Shown here piece by piece: positions 1 to 64,000 of a stretch of DNA of 64,000 bases. This stretch comes from Wenzhouxiangella limi (GTDB lineage: Bacteria > Pseudomonadota > Gammaproteobacteria > Xanthomonadales > Wenzhouxiangellaceae), in contig NZ_JAAGSC010000034.1 of the NCBI RefSeq assembly GCF_010499265.1, positions 1-64,000 on the forward strand, read 5' to 3'. Position numbers and translations under genes: made by a program. Position 1 is the first letter of the stretch, and each line of letters opens with the position of its first letter. Under the pieces are notes generated by a model. That model was given only the letters and a program-made list of their open reading frames with translations. It was not told where the DNA came from and searched no databases.

Positions 1-471
1 GGCCAGACCACGCTGCATGCGACCAGTACCGACGACTTCTGCATGACTTGCCACAGCAATCACTCGCTGCGCGACGAGGTGCTGGAATCGGTGCACGGCG
101 ACAACGAGTCGGGGATCGTGGTGAACTGCCGCGACTGCCATCTGCCGCGCGAACCGTTTGCCTACCTGCAAAAAAAGATCGCGGTGTCGCCTGATCTGTG
201 GCGGTTCTTTACCACGGAGGGGTTCAACACCCAGGAACATCTCGAGGAGCATCGGATGGAATGGGCGGAGCTGACCCACGACTACCTGCGCTCGATCGAT
301 TCTTCAACCTGCCAGGCCTGCCATGCGCGTGTCTATGACGATCCACCGCCGGAAAACATGAGCCGTATGGCGGTTGGTATGCATACCATGAACAAAAACC
401 GCGACGAAGCCGAGCGCGAAACCTGCATCGACTGCCACACGGGCGTGGCCCATCCGTATCCGGAGGCCTGA
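1..471 (+). CDS. NapC/NirT-type tetraheme cytochrome c, 5' end cut by window edge
   Basis: This frame is open from base 1, so the start lies outside the window. Four heme-binding CxxCH motifs are visible: CMTCH (40-54), CRDCH (127-141), CQACH (310-324) and CIDCH (424-438). Four hemes in about 155 residues with this spacing is the NapC/NirT pattern: a membrane-anchored periplasmic quinol dehydrogenase that passes electrons to a terminal reductase such as periplasmic nitrate reductase. The missing part would be the short cytoplasmic start and the single membrane anchor, roughly 20-40 residues. The protein ends shortly after the last heme. The downstream mogA would fit a molybdoenzyme partner such as NapA, but that is inference because the upstream genes are not visible. 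NrfH-like or TorC-like relatives are possible alternatives. Confidence 0.87.
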   Translation, partial: GQTTLHATSTDDFCMTCHSNHSLRDEVLESVHGDNESGIVVNCRDCHLPREPFAYLQKKIAVSPDLWRFFTTEGFNTQEHLEEHRMEWAELTHDYLRSIDSSTCQACHARVYDDPPPENMSRMAVGMHTMNKNRDEAERETCIDCHTGVAHPYPEA

Positions 472-477
472 GGCACC

Positions 478-509
478 GGGCCTGGCCGGTTTGCCGGTCA
501 GGCCTCTTC
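478..509 (+). terminator. Stem-loop after the tetraheme cytochrome gene
   Basis: An 11-bp stem (479-489 with 494-504, one G-T wobble) with loop TTTG starts 7 bases after the cytochrome stop codon. It is followed by TCTTC rather than a clean T run, so it is a weak intrinsic terminator or an mRNA-stabilising hairpin. Confidence 0.45.
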
Positions 510-571
510 ACTAAGGCTTGATCGCGCTTCGACGATCTTGCCGGGACGTGCATCTTCAGGAAACACTAAAA

Positions 572-1129
572 ATGAAAATACGACTGCAACTGGTTGTCGC
601 CGGCCTGCTGCTGCTGATCGCGACCGATGCGGCGGCCGCCGCCTGCGACAATCTGCTGGATTTTTCGCATCGGCGACTCGCGTCCAGCCAGGAAGAAAAC
701 CTGTGTGAGGCCTACGCTGGCAAGGTGCTGCTGGTGGTCAATACCGCCAGCCGCTGTGGCTTTACCGGCCAGTTCAGCGACCTGGAGGGTCTGTACCAGA
801 AATATCGCGACGATGGCCTGGTCGTGCTGGGTTTTCCCAGCGACGACTTCAATCAGGAACTGGACGCCGAGGAAGACACCGCCGATGTCTGCTACGTGAA
901 CTACGGCGTGACCTTTCCGATGTTCGCCACGACCGGCGTGCTCGGTGAAGACGCAAACGCCCTGTTTGCCGCCCTGGCCGAAGCCGAGCAGGCCCCACGG
1001 TGGAACTTCACCAAGTATCTGATCGGAAGAGACGGTGGGGTTATAGAAAGCTTTGGCTCCCGGGTCGAACCGCTGGACAGTGAACTGGAGCAGGCCGTGG
1101 TTTCTGCCCTGACATCGCCTTCGAGCTGA
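572..1129 (+). CDS. Glutathione peroxidase family protein, exported (Cys type)
   Basis: This is a 185-residue thiol peroxidase of the glutathione peroxidase fold, expected to reduce hydrogen peroxide or lipid hydroperoxides with a thiol donor. The motif NTASRCGFTG carries the peroxidatic cysteine at about residue 62 in place of selenocysteine. The YGVTFPMF and WNFTKYLI blocks that supply the Trp and Asn of the active site are intact. The usual FPCNQF block reads FPSDDFNQ here, so the second cysteine often used for resolution is absent at that position. A hydrophobic signal peptide (about residues 1-23) predicts a periplasmic enzyme, unlike cytoplasmic BtuE. I chose the ATG at 572 because AGGA lies about 10 bases upstream and the signal peptide begins there; an earlier in-frame start at 518 would put charged residues in front of it. 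Confidence 0.88.
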   Translation: MKIRLQLVVAGLLLLIATDAAAAACDNLLDFSHRRLASSQEENLCEAYAGKVLLVVNTASRCGFTGQFSDLEGLYQKYRDDGLVVLGFPSDDFNQELDAEEDTADVCYVNYGVTFPMFATTGVLGEDANALFAALAEAEQAPRWNFTKYLIGRDGGVIESFGSRVEPLDSELEQAVVSALTSPSS

Positions 1130-1204
1130 TTGCCCGGCGTCTGGGGCGGCGGACGTCTGTGGCAAACTTCGGCAGACGAAAACCGGCAAGGGAAGTACGC
1201 AATC

Positions 1205-1792
1205 GTGACAGAACCAGACTATGAATCGGCCCGCATCGGCGTCGTCTCGGTCAGCGACCGGGCGTCCAGCGGCGTCTACGAGGACGCGGGAATTCCGGCG
1301 CTGAAAGAGTGGTTGGGCCGAGCGCTGAAAAACCCGCTGGAATGGGAGACGCGCCTGATTCCGGATGAGCAGGACACCATCAGCGCGACGCTGACCGAGC
1401 TGGTCGACGAGGCGGGCTGCAACTTGGTGCTCACCACCGGCGGTACCGGTCCGGCGCCAAGAGACGTGACCCCCGAAGCCACGCTGGCCGTGGCTGACCG
1501 CGTGATGCCGGGTTTTGGCGAACAGATGCGCCAGATCAGCCTGACGTTCGTGCCGACCGCGATCCTGTCGCGGCAGGTCGCCGTGGTGCGCGGCCGGGCG
1601 CTGCTGATCAACCTGCCGGGCCAGCCCAAGGCCATTGCCGAAACCCTGGCCGGCCTGCCCGATGCGGCACCGCCGGTGCACGGCATTTTTGCCGCCGTGC
1701 CTTACTGCATTGATTTGATCGGCGGGCCTTACCTGGAAACCTACGACGAAATCTGCAAAGCGTTCCGGCCCAAATCGGCGCGGCGCCGGTAG
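1205..1792 (+). CDS. mogA: Molybdopterin adenylyltransferase MogA
   Basis: MogA activates molybdopterin by adenylylation before molybdenum insertion in cofactor synthesis, in the cytoplasm. The sequence shows the MoaB/Mog fold: IGVVSVSDRAS at the N-terminus, the phosphate-binding TTGGTGPAPRDVTPEAT block, and RQVAVVRGRALLINLPGQP near the C-terminus. With the GTG start at 1205 the protein is 195 residues, the usual MogA length. An AAGGGAAG ribosome-binding site sits at 1188-1195. An upstream in-frame start at 1130 would add about 25 poorly conserved residues. The gene follows the peroxidase by about 75 bases and may be cotranscribed. The close homologue MoaB is the main alternative name. Confidence 0.88.
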   Translation: MTEPDYESARIGVVSVSDRASSGVYEDAGIPALKEWLGRALKNPLEWETRLIPDEQDTISATLTELVDEAGCNLVLTTGGTGPAPRDVTPEATLAVADRVMPGFGEQMRQISLTFVPTAILSRQVAVVRGRALLINLPGQPKAIAETLAGLPDAAPPVHGIFAAVPYCIDLIGGPYLETYDEICKAFRPKSARRR

Positions 1793-1804
1793 GGACTTGG
1801 TTGT

Positions 1805-2716
1805 TCAGCTCTGGCGGTGGACCAGGCGATCGGCGAGCCAGTGCAGGGCCTCGCTGTTGCCCTCGAATCGGTTCAACGCGGCGCGCGCCCGGTCATCGAG
1901 TTCGGCGATGCGGCAATAGGCCGCCTCAACCCCGAACAGGCCCGGCCAGGTCGCCTTGCCGTGGGCTTCATCGGCGCCGGCGGTCTTGCCGATGACCTCG
2001 GTTTGGCCCTCCACGTCAAGCAGGTCGTCGCGGATCTGGAACGCCAGACCGATCAGTTCAGCGAACTCACGCAAGTCGTCGACCTGCGTGCCCGGCAGGG
2101 ATGGAACCAGCGCCGTGGGCATCATCACCGCAGCCCGGATCAGCGCGCCGGTTTTGAGCTGAAACATGGTTTCCAGCGTGTCCCGGTCGGGTTGTTGTCG
2201 CTCCAGCGCCATGTCCTGAGCCTGGCCGCCGGCCATGCCGGCCGCCCCGCACGCTGAGGCCAGCTCGGCAATCATCGCGGCCGCGGCCGGCAGGGGATGA
2301 TTCAATCCGGGTTCGGAGGCCAGGGCTTCGAAGGCCAGGGCCTGCAGTGCGTCGCCGGCAAGAATGGCGGTGGCCTCATCGAAGGCCAGATGGGTGGTGG
2401 GCCGCCCGCGGCGCAGGTCGTCATCGTCCATGGCGGGCAGGTCATCGTGAACCAGCGAGTAGCAGTGGATCAGTTCGACCGCGCAGGCCGCTGCATCAAG
2501 CCGCTGCGGTGCCAGTCCCAGTGCTTCGGCGCTGGCGTAGACCAGCTGGGGCCGCAGCCGCTTGCCGCCGTTGAGCAGCGCGTAGCGCATGGCCCGGCAA
2601 AGAGCCGAATCGGGATCGCCGCTCTGGCGGCTGCGCCGTTCCAGTTCACCCTCGAGGCGTTCGAGGTGTGCTTCGAAACGCGCCTCGCGGTCTGCCGGGT
2701 CTAGTCGAACGGCCAC
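1805..2716 (-). CDS. ispA: Farnesyl (geranyl) diphosphate synthase IspA
   Basis: This short-chain trans-prenyltransferase condenses IPP with DMAPP and GPP to give farnesyl diphosphate, the precursor of quinone side chains and, through UppS, of undecaprenyl phosphate. The 303-residue protein has both aspartate-rich Mg-diphosphate sites: DDLPAMDDDDLRRG and the second motif QIRDDLLDVEG. The NGGKRLRP substrate-binding block is also present. It starts with GTG at 2716, overlapping the end of bamD by 16 bases on the same strand; no strong ribosome-binding site is visible, so translation may be coupled. In enterics and pseudomonads ispA sits between xseB and dxs. Neither is here: the flanking genes are bamD and, on the opposite strand, mogA. 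Confidence 0.93.
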   Translation of the reverse strand: MAVRLDPADREARFEAHLERLEGELERRSRQSGDPDSALCRAMRYALLNGGKRLRPQLVYASAEALGLAPQRLDAAACAVELIHCYSLVHDDLPAMDDDDLRRGRPTTHLAFDEATAILAGDALQALAFEALASEPGLNHPLPAAAAMIAELASACGAAGMAGGQAQDMALERQQPDRDTLETMFQLKTGALIRAAVMMPTALVPSLPGTQVDDLREFAELIGLAFQIRDDLLDVEGQTEVIGKTAGADEAHGKATWPGLFGVEAAYCRIAELDDRARAALNRFEGNSEALHWLADRLVHRQS

Positions 2717-3510
2717 AGGCGCTGGAGAAAGCTCTCGCGCTCGCTCTCGTCAAGCAGGTCGGCGTAGTTGTATTCGAGAACGTCGCGGGTATCTTCGGCC
2801 AGTTGTTCGAGCTCCAGGCGCTCATACGAGCGCTCCAGCAATTGGAGGGCGTCAACGTTGGCTGGCGCCCCCGGATAATGCTCGATGGTGTAGCGGGCCC
2901 GGTTGATGGCCGCCACGTAAGCACCGCGACGGAAATAGTATTCGCCGACCTCGATCTCGTAATCGGCCATCACGTTGCGCAAAAACACCATGCGCTGGCG
3001 GGCATCGGCCACGTAACGGCTCTGCGGATAACGCTGAATCAGCTCGCGGAAATCAGAAAACGATCGGCGGGCGCTTTGCTGGTCGCGATCGACCACCTGG
3101 TCGGGAAACAGCCGGCGCAGGAATCCCATGGCTTCTTCGTAATGCACCAGGCCCTTCAGGTACCAGGCATAGTCGACGTTCGGGTGCGTCGGGTAGGTGC
3201 GGATGAAGCGGTCCAGCGTGGTCAGCGCGCGTTCGGGCTGGCCGGCGCGGTGCATGGCATAGGCCATGTCAAGCTGCGACTGCTCGGCGTGGCGGCCGAA
3301 CGGAAAGCGTATCGTCAGCTGGCGATACAGCTCGATGGCGTTGCTGTAATTGCGAGCGGTCAGGGCGCGCTGCGCCTCGGCATAAAGCTCCTCGGCACCG
3401 CGCTCATCTTCGCGGGTTTCCCGATTGCAGCCGGTAGCCAGGGCGAGGACGAGAAGAGCGAGCACGGCGAGCGGCCAGTGCCGCCGGCGGGAAGGGGTTA
3501 GAGTCTGCAT
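2701..3510 (-). CDS. bamD: Outer membrane assembly lipoprotein BamD
   Basis: BamD is the essential lipoprotein of the beta-barrel assembly machine; it binds BamA and helps fold outer membrane proteins. The 269-residue sequence has a lipoprotein signal ending ATGC with the lipidated Cys at about residue 28. TPR-type helical repeats follow: AEELYAEAQRAL, AIELYRQLTIRFPFG, LDRFIRTYPTHP and the YYFRRGAYVAAINRARYTIEHYP block typical of the family. It is divergent from rluD, as in E. coli and Pseudomonas. Its partner bamA lies about 17 kb away in this window. The ispA start overlaps its 3' end. Confidence 0.95.
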   Translation of the reverse strand: MQTLTPSRRRHWPLAVLALLVLALATGCNRETREDERGAEELYAEAQRALTARNYSNAIELYRQLTIRFPFGRHAEQSQLDMAYAMHRAGQPERALTTLDRFIRTYPTHPNVDYAWYLKGLVHYEEAMGFLRRLFPDQVVDRDQQSARRSFSDFRELIQRYPQSRYVADARQRMVFLRNVMADYEIEVGEYYFRRGAYVAAINRARYTIEHYPGAPANVDALQLLERSYERLELEQLAEDTRDVLEYNYADLLDESERESFLQRLWPFD

Positions 3511-3522
3511 AATTGGGACGCA

Positions 3523-3551
3523 ATGATAAGGGTCAGTGACCGAGATGACCA
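3523..3551 (-). promoter_or_regulatory. Putative bamD promoter with overlapping GTCA inverted repeats
   Basis: On the minus strand a TGGTCA (3551-3546) and a TATCAT (3528-3523) hexamer are separated by 17 bases, about 13 bases upstream of the bamD ATG. Two small inverted repeats overlie it: GGTCA-G-TGACC at 3531-3541, inside the spacer, and TGAC-CA-GTCA at 3546-3555, over the -35. The position would suit a repressor site, but no regulator is identified. Confidence 0.42.
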
Positions 3552-3621
3552 GTCATGATCGCAGATTACAGGATAAATCGCCGTTAACCGCGACGCGCAG
3601 CGCCTTGGGCGTGGCCCGGTA

Positions 3622-4584
3622 GTGGGCGAACGCGTCGCGCATCGTCTGCTTGTGCAGTCCGACCAGGCCGGTCAGCGCCTGGACCAGCTGCTGGCTGCCG
3701 AGTGGCCGGATTTCTCGCGCAGTCGGCTGGCCGCCTGGATTCGCGCCGGCGAGATTCGCGTCAACGGACAATGGGTCAAGCCGCGCCACTCGGTCGCGGC
3801 GGGCGATCAGGTGTCGCTGGAGACCGAGTTGGCCGCGCGCGCCGACGCGCCCGCACCCGAGGCGATTGGCCTGGATCTCCTGTTTGAAGACGAAGTGCTG
3901 ATGATTGTCGACAAGCCGGCGGGACTGGTCGTCCATCCCGGCTCGGGCAATCCGGACGGGACTCTGGTCAACGCGCTGCTGCACCATGATCCGGCTTTGG
4001 CGGCCCTGCCGCGGGCGGGCCTGGTGCACCGGCTGGACAAGGACACCAGCGGCTGCCTGGTCATCGCGCGCTCGCCGCGGGCCCATCGCCGCCTGGTCGC
4101 GGCCATGAAGGACCGCGCCATTCATCGGCGCTATCAAGCCCTGGTCTGGGGTGATCTGATTGCCGGAGGGCGGGTCGACGAACCGATCGGTCGACACCCG
4201 GTCGACCGTCGCCGGCAGGTTGTTCGCGCTGACGGCCGCGCCGCGATCACGCATTACCGCATCGGTCGTCGATTGACGGGCGCCACGCTGCTGGACGTCC
4301 GCCTCGAGACCGGGCGGACGCATCAAATCCGGGTGCACATGGCCCATATTCGCCATCCTATCGTCGGCGATCCGGTCTATGGCCGCAGCGGTGCGCCGGC
4401 CGGTCTGACGGCCGCCCAGCGCGAAGCCTGGCAGGGCTTCGGCCGCCAGGCGCTGCACGCCGTCCGGCTTGAGCTGGCCCACCCCGAAAGCGGTGAGACG
4501 GTGGCTGTGAACGCACCCCTACCGGCCGATCTGACCGACCTGATCGAACGACTGGAGCCGGGCCATGAACCCGATCCGGCCTGA
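3622..4584 (+). CDS. rluD: 23S rRNA pseudouridine synthase RluD
   Basis: RluD converts uridines of helix 69 of 23S rRNA (1911, 1915, 1917 in E. coli) to pseudouridine, which is needed for normal ribosome assembly. The 320-residue protein has an N-terminal S4 RNA-binding domain (RLDQLLAAEWPDFSRSRLAAWIRAGEIRVNG as two adjoining blocks) and an RluA-type catalytic domain. The HRLDKDTSG motif places the catalytic aspartate at residue 139. The GRTHQIRVH block is intact. The GTG at 3622 fits the family's start; the frame is closed by a stop at 3574-3576 and has no better start between. It overlaps pgeF by 20 bases, the usual rluD-pgeF pairing. Confidence 0.94.
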   Translation: MGERVAHRLLVQSDQAGQRLDQLLAAEWPDFSRSRLAAWIRAGEIRVNGQWVKPRHSVAAGDQVSLETELAARADAPAPEAIGLDLLFEDEVLMIVDKPAGLVVHPGSGNPDGTLVNALLHHDPALAALPRAGLVHRLDKDTSGCLVIARSPRAHRRLVAAMKDRAIHRRYQALVWGDLIAGGRVDEPIGRHPVDRRRQVVRADGRAAITHYRIGRRLTGATLLDVRLETGRTHQIRVHMAHIRHPIVGDPVYGRSGAPAGLTAAQREAWQGFGRQALHAVRLELAHPESGETVAVNAPLPADLTDLIERLEPGHEPDPA

Positions 4585-5284
4585 CTGGTCGCTGGCCGGC
4601 ATCCAGGCCTTCAGCACGACCCGCACCGGCGGCGTCAGCACCGGTGCCTGGTCCAGCCTGAACCTGGGCGGCCACTGCGGCGATGATCCGGCCGCTGTAG
4701 CCGAAAACCGCAAACGGCTAGAGCAACAGCTGCCAGGTCCGGCGCGCTGGCTCAAGCAGGTTCACGGCACGGGCGTCATCCCTGTGGATGACTGGCACCC
4801 CGGCATCGAGGCCGATGCGGCCTGGACCGATCGGCGGCGTGCGGTGCTCGCGATCCAGGCCGCCGACTGTCTGCCGCTGCTGCTGGCCGATGCCGAAAGC
4901 GGTGTGGTCGCGGCGGCCCACGCCGGCTGGCGCGGGCTGGCCGCCGATATCCCGGGCGCTGTCGTGCAAGCCCTGCCGGTCAGCCCCGGTCGACTGACTG
5001 CGTGGATCGGGCCGGGCATCAGCGCGCCGCAGTATGCGGTCGGCGAGGCGGTGCGCTCGGCGTTCGAGGCCCTGGAGCTGGATCTTTCGACCAGTTTTTT
5101 CGCCGACGCACAAGGGACATGGCGATGCGATCTCAAAGACATTGCCCGCCAGCTGCTTGTTCGGGCAGGCGTGGGCACGGTGCTCGATAGCGGGCTGTGC
5201 ACGGCGGCTGATCCGGAGCGCTTTTTCTCGTATCGACGCGACGGCCAGTGCGGCCGCATGGCCACCCTGATCTGGATGGAATGA
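4565..5284 (+). CDS. pgeF: Peptidoglycan editing factor PgeF (YfiH/LACC1 family)
   Basis: This 239-residue protein belongs to the YfiH/DUF152 multicopper-like family. E. coli PgeF hydrolyses mis-incorporated amino acids on UDP-MurNAc precursors; homologues also show purine nucleoside or polyphenol oxidoreductase activity. The zinc and active-site blocks are visible: a His in KQVHGTGVIPVDD, the Cys in AIQAADCLPLLLAD and the His in VVAAAHAGWRGLAADI. The start overlaps rluD by 20 bases, implying translational coupling and cotranscription. Its order after rluD matches E. coli, Pseudomonas and Xanthomonas. Confidence 0.9.
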   Translation: MNPIRPDWSLAGIQAFSTTRTGGVSTGAWSSLNLGGHCGDDPAAVAENRKRLEQQLPGPARWLKQVHGTGVIPVDDWHPGIEADAAWTDRRRAVLAIQAADCLPLLLADAESGVVAAAHAGWRGLAADIPGAVVQALPVSPGRLTAWIGPGISAPQYAVGEAVRSAFEALELDLSTSFFADAQGTWRCDLKDIARQLLVRAGVGTVLDSGLCTAADPERFFSYRRDGQCGRMATLIWME

Positions 5285-5314
5285 ATCATGGAGTCGCTCG
5301 AGCAAGATTCGCGA

Positions 5315-5379
5315 GCCCGCGCGTCGCGGGTGTTCGGCCCCGGCGCGCGAGGCTTCGAAGCCGGGGTCGGCGGGCTTTT
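5315..5379 (+). terminator. Branched stem structure ending in TTTT after pgeF
   Basis: GCCCGC (5315-5320) can pair with GCGGGC (5370-5375), enclosing an inner stem of CCCCGGC (5338-5344) with GCCGGGG (5360-5366), and TTTT follows at once (5376-5379). It would end the rluD-pgeF transcript. A TAGAAT -10-like hexamer at 5384-5389 could then start pyrG, but its -35 is poor. Confidence 0.42.
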
Positions 5380-5393
5380 CGGTTAGAATGTGA

Positions 5394-7879
<2,486 letters not shown>

Positions 7880-7884
7880 CCTCA

Positions 7885-7914
7885 GATGAACGCGGATAAA
7901 CGCAGATGAAAAGC
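7885..7914 (+). repeat. Left arm: tandem decamers (GATGAACGCG type)
   Basis: Three consecutive 10-base units occur: GATGAACGCG (7885-7894), GATAAACGCA (7895-7904) and the degenerate GATGAAAAGC (7905-7914). They begin 5 bases after the kdsA stop. A related array in the opposite orientation lies about 95 bases away, in front of eno. Confidence 0.8.
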
Positions 7915-7974
7915 ACACATTCGATCAGCGGGCTTAGATTCGGCGCAAGGTTCCCGCACCGCCAGTCCTTGTAG

Positions 7975-9360
<1,386 letters not shown>

Positions 9361-9364
9361 CCGC

Positions 9365-10435
9365 ATGAGCAAGCAAACCCCGCTTTATCAGGCCCACGTC
9401 GCTGCCGGCGGCAAGCTGGTGGAATTCGCCGGCTGGTCGCTGCCGATCCATTACGGCTCGCAGATGGACGAGCACCACGCCGTGCGCGGCGCTGCCGGCA
9501 TGTTCGATGTCTCGCACATGACCGTGGTGGATCTGCGCGGCAGCCAGGTCGAGGACTACCTGCGCCGGGTCCTGGCCAACGACGTGGCCAAGATCGCCGA
9601 CGGCCAGGCGCTCTACGGCTGCATGCTGGACGCGGCGGGTGGTGTGATCGACGATCTGATCACCTACCGGATCGAGGACGGTTTTTTTCGGACCGTCGTC
9701 AACGCGGCCACGCGCGAAGCCGACCTTGCGTGGCTGCAGCGCCAGGCAGAGGGTTTCGACGTTCGGATCAGCGAGCGCGACGATCTGGCCATGATCGCCG
9801 TACAGGGCCCGGAAGCCCGCGCCAAGGTCGTCGAGGTGCTGGGTGGTCCGGGCTTGAGCGAGATCCGGCCTTTTCGCGCGGCCAGCCAAGGGGAATATTT
9901 CGTTGCGCGCACCGGCTACACCGGCGAGGATGGTTTCGAGGTTTTGCTGCCCGGTGGGTTGGCTGTCGAGTTCTGGCAGGCTTTGACCGCGGCCGGGGTG
10001 GTTCCGTGTGGTCTCGGCGCGCGCGACTCGCTGCGTCTGGAGGCAGGCTTGAACCTGTACGGTCAGGACATGGATACCACGACCACGCCGCTGGTCTCGA
10101 ATCTGGCCTGGACGGTGGCTTTCGACCCGCCGGAGCGCGACTTCATCGGCCGCCGGGCGCTGGAGGCCCAGTTGGCCGCCGGTGTGCCGCAGCGTTTGGT
10201 CGGGCTTGTTTTGGGCAAGGGCGCGATCCCTCGCACCGGGGCCAGGGTGCATGTGCCCGAGGGTGAGGGAGCAGTAACCAGCGGCAGTTTTTCGCCCACC
10301 CTGGGCTGTCCGATCGCGCTGGCGCGTATTCCCGCCGGAGAGTCGACCGAGGCCGAGGTTGAGTTGCGCGGCAAGCGCCTGCCGGCCCGCATCGTCAAGC
10401 CGCCGTTCGTGCGCAACGGCCAGATCAAGGTCTAG
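9365..10435 (+). CDS. gcvT: Glycine cleavage system T protein (aminomethyltransferase)
   Basis: GcvT takes the aminomethyl group from lipoylated H protein, releases ammonia and transfers the methylene to tetrahydrofolate. The 356-residue protein has MFDVSHMTVVDLRG (folate-domain start), GCMLDAAGGVIDDLI, the catalytic Asp in the ARTGYTGEDGFEV region and the GLGARDSLRLEAGLNLYGQDM block, with the C-terminal barrel ending PPFVRNGQIKV. The ATG at 9365 lies 4 bases after the eno stop, so the genes are likely cotranscribed. No gcvH or gcvP is nearby. The stop codon abuts the stop of the convergent asparaginase-like gene with no spacer. Confidence 0.93.
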   Translation: MSKQTPLYQAHVAAGGKLVEFAGWSLPIHYGSQMDEHHAVRGAAGMFDVSHMTVVDLRGSQVEDYLRRVLANDVAKIADGQALYGCMLDAAGGVIDDLITYRIEDGFFRTVVNAATREADLAWLQRQAEGFDVRISERDDLAMIAVQGPEARAKVVEVLGGPGLSEIRPFRAASQGEYFVARTGYTGEDGFEVLLPGGLAVEFWQALTAAGVVPCGLGARDSLRLEAGLNLYGQDMDTTTTPLVSNLAWTVAFDPPERDFIGRRALEAQLAAGVPQRLVGLVLGKGAIPRTGARVHVPEGEGAVTSGSFSPTLGCPIALARIPAGESTEAEVELRGKRLPARIVKPPFVRNGQIKV

Positions 10436-10921
10436 TCAGCACGCCTCGAAGCGGTTGGCCGAGCGGTTCTTGCGCACGTGCTCGGGGTCCCAGACGCGGC
10501 CGTTCATGACGATCCACACCCCCGGCGCCAGCGTCTGCACGGCGCCGATGGCGCAGCCGATGTTGAACACGGCGTCGGAATCGATAAAGCGCGCCGGATG
10601 CAGGGCGCCGGTCATGACGATGACGCGATCACCGGCATCGGCCAGCGCGGCGGCGGTGTCGGTCATGGAGTCGGTGCCGTGGGTGATCAGATAAAACCGG
10701 TCGTCGCTGGCCATCACGGCCTGACGAATCAGGCTGCGATCGGCGTCGTTCATGTGCAGCGAATCCTTGCGCATCAGGGCCCGCACCTCCCAGCGAAAAG
10801 CGACGTTCATGGCTTTGAGGATGCGACCGATTTCCGGTTCACCGATCTTGTAGTCTGATTTGTCGTCGTAGTAGATCTTGTCGATCGTACCGCCGGTGGT
10901 CAGGATGTTGAGATTGTCCAA
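10436..10921 (-). CDS. Stand-alone asparaginase-type N-terminal domain protein
   Basis: This 161-residue protein matches only the N-terminal domain of L-asparaginases (normally about 330 residues). It has the first catalytic block ILTTGGTIDK, the second block ITHGTDSMTDTA with the Thr-Asp pair, and VMTGALHPARF. The region of the third catalytic Lys reads VRKNRSANRFE near the end. The frame then stops where the linker to the C-terminal domain would begin, so the residue that domain normally supplies across the dimer is missing. It starts with TTG at 10921; a stop lies five codons upstream and no ATG or GTG fits. It is not obviously a decayed gene, because the reading frame and motifs are clean. 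Function is uncertain: it may be an enzyme on another substrate or a non-catalytic protein. Confidence 0.72.
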   Translation of the reverse strand: MDNLNILTTGGTIDKIYYDDKSDYKIGEPEIGRILKAMNVAFRWEVRALMRKDSLHMNDADRSLIRQAVMASDDRFYLITHGTDSMTDTAAALADAGDRVIVMTGALHPARFIDSDAVFNIGCAIGAVQTLAPGVWIVMNGRVWDPEHVRKNRSANRFEAC

Positions 10922-13515
10922 GCTGGAGTCCGATCAGATGCGGGTGAGAATGAGCGAGTGCAGTAGTATAGCGGCGATGAAATGCCTGCCCTTGCTCATC
11001 GCCGGTGTGCTCTTCGCCTTACCGGCCTGGTCGCTGCCGCCGCTGGCCCCGGACGAGATCGCTCAATTGCACTGGCTGTCGCAGACCGCGACCGAAGCAC
11101 GCCTGCGCACGCAGGCGGCAGCAGCCTGGCTGGAAGATCCCGGAGCCGAGCCGGAGCGCTGGCGAGAACAGGTAGATATACGGTTTCTCTCCCTGGCCCG
11201 TCAGGCCGAGCGGCAACAGCCAGCCAATACCGCGCTGGTCGACGGCATGCTGGGCTGGCTGGTCCACGCTCGCGCCCGGCCGCTGGATGCCTCCATGGGC
11301 ACCGATCCACTGCTGGTGCAGACGCTGCTCCAGGGTCTGGACACGACAATGCCCGAGGCCGTGCTCCGCGCCGGCGCCGTGTGGGCCCGGGTTGAGGAAA
11401 GGCTGGCGAGCCTGGAAGACGGCGATCCAGCGCTGGAAATCTCGGCATTCTGGGCCGGCCAGCAGGCGCTGGCCAACCGCGCAGCGCCCCAACAGCGCGA
11501 TCAGGCCCGCGCCCTGGCTTCGCTTGCCGCTGAGCTGAGCGGCCTGGCGGGCCGCGAGCGTCTGGAAGGGCTGGGCGCTCTGGCGCGCTCCCTGAGTTCG
11601 GCAAGCTGGTCGCAGGGCGAGGAGTTGCAGGCGCTATGGCATTTGATGGATGCGCTGGTCATCCAGGCCGCCGTCGAACCGGGCAGTGAAATCGATGCGA
11701 TCGCTTCGCTTTTGGCTGCCATGACGGCTGCCGATCCAATGCGCCTGCGCAGGATTGATGAGCAGTTGCCGGTGGTGCTGGCGCAGATCCAGGATGCGGC
11801 GGCGTATCTGGGCGAGCAGCCGCCGGCGCTCGATGCAGCCATTTCCGAGCTGACCGACGCCTATTTCCGACTGGCGCTGTTCGTGTCCGATGCCGCCTTC
11901 TACCTGAACCAACCCGTGCGTGAGCATCTGGTCGCGGCGGTCGAGGATTGTCTGCCCAACCCCGATCTGGTCGGTCCGCTGCCGCGCGAGACCTTTGACC
12001 AGTGTCCGGAACGCCTGTTCGTGCTACTGGACGAAGGGCTGGACAGCGAGGAACTGGTCGGCGGCAGCGGACCCTATGCCGCCGACTTTCTGCGTCGCGA
12101 AACGGAATTGCTCAGCTGGCAGCGCTCGCGTTACCTGGATGGCCACCTGGACTGGCAACTGCAGGCGAGCTGTGAGCCGGTGGCCTGGGTCAATCCGCTT
12201 GAGTGGTCCATCCTGGTCCAGGCACTGGCCAGCTGGGTCCCCCAGCGACCGGTGTTTTTCGGGGACCAGCGCTGGCAAAACGCCATGGGGAAACTTAGCG
12301 AACAGATCGAGGATCAGGAAGCCTCACGCGTCGCCTGGCTGGATTGCCTGACCGGTCTGGGTGGGCAGAGGCTCGACCCGGTCAGCCGCCTGCTGATCCG
12401 GCACGGCCAGGTGCTGTCCGAGCTGGCCCTGGCCCTGGACGCGTCCTACCGCGAGTTCGTCGCCGAACAGACTCGACCCGGCTCCGATATTGACTTAGAC
12501 GCCGCCGCCGACCAGGTGACGGGTTATCGTCCAGAAGGCCTGGTCGTGCGACCCTGTGCCGGTGGATCGACCTGTGGTGCGCGCACGGTGCTGCCGGTCA
12601 GCCGGGCCCTGCTGGGTTTATTCCCCAATACGTATCTGCTGGCTGATCAGCTGGCCATCGGCAGTCTCGCGCTGTGCTACGACCAGGTTCGCTGGGAGGA
12701 TCGCGAAATGCGGCCGGCGCGACCCGGCGACGATCAGGTGGCCAATTACTTCGGCCGGCTAAGCTTCGAACTGGTCGGTACCTTCGACGACGGCAGTGGC
12801 GAGCAGAACGTGTTCCGCCAGCGTCTGGCGGCCGCCGAGTCGCGCCATTATCTGTTCGCGGCGGCCAGCGAAGAAATTCTCGAAAAGAGTTGTCCGGACG
12901 GTCTTGCCGGTCAGCCCGTCGCCAGCCATCTGCCGGAGGATCGACTCGGCCTGGTGCCTAACCGGTTGACGTATTTTGCCGCCACGCCGGCGACGCCGGA
13001 CGCGCAGTTGCTGGCCAACTGGGAACAGGGCGCTGAATGGCGCGACTGGTTCATTACGGGTGATCGAGTCGAAGTATTGGAAGCACCGCGCCCAGCGGTG
13101 CTGCAAGCGCGACTCCAGGCCGAACTGAAAGCCTTGGTCAGCCGCAGGGAGCGGGTGATCGCCTCACGCCTGCTGAGCGATACGGAAGACGATTCGCTGT
13201 CTGTGGCCATGGCCTCGGTCGACGCCAGTCGCGCCCTGATTCGGCGGGTTCTGGAGATTCACTACCCGCGGCTGATTCGCCATGATGCTGCCGCGCGCTC
13301 GGCCTTCAGCGGGCTGAATGCGCTGGTCGGTCGAGAGCAGGTCCGGACGTTCCGCAACGCCGCACGGCCGCTGTCGACGCTTGCCGACGAGGGGCGTTCG
13401 AGACTGCTCGAATTTCAGCAGTTCTGGCAGGATTTGCCGCTGCGCCTGCGTGAGCAGGGTCAATCCTCGCCGGAGGCGGATCACGCCCGCCGGCTGCTGA
13501 ATCAGTTGCGCACGG

Positions 13516-14591
<1,076 letters not shown>

Positions 14592-14597
14592 TCAAGG

Positions 14598-15935
14598 ATG
14601 AGTGCCATCAGCAGCAGTTCTGATAAATGCCAAGCCCAGAGCGTAAACGGTAAGCCGGCGCTGTCAACGGGCCGTGCGCATACGCCGCTGGAGGCGCTGA
14701 AGGATCCGCGCTGGCTCAGGGCATTCGCCCGCCATCTGTGGGCACACTTTCGCGAAGACCGCAGTTTCGAGGCCGCCGGGGCGCTGAGCTATACCAGCCT
14801 GCTGGCCCTGGTGCCGCTGATGGCGGTAACCCTGGGCGTGATTTCCGCCTTCCCGGTCTTTGATCGCTGGGCCGACGAGGTGGAAAACTATATCTTCGCC
14901 AACTTCGTCCCGGCCGCCGGGGACGTGATTCATGAATACATCACCGAGTTCGTCTCTCGCACCGCCGATCTGACCGCGGCCGGCACGGCGTTTCTGATCG
15001 TCGCCGCGATTCTGTTGATGTCTTCGATCGAAAAAAGCTTAAACCGGATCTGGCGGGTGCGTACCCAGCGCCGGCCGACCAGCAGGCTGGTGATTTACTG
15101 GGCGGTTTTGACCCTGGGGCCCCTGCTGGTCGGTGCCAGCCTCGCGCTGACGTCCTACCTGGCCGCGCTCCCCGTGCTGGCCCCGGAGATCGTGCGCGGT
15201 TTCCTGCAGCAGATCATGCTCAAAACGGCGCCGTTCTTTGTCGCCCTGATCGGCTTTACGCTGGTGTTCATCGTGGTGCCCAATCGCCGGGTGCGCTGGC
15301 ACCATGCCCTGGCCGGCGCGGTGCTGTCGGCGCTGATGTTCGAGCTGGCCAAGGCCGGGTTCGTGCTCTACGTGACCAATTTCCCGACCTACGAGCGCGT
15401 TTACGGCGCCCTGGCCACGATCCCGCTGTTCCTGGTCTGGATTTATCTGTCCTGGGTGGTCGTGCTTTTAGGGGCGAGCGTGGCCGCAGCCCTGACCACG
15501 TTTCACTATCGACGCGCCGGCTGGCGCTGGGGCCGGCGCCATGAATTGCTGCTCGCGATCCGCCTGCTGGGCCATTTCTGGCAGGCCCAGCGCCGCGGCG
15601 AGGCGCTCTCGTTGCCGGATCTGCTGACCCTGGAAGCCGCGGCCAGCGACAGCCAGCTGCGGCGAATCCTGGCCTGGTTTCATGACGCCCGCTTCATTCA
15701 CGCCGACGATGATGGGGACTGGTTGCTGTCGGCTGATCTGGACGAGCTGAGCCTGGATGATCTCTACCGTAGCGGGGTTTTCACCCTGCCGGTTGAGGAG
15801 ATCGAGCGTCTGCCGCAGGAAAGCCACTGGGACCGCGCGCTGGTCGAAGGTCTGAAAGCCGTCGACGAGGCGGCCGGTCCACTGTTGAAGCGTTCGATCA
15901 AGTCGCTGCTGAAATCTGCTCCGGAGAAACCATGA
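14598..15935 (+). CDS. YihY/BrkB family inner membrane protein
   Basis: This 445-residue polytopic membrane protein has the YihY/BrkB signature region FEAAGALSYTSLLALVPLMA and about six membrane segments across residues 45-295, including LVIYWAVLTLGPLLVGASLAL and ATIPLFLVWIYLSWVVVLLGA. It was once annotated as ribonuclease BN, but RNase BN is a different protein; the YihY function is not known. A C-terminal cytoplasmic extension (about residues 310-445) resembles the winged-helix-like tail seen in Xanthomonas and Pseudomonas homologues. The stop overlaps the next ATG (ATGA), so it is coupled to the thioredoxin-like gene. Confidence 0.88.
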   Translation: MSAISSSSDKCQAQSVNGKPALSTGRAHTPLEALKDPRWLRAFARHLWAHFREDRSFEAAGALSYTSLLALVPLMAVTLGVISAFPVFDRWADEVENYIFANFVPAAGDVIHEYITEFVSRTADLTAAGTAFLIVAAILLMSSIEKSLNRIWRVRTQRRPTSRLVIYWAVLTLGPLLVGASLALTSYLAALPVLAPEIVRGFLQQIMLKTAPFFVALIGFTLVFIVVPNRRVRWHHALAGAVLSALMFELAKAGFVLYVTNFPTYERVYGALATIPLFLVWIYLSWVVVLLGASVAAALTTFHYRRAGWRWGRRHELLLAIRLLGHFWQAQRRGEALSLPDLLTLEAAASDSQLRRILAWFHDARFIHADDDGDWLLSADLDELSLDDLYRSGVFTLPVEEIERLPQESHWDRALVEGLKAVDEAAGPLLKRSIKSLLKSAPEKP

Positions 15936-16402
15936 AAACACTACTGATGTCCCTGCTGATGCTGATGGCCGTGATGGTCGTTCCAGCCCAGGCCGATGAG
16001 CCGATCGAGGTCGAACTGCCCTCGCTTGCGGGCGAGGTCGTGCGCCTGAGCGATTACCGCGGCGAATGGGTGGTGCTGAACTACTGGGCGACCTGGTGTG
16101 CGCCCTGCCGCAAGGAAATCCCGGATCTGTCGCAGCTGCACGACGCGCACGATGACATTACCGTTCTGGGGCTGGCTTTTGAAGACACCGAACCCGAGGA
16201 TTTCGTCGAGTTCCTGGAGAAATACCCGGCCAGCTATCCGATTCTGCTGGTCGATACCTTCAATCCGCCTGAAAGCCTCGGCGCCCCGCGCGCGCTGCCG
16301 ACCACGTATCTGGTCAATGGCGCTGGCCGGATTGTCAATACCTGGCTGGGGCCGGTCACCAGCACCATGATCGTTGACTGGATTGCCGATCATGGCAGCT
16401 GA
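15932..16402 (+). CDS. TlpA-like periplasmic thioredoxin
   Basis: This 156-residue exported protein has a signal peptide ending near PAQA|DEP and a thioredoxin fold with the redox motif WCAPC at residues 55-59. The cis-proline block is ALPTTYLV. It belongs to the TlpA/ResA/DsbE group, which keeps specific periplasmic thiols reduced, for example during cytochrome c maturation. Its redox partner cannot be read from the sequence. Genes on both sides overlap it (yihY by 4 bases, acyP by 11), so the three form one operon. Confidence 0.87.
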   Translation: MKTLLMSLLMLMAVMVVPAQADEPIEVELPSLAGEVVRLSDYRGEWVVLNYWATWCAPCRKEIPDLSQLHDAHDDITVLGLAFEDTEPEDFVEFLEKYPASYPILLVDTFNPPESLGAPRALPTTYLVNGAGRIVNTWLGPVTSTMIVDWIADHGS

Positions 16403-16670
16403 ACTTCGCGGTTGGCGCATCTCCGGGCGCGTCCAAGGGGTTTTCTTCCGCGACTCCACGCGCCGAAAGGCCGAACAGCTGGGCCTGGCCGGCTACGCCG
16501 TCAACTGCTCCGACGGGACGGTCGAGGTGGCGGCCCGTGGGGAATCCGAGCGGTTGGATCAGCTGGCGACCTGGTTGCGCCGGGGACCCCGCGCTGCGCG
16601 CGTGGATGATGTGGTTTCCTTTCAGCCTGAGGACGAGCGCGTTCCCGACGAAGATTTCAAGACCGGCTGA
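16392..16670 (+). CDS. acyP: Acylphosphatase
   Basis: Acylphosphatase hydrolyses acyl phosphates such as carbamoyl phosphate and 1,3-bisphosphoglycerate. The 92-residue protein is of normal size and carries the signature GRVQGVFFR with catalytic Arg at about residue 20 and VNCSDGTVEV with the catalytic Asn at about residue 38. The ATG at 16392 is preferred over an in-frame start at 16374 because acylphosphatases begin just before this point. It overlaps the preceding gene by 11 bases, and its 3' end overlaps convergent lpxB by 14 bases. Confidence 0.9.
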   Translation: MAAELRGWRISGRVQGVFFRDSTRRKAEQLGLAGYAVNCSDGTVEVAARGESERLDQLATWLRRGPRAARVDDVVSFQPEDERVPDEDFKTG

Positions 16671-17832
16671 GCGCTTCACCCCCAAGCCGGGCAAGCACGG
16701 CGCGCGCGGCCTGCTCGCCTGCCTGACAGCCCAGGCGCTGTCGCCACTTTGCGGCCTGCTGCCGGTACTGGCGCGTTCTTTCCGGCTGAGCCAGCCAGGC
16801 ATTGACGTCAGCCAGCAGGGTTTCGGGTGTTGCCTCCCCCTGCAGTCGTTCCGGGACCAGCCGGTGTTGGCACAGGATATTGGGCAAGGAGACGAATTGC
16901 GAGCGCACCAGCTTCAGCGCCCGCGCCAGATGGAAAGTCGCCGGCGCCAATCGGTAGTAGACCACCAGCGGGCATTCGAGCAGGAAGGCCTCCAGGGTGA
17001 CCGTGCCGGACGCGGCGATGGCGACGTCGGCGGCCGCCAGACCGCTGCGGGTCACATCGCTCAATAGCCGGACGCCGGCCTGCTCCAGCGCGCTGCCGGC
17101 CAGCTCGCGGGCCAGCGCTGCATGGCGGGGTCCGGACAGCAGCATCACCAGATCGGCTGCCGGATGCGCCCTGCGCAAGAGCCGTGCGGTGGCGGCGAGC
17201 AGGCCGACATGGCGCGTCAGCTCCCCTTCACGGCTGCCGGGCAGCAGGGCGATGACGGGATTTTCGCTGCCGGTCTGCAGCGTGGTCCGCGCCGCGCTCC
17301 GGTCGGGCCCGGCGCGGAGTTCGTCGGCCAGGGGATGGCCGACGAACCGCGCGTCCAGCCCGTGCGGCCGATACAGCGCGGGCTCGAAGGGAAACAGCGT
17401 CAGCAGCAGATCGAGGCTGCGGGCAATGCGCGGAATACGACCTGCTCGCCAGGCCCAAACCGACGGCGAGACGTAGTGGATAGTGGTCAGGCCGCGCCGG
17501 TGAAGCTGCCGCGCCAGGCCGAGGTTGAAATCGGGTGCGTCGATGGTGACCAGGGCCGTGGCCGGCCAGCCGAGAATCCGCTGGCGCAGGTTTTTCCTGA
17601 GCCGGATCAGTCGGGCCAAGTGGCGCAGGACCTCGGTCAGACCCATGACACTGAGCGCTTCAACGTCGAACCAGGTCTCCACTCCGGCCGAGCGCATGTG
17701 CGGGCCGGTAATACCGGCCAGTTCGAGATCCGGTCGCTGCCGTTTCAGGGCTCGCGCGAGATCGCCGCCGAGCAGATCGCCGGAGGCTTCGCCGGCCACC
17801 AGGACAAGGCGCAGCGGCTCTCGCCCGGACAT
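16657..17832 (-). CDS. lpxB: Lipid-A-disaccharide synthase LpxB
   Basis: LpxB is a peripheral inner-membrane GT19 glycosyltransferase. It joins UDP-2,3-diacylglucosamine and lipid X to make the lipid A disaccharide. The 391-residue protein shows LVLVAGEASGDLLGG at the N-terminus, DAPDFNLGLA, HYVSPSVWAWR, the nucleotide-binding LLPGSREGEL and the donor-site block AASGTVTLEAFLLECPLVVYY split over adjacent residues. It is the last gene of the lpxD-fabZ-lpxA-lpxB run, 22 bases after lpxA. rnhB or dnaE, which often follow, are absent; the next gene is convergent acyP. Confidence 0.95.
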   Translation of the reverse strand: MSGREPLRLVLVAGEASGDLLGGDLARALKRQRPDLELAGITGPHMRSAGVETWFDVEALSVMGLTEVLRHLARLIRLRKNLRQRILGWPATALVTIDAPDFNLGLARQLHRRGLTTIHYVSPSVWAWRAGRIPRIARSLDLLLTLFPFEPALYRPHGLDARFVGHPLADELRAGPDRSAARTTLQTGSENPVIALLPGSREGELTRHVGLLAATARLLRRAHPAADLVMLLSGPRHAALARELAGSALEQAGVRLLSDVTRSGLAAADVAIAASGTVTLEAFLLECPLVVYYRLAPATFHLARALKLVRSQFVSLPNILCQHRLVPERLQGEATPETLLADVNAWLAQPERTRQYRQQAAKWRQRLGCQAGEQAARAVLARLGGEALSRS

Positions 17833-17854
17833 TCCTAGTGGGTCGCCGGTCTCA

Positions 17855-18625
17855 TCAGCGCAGCAGCCCGCGGGAACTGGCGCGCGCGCTGTGAATCATG
17901 CGTTCGAGCTCAGGTTGCTCGACGGCGCGCGCTTCCAGCTCGGCCAGCGCCTCGTCGCGGCTTTTGCCGCTGCGGTAAATCAGTCGGTAGGCCTCGCGGA
18001 TATTGCGGATCTGTTCGGCGGAAAAGCCGCGCCGCTTGAGGCCTTCGCTGTTGATTCCCCGGGGGCGCGGCGGTTGGCCGGATACCATCACGTAGGCCGG
18101 GACGTCCTGGCTGACGCCGCCGTACATGCCCAGAAAGGCGTGATCGCCGATACGGCAGAACTGGTGGGCGCCCGAATAGCCGGCAAAAATGACGTGATCA
18201 CCGACGATGACGTGGCCGGCCAGAGTAGCGCCGTTGGCCATGGTGACCTGCGAGCCGACCTGGCAGTCATGGGCGATGTGGCAATAGGCCATGATCCAGT
18301 TCTCGTCGCCCAGCCGCGTCACGCCGCCGCCGTCGGCGGTGCCGCGGTTGATGGTCACGTTCTCGCGGATGGTGTTGCCGGCGCCGATTTCGAGCGTGGA
18401 ATCCTCCCCGGCGAATTTCTTGTCCTGGGGCTCCTCGCCGATCGAGGCAAACTGGAAAATGCGATTATTCGGCCCGATTCGGGTGTGACCGGTAATGACC
18501 ACGTGCGGTCCGATGCGGCAACCGGCGCCGATCTCCACCCCCGGTCCGATGATGGTGTAGGCGCCGACTTCGACATCCGGCGCAAGACGTGCGGTTGCGT
18601 CGACGATGGCGCTTGGGTGAATCAT
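17855..18625 (-). CDS. lpxA: UDP-N-acetylglucosamine acyltransferase LpxA
   Basis: LpxA transfers a hydroxyacyl chain from acyl carrier protein to UDP-GlcNAc, the first step of lipid A synthesis. The 256-residue protein has many hexapeptide repeats forming a left-handed beta helix (IGPGVEIGAGCRIGPHVVI, IGAGNTIRENVTINRG), the catalytic His region YCHIAHDCQVG and the C-terminal helical domain GLKRRGFSAEQIRNIREAY. The start at 18625 was chosen because MIHPSAIVDATA is the conserved LpxA N-terminus. Its ATG overlaps the fabZ stop (ATGA). Confidence 0.96.
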   Translation of the reverse strand: MIHPSAIVDATARLAPDVEVGAYTIIGPGVEIGAGCRIGPHVVITGHTRIGPNNRIFQFASIGEEPQDKKFAGEDSTLEIGAGNTIRENVTINRGTADGGGVTRLGDENWIMAYCHIAHDCQVGSQVTMANGATLAGHVIVGDHVIFAGYSGAHQFCRIGDHAFLGMYGGVSQDVPAYVMVSGQPPRPRGINSEGLKRRGFSAEQIRNIREAYRLIYRSGKSRDEALAELEARAVEQPELERMIHSARASSRGLLR

Positions 18626-19089
18626 GCAGCCGGATCCGGTTTGGCGGCGCACATGATTTCGGCGCTGGCCACCGTTTTCTCGCCGATCAGGGCGCGGGCG
18701 TGGTAGACACCCATGTTGCGCATCAGGCGTTTCTGCTCGACGTCGAAGATCAGCTGATCACCCGGCACCACGATCCGGCTGAAGCGCGCCTTGTCGATCT
18801 TGACCAGATAGAACAGCTGCCGTTCCGCGGGCTCGGCGCTCTTGGCCAGGTGCGCCAGGCAGCCGGCCGCCTGGGCCATGGCCTCCAGCAGCAGCACGCC
18901 GGGCATCACGGGATGACCGGGAAAGTGGCCCTGGAAGAACGGTTCGTTGAAGGTCACGTTCTTGAGCGCGCGAATGCGCGGCGGTGGACCGTGCTGGAAG
19001 TCGAGCACGCGGTCGACCAGCAGAAAGGGATAGCGGTGGGGCAGCAGCTTGAAGATCTGCTCGATATCGATGGTGCTTGAATCATTCAT
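18622..19089 (-). CDS. fabZ: 3-hydroxyacyl-ACP dehydratase FabZ
   Basis: FabZ dehydrates beta-hydroxyacyl-ACP in fatty acid elongation and competes with LpxA and LpxD for hydroxyacyl-ACP. The 155-residue hot-dog-fold protein has LLPHRYPFLLVDRV, the catalytic His in GHFPGHPVMPG (about residue 55) and the catalytic Glu in LLEAMAQ (about residue 69). The ATG at 19089 overlaps the end of lpxD by 8 bases and fits the family start; a longer frame would add about 20 residues not usual for FabZ. Confidence 0.95.
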   Translation of the reverse strand: MNDSSTIDIEQIFKLLPHRYPFLLVDRVLDFQHGPPPRIRALKNVTFNEPFFQGHFPGHPVMPGVLLLEAMAQAAGCLAHLAKSAEPAERQLFYLVKIDKARFSRIVVPGDQLIFDVEQKRLMRNMGVYHARALIGEKTVASAEIMCAAKPDPAA

Positions 19090-20131
19090 GCCGGGAAGGT
19101 CCGTTGTTGTTCGATTGTTCCAGGCGACGCAGTCGCCGCGCCCATTCATCGAGCTGGCCCAGCCGCACCAGCAGGCGTTTCCAGCGCGCGTGCGGCCGGG
19201 CGGGAATGCCCGAGCCGTATTCGCCGGGCTGGTCGATGGAGTCCAGCACGGTGCTCATGGCGGTGATGATGACCGAGTCGCAGATGTCGAGGTGGCCGGC
19301 AATGCCGCTGGCACCGGCGATCATGCAGTACCGCCCGATCCGGGTCGAGCCTGCAATGCCGACACAGCCGGCGATGGCGGTATGCGCGCCGATATGCACG
19401 TTGTGCGCGATCTGGACCTGGTTGTCGACGCGAACGTCGTGTTCCAGGACGGTGTCCTCGATGGCGCCCCGGTCGATCGTGGTATTGGCGCCGATTTCGC
19501 AGTCGTCACCGATCCGCACGCTACCGACCTGCGGCACCTTGCGCCAGCCGCCTTGCTCCATGGCCAGGCCGAAACCGTCGGCGCCGATGACAACGCCGGG
19601 GTGGACGATGACCCGCCGGCCCAGATGCGCTCCGCCGCCGACGTAGACCCGGCCGACCAGCCGGGCGGATTCTCCGATGCAGACGCCGTCGTCGATGACG
19701 CAAGCTGGGCCGATGACGGCCCGCGCTTCGATCCGCACCCCGGCACCGACCGCAACCTGGGCGCCGATGTGGGCACTGTCGTCGATCTGGGCGTCATCGG
19801 CGATAACCGCGCTGGGATGGATGCCCGCGGCCGCAGCCGGCTGGGGTCGCAGGAGTTCGATCAAACGCGCCCAGTCCGCGTAAGGGTTGGCGCTGAGCAG
19901 GGCGTTGCCGTTGAAGGTCTCGGCCATGTCGGGTTTCATGACCACGACCCCGGCTCGGGTGGATGCCAGGGCCGGCTTGTAGGCGGGGTTGGCGAGGAAC
20001 GTCGCCGCGTCGGGGTCCGCGCTGTCGAGCGTACCCACGTCGCGGATCGAGCAATCAGGGTTGCCGGTGAACGCCAGGCCGAGTGCGCCAGCCAGTTCCT
20101 CGAGCCGGAATGTCCGTGTAGCGGTTTGCAT
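19082..20131 (-). CDS. lpxD: UDP-3-O-acylglucosamine N-acyltransferase LpxD
   Basis: LpxD adds the second hydroxyacyl chain (N-linked) to UDP-3-O-acylglucosamine, the third step of lipid A synthesis. The 349-residue protein has an N-terminal uridine-binding domain (FRLEELAGALGLAFTGNPD), a long hexapeptide-repeat helix including VIGADGFGLAMEQGGWRKVP and the catalytic His block VQIAHNVHIGAHTAI, and a C-terminal helix rich in Arg and Leu. It follows skp by 11 bases, the usual order. Confidence 0.95.
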   Translation of the reverse strand: MQTATRTFRLEELAGALGLAFTGNPDCSIRDVGTLDSADPDAATFLANPAYKPALASTRAGVVVMKPDMAETFNGNALLSANPYADWARLIELLRPQPAAAAGIHPSAVIADDAQIDDSAHIGAQVAVGAGVRIEARAVIGPACVIDDGVCIGESARLVGRVYVGGGAHLGRRVIVHPGVVIGADGFGLAMEQGGWRKVPQVGSVRIGDDCEIGANTTIDRGAIEDTVLEHDVRVDNQVQIAHNVHIGAHTAIAGCVGIAGSTRIGRYCMIAGASGIAGHLDICDSVIITAMSTVLDSIDQPGEYGSGIPARPHARWKRLLVRLGQLDEWARRLRRLEQSNNNGPSRHE

Positions 20132-20142
20132 GGCTCTGGTGG

Positions 20143-20715
20143 TCAGCGTCCGTTGTCGCGCCCGTCAAAGTCCTCGGCCAGCCAGTCGAGAATGTAGTCG
20201 GTGATATCGATGCTGGCGGCGGCGTAGGCCACGGGACTGGTCAGGATCAGGTCGTATCCGCGCGTTTCGGCGACCTGCTGCACGGCCACCTCGATGGTTT
20301 CTTCCAGCGCCTGGGTGGCGGTACTGGTGCGAAAGCGCAGTTCCTCTCGCAGGTCCTCGCGCCGACGATCAATGGACCGCCGCAGGTTACGGATATCGCG
20401 CTCAAGCTCCAAGCGCGTTTCCGCGTCCAGCTGCCGGCTTTCGGCCAGCGCCTGCTCGAGTTCCTGCAGTCGATTCTCGTCGGCCAGCAGCGCCTCGTTG
20501 CGCGGGCGGAACTCGCCGTCCAGGGACTCGCGTGCAGCGACCACCTGCGGCGCGGTCTCGAACAGTCGCTTCATGTCCACGTAGCCGATGCGGATGGCCT
20601 CTTCCGATCGTGCATCGGCGGCCAACAAAATGATAAACACCAGCACGACGGCCTGCGCGAGGGCCGGCCACGGCAGCGTTGGTCCATCCAGCTTGGCATG
20701 CCGAGTTGCGCGCAT
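20143..20715 (-). CDS. skp: Periplasmic chaperone Skp/OmpH
   Basis: Skp is a trimeric periplasmic chaperone that holds unfolded outer membrane proteins on their way to BamA. This 190-residue protein has a basic N-terminus and a hydrophobic export segment (about residues 20-35), then IRIGYVDMKRLFETAPQ, the start of the mature Skp fold. A long charged coiled-coil region follows, with heptad-like Leu, Glu and Arg spacing (about residues 65-150). It lies directly after bamA in the same operon, as in E. coli. The N-terminal 15 or so residues before the hydrophobic segment are longer than usual, so a later start cannot be ruled out. Confidence 0.87.
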   Translation of the reverse strand: MRATRHAKLDGPTLPWPALAQAVVLVFIILLAADARSEEAIRIGYVDMKRLFETAPQVVAARESLDGEFRPRNEALLADENRLQELEQALAESRQLDAETRLELERDIRNLRRSIDRRREDLREELRFRTSTATQALEETIEVAVQQVAETRGYDLILTSPVAYAAASIDITDYILDWLAEDFDGRDNGR

Positions 20716-20739
20716 GCCGCCAATTTACACCATCAAGCC

Positions 20740-23169
20740 CTAGAAAACCTGTCCGAATGTGAACTGCAGCGCCTGGGTATCGTCGCCGTCGCGCTCGCGC
20801 AAGGGGGTGGCCAGGTTGATGATGATCGGACCGATCGGGGCCTGCCAGGTCAGCGAGATGCCGGTCGAGGCGCGCAGCAGGTCGCTGTCGAAGGTGTCGA
20901 CATCCCGGAACACGTTGCCGACGTCGACAAACCAGGCCAGGCGGGTGCCGCTGGCCTCGACGAACGGGATCGGAAAGGCCAGCTCGGTCCCGAAAACGAC
21001 CTTGAAGTCGCCGCCGACAGAGCGGCAGAACTGATCCTTCGGCCCCAGCGAGTTGTCGTCGAAGCCGCGGATGTCGGACACGCCGCCGCCGAAGAAATGC
21101 TCGTAGAACGGCAGGCCCTGGTCGATGGTCACGATCTCGTCGAGCTGGCAGTTGCCGGCCAGGCGCACGGGTTCGACCGCTTCCAGGCCCAGATCGCTGT
21201 CGTAGCTGTCGTAGGCATCGCCGTAGGAGACGTCGCCGCGCAGGCTGAACGCCATCCGCCTGCCGATCGGCCAGTACTTGCGGCCACGGTAGCTGAGCTT
21301 GTAGAACTCGCGCGAGCTGCCCGGCACGGCGATTTCTGCGGTCAGCCGATTGAGCGAGCCGCGGGTGGGGTTGAGGAAATGGTTGCGGTTGTCGCGCGAG
21401 AAGGTGGTATCGAAGCGGAAGGTGGTCACGCGCCGCTCGCTGCTCGACAGGAAGCCGTCCTGGTCTTCGTCGAGCGAAATGCCCAAGGGGCGGTCGGCCG
21501 GCACCCGCACGACGATGTTGCTGTCGGGGTCTTCCGGGTCCTCCGGCACAAACACGGCCGGCAGGTTGATATCCACCCGCTGGGCCGAGGCGCCGAAGCG
21601 CAGGAAGCTCAGTTCGGTGATGGGGAAGCCGTAGTTGACCCCGGCCGCCGCCTGGCTGGTCGAAAACGAGGAAATGTTGGCTCGGCCCTGGTCGAACTCG
21701 GTGTAGCGCAGGAAAAAGCCGCGCGAGACCCCGTCGTCGGTGTAGAAGGGGTTGGTGTAGTTCAAGCTGGCCTGGGTCAGGATCCGGCTGCGGCTGACCG
21801 AAAAGCCGACCCGCCGCCCGGAGCCCAGAAAGTTGTCCTGCTCGACCGAGATCGAGGCAATCAGCCCCTGGATCTGCGAATACCCGAGACCGACCTGAAA
21901 GCTGCCCGAGGGCTGTTCCTCGACGCTGATGACGATATCGATCTGGTCTTCGGTGCCGTCGACCGGATTGGTTTCGACGTTGACGTTTTCGAAAAAGCCC
22001 AGGCGCTGGATGCGCAGACGCGATCGGTCCAGCGCGGCCTGCGAGAACCAGCCGCCCTCGAACTGCCGCATCTCCCGGCGCAGCACTTCGTCCTTGGTCT
22101 GGGTGTTGCCCTGGAACTCGATCCGGCGCACATAAACGCGCTGGCCCGGGTCGATGGAAAAGTTGATTTCAACCTCGTTGGTGTCGCGGTCGATGCGCGG
22201 GACCGGGTTGACGTTGGCGAAGGCGTATCCGATGTTGGCCAGGATGGCCGAGATGTTGTCCACGCTCTGCTCGATATCGCTGCGCGAGAATCGTCCGCCG
22301 TCTTGCACCATGATCAACTGGCGCAGAGTGGATTCGGCCAGGATCAGCTCACCGGTCAGGACCACGTCGCTGACGGTGAACACCTCACCCTCGCGGATGT
22401 TGGCGGTAATGAAAATGTCCTGCTTGTCGGGGCTGATGGAAACCTGGGTGGACTCGATGGCGAAGTCGATAAAGCCGCGATCGAGGTAGAAAGAGCGCAA
22501 GGCTTCCAGATCACCCGACAGCTTTTCGCTGGTGTACTGGTTGCGTCCGCGCCAGAAGAACAGCCCGCGCGTGGTGTGGGACTCGAAGTCCTCGCGCAGT
22601 TCGTCTTCGCTGAAGCTTTCGTTGCCGACCACGTTCAGGTGACGGATGCGGGCCTGGTCGCCTTCGTCGATGATGATCGACAGGCCGACGCGATTGCGGG
22701 CCAGTTCGCTGATGCGCGTGTCGACGTCCACACCGTAATAGCCGCGGCCGAAATACTGCCGGACCAGCTCCTGGCTGACCCGGTCCAGGCTGAGCTGGTC
22801 AAAGATTTCGCCTTCGGCAATGCCGATGCCCGCCAGCGCCGGCATCAGGTCATCGTTCTTGATCTGGCGGTTGCCGGTGATGGTAACCGAGGCGATGGCC
22901 GGCCGTTCCTGGACCGTGATCACCAGTGTGTCGTTCTCGCGAGCCAGCTGGATGTCGCTGAAAAAACCGGTCCGGTACAGATCGCGGATCGTGCTGCGTC
23001 CGATCGCCGGGGTGAGCTGATCGCCCACCTCGACCGGGATGAAGCTGAAGACATTGCCCTCCGAGATTCTTTGCAGCCCTTCGACCCGGATATCGCCGAT
23101 GCGGAAGCTCTCGCCAACGGCATGACCGGAGACGAACAGCACGATGAGCAGCAAGCAGAGTCGTTTCAT
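20740..23169 (-). CDS. bamA: Outer membrane protein assembly factor BamA
   Basis: BamA is the Omp85-family core of the beta-barrel assembly machine in the outer membrane. The 809-residue protein has a signal peptide ending near VGES, five POTRA domains over about residues 22-420 (IRVEGLQRISEGNVFSFIP begins the first) and a C-terminal 16-strand barrel. The barrel contains the conserved RGF-type loop block VSDIRGFDDNSLGP, and the chain ends in Phe as outer membrane barrels do. AAAGGA lies just upstream of the ATG. It sits between rseP and skp, the classical sigma-E-linked envelope operon. Confidence 0.96.
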   Translation of the reverse strand: MKRLCLLLIVLFVSGHAVGESFRIGDIRVEGLQRISEGNVFSFIPVEVGDQLTPAIGRSTIRDLYRTGFFSDIQLARENDTLVITVQERPAIASVTITGNRQIKNDDLMPALAGIGIAEGEIFDQLSLDRVSQELVRQYFGRGYYGVDVDTRISELARNRVGLSIIIDEGDQARIRHLNVVGNESFSEDELREDFESHTTRGLFFWRGRNQYTSEKLSGDLEALRSFYLDRGFIDFAIESTQVSISPDKQDIFITANIREGEVFTVSDVVLTGELILAESTLRQLIMVQDGGRFSRSDIEQSVDNISAILANIGYAFANVNPVPRIDRDTNEVEINFSIDPGQRVYVRRIEFQGNTQTKDEVLRREMRQFEGGWFSQAALDRSRLRIQRLGFFENVNVETNPVDGTEDQIDIVISVEEQPSGSFQVGLGYSQIQGLIASISVEQDNFLGSGRRVGFSVSRSRILTQASLNYTNPFYTDDGVSRGFFLRYTEFDQGRANISSFSTSQAAAGVNYGFPITELSFLRFGASAQRVDINLPAVFVPEDPEDPDSNIVVRVPADRPLGISLDEDQDGFLSSSERRVTTFRFDTTFSRDNRNHFLNPTRGSLNRLTAEIAVPGSSREFYKLSYRGRKYWPIGRRMAFSLRGDVSYGDAYDSYDSDLGLEAVEPVRLAGNCQLDEIVTIDQGLPFYEHFFGGGVSDIRGFDDNSLGPKDQFCRSVGGDFKVVFGTELAFPIPFVEASGTRLAWFVDVGNVFRDVDTFDSDLLRASTGISLTWQAPIGPIIINLATPLRERDGDDTQALQFTFGQVF

Positions 23170-23219
23170 GATTCCTTTCCGTTTGGCCCCGGTAAATGCT
23201 CCCCGCAGGGCGCCGCAGT

Positions 23220-24590
23220 TTAGGTGATCAGACGTAAGATATCGTTAAATATGGCCAGACTCATCAGGCCCAGCACCATGACCAGCCCCAGGTACTGACC
23301 TGCAATCTGGATCGACTCGGAAACCGGCGATCCCTTGATCACCTCAACCGTGTAGTAGAGCAGGTGGCCGCCGTCGAGCATGGGGATGGGCATCAGGTTG
23401 ATGATGGCCAGCGAAAGGCTGATCAGACCAAGAAAAAACAGAAACCGCGACAGCCCCAGCTGCGCCGAGCTGTCGGCCATCTGCGCGATCGTGATCGGCC
23501 CCGACAGGTTGCTCAGCGAAGCCTTGCCGGTGATCATGCGGCCCAGGATACCCAGAGTGGCGGTGGTCAGACGCCAGGTTTCACCCACGGCCTGGCCGAG
23601 CGCCTCGACCGGGCCGTGGCGCAGCACGACAAACGCCCGCTGCATTTCGGCCTGGGTCGCGGCGTCGGGCGGTGGTGCCTGGATACCGATGACCGGACGT
23701 CCCTGGTCGAGCGCCGGCGTGATGCTGCGTTCGAGCACCCGGCCGTCACGCTCGACCGTGAGGTCAATGGTGCGAACTTCGCCGTTTTCGTCCAGGGCCT
23801 GGGCCGGGATCAGCGTGGCGATGTCGCGCCAGTCCGAAACCGGTTCGTCGCCGATGCTGACCAGACGGTCGCCGGCGGCCAGGCCGGCCGCATCGGCGGC
23901 TGAGCCGGCCTGAACCTCGCCGATGCGTGGCGGAAGCGGCGGTCGCCACGGCTGCATGCCCAGGTGTTCCAGCGTGTCTTCTTCGTTGAAATCGGGGCCC
24001 AACTGCCCCAGCGGCAGTCGCACCGAGCGGGTGGCGCCGGAGCGATTCTCGACCTCGACGGTTGTTTCCCTGCGGTCCAGCGCCGGCTTCATCAGCCCGA
24101 GCATCGCATGGGTCCAGGAATCGGCCCGACGTCCGTCGACATGGGTGATCATGTCGCCTTCGTTCAGGCCGGCCTCGGCCGCCAGGCCGGTGGTCGGACC
24201 GAGCACGGGGCGGGTTTCCGGCACCCCGACGACAAACATCAACCAGAAAGCGGCGACAGCAAAGATCAGGTTGAATACGGGGCCGGCGGCAACGATGGCC
24301 ATGCGCTGGCCGACCGGCTTGCGGTTGAAGGCTTCGTGCTGATGTTCGGGCGTCACGGTCTGCTCGCGCTCGTCGAGCATCTTGACGTAGCCGCCCAGGG
24401 GAATGGCAGCGACCTGGTAGCAGGTGCCGTCGCGCGCCGTGCGCGAAAACAGGGCGCGGCCGAACCCGACCGAGAACGTCAAAACCCGTACGCCGCAGCG
24501 GCGCGCAACCCAGAAATGTCCGAACTCGTGAAAGGTCACGAGCAGGCCGAGTGCGACCAGCAACCAGAAAACGGGGCCTAATATGTCCAT
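23220..24590 (-). CDS. rseP: Site-2 zinc metalloprotease RseP
   Basis: RseP performs the intramembrane cleavage of anti-sigma factor RseA, after DegS, to release sigma-E in response to outer membrane stress. It also clears signal peptides. The 456-residue protein has the zinc motif HEFGH at about residues 21-25 in the first membrane helix. Two PDZ domains follow in the middle (ETRPVLGPTTGLAAEAGLNEGD and the second at IGEVQAGSAADAAGLAAGD, each seen in part). The C-terminal LDGGHLLYY motif supplies the third metal ligand. In nearly all gammaproteobacteria dxr lies between cdsA and this gene; here only 62 non-coding bases separate them. Confidence 0.95.
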   Translation of the reverse strand: MDILGPVFWLLVALGLLVTFHEFGHFWVARRCGVRVLTFSVGFGRALFSRTARDGTCYQVAAIPLGGYVKMLDEREQTVTPEHQHEAFNRKPVGQRMAIVAAGPVFNLIFAVAAFWLMFVVGVPETRPVLGPTTGLAAEAGLNEGDMITHVDGRRADSWTHAMLGLMKPALDRRETTVEVENRSGATRSVRLPLGQLGPDFNEEDTLEHLGMQPWRPPLPPRIGEVQAGSAADAAGLAAGDRLVSIGDEPVSDWRDIATLIPAQALDENGEVRTIDLTVERDGRVLERSITPALDQGRPVIGIQAPPPDAATQAEMQRAFVVLRHGPVEALGQAVGETWRLTTATLGILGRMITGKASLSNLSGPITIAQMADSSAQLGLSRFLFFLGLISLSLAIINLMPIPMLDGGHLLYYTVEVIKGSPVSESIQIAGQYLGLVMVLGLMSLAIFNDILRLIT

Positions 24591-24652
24591 GCCAATTTGC
24601 GAATCCTATGGGCTGCGTATTGTATGGGCAATGCCGGGAGCAAATGGTTCGC

Positions 24653-25453
24653 TCACTGGCCCCACCATAACCAGGCCAGCGCGAAGAAAGGCAGCGCGGC
24701 GCCGAGGCTGTCGAAGCGATCCAGCAGGCCACCGTGGCCGGGCAGCAGCGAGGAGCTGTCCTTGAGTCCCTGCTGGCGCTTGAACAGGCTGATGAGCAGA
24801 TCACCGCCGATCGACACGGCGGCCAGGACAAGACCGATCGCTGCGGCCGGGCCGGGCGCGAACGGCGCCCCGGGGAAGGCCAGCGCGGTGCCGGCCGAGA
24901 CCAGGGTTGCGGCCAGCAGACCGCCGAGCGCCCCGGCGCGGGTCTTGCCCGGGCTGATGCGCGGCGCCAGACGCGCCCCGCCGATGGCCCTGCCGCTGAA
25001 ATAGGCGCCGATATCGGCTGCGGCGATAATGCCGACCACCAGCAGCACCAGCCACGGCGATTGCGCCTGCAGCAGCGAAAGCGACAGCCAGGCGCTCAGC
25101 AAGATAACGGCCAGGGCGACGAGCTTCAGGCCGCGCAGATGGCGCCCGAAGTTCGGCTGTCCCAGCCACAGCAGCATGACCAGCCAGGCAAGCACCGCCA
25201 GGCTCAGCGCCAGCCCCGGCAGAGCCGAATTCAGCAAAAGGTGTAAAACCAGCGCGACCAGCAGCAGGCAACCGGCAAACGCCAGCCACTGGATTGGCTC
25301 GGGAAGCCCGGCCAGTCGACCCGCTTCCCGGCCGGCGACCCCCAACAGCAAAACGCCGGCGGCGATCGAAAACGCTGCCGGCGGGAGGAAGAACAGCAAT
25401 CCCAGGCCCACGGCCGCCATGGCCACGGCGGTGAGAAACCGGGTTTTAAGCAC
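24653..25453 (-). CDS. cdsA: Phosphatidate cytidylyltransferase CdsA
   Basis: CdsA makes CDP-diacylglycerol from phosphatidic acid and CTP in the inner membrane, the branch point for all phospholipids. The 266-residue polytopic protein has about seven hydrophobic segments and the family signature near the C-terminus, GLKDSSSLLPGHGGLLDRFDS, seen as KDSSSLLPGHGG and LLDRFDS. A GTG start at 25453 overlaps the uppS stop region by 8 bases. Its product feeds PssA, also in this window. Confidence 0.93.
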   Translation of the reverse strand: MLKTRFLTAVAMAAVGLGLLFFLPPAAFSIAAGVLLLGVAGREAGRLAGLPEPIQWLAFAGCLLLVALVLHLLLNSALPGLALSLAVLAWLVMLLWLGQPNFGRHLRGLKLVALAVILLSAWLSLSLLQAQSPWLVLLVVGIIAAADIGAYFSGRAIGGARLAPRISPGKTRAGALGGLLAATLVSAGTALAFPGAPFAPGPAAAIGLVLAAVSIGGDLLISLFKRQQGLKDSSSLLPGHGGLLDRFDSLGAALPFFALAWLWWGQ

Positions 25454-26174
25454 TCTGGACCTGGCTCAACCCGCCGAAGCGACGTTCGCGACCGGCATAG
25501 TCCATCAGGGCTTCATCCAGCGCCTCGGCGCCGAAATCCGGCCACAGCACCTCGGAAAAATACAGTTCGGTGTAGGCGATTTGCCAGAGCAGAAAGTTTG
25601 ACAGACGCTTCTCGCCGCCGGTCCGGATGAAAAGGTCCGGTGACGGCAGGCAGGCCAGGGTCAGCTCTTCACCAAGGTGCTCCTCGGTCAGGTCTTCGGC
25701 GGCCAGATTGCCGGTGGCGGCTTTGGCGGCGATTCGCCGGGCGGCGGCAACGATGTCGCTGCGGCCGCTGTAGTTGACCGCCACATTGAGCTGCAGCCGC
25801 TGATTGCGGCAGGTCAGCTGCTCGGCCTGCGCCATGCCGTTACGCAGGCTGGGATTGAAAACGGAGCGGCCACCGATGAAATTGATCCGCACGCCGTGTT
25901 GGTGCAGTTCGCGCACGTCCTTGTTGAGGGCCTTGAGAAACAGGTCGAGGAGCTTGCGCACCTCGGTTCTCGGCCGGCGCCAGTTCTCGCAGGAAAAGGC
26001 AAAGACCGTCAGCACCTCGATATCGCGCCGGATGGCGGCTTCGATGGTGCGTTTGAGCGCATCGCTGCCGGCCTGGTGCCCGTACGAGCGCGGCTTTCCG
26101 CGGCGCATGGCCCAGCGCCCATTGCCGTCCATGACAATGGCGACGTGGCGAGGAACATCGACGGCGTCACTCAC
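25446..26174 (-). CDS. uppS: Undecaprenyl diphosphate synthase UppS
   Basis: UppS is the cis-prenyltransferase that extends farnesyl diphosphate with eight IPP units to undecaprenyl diphosphate, the carrier lipid for peptidoglycan and O-antigen. The 242-residue protein has HVAIVMDGNGRWA with the catalytic Asp, the GHQAGSDAL block, FAFSCENWRRP, and the C-terminal PSPDLFIRTGGEKRLSNFLL substrate region. It starts with GTG at 26174, one base after the frr stop. Together with ispA it shows that the cell makes and uses C5 isoprenoid units. Confidence 0.95.
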   Translation of the reverse strand: MSDAVDVPRHVAIVMDGNGRWAMRRGKPRSYGHQAGSDALKRTIEAAIRRDIEVLTVFAFSCENWRRPRTEVRKLLDLFLKALNKDVRELHQHGVRINFIGGRSVFNPSLRNGMAQAEQLTCRNQRLQLNVAVNYSGRSDIVAAARRIAAKAATGNLAAEDLTEEHLGEELTLACLPSPDLFIRTGGEKRLSNFLLWQIAYTELYFSEVLWPDFGAEALDEALMDYAGRERRFGGLSQVQSA

Positions 26175-26175
26175 C

Positions 26176-26733
26176 TCAGATCTCCATCAGTTCCTTTTCC
26201 TTGACGCCGACGAGTTCGTCGACCTCGGCAACGTAGCGATCGGTGAGCTGCTGGATCATGGTCTCGCCGCGACGGACATCGTCTTCGGTGAGTTCCTTTT
26301 CTTTCTGAAACTCCTTGAGTTGATGATTGGCGTCTCTGCGAATGTTGCGAATGGCGACCTTGGCCTGTTCGCCCTCCTGGTGGACCACCTTGACCAGGTC
26401 GGCGCGCCGTTCCTCGGTCAGCGCCGGCAGCGGCACCCGAATGTTGACGCCGGCCGTGGCCGGGTTGAGCCCGAGGTCGGAGGTCATGATGGCTTTCTCG
26501 ATCTTGCCGACCATGGATTTGTCGAAGGGGACCACGCTCAGGGTGCGGGCATCCTCGGCGTTGATGTTGGCGGCCTGGTTGAGCGGTACTTCGGAGCCGT
26601 AGTAGTCGACGGTGACGTGTTCGAGCAGGCTGGGGTGCGCCCGTCCAGTGCGAATCTTGGCCAGTTCGGTGCGCAGAACCCCGACGCTTTTGGCCATGCG
26701 CGAGTCGGCCTCGCCGTTGATCTCTTTGAGCAT
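26176..26733 (-). CDS. frr: Ribosome recycling factor
   Basis: RRF works with EF-G to split the post-termination ribosome. The 185-residue protein is full length, with the tRNA-mimic three-helix bundle sequence [45 protein letters not shown] as adjoining blocks, and the coiled-coil helices at both ends. The tsf-pyrH-frr order is conserved. An 88-base gap separates it from pyrH and holds a TACAAT hexamer (26786-26781) that could give it its own promoter. Confidence 0.96.
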
Positions 26734-26821
26734 GATCTACCTCTTGATTGCCTGCGCCTTTTTAAGGCGGTCAATCCGGCATTGTAAGTCCACAGCGGCC
26801 CCGTCCGGCAGCCGATCTCGT

Positions 26822-27565
26822 TCAGCCGACCAGCGTCCCCACGTTTTCGCCGGTGATCAGGCGCTGCAGTTCACCGGGCTGGTTGAGGTTGATGATGCGG
26901 ATCGGCATCGACTGGTCGCGGCACAGCACGATGGCGTTGGTGTCCATGACCTGAAGCTTGCGCTCGATCACCTCGTCGTAGCTGATGTGGTCGTAGCGGC
27001 GGGCTTCCGGGTCGGTCATCGGGTCGGCGGTGTAGATGCCGTCGACCTTGGTGGCCTTGATCATCAGATCGGCCCCGATCTCGATCGCGCGCAGGCTGGC
27101 CGCGGTATCGGTGGTGAAGAACGGGTTGCCGGTGCCGGCGGCAAAGATCACGGCGCGCTGCTTTTGCAGGTGTCGAATGGCGCGTCGGCGAATGTAATCC
27201 TCGCAGACCTCTCGAACCGAGACCGCCGACATCACTCGCGTGGTCACCCCGGCCCGCTCGAGCGCGTCCTGCATGGCCAGCGCGTTCATGACCGTGGCCA
27301 GCATGCCCATGTGATCGCCGGTGACCCGGTCGATGCCGGAGGCCGAAAGCCCCTTGCCGCGAAAGATGTTGCCGCCGCCAACGACCACGCCGATCTCGAC
27401 GCCGGCCTCGATGACCGCCGCCACTTCAGCGGCGATACGCGAACTGACCTTGGGGTCAATGCCGTAGTCCAGTTCTCCCAGCAGGGCTTCGCCGCTGATT
27501 TTCAGCAGTACCCGGCGAATGCCGTGCGGCGCATTGCTCGCGGCGTTGTCATCGCTGTCGGACAT
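26822..27565 (-). CDS. pyrH: UMP kinase PyrH
   Basis: PyrH phosphorylates UMP to UDP and is allosterically controlled by GTP and UTP; it belongs to the amino acid kinase fold, unlike eukaryotic UMP/CMP kinases. The protein shows [56 protein letters not shown] and [11 protein letters not shown] give the ATG at 27565 (247 residues); a GTG at 27574 three codons upstream is equally possible because neither has a well-spaced ribosome-binding site. UDP and UTP feed CTP synthesis by pyrG elsewhere in the window. Confidence 0.95.
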
Positions 27566-27582
27566 GCCTGCCACGGAGCCGA

Positions 27583-28452
27583 TCAGTCGCCCCGAGCCTG
27601 TTGCATGACTTCGGCGGCGAAGTCGCTTTCTTCCTTCTCGATACCTTCGCCCACTTCCAGGCGAACAAACTCCAGCACCTCGATGCCCTTGCCCTTGACC
27701 AGCTTGCCCACGGTGATATCCCCGTCCTTGACGAACGGCTGGCCGGTCAGGGTGATTTCGGCCAGATGCTTGTTCAGCCGACCGGACACCATCTTCTCGA
27801 TGATTTCCGGCGGTTTGCCGCTTTCGGCAGCCTGGGCGACGAGGATGTCTTTTTCCTTTGCCACTGCTTCGGGGGGCACGTCAGCGACGTCACGATAGGC
27901 CGGGTTGAGCGCGGCCACGTGCATGGCGATGTCGCGCGCCAGCTCGACGTCGTCGCCGGTGGTGGCCGCCAGGACGCCGATGCGGCCGCCATGAACGTAG
28001 CTGGCAACAACGCCATTGTCGGTCTTCAGATGCGCCAGTCGGCGCAGCTGGATGTTTTCACCCAGCTTGGCGACCAGCTGCTGGCGGGTATCTTCCACGC
28101 TCTGGCCGCTGGCCAGGCTCTCTGCGCTGAGCGCGTCGATGCTGTCCACGTTCAGGGCGAGCTCGGCGACTTCCTCGGCGAATGCCCGGAAATTGGCGTC
28201 TTTGGCGACGAAATCGGTTTCGCAGTTGATTTCGACCAGGACCGAGTGGTGCTCATCGCCGGCCTGGATCACGCTGCCCTCGGCCGCGACGCGGCCGGAT
28301 TTCTTGTCGGCCTTGGCCAGTCCGGACTTGCGCAGATGCTCAATGGCGGTGTCCATGTCGCCGTCGGTCTCGACCAGCGCCTTTTTGCACTCCATCATTC
28401 CGGCGCCGGTGCGCTCGCGGAGTTCCTTGACCTGTGCTGCGGTAATGCTCAT
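27583..28452 (-). CDS. tsf: Elongation factor Ts
   Basis: EF-Ts exchanges GDP for GTP on EF-Tu. The 289-residue protein has the N-terminal UBA-like domain [19 protein letters not shown], the [21 protein letters not shown] block, and the core signature [15 protein letters not shown]-terminal coiled-coil segment contacts EF-Tu. The ATG at 28452 has AAGGAAA about 6 bases upstream and matches the normal start. It follows rpsB by 29 bases. Confidence 0.97.
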
Positions 28453-28481
28453 CTTTGGTTTCCTTGACAATTCGGGTGGCT

Positions 28482-29561
28482 TCAGGCGTCGCCGTCTTTT
28501 GCCGCGGCCGCTTTGGTCACCGTTTTCTTTTTGGCGGCCTTTTTCTTGGTCGTCTTCTTGGCAGCAGCCTTTTTGGGTTCGGCGGCTTCTTCTGCGGTTG
28601 CTTCAGCTTCCGCCTCGTTCGTGATGGGCGCGGCCTGGGCCGGCTCGACCGGCGCAGTCTCCGGCGTCGGGGCGGTTTCAGCCGGCGCCTCGGTCGGTGT
28701 TTCGGGCGCTGTTTCGGGCGCTGGTTCAGCGGCCTTGGCTGCGGTTTTCTTGCGAGCGGTTTTCTTGGCCACACGCCCGCCGGCCTTGCGCGGCGCCTTG
28801 TCGTCGCTTTCAGACTCGACCGGGTTGCCTTCGGCGTCGAGTTCGACGAATTCATCGGCATTGCCGGCGGTCGTCGGCGCCGATGCGCGTCCTTCCAGGA
28901 TGGCGTCTGCAGCCAGCTGTGTGTAAAGACGGATGGCGCGGATGGCGTCGTCGTTGCCGGGGATCACGTAGTCGATGCCCTCCGGCGAGTGGTTGGTGTC
29001 GACTACCGCCACGACCGGAATCTTGAGCTTGCGGGCCTCGGCAATGGCGATGGACTCATGGCCGACGTCGATCACGAACAGGGCGTCGGGCAGGCCGTTC
29101 ATGTCCTTGATGCCGCCCAGGCTGCGCTCGAGCTTGTCGCGCTCGCGGGTGAGTTGGAGCACTTCCTTTTTCACCAGGCGCTCGAAGCTGCCGTCGCTTT
29201 CCATCTGCTCGAGTTCCTTGAGGCGATTGATGGATCCGCGAACGGTGCGGAAGTTGGTCAGCATGCCGCCGAGCCAGCGATGCGAAACATAGGGGCTGTT
29301 GCAGCGCTGCGCTTCCTCGGCGATGGCCTGGCCGGCGGCGCGCTTTGTGCCGACGAACATGATCGTGCCGCGGCGGCTGGCCAGACGGCTCAGGAAATCC
29401 AGCGATTCCTTGAGCAGCGGCAGTGATTCTTCCAGGTTGATGATGTGGATCTTGCCCCGGGCGCCGAAGATGAACGGCTCCATCCGGGGGTTCCAGTAGC
29501 GGGTCTGGTGACCGAAGTGCACGCCGGCTTCAAGCATCTGGCGCATGGTAACGTTGGGCAT
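28482..29561 (-). CDS. rpsB: 30S ribosomal protein S2 with long Lys/Ala/Pro/Glu C-terminal tail
   Basis: Residues 1 to about 232 are a normal S2: [22 protein letters not shown], the [12 protein letters not shown] block, [22 protein letters not shown] and the C-terminal [15 protein letters not shown]. Most S2 proteins stop at about 240 residues. This one runs to 359. The extra 120 or so residues begin after [11 protein letters not shown]. They contain a Lys/Arg/Ala patch ([14 protein letters not shown]), a Pro/Glu/Thr/Ala-rich stretch of about 45 residues, and a last basic patch ([19 protein letters not shown]). The tail stays in frame up to a clean TGA, and tsf follows normally, so a frameshift is unlikely. 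It should be a disordered extension; its role is unknown. Confidence 0.95.
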
Positions 29562-29806
29562 TGCAGGTTCCTTTGTTTCTGCTGGACGCAGGCGCTGAGC
29601 TGGGCGAACGGTCTATGGCCGCTGCGACGGTGGTGCGCGCTTTGTCCGGGGTTTGGGCCTCCGCTGATCCCTTGCATGCGAACCTTGGCGGCGGGCGAAA
29701 GCCGGAGATTCCGGTTCCGATCCGACGCGGGCAACCCCGCACGCAGGTCACGATCAGCGTGTGTTTTTTGACCGCCGAGCAATCACCGGCTCGGCAAATC
29801 CCTGCA
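29562..29806 (-). other. rpsB 5' leader region
   Basis: The 350 bases between rpsB and trhO (29562-29911) hold no gene that I can support. Most of it would be the untranslated leader of the rpsB-tsf message. It begins with a 7-bp perfect stem, GCCGAGC (29795-29789) with GCTCGGC (29780-29774) and an 8-base loop, close to the predicted transcript start. AAAGGAACC precedes the rpsB ATG. S2 is known to repress rpsB-tsf in E. coli through the mRNA leader, so a leader structure with a similar role is possible. Small open frames inside the leader look like chance frames in GC-rich DNA. Confidence 0.45.
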
Positions 29807-29836
29807 ATTGTAGCCCTGCGGTGCGGGCTGCTGCAA
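29807..29836 (-). promoter_or_regulatory. Putative rpsB-tsf promoter
   Basis: On the minus strand TTGCAG (29836-29831) and TACAAT (29812-29807) are separated by 18 bases, close to the sigma-70 consensus. Transcription would start near 29800, leaving a leader of about 240 bases before rpsB. Confidence 0.55.
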
Positions 29837-29911
29837 CAACATTCTCGTGTTTTCCGTGCAGAGCCATGCTGATCTGCGCGCGTCGGCGGCGCGACGACTT
29901 ACAATGACGCC

Positions 29912-30850
29912 ATGAACGAGTTGATCAGCGCCTACCAGTTCGTCCCGCTGTCCGATCTTGCCGTGTTGCGCGACCGCCTGCTGGGTTGGGCCCGCGAACT
30001 GCAGTTGTTTGGCACGGTGCTGATCGCGCCGGAAGGGATCAACTTTTCGCTCGGGGGCCGCCCGGACGCGCTGGATGAATGGCTGGTCCGGCTGGCTGGC
30101 GAATGCGGAATCGACAATCCGGTGCTCCATCGACAGCCGGTGGCAGCGGTGCCGTTTCTGCGCCTGAAGGTTCGCATTCGCTCCGAGATCATCGCTTTCG
30201 ATGCGTCGCTGGATCCTGGCCGGGCGCGCACCGGCGAGGCGCTGGACCCGGAAGCCTGGCATCGATTGCTGGAGCAGTCCGGCCTTCAGCTGGTCGATAC
30301 CCGCAACGACTACGAGTATCGAATCGGCAGTTTCCGCGGTGCCGCCAATCCCGGTATCGACCGTTTCACCGAGTTTGCCGACTGGGCGCGCGATCACCTG
30401 GACCCGGAACAACCGGTGGCGATGTTTTGCACCGGCGGGGTGCGCTGCGAAAAAGCCAGCGCCAGACTGCTGGCGGACGGGTTTTCGAAGGTCTACCATC
30501 TGCGCGGCGGGATTCTGGCTTACCTGCAGCGCTACGCCGGTCAGCCTTCGCTCTGGGACGGCGAGTGCTTCGTGTTCGACGATCGGGTCAGCGTGGATCA
30601 CGAGCTCAAGCCCAGCGAGCGCCCGGTGTGCGCCGGTTGTCGCCATCCGCATGACGATCTGCCGAGCGACGGCATGCCGCCGGTGAACCGGGTCGGTGAT
30701 TGCCGGCTTTGCGGTCGCCATTTCGAGCCGGAGCGGCTGGACGGCGTGCGCGAGCGCGTGCGCCAGATCGCGCTGGCGCACGCGCGCGGCCAGTCCCACC
30801 TGGGTCCGCAGGCGCCGTTGCCTGACCAGCGGGAAGTCCCCAACACATGA
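29912..30850 (+). CDS. trhO: tRNA uridine(34) hydroxylase TrhO (YceA, rhodanese domain)
   Basis: TrhO hydroxylates uridine 34 of certain tRNAs to 5-hydroxyuridine using oxygen, the first step to the cmo5U or mo5U wobble base. The 312-residue protein has the YceA N-terminal ferredoxin-like domain (LLGWARELQLFGTVLIAPEGIN as adjoining blocks) and a rhodanese domain with the conserved active site FCTGGVRCEKAS, Cys at about residue 173. A C-terminal Cys-rich segment (CAGCRHPHDD and CRLCGRHFEPE) follows. A TACAAT hexamer at 29900-29905 lies only 6 bases before the ATG and no ribosome-binding site is visible. The stop overlaps the next ATG. Confidence 0.92.
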   Translation: MNELISAYQFVPLSDLAVLRDRLLGWARELQLFGTVLIAPEGINFSLGGRPDALDEWLVRLAGECGIDNPVLHRQPVAAVPFLRLKVRIRSEIIAFDASLDPGRARTGEALDPEAWHRLLEQSGLQLVDTRNDYEYRIGSFRGAANPGIDRFTEFADWARDHLDPEQPVAMFCTGGVRCEKASARLLADGFSKVYHLRGGILAYLQRYAGQPSLWDGECFVFDDRVSVDHELKPSERPVCAGCRHPHDDLPSDGMPPVNRVGDCRLCGRHFEPERLDGVRERVRQIALAHARGQSHLGPQAPLPDQREVPNT

Positions 30851-31956
30851 GTACCGCCAACGGCGTGCCGCCAACCGAGGCGCCGGACTGGTTGCCGGCT
30901 GCGCTGATCGGCGCCTGGGATTTTCTTGCCGCCTATCCGCCGGCATTGGCGCTGGTCGTGCTGGTCGTCGGCCTGGCCCAGGCGATTATTGGCCGAATGA
31001 TCGTATTGCATTGGGGTGGCAAGCTGACCTCCGGCGTCGACAGCGGCCTGGATACGCGGCTGTTGCGCATTGTCGCCAACGTTGCCGCCCTGATCGTGGC
31101 CTATATTTCGGCCGTGCTGGCGATCCAGGTTCTCGGCCTGAGCGATCGGGTCGAGGGCGTGCTGATCAATGTTCTGCTCAGCCTGTTGATCCTGCGGCTG
31201 GTCAAGTCGGGCATGCGTGCCGGCCACGTCGGGCTGGAGATCCTGGGACGCGTTCGCGATCGTTTCAACATCATCGAAGAGCGCACGCTGCCGCTGTTCG
31301 ATCTGATGTTGACCCTCGTTGTCATCGGCACGGCGGCGTATGCGCTGCTGATAGTCTGGGAGATCGACCCCACCGCCTGGCTGGCCTCGGCCGGCGTGAT
31401 CGGTATCGCGATTGGCTTTGCCGCTCGCGATACGTTGGCCAACCTGTTTGCCGGCTTCTTCATCATCGCCGATGCGCCCTACAAGGTCGGCGACTACATC
31501 GTGCTTGACGGCGGCGAGCGCGGCGAGGTCACCCGGGTCGGTATTCGCTCAACCCGTCTGATGACCCGGGATGATGTCGAGATCACGGTGCCGAACTCCG
31601 AGATGGCGAACTCCAAGATCTACAACGAGTCCGGCGGCCGCTGGGTCAAGTTTCGCATTCGTTTGAAAGTGGGCGTGGCCTACGGCTCGGACGCCGAAGC
31701 GGTGGTCGAACTGTTGGAGAGTGTGGCGAAAGATCACCCGTCGGTCTGTGCCGACCCTTCAGCTCGCGTTCGCATGCGCGGCTTCGGCGACTCCAGCCTG
31801 GATTTCGAGCTGCTGTGCTGGGTCAATCATCCGTCCCAGCGCGGCCTGGTCAGCCACGAACTCTACATCAAGGTCTACAAGGAGCTGGGCCAGGCCGGGA
31901 TCGAAATCCCCTTTCCGCAGCGCGATGTCTGGATGCGGGGGAAGGCTGAGGATTGA
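30847..31956 (+). CDS. MscS-family mechanosensitive ion channel
   Basis: This 369-residue inner membrane protein has about four or five membrane segments, the last being the pore helix region WLASAGVIGIAIGFAARDTLANLFAGFFI. It is followed by the MscS beta domain (YKVGDYIVLDGGERGEVTRVGIRSTRLMTRDDVEITVPNSEM read in parts) and the C-terminal alpha/beta vestibule domain. These proteins open under membrane tension to release solutes during osmotic downshock. The Ala/Gly-rich pore helix pattern is clear. It is coupled to trhO by a 4-base ATGA overlap, although no functional link between them is known. Confidence 0.92.
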   Translation: MSTANGVPPTEAPDWLPAALIGAWDFLAAYPPALALVVLVVGLAQAIIGRMIVLHWGGKLTSGVDSGLDTRLLRIVANVAALIVAYISAVLAIQVLGLSDRVEGVLINVLLSLLILRLVKSGMRAGHVGLEILGRVRDRFNIIEERTLPLFDLMLTLVVIGTAAYALLIVWEIDPTAWLASAGVIGIAIGFAARDTLANLFAGFFIIADAPYKVGDYIVLDGGERGEVTRVGIRSTRLMTRDDVEITVPNSEMANSKIYNESGGRWVKFRIRLKVGVAYGSDAEAVVELLESVAKDHPSVCADPSARVRMRGFGDSSLDFELLCWVNHPSQRGLVSHELYIKVYKELGQAGIEIPFPQRDVWMRGKAED

Positions 31957-31977
31957 CGGGTTACGGGTTACGCGCGC

Positions 31978-33681
31978 TCAATCCACCGTCAGGATTCCGA
32001 CTGCATCATCAATCGCGATTTCGCGACTCTCGCCGCCGCGCCGCCGGTATTCGACCACGCCCTTGTCCAGGCCGCGGTCGCCGATGACCAGCTGGTGCGG
32101 GAGGCCGATGAGTTCGGCGTCGGCAAACATCACCCCGGCGCGCAGATTGCGGTCTTCCAGCAAGACTTCCCGGCCGGCCGCGCGCAGCTCGCCGTAAAAC
32201 TTTTCCGCCAGCTCGCGCACGCGGTGCGATTTGTGGCCGTTGAGCGGCAGGATCATGATGTCGAACGGCGCCATCGGTTCGGGCCAGATGATGCCGTTGT
32301 CGTCGTGGTTCTGTTCAATGGCCGCGGCGACGATGCGCGAAACCCCGATGCCGTAGCAGCCCATGGCCGGATGCACGGCGCGCCCGTTTTCGTCCATGAC
32401 CACGGCGTTCATGGCCTCGGAATACTTGCGTCCGAGCTGGAAGATGTGGCCGACTTCGATGCCGCGCAGCAGTTCCAGCGCGCCGGAGCCGTCGGGGGCC
32501 GGGTCGCCGGCGACCACGTTGCGCAGGTCGGCTGTCCGGGGCAGGGCGACGTCGCGCCCCCAGTTGAGCCCGAAGTAATGCTGACCGTCACTGTTGGCAC
32601 CGGCCGCGAAATCGCTCATCAAGGCCACCTGGCGATCTGCAATGCAGGGAATGGGCAGGCGGAAAGGTCCGAGGCTGCCAGGTCCGGCGCCGATGGCGTC
32701 GCGGATTTCTTCCTCCGTGGCCATGCGCAGCGGGCTGGCCACGTCCGGGTGCTTTTCGGCCTTGACCGCGTTGAGTTCGTGATCACCCCGCAGCAGCAGC
32801 GCGACCAGCGCCTGGCCCGAGGAGCGGCTGGCTTCGACCACCAGGGTCTTGATCGTTTTCTCGATCGGCACGTCGAACTGCTTGACCAGGTCGGCGATGG
32901 TGCGGGCATCGGGCGTGTCGACCAGCTGGAGGTTTTCCTGCGGCGCGTTTGCCTCGCCTTCGGCAACGGCTTCGGCCCGCTCGACGTTGGCGGCATAGCG
33001 ACTGCCCGGGACGTGGGCGATCTGGTCCTCGCCGGAATCGGCCAGGACATGGAATTCGTGGCTGACCGCACCGCCGATGGCGCCGCTGTCGGCTTCAACC
33101 GCCTTGAACTCCAGACCCAGACGCTCGAAGATGCGGGTGTAGGTGTCGAACATGACCTGGTAAAAGCGCCCCAGGCAGGCCTCGTCCATGTGGAAGGAGT
33201 AGCCGTCTTTCATCAGGAACTCGCGCGCGCGCATGACGCCGAAGCGCGGCCGGATCTCGTCGCGGAACTTGGTCTGAATCTGGTAGAAGCAGATCGGGAG
33301 CTGCTTGTAGGAGCGGATTTCGGCCCGGGCAAACTCGGTAATGACTTCCTCGTGGGTCGGACCGAAGGCGAATTCGCGCCCGGCCCGGTCAGCCATTTTC
33401 AAAAGCAGCGGTCCGAAGTCATCCCAGCGCCCGCTTTCCTGCCAGAGTTCGGCCGGCTGCACCGACGGCATCAGCATCTCCAGACTGCCCGAGCGGTCCA
33501 TTTCCTCACGCACAACCTGCTCGACCTTGCGCAGAACTTTCAGCCCCAATGGCGTCCAGGTATAGATGCCGGAAGTCAGTTTGCGGATCATGCCGGTCCG
33601 CAGCATCAGCTGATGGCTGACGATTTCGGCATCGGCGGGCACCTCTCGCTGGGTGGCGAGATGAAAGGCGGAAGTCTTCAT
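31978..33681 (-). CDS. proS: Prolyl-tRNA synthetase ProS
   Basis: ProS charges tRNA-Pro. The 567-residue protein is the bacterial type: class II catalytic motifs ([18 protein letters not shown] region, motif 2 [21 protein letters not shown] read in parts, motif 3 [14 protein letters not shown]) with a YbaK-like editing domain inserted between motifs 2 and 3 (about residues 230-390) that hydrolyses Ala-tRNA-Pro. The anticodon-binding domain ends the chain. It is convergent with the mscS gene, 21 bases apart, and divergent from pssA. Confidence 0.96.
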
Positions 33682-33814
33682 GGGTCAGGTTGGTTCGATA
33701 TGTGAAGGCTGGCTGGATTCTACCGCGATTCCCGCCGGGAAGCCGGTTGCGGCGGTCAGGTCTTTCAGCATTGGTGATAATCTGTGCAGACACCGATTTC
33801 TGCCGCGCCTCGCC

Positions 33815-34621
33815 ATGCCGCAACCGCCGCCAGAGTTGAATGCCGACAAGGGCGATCGACGTCCGGCCCGGGGGGCATTCCTGCTCCCCAACGCCTTTAC
33901 AACCGCCGCGCTCATGGCTGGCTTCTATGCCATTGTTGCCGCCATCAATGAGCAGACGGTGGCTGCCTGCGTGGCCATCCTGATCGCCGGGCTGCTCGAT
34001 GGCCTCGACGGGCGTATCGCCCGCCTGACCAACACCCAGTCGGATTTCGGCGTCCAGTACGACAGCATGTCCGACATGGTCTCGTTCGGGATTGCTCCGG
34101 CGGTGCTGGTTTTTACCTGGGCGCTGGGCGATCTCGGTCACCCGGACACGGTGGCCGCCAAGCTCGGCTGGCTCGGTGCGTTCTTTTATGCCGCCTGCGC
34201 CGCGCTGCGGCTGGCGCGCTTCAATACCCAGGCCGGGGTCGCTGAAAAAGCGTATTTCCAGGGCCTGGCCAGCCCGGCGGCCGCCGGAACCATCCTCTCC
34301 TCGGTCTGGTTCAGTATCAGCCGGGACATCGACCCGGCAACCGTGGCATGGCCGCTGCTGGTGGTGACCATTCTGCTGGGTACCCTGATGGTTTCGCGGG
34401 TGCGTTATTTCAGCTTCAAGGCCTGGCCGGCCTCCGACCGGGTCCCGTTTGCCTGGATTTTCCTGCTGCTGGTCGTTATCGTGCTGCTGGCCATCGACCT
34501 GCCGGCGGTGCTGTTCACCATTGGCATTGTCTACACCTTGTCCGGTCCCGTGATGACGGTACGCGGCCGCTACCAGCAGCGCCATCGGCGACGCCGGGAA
34601 AAGCGCGATGGCGGTTCCTGA
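33815..34621 (+). CDS. pssA: CDP-diacylglycerol-serine O-phosphatidyltransferase PssA
   Basis: PssA makes phosphatidylserine from CDP-diacylglycerol and serine, the first step to phosphatidylethanolamine. The 268-residue polytopic protein carries the CDP-alcohol phosphatidyltransferase motif, D-G-x2-A-R-x8-G-x3-D-x3-D form, seen as DGLDGRIARL followed by DFGVQYDSMSD. It is the integral-membrane subclass II type found in Bacillus and Pseudomonas relatives, unlike the phospholipase D-like E. coli enzyme. The LRLARFN block also fits this type. The ATG at 33815 was chosen because upstream in-frame residues do not look like protein of this family. It overlaps the next gene by 14 bases. Confidence 0.9.
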   Translation: MPQPPPELNADKGDRRPARGAFLLPNAFTTAALMAGFYAIVAAINEQTVAACVAILIAGLLDGLDGRIARLTNTQSDFGVQYDSMSDMVSFGIAPAVLVFTWALGDLGHPDTVAAKLGWLGAFFYAACAALRLARFNTQAGVAEKAYFQGLASPAAAGTILSSVWFSISRDIDPATVAWPLLVVTILLGTLMVSRVRYFSFKAWPASDRVPFAWIFLLLVVIVLLAIDLPAVLFTIGIVYTLSGPVMTVRGRYQQRHRRRREKRDGGS

Positions 34622-35054
34622 TTCGGCAAGCTACAGCCGCCTGGCGGCCATGGGTATCGAGGTCTGGCGCCGGCGCGTGCGGGCCGGGCAGGCCGCCGCG
34701 GAGAATGAACCGGCCGCCGAGCCCCGGGTTCGGCTGGCTTCGGGCGATGGATCCTGGCTGCTGGTGCAGAAACGGCCCTGGGACGGCAGCCAGGCGACGC
34801 TGATGGCCGATATTACCGCGCTGCTGGGCGCCGATCAGTGCCGCTTCGGCCAATGGTCGACGGGTGGCACCGCCGGGCTGGCGGTAGCGGAGCTTTCGGC
34901 GCGCGGGATTGTCCACATCGTTGCCTTCGGCCCTGCGCCTGGGGTCATGGATGCGCCCGGACTGATTCAGGCGCCGAGCCTGGACGAAATCGCCGGCAGC
35001 GCGAGTGCCCGGCGCCGGTTCTGGACGACGCTGCGACCGTTACTGAGCGCCTGA
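34608..35054 (+). CDS. holD: Probable DNA polymerase III psi subunit (HolD-like), divergent
   Basis: HolD (psi) bridges the clamp loader and chi (HolC), which contacts single-strand binding protein. This 148-residue protein is diverged, but both ends resemble psi. Near the start SRLAAMGIEVWRRR resembles the L-x2-L-G-I-x2-W block with which psi binds chi. Near the end APSLDEIAGSASARRRFW resembles the E. coli block SPALTDLRANPTARAALW (from memory). Its location immediately before rimI, with a TGATG stop-start overlap, is the E. coli holD-rimI arrangement. holC is also in this window. Without a profile search I treat this as likely rather than certain. Confidence 0.68.
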   Translation: MAVPDSASYSRLAAMGIEVWRRRVRAGQAAAENEPAAEPRVRLASGDGSWLLVQKRPWDGSQATLMADITALLGADQCRFGQWSTGGTAGLAVAELSARGIVHIVAFGPAPGVMDAPGLIQAPSLDEIAGSASARRRFWTTLRPLLSA

Positions 35055-35530
35055 TGGCAGCCGTTCGCGAGCCCAGCCTGGCAATCCGCCCCATGGTCGG
35101 GGACGATGTGCCGGCGGTCATGGAGATCGAGCAGGCGTCCTACAGCCACCCCTGGAGCGCGGGCATCTTCCGGGACTGCCTGCGCATCGGCTATCGCTGT
35201 CTGGTGTTGACCGACGCCGACCGGCTGTGCGGTTACGCGATCTACTCCGTGGCCCTGGATGAGGCCCACCTGCTCAACCTCTGCGTGCATCCGTCGCGGC
35301 GCCGCATCGGCCTGGCCTCCCTGCTGCTCGAGCACGTCAGCGCAGAGGTGACCGTGGCCGGAGCCGATCGGCTGTTTCTGGAGGTGCGGCCGTCGAACCG
35401 GGGGGCGATCCGACTTTATGGCCGCAGCGGCTTCAGCCAGGTCGGGCGCCGGCCGGGCTATTACCCGGTCCAGAGCGGACGCGAAGACGCGCTGGTCATG
35501 GTCCGCTATCTGGACGGCGGTTCCGGTTAG
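35054..35530 (+). CDS. rimI: Ribosomal protein S18 alanine N-acetyltransferase RimI
   Basis: RimI is a GNAT acetyltransferase that acetylates the N-terminal alanine of ribosomal protein S18. The 158-residue protein has the GNAT fold: IRPMVGDDVPAVMEIEQASYSHPW, a family hallmark, then HLLNLCVHPSRRRIGLASLLL containing the acetyl-CoA loop, and VRPSNRGAIRLYGRSGF. The ATG at 35054 shares a base with the stop of the HolD-like gene. Confidence 0.93.
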   Translation: MAAVREPSLAIRPMVGDDVPAVMEIEQASYSHPWSAGIFRDCLRIGYRCLVLTDADRLCGYAIYSVALDEAHLLNLCVHPSRRRIGLASLLLEHVSAEVTVAGADRLFLEVRPSNRGAIRLYGRSGFSQVGRRPGYYPVQSGREDALVMVRYLDGGSG

Positions 35531-35537
35531 CCAGAGG

Positions 35538-35566
35538 CAAAAAAGCCGGGCCCAAATGGACCCGGC
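35538..35566 (-). terminator. Intrinsic terminator of the TonB-dependent receptor gene
   Basis: Read on the minus strand, a GC-rich stem formed by 35566-35558 and 35553-35545 (one internal mismatch, 4-base loop) is followed by TTTTTT (35544-35539). It lies about 25 bases after the receptor stop codon. It also sits just after rimI but has no T run in that direction. Confidence 0.78.
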
Positions 35567-35591
35567 CGACAAGCTCATACTGATCGGCTGA

Positions 35592-38138
35592 TCAGAACTC
35601 GAAGGTCACCCGGCTGTAGACGAAGCGACCGTTGAAGCCGAACGGCGAGAACGAGGAGTAGGGGAAAATCCGGTTGAAGGTCGTGGTACCGACCCCGGCC
35701 CGGTCGTTCATTTCCTCGCGCGTGTCCGGGTAGACGTCGAGCAGGTTGTTGGCGCCGACCGCGATCGACCAGTTCTCGCTCGGCCGGTAGCCGACTTCCA
35801 GATCGGTGACCCATTTCGGCGTCATCTTTTGGTCGCGCGCGGGATCGGACTGAGGATCGACCGTACGGCCGAAGCGCGTGGTCAGTCCGGTTACCCGCCA
35901 GTTGCCGTAGCGCCAGGTGGCGCCGAAGTTGAAGCTTGACTTCGGTGAACCGATCTCGAAGCGACGCTGCTCGCGGCTGGAGAACAGGTTGTCTTCGGTC
36001 ACGCCGACTTCGGCCAGTTCATCCGGCGGCGGCAGCACATCGGCCACCTTGTTGTCGGTGTAGTTGAAGCCGGCGTTGAAGTCCAGCGTTCCGCGTTCTT
36101 CCAGCACCAGGCTGTAGGTGCTGACGATATCCACGCCCTTGGTTTCGCTGTCGATGCCGTTCAGGAAGAACCGGGCACGATTGGCGCCGGTGCCTGCCAG
36201 CAGTTCCTCGATCCCGGGACCGGAGAGGTTTTCCGACAGCACGATGCGGTCGTCGATATCGATGCGGAAGAAGTCAGCGGTGATGTTGAGGCGCTGCATG
36301 GGCTGCCAGACGAAGCCGAGCGAGTAAGAAAAGCTGGTTTCTTCTTCCAGCCCCGGCGAACCCAGCGCCCGGGCGACATCGCTGTCCGGGCGGAAAGTGC
36401 CGGTCTCGGTCGGGACGCCGTCGACGAACACCGTCGCGATGGAGGTGAACGACTGCTGGGCCAGCGAGGGCGCCCGGAAGCCGGTTGCAACGGAACCGCG
36501 CAGGCCGAAGGCGTCCGTGGCCTGGAAGCGTCCGGCGACTTTCCAGTTCAGGGTGGAGCCGAAGTCCGAGTAATCCTCGTAGCGCAGCGCGGCAGACGCG
36601 TTCAGACGCTGGGTCAGGTCGGCATCGACCTCCGCGTACAGACTGGTGTTGTCGCGTTCGCCGGTGATCTCCGATTCCGGCGTGAAGCCCGGGAAGACCT
36701 GGCTGCCGGCCGCGCCGCCGAAAGGTCCCTCGACGATGCTGTTGGGTTCGCCTGCGCCCAGTTCGTATTCCTCGTCGCGGAATTCGGCCCCGAAGGCGAT
36801 GTTGGTGGGAATGTCACCGATGTTGAACAGCTTGCTGGCATCCACGTTATAGACCATGTGATGGTTGCGCAGGCTGCCGGCCTCGAACTCGGTCTGGCTG
36901 GTGGGGCCGAGCGAGCGGTTTAAGCTGTTGATGACGCCGAAGTCCAGCTCGTTGGTGCCATAGACAATTGAGGCATCCACAAACCACTCGCCGATCTCGC
37001 CGCGCACGCCGGCCGCGAGGCTGGAGTCGTCGGTATCGGTGGTGATCAACGGCAGGAAGCCGTCCGGATAGATTTCGAGCACGTTGCGGCCATCCAGCGC
37101 CCGGCGGTAGAAGCCGCCGGCATCGCCTTCGCGCGAGGCATAGTTGCCGAAGGTATACAGCTCCATCGAACCCAGCGGCACGGCGCCGTTGAAGAACGCG
37201 GAGATTTCCTTGACTTCGGGATCGCCGTAGCGGTGGTTGATGCGGTCGAAGCGGAATTCGCGCGGGTCGTAGCTGCCGTCTTCAAGCAGGGGATAGTTCT
37301 GGCGCGGATCGAACCCGGAGCGATTGGTGCTGTCGCGATCGCGGAACTGGGCGGCGATGTTGAAATAGCCTTCTTCGCCGACCTCGAAACCGCCGCCGAG
37401 CCGGGCGGTGACGGTCTTGCCGTCGCGGGCGGTGCGCTTGGCGCCTTCGGACACGACCAGCGAGCCGTCCTCGCCCACGGCCACCGGACCCGGACGGGGC
37501 ACGCCGTCAAGCCCGGTCTGATGGCGGCCGAGGATGGCCGACGCATTGAAACGCTCCACGCCCTCTTTCAGGACGATGTTGATGACCCCGGCGATGGCGT
37601 CGGAGCCGTACTGGGCGGCCGCGCCGTCGCGCAGTACCTCGATGCGTTCGATGGCGTTGGGCGGAATGAGGTTGAGATCAACGGCGGACGAGCCGCGGCC
37701 CACCGAGCCGTTGAGGTTGAGCAGGGCGGAGGCGTGACGACGCTTGCCGTTGATCAGTACCAGGGTCTGATCGGGTGCCAGGCCGCGCAGCTGCGCCGGG
37801 CGAATCTGGTCGGTGCCGTCGGTGATCGACGGCCGCGGGAAGTTGAAGCTGGGCAGCACGCGGGCCAGGATGGCGCTGGTTTCGCTCAGGCCGGTCTGCT
37901 CCAGCGCCTCGGACGAAATGATGTCGATCGGCACGGAACTGTCGGTGACGGTGCGGTCGCGCCGACGGGTACCGGTGACCGCGATTCGATCAATGGTGTT
38001 GGCGGCCTCGGCCTGCTCTTCGGCCGAGTCGGTCGACTGCGCCAGCGCGACAGTGCTTACGAGGGAAAACGTGCCGGCTACCAGGGCGGTCTTGATGGCG
38101 AGCGCCAGGCGGCACTGTTTGTTCTGATCGATGAGCAT
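35592..38138 (-). CDS. TonB-dependent outer membrane receptor, substrate unknown
   Basis: This 848-residue protein has a signal peptide ending at VALAQ and a possible TonB box near IDRIAVTGTRRR. A plug domain follows (IRPAQLRGLAPDQTLVLINGKRR, IERIEVLRDGAAAQYGSDAIAGVINIVLK read in parts). A 22-strand barrel comes next, ending YSRVTFEF with the C-terminal Phe needed for BAM recognition. The plug style is that of the large Xanthomonas, Sphingomonas and Alteromonas receptors for sugars, peptides or other nutrients rather than a classical siderophore receptor. No sugar, iron or peptide genes adjoin it, so the substrate cannot be inferred. GGAGA lies just before the ATG, and an inverted repeat sits upstream. 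Confidence 0.93.
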   Translation of the reverse strand: MLIDQNKQCRLALAIKTALVAGTFSLVSTVALAQSTDSAEEQAEAANTIDRIAVTGTRRRDRTVTDSSVPIDIISSEALEQTGLSETSAILARVLPSFNFPRPSITDGTDQIRPAQLRGLAPDQTLVLINGKRRHASALLNLNGSVGRGSSAVDLNLIPPNAIERIEVLRDGAAAQYGSDAIAGVINIVLKEGVERFNASAILGRHQTGLDGVPRPGPVAVGEDGSLVVSEGAKRTARDGKTVTARLGGGFEVGEEGYFNIAAQFRDRDSTNRSGFDPRQNYPLLEDGSYDPREFRFDRINHRYGDPEVKEISAFFNGAVPLGSMELYTFGNYASREGDAGGFYRRALDGRNVLEIYPDGFLPLITTDTDDSSLAAGVRGEIGEWFVDASIVYGTNELDFGVINSLNRSLGPTSQTEFEAGSLRNHHMVYNVDASKLFNIGDIPTNIAFGAEFRDEEYELGAGEPNSIVEGPFGGAAGSQVFPGFTPESEITGERDNTSLYAEVDADLTQRLNASAALRYEDYSDFGSTLNWKVAGRFQATDAFGLRGSVATGFRAPSLAQQSFTSIATVFVDGVPTETGTFRPDSDVARALGSPGLEEETSFSYSLGFVWQPMQRLNITADFFRIDIDDRIVLSENLSGPGIEELLAGTGANRARFFLNGIDSETKGVDIVSTYSLVLEERGTLDFNAGFNYTDNKVADVLPPPDELAEVGVTEDNLFSSREQRRFEIGSPKSSFNFGATWRYGNWRVTGLTTRFGRTVDPQSDPARDQKMTPKWVTDLEVGYRPSENWSIAVGANNLLDVYPDTREEMNDRAGVGTTTFNRIFPYSSFSPFGFNGRFVYSRVTFEF

Positions 38139-38178
38139 GTCTGGTTTTTCTCCGTGGTGTCTGCAGGGGATGTTTTTA

Positions 38179-38195
38179 AACTTTTGTTAAAAGTT
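38179..38195. promoter_or_regulatory. AACTTTT-GTT-AAAAGTT inverted repeat upstream of the TonB receptor
   Basis: This is a perfect 7-bp inverted repeat with a 3-base spacer, about 40 bases upstream of the receptor ATG in otherwise GC-rich DNA. Its place in the promoter region makes it a candidate operator. It is not matched to a known regulator. Confidence 0.45.
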
Positions 38196-38290
38196 CGCAT
38201 CGCACAATAGCGGAGTTGCGGCCCTATTTCAACCGTTTCGCCAGCGCATCGGCGATACTGGAACGTTGCCGCGAGTGGCTTTCGCGATCA

Positions 38291-38306
38291 CCCACAAGTT
38301 TGTGGG
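38291..38306. repeat. CCCACAA-gt-TTGTGGG inverted repeat
   Basis: This perfect 7-bp inverted repeat with a 2-base centre lies between valS and the TonB receptor gene, 30 bases past the valS stop. A second, imperfect palindrome (GAGGCG-TAAA-CGTCTC, about 38308-38323) adjoins it. Neither is followed by a T run, so they may be transcript-end hairpins for valS or protein sites. Confidence 0.45.
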
Positions 38307-38335
38307 CGAGGCGTAAACGTCTCGTTAAAGCGTTT

Positions 38336-41131
38336 TCAGGAGGGGGTGTGGCTTGCGTCGACGTGCCGCAGGCGCTCGATGCGCTCGGTTAAGTCGGCGA
38401 TCGCGTTCTCGTGCTCGCCGCGCCGCACGCGTTCCTTTTCCACCACATCCGCCGGGGCGTTGGCAACGAAACGCTCGTTGCCCAGCTTTCGGGCTACGCT
38501 TTCAAGGCCCTTTTTCTCCCGCTCCAGCTGCTTGTCCAGTCGCGCCAGCTCCTCGGTCACATCCACCAGGCCGGCCAGCGGGATGAGCATGCGAAGCTCG
38601 CCGGCCAGTGCGGTCGCACAGGTCGCGGGATCGTGACGGTCGTCGGCCGGCTCAATGTGCGCCAGCCGGGCCAGACTGCGGATCAGGTCGCCAAAACGTT
38701 CGAGGCGGGCGAGGTCGGCCGGGCTGCCCTCCTCGATCAACAGCGGCATGGGTTTGCCCGGCGCCAGGTTAAGCTCGGTCCGGGCCGAGCGAATGGCCGA
38801 AACCACGGCCTTGAGCCACTCGGCGTCAGACTCGGCTTGTGGATCCGGGGCGGCGGCCTGCGGCCACCGGGTCTGACTGATGCTGTCGGCCTCGACGCCC
38901 GCCGGGACGCGAACGCGCTGCCAGATTTCCTCGGTGATGAAGGGCACGAACGGATGCAGCAGCCGCAGCGTGGTCTCGAGTACGCGGGCCAGCGTGTGCC
39001 GGGTGGCGCGCGCGGTCGCCGGATCGCGGGCTGCGGCTTGTTCCTGCAGCGCCGGTTTGGACAGCTCCAGGTACCAGTCGCAGAACTCGTTCCAGACGAA
39101 TTCGTACAAAGCGCGGGTGGCCAGATCGAAGCGATAGTCCGACAGCGCCTCGTCAACCTCGGTGATGGTGCGGTCAAGGCGCGACAGAATCCAGCGCGAC
39201 AGGGTGTCGAGTTCACCTTCGGCGGGAACCGGCAAGGTCGCATCGCCGACGTTCATCAGGGTGAAGCGGGCCGCGTTCCAGAGCTTGTTTAAGAAATTCC
39301 GGTAGCCGGCGCAGCGGGCCAGGTCGAACTTGATGTCGCGGCCGTGCCCGGCCAGCGCGGTAAAGGTGAAGCGCAGGGCATCGGCGCCGAAGGCGGGAAT
39401 GCCGTCAGGGTATTCTTCGCGCGTGGCTTTCGCTATGCGCTTGGCCAGGTGCGGCTGCATCATCGAGCTGGTGCGCTTGTCGACCAGCTGGTCCAGCTCG
39501 ATGCCGTCGATCAGGTCGATGGGGTCGAGCACGTTGCCCTTGGATTTGGACATCTTCTGACCGTGACTGTCGCGGATCAGGCCGGTGATGTAGACCTGCT
39601 CGAAGGGCACCTTGCCGGTGAAATGGCCGGTCATCATGATCATGCGGGCGACCCAGAAAAAGATGATGTCGAAGCCGGTGATCAGGACGCTGGTGGGCAG
39701 ATAGCGATCGAAGCCCTCTGCCGCCATCCGTTCCGGGTCGGGCCAGCCCAGCGTCGAGTGCGCCCAAAGGGCTGAGGAAAACCAGGTCTCGAGCACGTCG
39801 GCATCCTGGCGCAGCACGATGTCGTCGCCGAGTTGGTGGCGCACGCGAACCTCGTCTTCGCTGCGACCGACGTAGATGTTGTTGTCGTCGTCGTACCAGG
39901 CCGGGATGCGATGACCCCACCACAGCTGGCGGCTGATGCACCAGTCTTGCAGGTTCTCCATCCAGTGGCGGTAGGTGTTGATCCAGTTGCCGGGCACGAA
40001 CTCGACCTGCCCGGACTCGACCATTTCCAGTCCCAGCTGACCGAGCTGGTCCATTTTCACAAACCACTGGTTGGTCAGGTAGGGCTCGACGATCTGACCG
40101 GAGCGGTCGCCGCGCGGCACGACCATGGCGTGGGGTTTTTCCTCGATCAGCAGACCTTCGGTCTTGAGATCGGCAATGACGCGCTCGCGCGCCTCGAAGC
40201 GGTCCAGGCCGCGGTAGCGCGCCGGGGCCCGGTCGTTGATGGTAGCCGTGGGCGTGAAGATGTTGATCGGCGCAAAGCCGTGGCGGGCCCCGACCTCCCA
40301 GTCGTTGAAGTCGTGGCCCGGGGTGATCTTGACGCAGCCGGTGCCGAACTCGGGATCGACGTAGTCATCGGCGATGACGGGAATCTGCCGGCCGGTCAGC
40401 GGCAGTTCCAGGCTCTGGCCGACCAGGTCACGATAGCGGGCATCGTCGGGGTGAACGGCGACGCAGACATCGCCCAGCAGGGTTTCGGGTCGCGTGGTTG
40501 CCACAACCACGTCACCGCGGCCGTCGCTTCGCGGATAGCGGATCGACCAGATCTTGCCCTGCTCGTCGCTGTTGACGACCTCGAGATCGGAGATGGCCGT
40601 CTGCAGCACCGGGTCCCAGTTGACCAGGCGGGGGCCGCGATAAATCAGCCCTTCTTCATGCAGCCGCACGAAGGTTTCGATGACCGCTTCGCTGAGGTCG
40701 GGGTCCATGGTGAAGCGCTCGCGCGACCAGTCGGCCGAGGCGCCCAGACGGCGCATCTGCCGGGTAATGGTCGAGCCGGACTCGTGCTTCCACTGCCACA
40801 CCCGGTCGATGAAATCGGCGCGCGCGTAGTCGTCGCGCTTGCCGCCTTCGGCCTCGATCTGGCGGGTGACGACCATCTCCGTGGCGATGCCGGCGTGGTC
40901 GACCCCGACCTGCCACAGCGTGTCGCGTCCGCGCATGCGCTGATATCGGATCAGCGCGTCCATCAGCGTGTGCTGGAAGGCATGACCCATGTGCAGGGTG
41001 CCGGTGACGTTCGGCGGCGGCAGCAGGATGCAGTAGGGCTCGCCCTGGCCCGATGGCATGAAGCAGCCGCTTTGTTCCCAGCGCGAATACCAGCGCTGCT
41101 CCAGTTCGTGCGGGTTATAGGTCTTGTCCAT
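38336..41131 (-). CDS. valS: Valyl-tRNA synthetase ValS
   Basis: ValS charges tRNA-Val. The 931-residue class I enzyme has the HIGH-type motif [13 protein letters not shown], the CP1 editing domain ([11 protein letters not shown] region), [10 protein letters not shown], the KMSKS loop in [14 protein letters not shown], an anticodon-binding domain and the C-terminal coiled coil typical of bacterial ValS. It is followed on the same strand only by the TonB receptor gene, 197 bases on, and preceded by holC, the standard pepA-holC-valS order. Confidence 0.97.
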
Positions 41132-41137
41132 TGAACT

Positions 41138-41539
41138 CTACTTGAGTAAATGGTGGTGAACGTCGGCGCCCCTGGTTTTCCAGGCTTTCCAGCGCTCGCG
41201 CAGCGGCTGCTTGAGCGATTCATCCGGCGGGACGATTTCCAGAACGCGCTCGAAGCGACCGCCGGGCAGCGGCGCCGAGGGATCGAGGTTGATCAGGACT
41301 TGGGCGCTGTCCGGTGCCTCTTCAAGCAGCCGGATGGGGGCCTCGGGCTGGTTGATGCCGTGCGGCAAAAAGCGCCCTTCCGGCGTCTTCCACAGCAGTT
41401 CATCCAGCGCTTCAAGCTCGGGCCGTCGGGCCACCAGGGCTATCGTGGCTGCCTGCGGCCAGGCGCGGCCAACCAGCACGCCGGCAACGAACAGCGGGTC
41501 GGTAAACCGCCCGCCCATTTCGTAGAAGTCAACCCTCAA
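41138..41539 (-). CDS. holC: DNA polymerase III chi subunit HolC
   Basis: Chi links the clamp loader to SSB and pairs with psi. The 133-residue protein has the family start RVDFYEMGGRFTDPLFVAG and RAWPQAATIALVARRPELEALDELLW in adjoining blocks, then FLPHGINQP, the conserved chi core. A C-terminal segment fits SSB contact. No ATG or GTG precedes the conserved start; a TTG at 41539, inside the last codons of pepA (11-base overlap), is the best start and suggests coupled translation. valS starts 6 bases after its stop. Confidence 0.86.
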   Translation of the reverse strand: MRVDFYEMGGRFTDPLFVAGVLVGRAWPQAATIALVARRPELEALDELLWKTPEGRFLPHGINQPEAPIRLLEEAPDSAQVLINLDPSAPLPGGRFERVLEIVPPDESLKQPLRERWKAWKTRGADVHHHLLK

Positions 41540-43028
41540 CGACGCCCCAGCCCCCGGCCCGATCCACCAGCCACTGCACCAGCATGCCGACCGGTCGCCC
41601 GGTGGCGCTTTCGGGTTTGCCCCATTGCCAGGCCGAACCGGCGATGTCCAGGTGCGCCCACGTCTGACCTTCGGTAAAGCGCGACAGGAAGCAGCCGGCG
41701 GTGACGCTGCCGGCCGGCATGCCGCCAATATTTTTCATGTCGGCAAACGGGGTGTCGATCTGTTCCTGGTAGTCGTCCCACAGCGGCAGCCGCCAGCCGC
41801 GGTCGGCGGCCCGGGTGCCGGCGCTCAGCAGTTCATCGGCCAGCGCATCGTCGTGGGTCATGATGCCGCTGGCGTGGTGGCCGAGAGCCACCACGCAGGC
41901 GCCGGTCAGAGTCGCAATGTCGACCATCGCCGACGGCTTGACGAACTTGCCCGTCCAGGTCAGGGCATCGGCCAGGATCATGCGGCCTTCGGCGTCGGTG
42001 TTGTGCACTTCAACGGTCTTGCCGGACATGGTGGTGATGACATCGCCGGGCCGATAGGCCTTGCCGTCGGGCATGTTTTCCACCGCGGCGACGACGCAGT
42101 CGACGTTCAGCGGCAGCTTCAGGCGAGCGACGGCCTCCATGACGCCGATGGCGGTGGCGGCACCGCACATGTCGAACTTCATCTGTTCCATCAGATCGCG
42201 CGGCTTGAGCGAGATGCCGCCGGTATCGAAGGTGATGCCCTTGCCGACCAGCGCCAGTGGGGCATCGTCGGCGTTGCCGCCGCGCCAGCTGAGGTGGATC
42301 AGGTAGGACTCATTGGCGCTGCCCTGACCGACGGCGAGCAGGCTGTGCATCTTCAGCTCGGTCATCTTTTGTTCGTCGAGGATCTCGACGTCGAGCCCGT
42401 CGTGGTGCTCGGCCATCGCGCGGGCGCTATCGGCCAGGTACTGCGGGTTGCACAGGTTGGGCGGCAGGTCGCCCAGGTCGCGACACCGCTCAATGCCTTG
42501 ATAAATGCTGTGGGCAACGGCCAGCTGGGCCTGGACCCCGTCGCCGTCGGCAAAGCTGACCTGTTCGGTCGGCGGCGCGGCATCGGCGGCGGGTTTCTTG
42601 GTGGCGGTGTAGACATAGTTACCGTGCGCCAGCCCCAGCGCCGCCAGTCGGATTTGGGTTGGCGAATCGCAGTCGGCCACTTCAGCTTCGGTCAGCAGGC
42701 AGTGAGCACTGGTTGCGCGCGACTGGCGCAGCGCCTTGCCAGCGGCTCGAACGGCGTTGTAGAAAGCCACGCCATCGCGTTTTTCCGCCTTACCCAGCCC
42801 GGTGACCAGGACCCGCGCTGCGGCGATCCCTGGAACCGCATGCAAAAGCACGGTCTTGCCCGATTTGGTCGGCAGATCACCGCTTTCGAGCAAACGGGTA
42901 AGAAACCCGTCACTGGCCTGGTCCACGGCTGCCATACCGGGTCCGAACTGCCGATCTTCGCAAAGACCGAGAACGAGACAGTCGCTGCCGACGCTGACGG
43001 GGGAATCCTGGGTGGTTGTAAACTGCAT
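41529..43028 (-). CDS. pepA: Leucyl aminopeptidase PepA
   Basis: PepA is a hexameric two-metal M17 aminopeptidase that removes N-terminal residues from peptides. In E. coli it also binds DNA as an accessory factor for Xer recombination at ColE1 cer and as a carAB regulator. The 499-residue protein has the catalytic Lys block LVGKGITFDTGGISLKP, the metal and catalytic motif NTDAEGRMILADAL and the TGACVVALG block. xerD is present 3.5 kb away. A TACAAT hexamer (43065-43060) lies about 35 bases upstream of the ATG. Confidence 0.96.
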   Translation of the reverse strand: MQFTTTQDSPVSVGSDCLVLGLCEDRQFGPGMAAVDQASDGFLTRLLESGDLPTKSGKTVLLHAVPGIAAARVLVTGLGKAEKRDGVAFYNAVRAAGKALRQSRATSAHCLLTEAEVADCDSPTQIRLAALGLAHGNYVYTATKKPAADAAPPTEQVSFADGDGVQAQLAVAHSIYQGIERCRDLGDLPPNLCNPQYLADSARAMAEHHDGLDVEILDEQKMTELKMHSLLAVGQGSANESYLIHLSWRGGNADDAPLALVGKGITFDTGGISLKPRDLMEQMKFDMCGAATAIGVMEAVARLKLPLNVDCVVAAVENMPDGKAYRPGDVITTMSGKTVEVHNTDAEGRMILADALTWTGKFVKPSAMVDIATLTGACVVALGHHASGIMTHDDALADELLSAGTRAADRGWRLPLWDDYQEQIDTPFADMKNIGGMPAGSVTAGCFLSRFTEGQTWAHLDIAGSAWQWGKPESATGRPVGMLVQWLVDRAGGWGVVEG

Positions 43029-43083
43029 GAATTGAGTCTCTTCAAGAACCTAGTCGGCCATTGTAACCACCTCACCCTTGACG

Positions 43084-44154
43084 ATGTTGATCCTGCACCG
43101 CCACCTGATGCGCGAAGCTTTCGTGGCCAGCACCATGACCCTGCTTGTGCTGCTCGGGGTGATCTCCGCGCTGTTTCTGGCCGAGCTGCTGGCCGAGGCC
43201 GCGCAGGGTGAGCTGCCGGGTGCCAGTGTGCTGCTGCTGCTTGTCCTGCGCCTGCCCGAAGCGATCTTGATGATCGGACCGCTCGCCCTGATGACCGGTC
43301 TGCTGCTGGCGCTGGGACGCGCCCATGAGCAAAGTGAAATGACCGTGATTCGGGCCGCGGGCGTTGGTTTCGGCCAGTGCTTCGTGCCGCTGGGCTTGCT
43401 GGTTTCGGCCTGGGCCCTGGCCCTGCTGCTGGTGTCGGGCTGGCTGGCGCCGTACGCCGTCGAACGGACCGGAACGCTCATGGCCGAAGCGGCTCGCCAG
43501 GCCGTGGTCGGCGGGCTGCAACCGGGTCGTTTCGAGCGTCTGGATCGCGGGCGCTTGACGGTCTATGTCGGCGGTATGGATACCCGGGACGGCCGGCTGG
43601 AGAACGTGCTGATTCAGCACGATGATCCGGAACAGCCCGAGGTGTTGAGCGCGGCCTCCGGACGAATGTGGCTGGACGCCGAAGACGGCAGCCGTTACCT
43701 CTCTCTTCTCGATGGGCACCAGGTACGCCACGGCCCGGATCCCGGACGGGGGCCGCTGCGAGAAATGCGCTTTGCGCGCAACGACATCCGGCTGCCGCCC
43801 CCCGAGTTGGGCGGCAGCGAAGGCGGTGAAATGGCCGCAAGGCTGCCGCAGCTGTTGTCGCCGGAAAGCCCGGCCGAGCGCCGTGAATGGCATTGGCGTC
43901 TGGCCGCTCCGCTGGCCGCGCTGATCCTGGGTGCGCTGGCCGTTCCGCTGTCTTACCGTTCGCCTCGCCAGGGCCGCTGGGGAAGTATTGTTGTGGCCCT
44001 GGCGTTGTATCTGGTCTACAGCAATGCCATTCAGGCCGGTCTGGTCATAATGGAGCGGCGCGACGCCATCGCCGGTCCGGGCTTGTGGCCGATTCACGGC
44101 GTACTGCTGCTGGCAGCGGCGGCATTCTGGCTGCGTCACCAGCGGCGATGGTGA
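43084..44154 (+). CDS. lptF: LPS export ABC transporter permease LptF
   Basis: LptF and LptG are the two inner membrane permeases of the LptB2FGC complex that extracts LPS from the inner membrane. The 356-residue protein has three N-terminal membrane helices, a periplasmic beta-jellyroll domain (about residues 125-265) and three C-terminal helices. The LRLPEAILMIGPLALMTGLLLALGRAH region is the coupling part. The ATG at 43084 is given; a TTG two codons earlier is also possible. It is divergent from pepA and overlaps lptG by 7 bases. Confidence 0.93.
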   Translation: MLILHRHLMREAFVASTMTLLVLLGVISALFLAELLAEAAQGELPGASVLLLLVLRLPEAILMIGPLALMTGLLLALGRAHEQSEMTVIRAAGVGFGQCFVPLGLLVSAWALALLLVSGWLAPYAVERTGTLMAEAARQAVVGGLQPGRFERLDRGRLTVYVGGMDTRDGRLENVLIQHDDPEQPEVLSAASGRMWLDAEDGSRYLSLLDGHQVRHGPDPGRGPLREMRFARNDIRLPPPELGGSEGGEMAARLPQLLSPESPAERREWHWRLAAPLAALILGALAVPLSYRSPRQGRWGSIVVALALYLVYSNAIQAGLVIMERRDAIAGPGLWPIHGVLLLAAAAFWLRHQRRW

Positions 44155-45224
44155 TTGTCCCGCGTCTGAGCGGTTATGTTGCCCGCGCGGTTCTGGGCGG
44201 GATGGTGCTGACGTGGCTGCTGCTGCTCGGTATTCATCTGCTGATCGACTTCATTCGCGAAGCGCGATCCCTGGGCGGTGACTATGGAGCTGTGCAGATG
44301 CTGTGGTATCTGCTGCAGACCACCCCGCGCCGCCTGTACGACGTCTTTCCCTTTGCTGCGCTGATCGGCACCTTGCTTGGCCTGGGTGGACTGGCTTCGG
44401 CCAATGAAATCGTTGCCATGCGGGCGGCCGGTTTCGATCGCGGTCATCTGGCCTGGCGCGTGCTCGTCGTGGTGGCGGTCTGCGTGCTGCTCATGGCGGC
44501 CATGGCCGAATGGGTGATTCCCGATCTTGAAACCCGGGCGCGGGCCGAACGCCAGCAAGCGAAAAGCGGGCAGCTGCACGTGGGCGATGCAGGACGCTTG
44601 TGGCTGCGCGATGGCGCTTTCATGATTCGCCTGAACGAATCGGTCTGGCGCGATGAAAAAGACCTGACCTTTGCCGATGCGTTGATCTATCGACTCGATG
44701 AGCACATGCAGCCGCGCGAGATTCTTCGTGCTGCGCGTGCGGTTCACGAAGGCGATCAATGGTTGCTGGAGAAGGTCAGCTTTCGTGACCTCGGCGCGGC
44801 GGGCAGCATGGGCTCGCGCGATGCGCTGCGGCTGCCCTCCAGGCTCAGCCCGGAACTGTTCATCGCCGCGGTCAGTCGTCCGCGCTTGCTGGCCTTGTCA
44901 GACCTCCATCGGATGCGCGGTTACCTCGCTCGCAACGGTCTGGATTCCGGCGCCTATGAGCAGGCTTTCTGGCAGCGTATGTTCTTTCCCCTCAACGTGC
45001 TGGCCATGGTGCTGGTGGCCCTGCCGTTCGTCTTCCGGGGCGGGCGCGGCGGTGGGCGAAGCCCCGGTCTGTTCATTGGCGTGATTCTGGGGCTGATCTT
45101 TTTCGTGATCAGTCGGCTGACCCAGAGCCTGGCCATGGTCTGGCCGCTGCCCTTGTGGTTATCGTTGTTGTTGCCGCCTCTGTTGATCATGGTCCTGGGC
45201 GTGGTTTTCCTGCGTCGTCTTTGA
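44148..45224 (+). CDS. lptG: LPS export ABC transporter permease LptG
   Basis: This is the second permease of the LPS extractor. The 358-residue protein shows the LptG helix-loop pattern: LLIDFIREARSL, TTPRRLYDVFPFAALIGTLLGLGGLASANEIVAMRAAGF in adjoining parts with the coupling helix, a periplasmic domain over about residues 120-260, and C-terminal helices LNVLAMVLVALPFVF and SPGLFIGVILGLIFFVI. The ATG at 44148 overlaps the lptF end. The last 66 bases run antisense to the convergent RDD gene. Confidence 0.93.
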   Translation: MVIVPRLSGYVARAVLGGMVLTWLLLLGIHLLIDFIREARSLGGDYGAVQMLWYLLQTTPRRLYDVFPFAALIGTLLGLGGLASANEIVAMRAAGFDRGHLAWRVLVVVAVCVLLMAAMAEWVIPDLETRARAERQQAKSGQLHVGDAGRLWLRDGAFMIRLNESVWRDEKDLTFADALIYRLDEHMQPREILRAARAVHEGDQWLLEKVSFRDLGAAGSMGSRDALRLPSRLSPELFIAAVSRPRLLALSDLHRMRGYLARNGLDSGAYEQAFWQRMFFPLNVLAMVLVALPFVFRGGRGGGRSPGLFIGVILGLIFFVISRLTQSLAMVWPLPLWLSLLLPPLLIMVLGVVFLRRL

Positions 45225-45638
45225 GCGAGTGCGGGGAAGCGTGATCAGCCGGGTGCCGGAGGCGAGGTCATGCCAGGTCGCGCGCTGCGGATGAAACAGG
45301 CTCCAGGCAAAGCCGAGCCCGAACATCGCCCAGGACGCTAGCGCGGTTGCAAAACGAATCAACGTGGATCGCCACAATACCGGTTGCGAGTCGGCAACAA
45401 GCCGTATGCGCCAGGCCTTCATTCCCAGCGTCTGGCCAGCGCGCCAGCACACGGCCAGGTACAGCCAGGCCACGATCATCAAGTACAGCTGAAAGGCAAG
45501 ACTGGCTGTGCCGACCTCGGCCTGTCGGACCACGACGACAATTGCCGTTGCCGCCATCCAAAGCGCGATGATCAGCAAGGCATCATAGACGATGGCGGCG
45601 AGGCGCCGTGGCAGTGTGCAATATTCCATGGCTGGCAT
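45159..45638 (-). CDS. RDD-family inner membrane protein
   Basis: This 159-residue protein has the RDD pattern: an Arg and Asp in the first segment (LPRRLAAIVYDALLIIALW), a second helix, and the GQTLGMKAWRIRLV block before a third hydrophobic segment. It ends in a His/Gln/Arg-rich tail that lies antisense to the last 66 bases of lptG. RDD proteins are of unclear function; some act in sodium or proton exchange. Xanthomonas relatives have an RDD gene at this place beside lptG. Confidence 0.84.
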   Translation of the reverse strand: MPAMEYCTLPRRLAAIVYDALLIIALWMAATAIVVVVRQAEVGTASLAFQLYLMIVAWLYLAVCWRAGQTLGMKAWRIRLVADSQPVLWRSTLIRFATALASWAMFGLGFAWSLFHPQRATWHDLASGTRLITLPRTRSKTTQENHAQDHDQQRRQQQR

Positions 45639-45674
45639 CCGAACAAAGCCTTTTGAACAAGCCTTTCCGAGGCT

Positions 45675-45703
45675 TTGATTTGCTTTTGCAAAGCAGCTAC
45701 TTT
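45675..45703 (+). promoter_or_regulatory. Weak promoter candidate for the H1-like gene
   Basis: TTGATT (45675-45680) and TACTTT (45698-45703) are 17 bases apart and about 60 bases before the ATG at 45762. The region is unusually AT-rich for this window and has small inverted repeats (AAGCCT-TTCCG-AGGCTT and GCTTTG with CAAAGC). Confidence 0.3.
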
Positions 45704-45761
45704 ACTCTTCGGCAAACGTCAATCCTTCACCCACTCAACAAAGCGCAGGGAGATTGCATTC

Positions 45762-46397
45762 ATGCACAGTCAGGAAGAAACCCGACTTGAACAAGTCGCA
45801 ACCGACGACGGCTCGGTGACATCGTCCGAGACGCCGGCCGCAGAGGCACCGGATGCGGCGGCACCCGTCAAGAAGGCGACGAAGAAAAAAGCCGCCAAGA
45901 AGAAGGCCTCGAAGAAGAAGACCACCAAGAAAAAAGCGTCCAAGAAGAAAGCCGGCAAGAAAAAGGCCAGCAAGAAAAAAACGAGCAAGAAGAAGGCAAC
46001 AAAGAAAAAAGCCACCAAGAAGAAGGCTTCCAAGAAAAAGGCTTCAAAGAAAAAAGCGTCCAAGAAGAAAGCCGGGAAGAAAAAGGCCGGCAAGAAGAAA
46101 GCAACTAGGAAAAAAGCGTCCAAGAAGAAAGCCGGCAAGAAAAAAGCCGCCAAGAAGAAAAGCGGTAAGAAAAAGCGCGGCAAGAAGAAAAAGGTGACGG
46201 CGGCTGCCGGCGAGCCCATGGGTCGTTTGCTGGCCGCGGTGGAAGAGCTTCGCGCGGCCGTGATGGACATGGCCAGTTCCGAGGTCGCCTACCGTCGCAA
46301 GGCGGTGGAGGATTTCCGCGAAACTGCCAGGGCCAAGATCACCGATCTGGAATCGGCCGCCCAGAGCAGCCTGGCCCGTCTGACCGGCAAGAACTGA
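45762..46397 (+). CDS. Histone H1-like Lys/Ala repeat DNA-binding protein
   Basis: The protein (211 residues) has three parts. Residues 1-36 are acidic and rich in Thr, Ala and Glu. Residues 37-144 are an almost pure run of short units of the form KKKA, KKKAS, KKKAG or KKKAT, about half lysine. Residues 145-211 form a mixed, helix-prone tail with MGRLLAAVEELRAAVMDMA and a coiled-coil-like RRKAVEDFRETARAKI stretch. The repeat resembles eukaryotic H1 tails and bacterial proteins such as AlgP of Pseudomonas and the chlamydial Hc proteins, which bind and compact DNA. The ATG at 45762 has AGGGAG about 10 bases upstream. It is followed by a strong hairpin and then xerD. Confidence 0.85.
   Translation: MHSQEETRLEQVATDDGSVTSSETPAAEAPDAAAPVKKATKKKAAKKKASKKKTTKKKASKKKAGKKKASKKKTSKKKATKKKATKKKASKKKASKKKASKKKAGKKKAGKKKATRKKASKKKAGKKKAAKKKSGKKKRGKKKKVTAAAGEPMGRLLAAVEELRAAVMDMASSEVAYRRKAVEDFRETARAKITDLESAAQSSLARLTGKN
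45871..46194 (+). repeat. Tandem 12-15 bp coding repeats in the H1-like gene
   Basis: The Lys/Ala region is built of short purine-rich units of the AAGAAGAAAGCC type, about 12 to 15 bases each, repeated across some 320 bases with small changes. Such arrays can gain or lose units by slippage while staying in frame. Confidence 0.8.
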
Positions 46398-46430
46398 GAT
46401 CTCCGCTTTCGCAAGTTGGCTGGAGATCAA

Positions 46431-46462
46431 GAAACGGGGTGGCCTTCGGGTCACCCCGTTTC
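46431..46462 (+). terminator. Strong UUCG hairpin after the H1-like gene
   Basis: A 14-bp stem (46431-46444 with 46449-46462, one G-T pair) is closed by a TTCG tetraloop. It lacks a T run, but its stability and location 34 bases after the stop suggest a transcription end or mRNA-stabilising structure. xerD begins 19 bases later. Confidence 0.55.
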
Positions 46463-46480
46463 GCGTTCCGGAGGCCGAAG

Positions 46481-47356
46481 ATGTTGTTGGCTGAACTGAT
46501 CGATCCCTTCCTGGACACGATCTGGTCTGAGCGAGGACTGGCCGCCCACACCATGGAGGCTTATCGGCAGGATCTGGAGCAGTTCGCGCTGGCGATCGAT
46601 GGTCCGGCTCTGTCGGTCAGCCGTTCACGGTTGATGGAATACCTGTCGGTACGTCTGCGTCGGGGTGCGGCCGTCTCCAGCGTGACGCGGCAGGTCTCCT
46701 GCTTGCGCCAGTTCTTTGCCTGGGCGCAGCGCCAGGGCTATCTGAAAGACAATCCGATGGTCGATCTGCAGGCGCCCGCCCGAATTCGGCACCTGCCGCA
46801 TCTGCTTTCCGAACCCGAGGTTCGCCGCCTGCTGTCACAACCCGACGCCGGGAGCGCGCTGGGGCTGCGCGATCGCGCGATCCTGGAAATACTGTACGCC
46901 ACCGGCGTACGGGTCAGCGAACTGGTCGAGCTGGACCTGGCGCGACTCAACCTGGTTCGCGGTCTGGTGCGCGTGATCGGCAAGGGCGGCAAAGAGCGGC
47001 TTGTGCCGCTGGGAGAGCCCGCACAGCAGGCGGCGGAGCGCTGGCTGAAACGGGGCCGGGACCGTCTTTCGCCGGTCGGTGATCGTGTTTTCGTCTCCTG
47101 CCGCGGTCTGGCCCTGAGCCGACAGGCCGTCTGGCAGCGTATCCGCAAGCACGCGCGCGACTGCGGCATCATCGGCAACATTCATCCGCATCGGCTGCGG
47201 CACTCCTTTGCCACGCACTTGCTGGATCACGGCGCCGACCTGCGCGCGGTGCAGATGCTGCTGGGTCACGCCGATCTGGCCACCACCCAGATCTATACCC
47301 ACGTCTCCCGCTCCAGGCTCAAGGCGCTGCACGCCGCCCATCACCCGCGCGGCTGA
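46481..47356 (+). CDS. xerD: Site-specific tyrosine recombinase XerD
   Basis: XerD with XerC resolves chromosome dimers at dif under control of FtsK. The 291-residue protein has the N-terminal SAM-like core-binding domain (ERGLAAHTMEAYRQDLEQFA) and the catalytic domain with Arg in TGVRVSELVELDL, Lys in GKGGKERLVPLG, HPHRLRHSFATHLLDHG with His and Arg, and the nucleophile Tyr in TTQIYTHVS. I call it XerD rather than XerC because dsbC follows, as in E. coli (xerD-dsbC-recJ). The ATG at 46481 has GGAGG about 7 bases upstream. Confidence 0.93.
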   Translation: MLLAELIDPFLDTIWSERGLAAHTMEAYRQDLEQFALAIDGPALSVSRSRLMEYLSVRLRRGAAVSSVTRQVSCLRQFFAWAQRQGYLKDNPMVDLQAPARIRHLPHLLSEPEVRRLLSQPDAGSALGLRDRAILEILYATGVRVSELVELDLARLNLVRGLVRVIGKGGKERLVPLGEPAQQAAERWLKRGRDRLSPVGDRVFVSCRGLALSRQAVWQRIRKHARDCGIIGNIHPHRLRHSFATHLLDHGADLRAVQMLLGHADLATTQIYTHVSRSRLKALHAAHHPRG

Positions 47357-47448
47357 GTACTTCGGCGGGCAGGAAACTTGTCGGCTGCTCTATACTCCAA
47401 GCCGTGTCGATTCACTCGCCCGAAATTCCTCGTCAGGAGAACAATGGA

Positions 47449-48183
47449 ATGAAACCAATCAACCTCTCAGGGCTGGCGCTTGCCGGTGTCATCCTTGCAG
47501 CAAGCGCGGTGGCCGCTGACCCGGCTGCCATTGAAGAGCGCCTTTCGGCGCTGGTGCCGGACACCTCGGAAGTCGCCATTGCCGAAACACCGTTGCCGGG
47601 CATCATGGAGGTGCGCGTGGGCAGCGACATCATCTATATGAGCGACGATGGACGCTATCTGTTTCAGGGCCGGGTCATCGACCTGGAAACGCAGCAGGAC
47701 CTCACCGATGCCGCCATGGCGGATGTCCGTCGAGAGCAGATCGATGAGCTGGAGCGGTCCGAATTCGTCACCTTTGGCGAAGACGACGCTGAGTATGAGG
47801 TGCTGGTCTTCACCGATCCGGACTGCGGTTTCTGTCAGCGCCTGCACGAGAAAATGGACGAGTACCATGAAGCCGGCATTCGCATCCACTATCTGGCGTT
47901 TCCGCGCGCCGGTGAAGGTTCCCAGACTTATAACAAGATGGTTTCGGTGTGGTGCGCCGATGATCGCCAGGCGGCGATGGATGTGGCCAAGAGCGGCGGT
48001 ACGCCGCGGGCCGCCACCTGCCCCAACCCGGTACTGGAGCAGTACCAGCTGGGCCAGAGCCTGGGCGTGACGGGCACGCCGTCGATGATGACGTTCGACG
48101 GCGACATGATTCCCGGGTACGTGCCGCCGGATCAGCTACGCCAACGCCTGGAAACACTGGCAGCCGGCAACGGGAGTCCCTGA
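47449..48183 (+). CDS. dsbC: Periplasmic disulfide isomerase DsbC
   Basis: DsbC shuffles wrong disulfides in the periplasm and is kept reduced by DsbD. The 244-residue protein has a signal peptide (to about residue 22) and an N-terminal dimerisation domain (IEERLSALVPDTSEVAIAETPLPG as adjoining parts). A thioredoxin domain follows with FTDPDCGFCQRLH (CGFC at about 126-129) and the cis-Pro block GVTGTPSMM. The ATG at 47449 with GGAG about 9 bases upstream begins the signal peptide. The type II secretion operon later in the window exports folded, often disulfide-bonded proteins, so the two systems would act in sequence. Confidence 0.94.
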   Translation: MKPINLSGLALAGVILAASAVAADPAAIEERLSALVPDTSEVAIAETPLPGIMEVRVGSDIIYMSDDGRYLFQGRVIDLETQQDLTDAAMADVRREQIDELERSEFVTFGEDDAEYEVLVFTDPDCGFCQRLHEKMDEYHEAGIRIHYLAFPRAGEGSQTYNKMVSVWCADDRQAAMDVAKSGGTPRAATCPNPVLEQYQLGQSLGVTGTPSMMTFDGDMIPGYVPPDQLRQRLETLAAGNGSP

Positions 48184-48268
48184 ACCGAACCGCGCCGCCG
48201 GACGACCAGGCGGGACGACCCCGCAGGCGCGGCGCCGCACCCCAATATCCCATGTTGCGAAAAACGCC

Positions 48269-51200
48269 ATGATTTTTCTGCTCGGGCCGGATGCGCTGCC
48301 CGGTTTCCGGCGCCGGCAGCTGGCCGACAGCCTGAGTCAGACCCAAGGCTGCCGCATCGATGTCGCGGCCCGTGAGCTGTTCCTGCTCGATGTTGATCGC
48401 CTGTCCGCGGACGACGAGCAGCGCCTGGGTCGACTGCTTCACGCCAGGCCCTGGCGGCAGCCGGACGGTGCCGATCAGGCGTTGCTGGTCATGCCGCGGG
48501 CCGGCACTCGCACGCCCTGGGCCAGCAAAGCCGCCGACATCCTGCGTCGCTGCCAGCTGCCGCACCTGGCCGGCATCGAACGCGCCCAGCTGCTAAGTTT
48601 CGAAGGCATCGAGGTGCACGATCTGTCGGAGTCGGCCCGGCAGGCGCTCCACGATCGCATGACCCAGACGACCGTGGCTGCCGATGCCGACCTGTCCGGC
48701 TGGTTTGCACAGCCGGACCCGGCGCCGCTGGGTCGGGTCGAGCTCGGCCAGGATCCGGTTGCCGCACTGACCCGGGTCAATCAAGCGCTGGGTCTGGCGC
48801 TCAGCGTCGGGGAAATCGACTACCTGGTTTCGGCCTATCAGCGGCTGGCGCGCGATCCCACCGATGCGGAGTTGATGATGTTCGCCCAGGCCAACTCCGA
48901 GCACTGCCGGCACAAGATCTTCAACGCCAGTTGGACCGTCGACGGCCAGGCGCGCGAACCGAGCCTTTTCGGCCTGATCCGGCGAACCCATGCCCGCACC
49001 CCGCAGGGCACGCTGGTGGCCTACGACGACAACGCCGCCATCATGGAGGGGTTTGCCGGGCAGATGCTGCTGTCGCGCGCCGACGATCCGGTCTACCGGA
49101 CCGAGCCGCGCGCTATCCACATCCAGATCAAGGTCGAAACCCACAATCACCCCACCGCGATCTCGCCGGATCCGGGCGCCGCCACCGGCGCCGGCGGCGA
49201 GATTCGTGACGAGACCGCGACCGGTCGCGGCGGCCGCCCGGTCGCCGCGCTGACCGGGTTCTCGGTCTCGGATCTGCGTATTCCGAATGCGCTCCAGCCC
49301 TGGGAGACCGCGCCCGAGCCGCCGGATCGGCTGGCCAGCGCGCTGGAGATCATGCGCGATGGGCCGATCGGTGCGGCGCGCTTCAACAACGAGTTTGGCC
49401 GCCCGGCGCTGCTGGGCTATTTCCGCAGCTTCTCCGCAAGGGTGAACGAACACTGGTGGGGCTACCACAAGCCCATCATGCTGGCCGGCGGCAGCGGCAT
49501 GATCGCCGGCGGCCAGACCGAAAAACAGCCGCTGCGCGCGGGCGATCGCATCATCGTCCTGGGCGGGCCGGCCATGCTGATCGGCCTGGGCGGCGGGGCG
49601 GCGTCATCGATGAGCTCGGGCCAGTCGGATGCCGAGCTGGACTACGCGTCGGTGCAGCGCGGCAACCCGGAAATGCAGCGCCGTTGCCAGGAGGTCATCG
49701 ATCGCTGCTGGGCGCTGGGCAAGGACAACCCGATCCGCTCCATCCACGACGTCGGTGCCGGCGGGCTGTCCAACGCGCTGCCCGAATTGCTGCACGATGG
49801 CGGCGTTGGCGGCCAGCTGGATCTGCGCGCCATCCCCAGCGCCGATCCCGGCCTCTCGCCCATGGCGATCTGGTGCAACGAGGCCCAGGAGCGCTACGTG
49901 CTGGCCATCGCACCCGAAAACCGCGATCGATTCGCGCTGCTATGTGAGCGCGAGCGCTGTCCCTGGGCGGATCTCGGGCCGGCGACCGACCAGGGCCGCC
50001 TGCACCTGGCGGATCCACTGCTGGGCGCCCCGGCCGTGGACATGGACCTGGAGTTGCTGCTGGGGCGACCGCCGAGCATGCACCGTGACGCTGTCTCCGC
50101 AGGCATGGCGGTCGAAGACCGGGGGCTGGATGATGTCGATCTCGACCAGGCCTGCGATCGCGTGCTGGCGCTGCCAACGGTGGGCAGCAAGCAGTTCCTG
50201 ATTACCATCGGCGATCGCAGCGTGGGCGGCTTGAGCGTGCGCGACCAGATGGTCGGGCCGTGGCAGGTACCGGTGGCCGATCAGGCCATTGTCTTAAGCG
50301 ATTACGAAGGCCTGGCCGGCGCGGCGATGAGCCTCGGCGAACGCACGCCGCTGGCGATCTGGGATGCGGCCGCGGCGGCGCGCATGGCCGTCGGCGAGGC
50401 CATCACCAACCTCGGCTCGGCCCTGGTGCCCGGCCTCGAGCGGGTCAAGCTGTCGGCCAACTGGATGGCCGCGGCCGGCAGCGAGGGCCAGGATGCGGCG
50501 CTGCGCGAGGCGGTCGAGGCGGCCAGCGAATTCTGCTGCAGGCTGGGGCTGGCCATCCCGGTCGGCAAGGACTCGCTGTCGATGCAGACGGTCTGGCATG
50601 ACGGTGATCAAGAGCAGCGCATGCGCGCCCCGGTGTCGCTGATCGTCTCGGCGTTCGCGCCGGTCGAAGACGTGCGGCGCCATCTGACCCCGCAGCTGAT
50701 GCCGGTGGACTCGCGCCTGGTGCTGATCGACCTGGGCAAATCGCGGCTGGGCGGCTCGGCCCTCGCCCAGGTGCTGGACCGCCCGCTGGGCGCGCTGCCC
50801 GACATCGAGGATGCCGACTGCCTGGGCCGGGCGTTCGAGGCACTGCAGGGCCTGATCCGCGAGGGTTTGGCGCTGGCCTGCCACGATCGTTCCGACGGTG
50901 GACTGTTTGTCTGCGCGCTGGAAATGGCGCTGGCCGGCCGCGTCGGCGTCCGGCTCGAGCTGGCCGAGACCGACGGGCTGCCCGCCCTGTTCAACGAAGA
51001 GCTGGGCTGGCTGGTCCAGGTTCCAGAGCGGCGCTGGCCGGAGGTCGAACAGCGCCTGGCCGAGGCGGGCCTGGCGGCGCAGACGCGGGTGGTCGGTCAA
51101 ACCACCGACACGCGCTGCTTCGAAATCCAGCGGGCCGGCGAACCCTGTTTTTACCGACCGCTGACGGAACTGGCCCAGGCCTGGAGCCAGACCAGCTATC

Positions 51201-52099
51201 GCATGCAGCGCCTGCGCGACCATCCCGAGTGTGCTGACGAGGAATATGCCGCGCTGGCCGACCCGCACCGACCGGGGCTGGGCGCCGAGCTGTGTTTCGA
51301 TGCGGCCGCTGCCCCGTCGGTGGCCGGCGGCGCGAAGCCCAGAGTCGCCATCCTGCGGGAGCAGGGCGTCAACGGCCAGCGCGAAATGGCTCAGGCGTTC
51401 ATGGCGGCCGGGTTCGAGGCGGTGGATGTCCACATGAGTGATCTTGAAACCGGTCGCCAGACGCTTGCCGGCTTCCGGGGGCTGGTCGCCTGCGGCGGGT
51501 TCTCGTTCGGTGACGTGCTTGGCGCCGGGCAGGGCTGGGCCCGGTCGATTCTTTACAACCCGGCGCTGGCCGAGGCCTTCCAGTCGTTCTTTGCTGACCC
51601 GGGGCGTTTCGCCCTGGGCGTTTGCAACGGCTGCCAGATGCTCAGCGGCCTGCGCTCCATTATCCCGGGCGCGCAAGCCTGGCCGGACTTCGTCCACAAC
51701 CGCTCGCGCCAGTTCGAGGCGCGCCTGAGCCAGGTTCGGATCGAGCCCTCGCCGTCGCTGTTTTTTGCCGGCATGGAAGGCTCGCGTCTGCCGATCGTGA
51801 CCGCGCACGGCGAAGGTCGGGCCGATTTCGGCCACGGCGAGGCGCCGGCCGGCGTCGTGGCCCTGCGCTACGTCGACGGTCATGGGCAGATCGCGCAAAG
51901 CTATCCCGACAACCCCAACGGCTCGCCGGCCGGGATCACCGGCTTGAGCAACCAGGACGGCAGGGTAACCATCCTGATGCCGCACCCCGAGCGGCTGCTG
52001 CGGGCGGTCAATTTTTCCTGGGCGCCGGCCGAGTGGGGCGAGCGCTCGCCCTGGATGCGGATGTTTCACAATGCCCGCCAGTGGGTGGCAACGGCCTGA
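48269..52099 (+). CDS. purL: Phosphoribosylformylglycinamidine synthase PurL (single-chain)
   Basis: PurL converts FGAR, glutamine and ATP to FGAM in purine synthesis. This is the long 1276-residue form with all domains in one chain. An N-terminal domain is followed by the linker, two AIR-synthase-like halves (NSEHCRHKIF, VETHNHPTAISPDPGAATGAGG, HDVGAGGLSNALPELLHDGG, CHDRSDGGLFVCALEMA) and a C-terminal class I glutaminase with GVCNGCQMLSGL (nucleophile Cys) and MPHPERLLR (His/Glu). About 85 non-coding bases separate it from dsbC. The next gene starts 4 bases after its stop. Confidence 0.97.
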   Translation: MIFLLGPDALPGFRRRQLADSLSQTQGCRIDVAARELFLLDVDRLSADDEQRLGRLLHARPWRQPDGADQALLVMPRAGTRTPWASKAADILRRCQLPHLAGIERAQLLSFEGIEVHDLSESARQALHDRMTQTTVAADADLSGWFAQPDPAPLGRVELGQDPVAALTRVNQALGLALSVGEIDYLVSAYQRLARDPTDAELMMFAQANSEHCRHKIFNASWTVDGQAREPSLFGLIRRTHARTPQGTLVAYDDNAAIMEGFAGQMLLSRADDPVYRTEPRAIHIQIKVETHNHPTAISPDPGAATGAGGEIRDETATGRGGRPVAALTGFSVSDLRIPNALQPWETAPEPPDRLASALEIMRDGPIGAARFNNEFGRPALLGYFRSFSARVNEHWWGYHKPIMLAGGSGMIAGGQTEKQPLRAGDRIIVLGGPAMLIGLGGGAASSMSSGQSDAELDYASVQRGNPEMQRRCQEVIDRCWALGKDNPIRSIHDVGAGGLSNALPELLHDGGVGGQLDLRAIPSADPGLSPMAIWCNEAQERYVLAIAPENRDRFALLCERERCPWADLGPATDQGRLHLADPLLGAPAVDMDLELLLGRPPSMHRDAVSAGMAVEDRGLDDVDLDQACDRVLALPTVGSKQFLITIGDRSVGGLSVRDQMVGPWQVPVADQAIVLSDYEGLAGAAMSLGERTPLAIWDAAAAARMAVGEAITNLGSALVPGLERVKLSANWMAAAGSEGQDAALREAVEAASEFCCRLGLAIPVGKDSLSMQTVWHDGDQEQRMRAPVSLIVSAFAPVEDVRRHLTPQLMPVDSRLVLIDLGKSRLGGSALAQVLDRPLGALPDIEDADCLGRAFEALQGLIREGLALACHDRSDGGLFVCALEMALAGRVGVRLELAETDGLPALFNEELGWLVQVPERRWPEVEQRLAEAGLAAQTRVVGQTTDTRCFEIQRAGEPCFYRPLTELAQAWSQTSYRMQRLRDHPECADEEYAALADPHRPGLGAELCFDAAAAPSVAGGAKPRVAILREQGVNGQREMAQAFMAAGFEAVDVHMSDLETGRQTLAGFRGLVACGGFSFGDVLGAGQGWARSILYNPALAEAFQSFFADPGRFALGVCNGCQMLSGLRSIIPGAQAWPDFVHNRSRQFEARLSQVRIEPSPSLFFAGMEGSRLPIVTAHGEGRADFGHGEAPAGVVALRYVDGHGQIAQSYPDNPNGSPAGITGLSNQDGRVTILMPHPERLLRAVNFSWAPAEWGERSPWMRMFHNARQWVATA

Positions 52100-52103
52100 A
52101 GCC

Positions 52104-52724
52104 ATGACGGAGCCTACGGATCATACGGACAAGCCGGGCAAGAATCCGGTCAAGGAGATGTTCCTGCTGGCAGCGCTGTACCTGCCGCTTGGATTTTTCC
52201 TGTGGTTCTTCGCCGCCAGCCTGCTGATGTTTCCAACCGCGCGCCTGGCGGATTTGCTTTTGACCGGTTTTTTTGGCGACATTTTCGAGCGGGTTGTCCA
52301 GCTCGGCTTCCAGCTCGAAGTCCAGACCGCGGTCATCCTAGAGCGCGAGGTCGACGGCAGGATGGCCGCGGTAAATCTTTACGTCAATCCCATGATCTAT
52401 GCCTGGGGCATGGCGCTGCTGTTCGGCCTGATCATGGCTACGCCGCTGAGCGTCAAACGCCGGCTTTTCCAGATGACGATCGGGTTTGTCGTGGTCACCC
52501 TGGTCACTACCTGGGGCGTGTTCTGGGAAACCCTGACCGACCTGGCCTTCCGATCGAGCCCCGAAGCCGGCGCGGCCGCGGCTGGACTGGGGCTGGACAT
52601 GAACCTGATAGCGCTGTGTTATCAGCTTGGCTATCTGATGCTGCCGGCCGTCGTCCCGATCGCGACCTGGATTCTGATGAATCGTGCATTCATCGAAAAC
52701 GACATCCTGCAGCGCCCTTTGTGA
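52104..52724 (+). CDS. Probable exosortase-H-associated membrane protein
   Basis: This 206-residue protein has about five membrane segments: LLAALYLPLGFFLWFFAASLL, PMIYAWGMALLFGLIMA, RLFQMTIGFVVVTLVTTWGVFW, and LGYLMLPAVVPIATWIL, with a soluble loop carrying EVQTAVILEREVDG. The pattern LPxxFxLW near the start, VNPxxYxxG in the middle, and LCYQLGYLMLP with NRAFI at the end is what I recall for the exosortase H-associated membrane family, which usually accompanies the XrtH sorting enzyme. No exosortase is visible here. The match is from memory and needs a profile search; a generic membrane protein of unknown function is the fallback. It starts 4 bases after purL. Confidence 0.6.
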   Translation: MTEPTDHTDKPGKNPVKEMFLLAALYLPLGFFLWFFAASLLMFPTARLADLLLTGFFGDIFERVVQLGFQLEVQTAVILEREVDGRMAAVNLYVNPMIYAWGMALLFGLIMATPLSVKRRLFQMTIGFVVVTLVTTWGVFWETLTDLAFRSSPEAGAAAAGLGLDMNLIALCYQLGYLMLPAVVPIATWILMNRAFIENDILQRPL

Positions 52725-52790
52725 ACCGATCGCGGTTTACCATGGTCAGTTGAAGGGTCCAGTGGCTCCCAGGGAGATGATTCGCTCAAA

Positions 52791-54545
52791 ATGAACATGG
52801 CGGCAAGCGCAAGCCAGGACGACTCCGGTCTCCTGCCCAGCATCAGCGTGCATCTCGAGGATCGCGCCGCCGAGCTGTGCCGGCTGCTGGTCGAGCGCGA
52901 TCGGCTGCGCGAGGAAGATCTCAATCGCGCCCGCGCCTACCGCGAGCAGCACGGCGGCAACCTGCTGACGCTGCTGGTCCGCCTCGGGCTGGTCTCCGAG
53001 CGCGACCTGGCCCGGGCCCAGTCCGAGCTGCTCGATATTCCCATGATCAGCGACAAGGACTATCCCGAAGACGCGCCCGAGGTCGACGATATCTCGGTGC
53101 GCTACATGAAACAGCAGCACCTGGTGCCGATCCGCGCCACGGACGAAGGGATCGAGGTCGTGATGGCCGATCCGCAGGACGACTTCGCCCTCAAGGCGCT
53201 GAAAATGGCCACCGGTCGCGACGTGCTCGCCCGGGTCGGGATCGCCTCGGAAATCGACAACACCATCGAGCGCTACTTCGGCGGCGGCAAGTCGGCCATG
53301 GGCCAGATCGCCGAGGGCCTGGGCGGGGACGGCGAGGGCAGCGACGAGGAAGACGTCGAGCACCTGCGCGACCTGGCTTCCGAGGCGCCGGTGATCCGCC
53401 TGGTCAACCTGATCCTGCAGCGCGCGGTGGAATCGCGCGCCTCCGACATCCACATCGAGCCCTTCGAGAACCGCCTGAAAGTGCGCTACCGCATCGATGG
53501 CGTGCTGCAGGAAGTCGAAGCGCCGCCGGCCCGGTCGACCGCCGCGGTGATTTCGCGCGTCAAGATCATGGCCCGGCTCAACATCGCCGAGCGCCGCCTG
53601 CCGCAGGACGGTCGCATCATGCACCGCGTCGGCGGCAAGGAACTGGACCTGCGCGTCTCGACCGTCCCTACCGCCCACGGCGAGAGCGTGGTCATGCGTA
53701 TCCTCGACCGCGAGGCGGTGGTGCTGGATTTCACCAGCCTGGGGTTTGCCGACGACGCCCGCGACACCTTCATCAAGGCCCTGGAGATGCCGCACGGCAT
53801 CATCCTGGTCACCGGCCCCACCGGCTCGGGCAAGACCACCACGCTCTACACCGCATTGAGCCAGCTCAACCGGCCGGAGCGCAAGATCATCACGGTCGAG
53901 GATCCGATCGAATACCAGATCGAGGGCATCAACCAGATCCAGGCCAAGGCCTCGATCGGGCTGGATTTCGCCAGCGCGCTGCGCTCCATCGTGCGCCAGG
54001 ATCCCGACGTCATCATGATCGGGGAGATGCGCGACCTGGAAACCGCGCGCATTGCCATCCAGTCGGCCCTGACCGGCCACCTGGTACTCTCGACGCTGCA
54101 CACCAACGACGCCGCCGGCGGCGTGACCCGCATGCTGGACATGGGCGTGGAGGACTACCTGCTCACCTCCACGGTCAACGCCATCATGGCCCAGCGCCTG
54201 GTCCGGCGGCTCGATCCGGCCACGCGCGAGCCCTACCAGGCCCTGCCGGAGTTCGTCGAGGAACTGGGCCTGCGCGCGCTCACCGACGCCGATCCGGTCA
54301 CCCTGTATCGCCCCGGTACCTCCGAGCTCAGCCCCACCGGATATCGCGGCCGGACCGGGATCCACGAAATCCTGCGCATGAGCGACGAGATCCGGCGCAT
54401 GGTGATCAAGCACGCCACCGCCACCGACATCGAGCGCCAGGCCCGCGCCGAGGGCATGCGCAGCATGTACGAGGACGGCCTGCTCAAGGCGCTGGCCGGC
54501 GAGACCTCGGCCGAGGAAGTCCTGCGCGTGACCCAGGAGGCCTGA
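52791..54545 (+). CDS. gspE: Type II secretion ATPase GspE, lacking the zinc-binding cysteines
   Basis: GspE is the hexameric cytoplasmic ATPase that drives pseudopilus assembly in type II secretion. The 584-residue protein has the N-terminal N1/N2 domain (about residues 20-140, contacts GspL), then SRASDIHIEPFENRLKVRYRIDGVLQ in adjoining parts, Walker A GPTGSGKTT at about 342-350, the Asp box VEDPIEYQIEG, Walker B IMIGEMRDLETA and the His box TGHLVLSTLHTNDA. The C-terminal region reads LDPATREPYQ and PGTSELSPTGYRGRTGIHEIL, where most GspE proteins have two CxxC pairs binding zinc. All four cysteines are gone. AGGGAG lies 14 bases before the ATG; it is the first gene of the operon. Confidence 0.95.
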   Translation: MNMAASASQDDSGLLPSISVHLEDRAAELCRLLVERDRLREEDLNRARAYREQHGGNLLTLLVRLGLVSERDLARAQSELLDIPMISDKDYPEDAPEVDDISVRYMKQQHLVPIRATDEGIEVVMADPQDDFALKALKMATGRDVLARVGIASEIDNTIERYFGGGKSAMGQIAEGLGGDGEGSDEEDVEHLRDLASEAPVIRLVNLILQRAVESRASDIHIEPFENRLKVRYRIDGVLQEVEAPPARSTAAVISRVKIMARLNIAERRLPQDGRIMHRVGGKELDLRVSTVPTAHGESVVMRILDREAVVLDFTSLGFADDARDTFIKALEMPHGIILVTGPTGSGKTTTLYTALSQLNRPERKIITVEDPIEYQIEGINQIQAKASIGLDFASALRSIVRQDPDVIMIGEMRDLETARIAIQSALTGHLVLSTLHTNDAAGGVTRMLDMGVEDYLLTSTVNAIMAQRLVRRLDPATREPYQALPEFVEELGLRALTDADPVTLYRPGTSELSPTGYRGRTGIHEILRMSDEIRRMVIKHATATDIERQARAEGMRSMYEDGLLKALAGETSAEEVLRVTQEA

Positions 54546-54556
54546 GCGCGATCGCC

Positions 54557-55768
54557 ATGGCGCTGTTCGAGTACAAGGCGGTCACCCCGGCCGGAGAGAC
54601 CCTGACCGGCGAGATGGAGGCCCCCAGTCAGGACCTGGTCATCGCCCGGCTGCAGGAGATGGGCAATATCCCGGTCTCGGCCAGAGAAGTCGGCAGCGGC
54701 CTGCGCCTGGGCAGCCTGCTGCGCGGTCGCCGCGGTTTAAAGCAGCGCGAGGTCGGCGATCTGACCCAGCAGCTGGCCACCCTGCTCGGCGCCGGCCTGC
54801 CGCTGGACCGCTCGCTGGGCATTCTGGCCGAGCTGGCCGACAGCGAGCGCGTGCGCGAGCTGGTCGAGCAGGTCCGCAACCACGTACGCGAGGGCGGCTC
54901 GCTGTCGGAGGGTCTGGAGCAGCGCCACGGCGTGTTTTCGCGCTTCTACGTCAACATGGTCCGGGCCGGCGAGATCGGCGGCTCGCTGGACCAGACGCTC
55001 GCGCGCATGGCCGAGTACATGGAGCGCGCCAAGGAGCTCAAGGACGGCGTGGTCTCGGCGCTGATCTACCCGGCCCTGCTGGTGGTGCTGGCGGTGGCCT
55101 CGCTGATCTTGCTCATGGTCTACGTGATCCCGCAGTTCACGCCCATGTTCGAGGACTTCGGCGGCGAGCTGCCCCTGCTGACCCAGATTGTGGTCGGGGT
55201 GGGCGATGTGCTGCAGAACTACTGGTGGGCGCTGATCGCGTCCGCGCTGGTGCTGGTGCTCTGGTTTCGCGGCCAGATGCGCCGGCCGGCCTCGCGGCGA
55301 GCCTGGGACGGGCGGTTTTTGCGCACCCGCTGGCTCGGAGACGTGATCGCCAAGATCGAAACCGCCCGCCTGACCCGAACCACGGGGACGCTGCTGGTCA
55401 ACGGTGTACCGCTGTTGTCGGCACTTTCGATCGCGAAAAATGTCATGACTAACACGGTGCTGGCCGAGGACGTGGCCGAGGCGGCCAAGGCGGTCAAGAC
55501 CGGCTCGCCGCTGGCCCGGGCGCTGGTCAAGAGCGATCATTTTCCGCGCCTGGCGCTGCAGATGGTCAACGTGGGCGAAGAGACCGGCAAGCTCGACGAG
55601 ATGCTGCTGAAAGTCGCCGACACCTACGACCGCGAGGTCAAGACCACGATCGATCGGCTGATGGCCCTGCTGGTGCCGGCGCTGACCCTGGGCCTGGCGA
55701 TGCTGATCGGCGTGATCGTGATGTCGGTGCTGATGGCCATACTGAGTATCAACGAACTGATTGCCTAA
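54557..55768 (+). CDS. gspF: Type II secretion inner membrane platform protein GspF
   Basis: GspF is the polytopic platform on which pseudopilins are assembled. The 403-residue protein has the usual two repeated cytoplasmic four-helix domains (first around QQLATLLGAGLPLDRSLGIL, second around RLTRTTGTLLVNGVPLLSAL) and three membrane helices (LVVLALVASLILLMVYVI-like at about 170-190, WALIASALVLVLWF, and LGLAMLIGVIVMSVLMAI). The ATG at 54557, 11 bases after the gspE stop, fits the family start MALFEYKAV. Confidence 0.95.
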   Translation: MALFEYKAVTPAGETLTGEMEAPSQDLVIARLQEMGNIPVSAREVGSGLRLGSLLRGRRGLKQREVGDLTQQLATLLGAGLPLDRSLGILAELADSERVRELVEQVRNHVREGGSLSEGLEQRHGVFSRFYVNMVRAGEIGGSLDQTLARMAEYMERAKELKDGVVSALIYPALLVVLAVASLILLMVYVIPQFTPMFEDFGGELPLLTQIVVGVGDVLQNYWWALIASALVLVLWFRGQMRRPASRRAWDGRFLRTRWLGDVIAKIETARLTRTTGTLLVNGVPLLSALSIAKNVMTNTVLAEDVAEAAKAVKTGSPLARALVKSDHFPRLALQMVNVGEETGKLDEMLLKVADTYDREVKTTIDRLMALLVPALTLGLAMLIGVIVMSVLMAILSINELIA

Positions 55769-55808
55769 AAAGCCCGTGGGCTCAAGGCGCCAACCCGAGG
55801 TAAGACGA

Positions 55809-56219
55809 ATGATGAAAGCAAAGACATCCCAGGGTTTCTCCCTGATCGAGCTGCTGGTGGTCCTGGTGATCCTGGGCCTGATTGCCGGCCTGGTGGTACC
55901 CAACGTGATGCAGCGCGGCGAAGACGCCAAGGTGCGCGCGGCCGACGCCGAGATCCAGCGCATCTCCATGGCCGTCGACGAGTTCTACCTGGATACCGGC
56001 CGCGCCCCGCGCGAACTCCGCGAACTGGTCGAGCGGCCGGCCAACGTCAACAACTGGAACGGGCCGTACATCAACGCCTCGAACCTGAACGACCCCTGGG
56101 ACAACCCCTACAACTACCGCTATCCCGGCGAACACCGGTCCTTCGATATTTTCAGCCACGGCGCCGACGGCGCCCCCGGCGGCGAAGGCCCCAACGCCCG
56201 CATCGCCAACTGGGATTGA
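55809..56219 (+). CDS. gspG: Major pseudopilin GspG
   Basis: GspG is the main subunit of the periplasmic pseudopilus. The 136-residue precursor has a short basic leader and the prepilin peptidase site at QG|FSLIELLVVLVILGLIAGLV, with the Glu at +5. A helical spine and the C-terminal globular part follow (VNNWNGPYINASNLNDPWDNPY, the calcium-binding loop region). The ATG at 55809 has GAGGTAAG just upstream; a second ATG follows it at once. The pseudopilus needs a GspO/PilD peptidase, which is not in this window. Confidence 0.95.
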   Translation: MMKAKTSQGFSLIELLVVLVILGLIAGLVVPNVMQRGEDAKVRAADAEIQRISMAVDEFYLDTGRAPRELRELVERPANVNNWNGPYINASNLNDPWDNPYNYRYPGEHRSFDIFSHGADGAPGGEGPNARIANWD

Positions 56220-56770
56220 GTCGCGGTGACGGCATCGCGGTGACGGCTTTGGCGCAAAGGCATGCAGGTCCCGGACGCGCGCTTTGGCGGTCCGGGGCGC
56301 CGCGGCGGCTGCGCGGTCACGGTGGTTTTACCCTGATCGAGCTGATGGTGGTCATGATGCTGGTCATGCTGCTGTTTGCCGTCGTCGGGGTGTCGGTTAG
56401 TCGCTCGGTCGAAGGCGCGGAGCTGCGCAGCGTGGAGCGTGAAATCGTCGCCGGCCTGCGCCACACCCGCGGCCAGGCCATCATCCAGCGCGCCCAGCAG
56501 GTCTTTACCGTCGACAGCGAGCGTCGCACCTGGCAGTCGGCCGGCCGCGACCCGGTCGAGTTGCCCGAGGGACTGGAGATCACTATGAACACCGCCCGCT
56601 CCGAGCTGACCGGGGAGGGTATCGGCAACATCCGCTTCTACCCTGATGGTGCCTCGACCGGCGGCAGTATCGTGCTCCAGGCCCAGGAGCGCGAATGGCA
56701 TATCGCCGTGGCCTGGCTGACCGGAGAAATCAGCCGCGACCGCGAGCGGGAAGAGGAGCGCAACTGGTGA
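56216..56770 (+). CDS. gspH: Minor pseudopilin GspH
   Basis: GspH is a minor pseudopilin. The prepilin motif HG|GFTLIELMVVMMLVMLLFAVVGV is clear, followed by a beta-rich globular domain. The start is uncertain. A TTG at 56216 overlaps the gspG stop (TTGA) and gives 184 residues with an unusually long leader of about 36 residues; a GTG at 56240 would shorten it by 8. Leaders of type IV-like prepilins are usually under 20 residues. The leader is rich in Arg, Gly and Ala. Order and motif support GspH. Confidence 0.85.
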   Translation: MSRGDGIAVTALAQRHAGPGRALWRSGAPRRLRGHGGFTLIELMVVMMLVMLLFAVVGVSVSRSVEGAELRSVEREIVAGLRHTRGQAIIQRAQQVFTVDSERRTWQSAGRDPVELPEGLEITMNTARSELTGEGIGNIRFYPDGASTGGSIVLQAQEREWHIAVAWLTGEISRDREREEERNW

Positions 56771-57195
56771 GCCTTTCTGGCCGCCAGCAGGGCTTCACCC
56801 TGATTGAGGTGATGGCCGCGTTTGTTGTCTTTTCGCTGCTGTTCGGCGTCACCCTGCAGATCCTGTCGACCTCGATGAGCAACACCCGCCGCGCCGGTGA
56901 TTACACCCAGGCCGCGCTGTGGGCGCAGTCGGTGCTCGACGTGGCCGGCCTGGAGAACATGCTCGAGCCGGGCACGACCTCGGGCCGTTTCGACGAGCGC
57001 TTCTCCTGGACGCTGGAGGTCAGCGAGGAACAGGTGTTCGACGACCGCGGGCTCGATCCGAACGAGCTGCCGGTGGCGCTGTACCACCTGCGCCTGGTGG
57101 TCGAGTGGGGCGAGAACCCCACCCGTGAGGCGGTCTTCGAGACCCTGCGCGGCGTCGACGTCAACTGGGAACAGCGGCAGCAGGACGGGGTGTAG
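56767..57195 (+). CDS. gspI: Minor pseudopilin GspI
   Basis: GspI forms the pseudopilus tip complex with GspJ and GspK. The 142-residue precursor has leader SLSGRQQ and the motif G|FTLIEVMAAFVVFSLLFGVTLQI, then a compact globular domain (ALYHLRLVVEWGE). The GTG at 56767 overlaps the gspH stop (GTGA), which fixes the start and implies coupling. Confidence 0.92.
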   Translation: MSLSGRQQGFTLIEVMAAFVVFSLLFGVTLQILSTSMSNTRRAGDYTQAALWAQSVLDVAGLENMLEPGTTSGRFDERFSWTLEVSEEQVFDDRGLDPNELPVALYHLRLVVEWGENPTREAVFETLRGVDVNWEQRQQDGV

Positions 57196-57199
57196 CCTG

Positions 57200-57907
57200 A
57201 TGCGGCGAACACACGGCTTTACCCTGATCGAGGTGATGCTGGCCATCACCCTGGTGGCGCTGATCATGGGCATGGCCTACGGCGGCTTTCGCGCCAGCAT
57301 TCGCGCGACCACCAGCGGCGAGGAGCGGATTGAGGAAACCAACCGCCTGCGCGTCACCCATCAATTCGTCCGCCGCCAGCTCAGCCAGGCCCGCTCCCTG
57401 ATCATCGAGCAGCCTGAGGATATGGAAGAAGGCGAACAGATTCGGTTTGAAGGCGAGGCCGAGCGCGTGCGCTTCGTCGCGCCCATGCCGGGTTACCTGA
57501 GCTATGGCGGGGCTTACGTGCAGGAGTTCAGCCTCGAGCGCGGCGAGGACGGCCTGGACCTGGTCTTTTACTTCGCCCTGCTCAACGGCTATCTGCCCGG
57601 CGATCTGGAAGACAGCGAAGGCGTCGTGTTGCTGGAAGGGCTGGAGGACGGCGGGTTTTTCTTCATGGATCTGGACGAAGAAGACCAGACGCCCTACTGG
57701 GCAGATTTCTGGGAAGAAACGGCGCGTCTGCCGTTGGCGGTTGGGCTCAATATTGATATGGGGCGTATCGATGGCCTGAACTGGCCGGAACTGGTCACGC
57801 CGGTGATGGTCGATAGCGGCGGCGCTGGCACCGGCGCGCGCGGCGAAGTTCGCAGAGGAGTTGAACTGCTGGGCGGGCGTCGTCGTGCGCCGCGAGCGAG
57901 GCAATGA
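57200..57907 (+). CDS. gspJ: Minor pseudopilin GspJ
   Basis: This is the second tip pseudopilin. The 235-residue precursor has the short leader MRRTHG and the motif FTLIEVMLAITLVALIMGM. A larger globular domain rich in Glu and Asp follows (LEDSEGVVLLEGLEDGGFFF), and the tail is basic. The ATG at 57200 lies 4 bases after the gspI stop; the stop overlaps the gspK ATG (ATGA). Confidence 0.93.
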   Translation: MRRTHGFTLIEVMLAITLVALIMGMAYGGFRASIRATTSGEERIEETNRLRVTHQFVRRQLSQARSLIIEQPEDMEEGEQIRFEGEAERVRFVAPMPGYLSYGGAYVQEFSLERGEDGLDLVFYFALLNGYLPGDLEDSEGVVLLEGLEDGGFFFMDLDEEDQTPYWADFWEETARLPLAVGLNIDMGRIDGLNWPELVTPVMVDSGGAGTGARGEVRRGVELLGGRRRAPRARQ

Positions 57908-58797
57908 GAAAGTTTTCGCAAACGCACTCGCAGGGTATCGCCCTGATTGTTGTCCTCTGGGTGCTGACTCTATTGACGATTGTCGTTGGGGTGTACGCTG
58001 TTCTGGCGCGCACTGAGGGTTTGCAGGCCCGCTACCTGTTTGACACCACGGCGGCCCGCTACGCGGCTGAAGCCGGCGTTCATCGAGCCGTTTTTGAGCT
58101 CCGAAATCCGGATATGGAGACCCGTTGGGTGGCAGACGGCAGGCCATATGGGCTCACATTCGGAGAAGCAGAAATCGAGATTCGGGTTGCAGACGAGACG
58201 GGCCGCGTCGATCTCAACAACGCCGAAGAGGAATTTCTGGCTGAACTGTTCATGGCCCAGGGTGTCGAGGAACAGGAAGCGATATTCATGGCCGCCGCGA
58301 TCGCCGACTGGCGCGATACCGATGACCTGATGCGAGTCTACGGCGCCGAGATCGATGAATACGTCGCGGCGGGTTATCCTTACGGGCCGGCCAACGAGCC
58401 GTTCGGCACCGTCGAGGAGCTGCAGCAGGTCATCGGCATGACCTATCCGCTGTTTCAGCAGGTCGAGCCGCTGCTGACCGTAGACGGCGGTGGCGAGGTC
58501 AATCCGGCGTTTGCGCCGGTCGAGGTGCTGGCGCTGCTGCCGGACATGGACCGGGAGCTGGCCGAGCTGTTTGTCGAGGAGCGCGAAATGGCTCACCCGG
58601 CCGACGTCAACGCGCTGATGATGCCAAACGGTCAGATGGTGAGTCTGCGCAGCCGCGGCCGGGCCTACCGCATTCGCTCGCGGGCCGAGCTGGACAACGG
58701 CGCCTGGACCGTGATCGAGGCGACCGTGGCCTTGGGCAATACCACGCGCGGCCGCCCGTTTCGGGTGCTGCGCTGGCAAGAACAGGTTGAGGAGTGA
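57904..58797 (+). CDS. gspK: Tip pseudopilin GspK
   Basis: GspK caps the pseudopilus. The 297-residue precursor has a class leader, then QG|IALIVVLWVLTLLTIVVGVYAV, lacking Glu at +5 as is normal for GspK. A large domain follows with the saposin-like helical insert (VDLNNAEEEFLAELFMAQG, IADWRDTDDL) and SRGRAYRIRSRAELDNG near the end. It is coupled to gspJ by a 4-base overlap. Confidence 0.94.
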   Translation: MRKFSQTHSQGIALIVVLWVLTLLTIVVGVYAVLARTEGLQARYLFDTTAARYAAEAGVHRAVFELRNPDMETRWVADGRPYGLTFGEAEIEIRVADETGRVDLNNAEEEFLAELFMAQGVEEQEAIFMAAAIADWRDTDDLMRVYGAEIDEYVAAGYPYGPANEPFGTVEELQQVIGMTYPLFQQVEPLLTVDGGGEVNPAFAPVEVLALLPDMDRELAELFVEEREMAHPADVNALMMPNGQMVSLRSRGRAYRIRSRAELDNGAWTVIEATVALGNTTRGRPFRVLRWQEQVEE

Positions 58798-59972
58798 TGG
58801 TCGAAAAGACCCAGTTCGACGACATCGTCAAAACGCTGCGGGCGCGCTACCTGGCCAGCCCGCTGGCGGCGTTTCTTGGCTGGTGGCGCAGCGAGCTGTC
58901 CGCGCTGATCCCCGCGCGCTGGCGCCGGCGCATGATCGCGCCGGTCCCGCGCCTGTGGCTGCTGACCGTGGACGAGGCGGGCACACTGGAGGTCTGGCGC
59001 GGCGGCGAGGTGCCCGAAAAACTGGATACCTTTGGCGCGGCTGAAGACCCGGGCCTGGTGCGCACGCGCTGGCAAAACCACCTGCACTCGTTTCAAGAGG
59101 GCGAGCCTGAGGTCGCCCTGCTGCTGCCGCCCGATTTGGTGCTGGAAGCGCCGGTCGACCTGCCGCTGGCGGTGGAGTCCAACCTCGACCAGGCGGTCAG
59201 CTACCAGCTCGACCAGCTCACGCCGTTTCGCGCCGACCAGGTCTGGCACGATTTCCGTGTTGTTGAGCGTGAGACCGACAGTGGCCGTCTGCGTCTGGAT
59301 ATGCGGCTTGTGCCTCGAAGTCGCCTGGAGGCGGTGCTGGACAGGATCGAGGCGATTGGAGTTCGGCTGCATCTTATGGACAGCGCGCGCCTGGATCCGG
59401 CCGCGGGGCGGGTGGCCGGCAAGGAAGGCTTCAACCTGCTGCCCGAATCCATGCAAAGCGGCTACGTCGACCGCCGCGCGCGGTTGAACTGGGCGCTGGG
59501 GCTGGCCGGCGTGCTGTTGCTGGCGCTGGTCATGGCCCAGTCGCTGTGGCTGCGCGAGCGCAGCAATGAGCAGTTGCGCGCCGAGCTGGATACGCTCAGA
59601 AGCCAGGCCGAGGAAGTCATGGCCCTGCAGCGCGAACTCGACGACGCGGTGGCCGCGGCGAACTTCCTGGCCGAGCATCGCCAGGCCCAGCCGGTGATGA
59701 TGAACGTGCTCGACGAAATCACCCGGGTGTTGCCCAACGACATGTGGCTGCAGCAGGTCCAGGTGCGCGACAGCGAGCTGATCATGACCGGCATGGCCAA
59801 TGGCTCGCAGCGACTGATCGAGCTGGTCAACGACTCTTACCTGTTCAGCGAGACCGAATTCCGGGGATCGGTCAGTATCGATCCCAACAGCGGCCAGGAG
59901 CGATTCAACCTCCGGGCCACAATCACCCCGTGGGGACTTCAGGATGCAGTGGCTGCCGGAACGCAAGAATAA
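58797..59972 (+). CDS. gspL: Type II secretion protein GspL, PilN-like C-terminus (XpsL type)
   Basis: GspL anchors the ATPase GspE to the inner membrane. The 391-residue protein has an actin-like cytoplasmic region (residues 1 to about 225), one membrane helix at about 231-250 (WALGLAGVLLLALVMAQSLW) and a coiled coil. The periplasmic domain then resembles PilN (VLDEITRVLPNDMWLQQVQV, ELIMTGMANGSQRLIELVN), as in Xanthomonas XpsL. The ATG at 58797 with GAGGAG just upstream is preferred over the overlapping GTG at 58794. It overlaps gspM by 29 bases. Confidence 0.9.
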   Translation: MVEKTQFDDIVKTLRARYLASPLAAFLGWWRSELSALIPARWRRRMIAPVPRLWLLTVDEAGTLEVWRGGEVPEKLDTFGAAEDPGLVRTRWQNHLHSFQEGEPEVALLLPPDLVLEAPVDLPLAVESNLDQAVSYQLDQLTPFRADQVWHDFRVVERETDSGRLRLDMRLVPRSRLEAVLDRIEAIGVRLHLMDSARLDPAAGRVAGKEGFNLLPESMQSGYVDRRARLNWALGLAGVLLLALVMAQSLWLRERSNEQLRAELDTLRSQAEEVMALQRELDDAVAAANFLAEHRQAQPVMMNVLDEITRVLPNDMWLQQVQVRDSELIMTGMANGSQRLIELVNDSYLFSETEFRGSVSIDPNSGQERFNLRATITPWGLQDAVAAGTQE

Positions 59973-60555
59973 TCGCCCGCTGGCCGTCGGCCTGCTGATC
60001 ATCGCCGCCATCCTGGTTTACATAGGCGGTTTTCACTGGTTCGTGGTCCGCCACGCCGAGTTGGCGTCAGAATCCGATCGGCTGGAGCAGCAGGCCGCGC
60101 GCTTCAAGGCGGCCGTGGCCCGCGAGCCCGATCTCCAGGCCCGGCTGGCGGAGTTGCGCGAGCAGCGCGCTGGCAACACTCTGTTTTTGCAGGAGAACGG
60201 CTTCAGCTCGGCGGCCGCCTCGCTGACACGGCAGCTGCGTGAGATCATCGACAGCGAGGCGCTGCAGCCGGAGTTTTGCACGGTGCAGGCGACCCAGAAC
60301 ATTCCTGATCAGGAGCCTGAGCGCTTTGAGCAGGTAACGGTCAATGTCCGCATGCAGTGTCCGCTGGACGATATCAGTCGGGTGCTCTACGCGCTGGAAG
60401 ACCGCGAGCCGCTGGTTTTCGTGGATAATCTCATGGTTCGCCAGCGCATCTCGGCAGATCGGGCCGGCCGTCGCGGGGCCGGCAGCTACGGTCGGGTGGA
60501 GATCAGCTTCAATATGTACGGATTCCTGACCGAGGCCGCATCGCGCAGTTCATGA
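59944..60555 (+). CDS. gspM: Type II secretion protein GspM
   Basis: GspM is a small bitopic inner membrane protein that pairs with GspL. The 203-residue protein has one helix at about 12-32 (LAVGLLIIAAILVYIGGFHWFVV), a coiled-coil segment (ASESDRLEQQAARFKAAVAR) and a ferredoxin-like periplasmic domain ending VRQRISADRAGRRGAGSYGR, VEISFNMYGF. It is the PilO-like GspM subtype. It overlaps both neighbours, so the operon is tightly coupled. Confidence 0.88.
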   Translation: MQWLPERKNNRPLAVGLLIIAAILVYIGGFHWFVVRHAELASESDRLEQQAARFKAAVAREPDLQARLAELREQRAGNTLFLQENGFSSAAASLTRQLREIIDSEALQPEFCTVQATQNIPDQEPERFEQVTVNVRMQCPLDDISRVLYALEDREPLVFVDNLMVRQRISADRAGRRGAGSYGRVEISFNMYGFLTEAASRSS

Positions 60556-61292
60556 TCGATACCCGCAACAACCTGCTCACCACTTTGCTTGCCGGCCTGA
60601 TCGGTCTGACCATACTGGTCGGGCTGGCGCTGTTCATGCTGTTGGGGCGGGTCAATCTGGAGCGTATCGCCCCCGAGGGTGAAACCCGCGTCCCCAGGGT
60701 GGCGGTCGCGTCGCCGGAAAAAGGGCTGGAAGCCTTCGACGAATACGGCGAGATTTACCGCCGGCCGGTGTTTTTCTCCGACCGGCGCCTGCCGGTGATC
60801 GCCATGGCGGAAGTGGAAGAAGAACCGGAAATCGAAGAAGAGATCGAGGAAGAAGAACCCATTCCCGACCTCAACGCAAGCGTGGCGGGCATCATCATCA
60901 CCCCCGATATGCGAATGGCCATGATCCGCGACCAGGAAGCCGACCGCACCGTACTGCTGCGCGAGGGCATGAGCCTGGAGGGCGAGCAGGCGGCCTGGAA
61001 ACTGGATCGCATCGACTCGCGCCTGGTCCAGTTCGTCTCTGTCGACGGCCAGAGCACGGGACTGGAACTTGAGATCAACACCCGTGGTCTGACCCGCCCG
61101 ACGCGCACGAGAAGTGATGCCGGAGAGGAGCCGCCCGCCGAACAGGAACAAGCGGAGGACCCCGAACAAGAGGAAGCCGACGCCGAGGCGCTGTCGCGGG
61201 CAGAAGAAATCCGTCGCCGCGTGGCCGAACGTCGCGCCGAACTCAGAGCGGAGGCCGAGCGCCGCGCCCGCGAACAACAGGATAAACAATGA
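60552..61292 (+). CDS. gspN: GspC/XpsN-like type II secretion inner membrane protein
   Basis: This 246-residue bitopic protein has a membrane helix at about 7-33, an acidic linker (about 88-104) and a PulC-type homology region at about 107-180 (LNASVAGIIITPDMRMAMI, VLLREGMSLEG, WKLDRIDSRLVQF). In GspC this domain docks onto the N0 domain of secretin GspD. A highly charged Glu/Arg tail replaces the PDZ domain of classical GspC. The position between gspM and gspD matches XpsN of Xanthomonas, which does the GspC job. The ATG overlaps the gspM stop; its own stop overlaps gspD. Confidence 0.82.
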   Translation: MIDTRNNLLTTLLAGLIGLTILVGLALFMLLGRVNLERIAPEGETRVPRVAVASPEKGLEAFDEYGEIYRRPVFFSDRRLPVIAMAEVEEEPEIEEEIEEEEPIPDLNASVAGIIITPDMRMAMIRDQEADRTVLLREGMSLEGEQAAWKLDRIDSRLVQFVSVDGQSTGLELEINTRGLTRPTRTRSDAGEEPPAEQEQAEDPEQEEADAEALSRAEEIRRRVAERRAELRAEAERRAREQQDKQ

Positions 61293-63460
61293 AGTTCCAA
61301 TTTCTTCCGTTTGCGACTGTCTTCCTGCTGGCCGCCTGCAGCAGCACGCCGCACAAGACCGTGCCCGAAGAAGGCGAACAGGTTCGGGTGACCGGAGACG
61401 CTGCACCCGTGGCCGTCGAGCCCGACGACGAGATTCTTCTGGGTGCCCCGGACGATGCCGATGAATCGTCGAGCGAGGCGGCCTTTTCCGAAAGCGAGCG
61501 CTTCCCTGGCTCGGGTCTGTTTATCGACGACTCCGTGACCCGACCCCGAGCCGAACCCCCCGGGGAAGACGGCGAGATCACCCTGAATTTCGAAGGCCAG
61601 GGCATCCAGGAGGTCGTCCAGGCTGTTCTCGGTCATCTGTTTCAGGAAAATTACACCATCGCCCCGGGGGTTTCCGGCGAGGTGACCTTCGCCACCGCCC
61701 GCCCGCTGACCCGTGAGCAAGTCATGCCGGTGCTCGAGATGCTGCTGCGCTGGAATGGAGCCACCCTGATCTGGCGCGAGGGCCGCTACCACGTCCTGCC
61801 GATTAACGAGGCAGTGCGCGGCAATCTGGTGCCGCGCTTCGATTCGGCCGAAAACGGCCGCGGCTACGAGGTCATGGTGGTGCCGCTGAGCTACATCGCG
61901 CCTAGCCAGATGGCCGAGGTGCTCGAGCCCTACGCCCGCGAGGACGGCGTGTTCAGGGCCGACAACGCCCGCAGCCTGCTGTTTCTGGCCGGCACGCCGT
62001 ACGAGTTGCGCAACTACCTGCAGATCATCGAGACCTTCGACGTCGACTGGCTCGCCGGCATGTCGGTGGGGATGTTCAGCCTGGAGCGCATCGAGGTCGC
62101 CGAGCTGCTGCCGGAGCTTGAAGCGGTGTTCGGCGAGGGCGGCGAGACGCCGCTGGCCGGCATGTTCCGATTCCTGCCGCTGGAGCGGCTCAACGCGCTC
62201 ATGGTAATCACCCCCAACGAGGAGTATCTGGACAAGGCCGAGCGCTGGATCCGCCGGCTGGACCGCTCCAGCCCCGAAGCGGGTTCCCGTCTGTACGTCT
62301 ATCGCGTCAAGAATCTGGAGGCCGACGTGCTGGCCGGCTACCTGGGCGATATTTTTGGCACCAGCGGCTCGCGCAGTGCCAATCAGCGCGCCGATCGCGG
62401 CGATCTGGCGCCGGGCATGGAGCCGGCCTCGGTCAGCAGCGTGGGTGAATTCCAGCGCTCGCGCGGCGAGCAGTCCGAGGGCGAGGACCAGCCGCGCGCC
62501 ACCGAGGGCGGTCTGGCCCTGGGCGATAACGAGGACGTCCGGGTCACCGCCGTGACCGAGACCAACTCTTTGCTGATCCAGTCCTCGCCCAGCCAGTACG
62601 ACGCCATTCTCTCGGCCATCCAGCGCCTGGACGAGGAGCCGCTGCAGGTGCTGGTTGAGGCCCAGGTGCTGATCGTGGAGCTGACCGACCAGTTGCGCTA
62701 CGGGGTCAGCTGGTTCCTGGCCAACGAGGGCCCGGAACAGGGCGGCCCGTCCCTGCCGGACGGTTTTGCGCCGTCGCGCGACCAGAACGCCCTGATCTTC
62801 GGCGCCGGGACCAACGTATTGGGCACCGTCACCCGGCGGGCGGTGGACCGGACCTTCGTGGCCGCCACCATTGACGCGCTGGAGACCGTCTCCAACGTCA
62901 GGACCATTTCCTCGCCCTCGCTGATGGTACGCAACAACTCAAGCGCCAACATCAACGTCGGCAACCAGCTGCCCGTCCAGTCGACCAGCTTTATCGGGGG
63001 GTCGGTGGGCAGCACCGGCAGCACCATCGGCAACGTCCAGTTCATCAGTACTGGCGTAACGCTGAATGTGACGCCCCGGGTCAACCCTGGCGGTCTGGTC
63101 TACCTGGAAATTCGCCAGGAAGTGTCCTCTCCGGGCGCGCCCGGCGTGGGTGACAATCCGACTGTCAATACCCGTTCAATCGAAACGGACGTGGCCGTGC
63201 AGTCCGGCCAGACCGTCATGCTCGGCGGACTGATCCAGGACGAAGAGACCGAATCGCGCTCCGGCGTGCCCGGCCTGCAGCGCATTCCCGGCCTGGGCGC
63301 GCTGTTCCGCCAGAGTCGCAACGACATGACCCGCACCGAGACGCTGGTCTTGATCACACCGTCGGTGATCGAGTCGACTGAGCGCTTGCAAGAGGTTTCG
63401 GATGAGATGACCCGCGAATTCCGCGGCCTGCGGCCGCTACGCGATCGGCGGCTCGACTGA
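61289..63460 (+). CDS. gspD: Type II secretion outer membrane secretin GspD (lipoprotein type)
   Basis: GspD forms the outer membrane channel. The 723-residue protein has a lipoprotein signal ending LLAAC (Cys at about residue 17), as in XpsD. After an acidic linker come the N0 domain (ITLNFEGQGIQEVVQAVLG), N1-N3 repeats (SYIAPSQMAEVLEPYA, ERLNALMVITPNEEYLDKAERWI read in part, TAVTETNSLLIQSSPSQYD), and the secretin barrel (VLVEAQVLIVELTDQLRYGV; SNVRTISSPSLMVRNNSSA; SGQTVMLGGLIQDEE; VPGLQRIPGLGALFR). It is the last gsp gene of the operon. Confidence 0.95.
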   Translation: MKFQFLPFATVFLLAACSSTPHKTVPEEGEQVRVTGDAAPVAVEPDDEILLGAPDDADESSSEAAFSESERFPGSGLFIDDSVTRPRAEPPGEDGEITLNFEGQGIQEVVQAVLGHLFQENYTIAPGVSGEVTFATARPLTREQVMPVLEMLLRWNGATLIWREGRYHVLPINEAVRGNLVPRFDSAENGRGYEVMVVPLSYIAPSQMAEVLEPYAREDGVFRADNARSLLFLAGTPYELRNYLQIIETFDVDWLAGMSVGMFSLERIEVAELLPELEAVFGEGGETPLAGMFRFLPLERLNALMVITPNEEYLDKAERWIRRLDRSSPEAGSRLYVYRVKNLEADVLAGYLGDIFGTSGSRSANQRADRGDLAPGMEPASVSSVGEFQRSRGEQSEGEDQPRATEGGLALGDNEDVRVTAVTETNSLLIQSSPSQYDAILSAIQRLDEEPLQVLVEAQVLIVELTDQLRYGVSWFLANEGPEQGGPSLPDGFAPSRDQNALIFGAGTNVLGTVTRRAVDRTFVAATIDALETVSNVRTISSPSLMVRNNSSANINVGNQLPVQSTSFIGGSVGSTGSTIGNVQFISTGVTLNVTPRVNPGGLVYLEIRQEVSSPGAPGVGDNPTVNTRSIETDVAVQSGQTVMLGGLIQDEETESRSGVPGLQRIPGLGALFRQSRNDMTRTETLVLITPSVIESTERLQEVSDEMTREFRGLRPLRDRRLD

Positions 63461-63498
63461 GAACCTATGAAATTTCACCTCCGAAGAACAGGAAATCC

Positions 63499-63906
63499 AT
63501 GAAAAACAAGCTATTGAAGATCCCGGTCGCGCTGGGGCTCGCCCTGGCGCTCAGCGCCTGCGGAGGCCCGGCCGAGCCCGAACAGACCCTTGAAGAGCGC
63601 GTCATGGCGCGCTGGCAGCACATGATCGAGCGGGATTTTGAGGCCGCGTGGGAGTACTACACGCCCGGATTCCAGCAGACAACTCCCCGGGAGGACTTCG
63701 CGGATGACATGGGTCGACGACCCATCCGCTGGCAGTCCAGTAATTTGATCCGCTCGGAATGTGAGAAAGAATCTTGCTCCGTTTGGGTGGAGGTCGAGTA
63801 CCAACCGGTTGGGGCGCCGGGGCCTCTCCGTGAGATGCGTCCGGTGCGGATCAACGAGGAAAGATGGCTGCAGATCGAAGGTCAATGGTGGTTTTCGCCC
63901 ACATGA
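63499..63906 (+). CDS. Small lipoprotein of unknown function after gspD
   Basis: This is a 135-residue protein with a lipoprotein signal ending LALSAC (Cys at about residue 21). The mature part begins with an acidic stretch and then MARWQHMIERDFEAAWEYY, which looks like the first helices of an NTF2/SnoaL-type fold. Short beta-rich segments and the Trp-rich end LQIEGQWWFSPT follow. The fold guess is weak. It lies 38 bases after gspD with AGGAA before the ATG, so it may be the last gene of the secretion operon. Whether it is a pilotin for the lipoprotein secretin is open; nothing in the sequence proves it. Confidence 0.78.
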   Translation: MKNKLLKIPVALGLALALSACGGPAEPEQTLEERVMARWQHMIERDFEAAWEYYTPGFQQTTPREDFADDMGRRPIRWQSSNLIRSECEKESCSVWVEVEYQPVGAPGPLREMRPVRINEERWLQIEGQWWFSPT

Positions 63907-63910
63907 TTGC

Positions 63911-63940
63911 TTTACATCGGCAGGTGATTTATCCTACAAT
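63911..63940 (+). promoter_or_regulatory. Good sigma-70-like promoter at the right edge
   Basis: TTTACA (63911-63916) and TACAAT (63935-63940) are 18 bases apart. An AGGGAG ribosome-binding-like site follows at 63962-63967. The gene it serves would begin near or after the window end. A TTG at 63970 opens a frame to the edge but is too close to AGGGAG and too short to support. Confidence 0.6.
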
Positions 63941-64000
63941 CTCCGGTGCAGGCTTAGGGTCAGGGAGAATTGATCCTGCCGCGCTTGATTACACAGAGCC

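Follow-up and report, generated by a model that had tools for sequence, protein, structure and literature searches.

Empty dxr site between cdsA and rseP in Wenzhouxiangella limi: very probably the scar of MEP pathway loss in a lineage using the mevalonate pathway

Does a dxr gene missing from its usual place between cdsA and rseP mean that it was moved, or that the methylerythritol-phosphate (MEP) pathway was lost? The window, meaning the whole stretch analysed, was 64,000 nucleotides long (positions 1-64,000 of contig NZ_JAAGSC010000034.1 of Wenzhouxiangella limi, GCF_010499265.1; genome G000 below). Open frames on the minus strand gave the order rpsB-tsf-pyrH-frr-uppS-cdsA-rseP-bamA-skp-lpxD, which is standard. 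The gap between cdsA (24653..25453, minus strand; CTP_transf_1, Pfam E = 1.7e-47), the upstream flank of the missing gene, and rseP (23220..24590, minus strand; Peptidase_M50 and PDZ, Pfam E = 1.6e-70), the downstream flank, was exactly 62 bp (24591..24652, minus strand), at the position that dxr has in most relatives. Next downstream of rseP is bamA (20740..23169, minus strand; POTRA and Omp85), and uppS, whose product consumes isoprenoid precursors, lies at 25446..26174 (minus strand; Pfam E = 1.5e-79). The Dxr of X. arboricola had no significant match in the window (best E = 0.39). The initial annotation had stated that dxr is absent, with 62 bases separating cdsA from rseP, and that the rest of the cluster is in place; both statements were borne out, the second for rpsB through lpxD. 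Its further statement that dxs and ispD/ispF are absent at two other conserved sites in the window also held when the neighbours of ispA and eno were read. The ispA-type polyprenyl synthetase gene (1805..2716, minus strand; PF00348, E = 2.1e-55) is 12 bp from the next gene, with no dxs at that site, and eno (8068..9360, plus strand) is directly followed by a GCV_T-domain gene instead of ispD/ispF.

The locus was compared with 80 named genome loci carrying the nearest rseP relatives, and dxr was present in 64 of them. The closest named relatives were Wenzhouxiangella MAGs and strains (rseP identity 59-71%), and none of the eight Wenzhouxiangella-type loci (L014-L020, L035) had dxr between cdsA and rseP. 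The cdsA-rseP interval was also without dxr in Lysobacterales outside Wenzhouxiangella (L042, Dyella mobilis; L036, L040, L027, L029).

Whole-genome profile searches were run for Dxs, Dxr, IspF, IspG, IspH and the mevalonate genes in a set of 61 genomes (37 of the own family, three of f5, a different family of the order, namely G040, G051, and G060, and 21 further order-level genomes); in G000 (3.35 Mb, 44 contigs, 99.59% complete) the MEP enzymes searched were absent and the mevalonate genes present. Dxr, IspF, IspG, and IspH had no match in G000, and nothing was above the family cut-off for Dxs (TIGR00204, 54 bits in the genome search and at most ~59, cut-off 466), the weak partial matches being to E1/transketolase-type enzymes. 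A lone weak PF13292 match in G000 was rejected as Dxs, being a 2-oxoacid dehydrogenase E1-alpha that adjoins E1-beta. Contig C31 encodes an E1-alpha/beta fusion of 747 aa that contains a Dxs-like domain; it is not an obvious Dxs replacement, since MEP-using relatives have similar-sized frames with the same partial match. Dxr, IspG, and IspH were absent from 36 of the 37 family genomes (all but G035) and from the three f5 genomes, and no true Dxs was found in the 36 HMGR-type family members or in family f5. The same searches found Dxr in 20, IspG in 21, and IspH in 21 of the other 21 order-level genomes, and gave matches in E. coli. In one mevalonate-type genome without Dxr, IspG, and IspH (G032), an ispD-ispF pair persists (L131:9074-10410) beside a polysaccharide deacetylase-like gene, perhaps serving to make a different product; a partial IspF match was seen in G031.

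The mevalonate genes are on contig C36 (locus L013), not on the contig of the window, and lie on one strand, overlapping, with rho close by. They comprise diphosphomevalonate decarboxylase (MDD; L013:7670-8785; TIGR01240, 259 bits, cut-off 171), a PMK-like kinase (L013:8782-9855), an HMGR-mevalonate kinase (HMGR-MVK) fusion (L013:9792-12143), and type I IPP isomerase (IDI1; L013:12088-12717; TIGR02150, 160.5 bits, cut-off 105.8). The PMK-like kinase scored 92.7 bits against TIGR01220, under the cut-off of 165.7, and was assigned by homology and by its position between MDD and HMGR-MVK. The fusion is a single open frame of 783 aa with HMGR at residues 26-418 (TIGR00532, 418 bits, cut-off 260) and MVK as the C-terminal half at residues 482-756 (TIGR00549, 246 bits, cut-off 163). 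When the HMGR half was aligned with Pseudomonas mevalonii HMGR (1qax) over 423 residues (E = 2e-126), the motifs ENVIG, HNKGIMNG, GNDWRA, and GHMxLHA, in which the catalytic Glu, Lys, Asp, and His reside, were intact. HMGR frames of 750-1026 aa were found in 35 of the 61 genomes (32 of the own family and three of family f5), and the MVK half of the long frames was verified by tblastn in L116-L118 and L121-L123. In G036, a second MVK-like frame (L123:6967-7911), 53% identical to the kinase half, directly follows the fusion. Away from the cluster, many family members have a second, separate HMGR of ~540 aa that bears an HMG-CoA_red_N domain (e.g., G018, L115:8321-9952); it was not found in G000. 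The classical mevalonate pathway yields IPP only, so an IPP isomerase is required.

HMG-CoA synthase (HMGS) is encoded by a separate gene on a third contig, C32 (L114:8397-9629), with both the N and C Pfam domains above cut-off and 340 bits against TIGR01835 (cut-off 360). No connection to leucine breakdown was seen among its neighbouring genes. With HMGR, MVK, MDD, the PMK-like kinase, IDI1, and HMGS all present, the expectation that a mevalonate-type route is needed was supported. Six genomes that have HMGR (G003, G011, G018, G019, G024, and G027; 95-99% complete) gave no PF01154 match for HMGS, and G018 and G027 are single-contig genomes. Because G032 has a divergent HMGS (138 bits, cut-off 360), a still more divergent enzyme is conceivable in these relatives; HMG-CoA from leucine breakdown is the other possible source.

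With Dxr, IspF, IspG, IspH, and a true Dxs absent and the mevalonate genes present, the missing dxr is very probably the scar of complete MEP loss in the Wenzhouxiangella lineage, enabled by a mevalonate pathway that would now supply all IPP and DMAPP. Counting against firmness, the PMK-like kinase and HMGS both scored under curated cut-offs, and several HMGR-bearing relatives are without HMGS. The initial annotation had left it at lost or moved; judged by the genome searches for Dxr, IspF, IspG, IspH, and Dxs, the MEP absence in G000 is loss, and the relocation part is wrong. That dxr and its MEP partners survive undamaged, having moved or failed to assemble, would fit an assembly of 44 contigs, but four separate MEP enzymes are missing at 99.59% completeness and are missing likewise from three relatives assembled as single contigs (G018, G026, G027), which refutes this reading in practice and makes it highly improbable. 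More remote still is a running MEP variant in which the unrelated DXR-II (DXR type II) substitutes for Dxr: that enzyme is reported from scattered bacteria in a passage of PMC3847144, but IspF, IspG, IspH, and Dxs are missing as well, and therefore no MEP route could reach completion even with DXR-II. Under MEP loss with mevalonate replacement, HMGS would convert acetyl-CoA to HMG-CoA, the fused HMGR-MVK protein would carry HMG-CoA through mevalonate to mevalonate-5-phosphate, and PMK, MDD, and IDI1 would lead on to the diphosphate, IPP, and DMAPP, respectively, with IPP and DMAPP feeding IspA and UppS.

For the timing of the loss, the informative genome is G035, a family member that lacks HMGR, carries dxr, IspF, IspG, and IspH, and shows cdsA-dxr-rseP in the usual order. 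In an RseP+BamA tree, read without branch supports, G035 was sister to the dxr-less Wenzhouxiangella loci, and L029, L052, and L071, also dxr-less at the cdsA-rseP site, were placed in another clade, so that dxr may have been lost twice. Since family f5 also carries the HMGR-MVK fusion, the mevalonate cluster would either have been transferred between the own family and f5 or predate both losses. No Dxs above cut-off was found in G035; as the genome is just 91% complete, this may be an assembly gap, or Dxs may have been lost ahead of MEP.

The spacer left at the former dxr site contains the hexamer TACAAT (24619..24624, minus strand), which lies 28 bases ahead of the rseP start and is probably a -10 element. 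The hexamer named in the initial annotation is thus real, and its proposed role in starting rseP-bamA transcription gained support from related gaps. Nine Wenzhouxiangella-type gaps measured 62-120 bp, and eight of them had an exact TACAAT 28-72 bases before the rseP start, the ninth (L014) having TAGAAT in its place. In a Markov control of 2000 samples no hexamer was common to more than six sequences, a significance that is overstated because the nine gap sequences are related. The cdsA-dxr and dxr-rseP junctions of dxr-bearing relatives, among those listed, were 0-78 bp long and did not contain TACAAT; TANAAT occurred in none of 60 cdsA-dxr gaps and in one of the dxr-rseP gaps, that of G035 not being the one. 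Five of the six TACAAT copies in the window were intergenic and upstream of a gene, a class covering 2.4% of strand positions by the gene calls made in this analysis (P = 4.5e-8). Copies at 26781-26786, 29807-29812, and 43060-43065 (minus strand) and at 29900-29905 (plus strand) lie upstream of frr, rpsB, pepA, and a UPF0176/rhodanese gene. Since TATAAT was found nowhere in the window and TACAAT mostly upstream of genes, the counts suggest TACAAT as the usual -10 hexamer there. The alternative that the spacer copy is chance or a remnant of shared ancestry, with no promoter, draws on a strict sigma-70 -35/-10 scan of the spacer that gave no pair, on a -35 region that is not conserved among the gaps, and on the TAGAAT of L014; we consider it unlikely, as an exact hexamer was kept in most gaps while its flanks diverged and the window copies cluster upstream of genes. 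TACAAT is probably a new predicted -10 element, and the spacer would then probably give rseP-bamA a promoter of its own.

The loss of Dxs has a cost outside isoprenoid synthesis. Pyridoxal phosphate (via PdxJ) and the thiazole of thiamine (via ThiG) also derive from DXP, which Dxs makes, and PdxS provides a DXP-independent route to B6. PdxJ was found in 60 of the 61 genomes, including G000, where it is a full equivalog (NF003623, 370 bits, cut-off 347); its motifs were conserved in all Dxs-less genomes compared (59-70% identity to the G000 protein). ThiG was present in 15 of the 36 mevalonate-type family members, among them the single-contig G018, and was not found in G000. PdxS was rejected as an alternative B6 route, being absent above cut-off from all 61 genomes. 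The loop near a conserved Arg of PdxJ reads ARRG in four Wenzhouxiangella genomes (L158:9668-10414) and ARGT in G000 and MEP relatives. By these searches, PdxJ, which requires DXP, is conserved in genomes that encode no Dxs, and since PdxJ and ThiG are kept with neither Dxs nor PdxS, either an unrecognised source of DXP exists or PdxJ and ThiG are used differently.

We give about even chances to the reading that the mevalonate-using clade makes DXP for B6, and in many members for thiamine, with a non-Dxs enzyme, unrecognised or recruited, which permitted the loss of Dxs along with MEP. Promiscuous DXP synthesis by E1, transketolase, or RibB could suffice, because the vitamin demand is small. 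A more doubtful reading is that B6 is not made de novo: peptide feeders would import it, and PdxJ would be a passenger of the rnc-era-recO operon or act on another substrate. The position of pdxJ, directly after the gene in the recO position, fits a passenger, as does the feeding of strain AB-CW3 on proteins and other cells described in passages of PMC7691419, but the PdxJ motifs are conserved in every Dxs-less genome compared, and 15 of the 36 members retain a further enzyme that uses DXP, ThiG. If DXP is still made, that for the retained PdxJ would come from a non-Dxs source, since Dxs is gone.

These genomes offer a gammaproteobacterial clade with apparently outright replacement of MEP by mevalonate and, in G035, a MEP user of the same family for comparison. 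The deletion suggests that when a gene drops out of the middle of a tight essential operon, those downstream of it may gain a new promoter. The DXP cost of losing Dxs and the HMGR-MVK fusion go beyond what the window alone could show; the natural fusion could be of use to pathway engineers, and the question of how Dxs is replaced in DXP-needing bacteria becomes tractable, with demand at vitamin level and single-contig members to screen.

No statement of MEP loss, an HMGR-MVK fusion, a scar promoter, or PdxJ without Dxs in Wenzhouxiangella was found in the open-access literature, nor was a natural HMGR-MVK fusion. The presence of the mevalonate pathway in the genus was already known: passages of PMC7691419 (2020) name it, with squalene synthase, as Wenzhouxiangella-specific relative to Marinicella, and those passages make no mention of MEP loss, the empty dxr site, the HMGR-MVK fusion, HMGS-less members, or PdxJ without Dxs. 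The Wenzhouxiangella HMGR shares the 423-residue alignment and the catalytic motifs with the class II HMGR of P. mevalonii and differs from it in being the N-terminal half of an MVK fusion in a biosynthetic cluster. A known bacterial HMGR fusion is Enterococcus MvaE, with acetoacetyl-CoA thiolase (PMC13001223). Traces of DXP are still made in E. coli lacking Dxs, and point mutations of aceE or ribB increase the amount ~20-fold (PMC3424233); these PDH E1 or RibB variants yield DXP without Dxs, as laboratory suppressors and not as Wenzhouxiangella proteins. The nearest likeness for DXP is with 181 species without Dxs that keep the rest of MEP, for which an alternative to Dxs probably exists according to the authors (PMC10663253). 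Both they and Wenzhouxiangella need DXP and encode no Dxs, but those bacteria, chosen as MVA-less, need it for isoprenoids, whereas Wenzhouxiangella would make isoprenoids via MVA and need DXP for vitamins alone.
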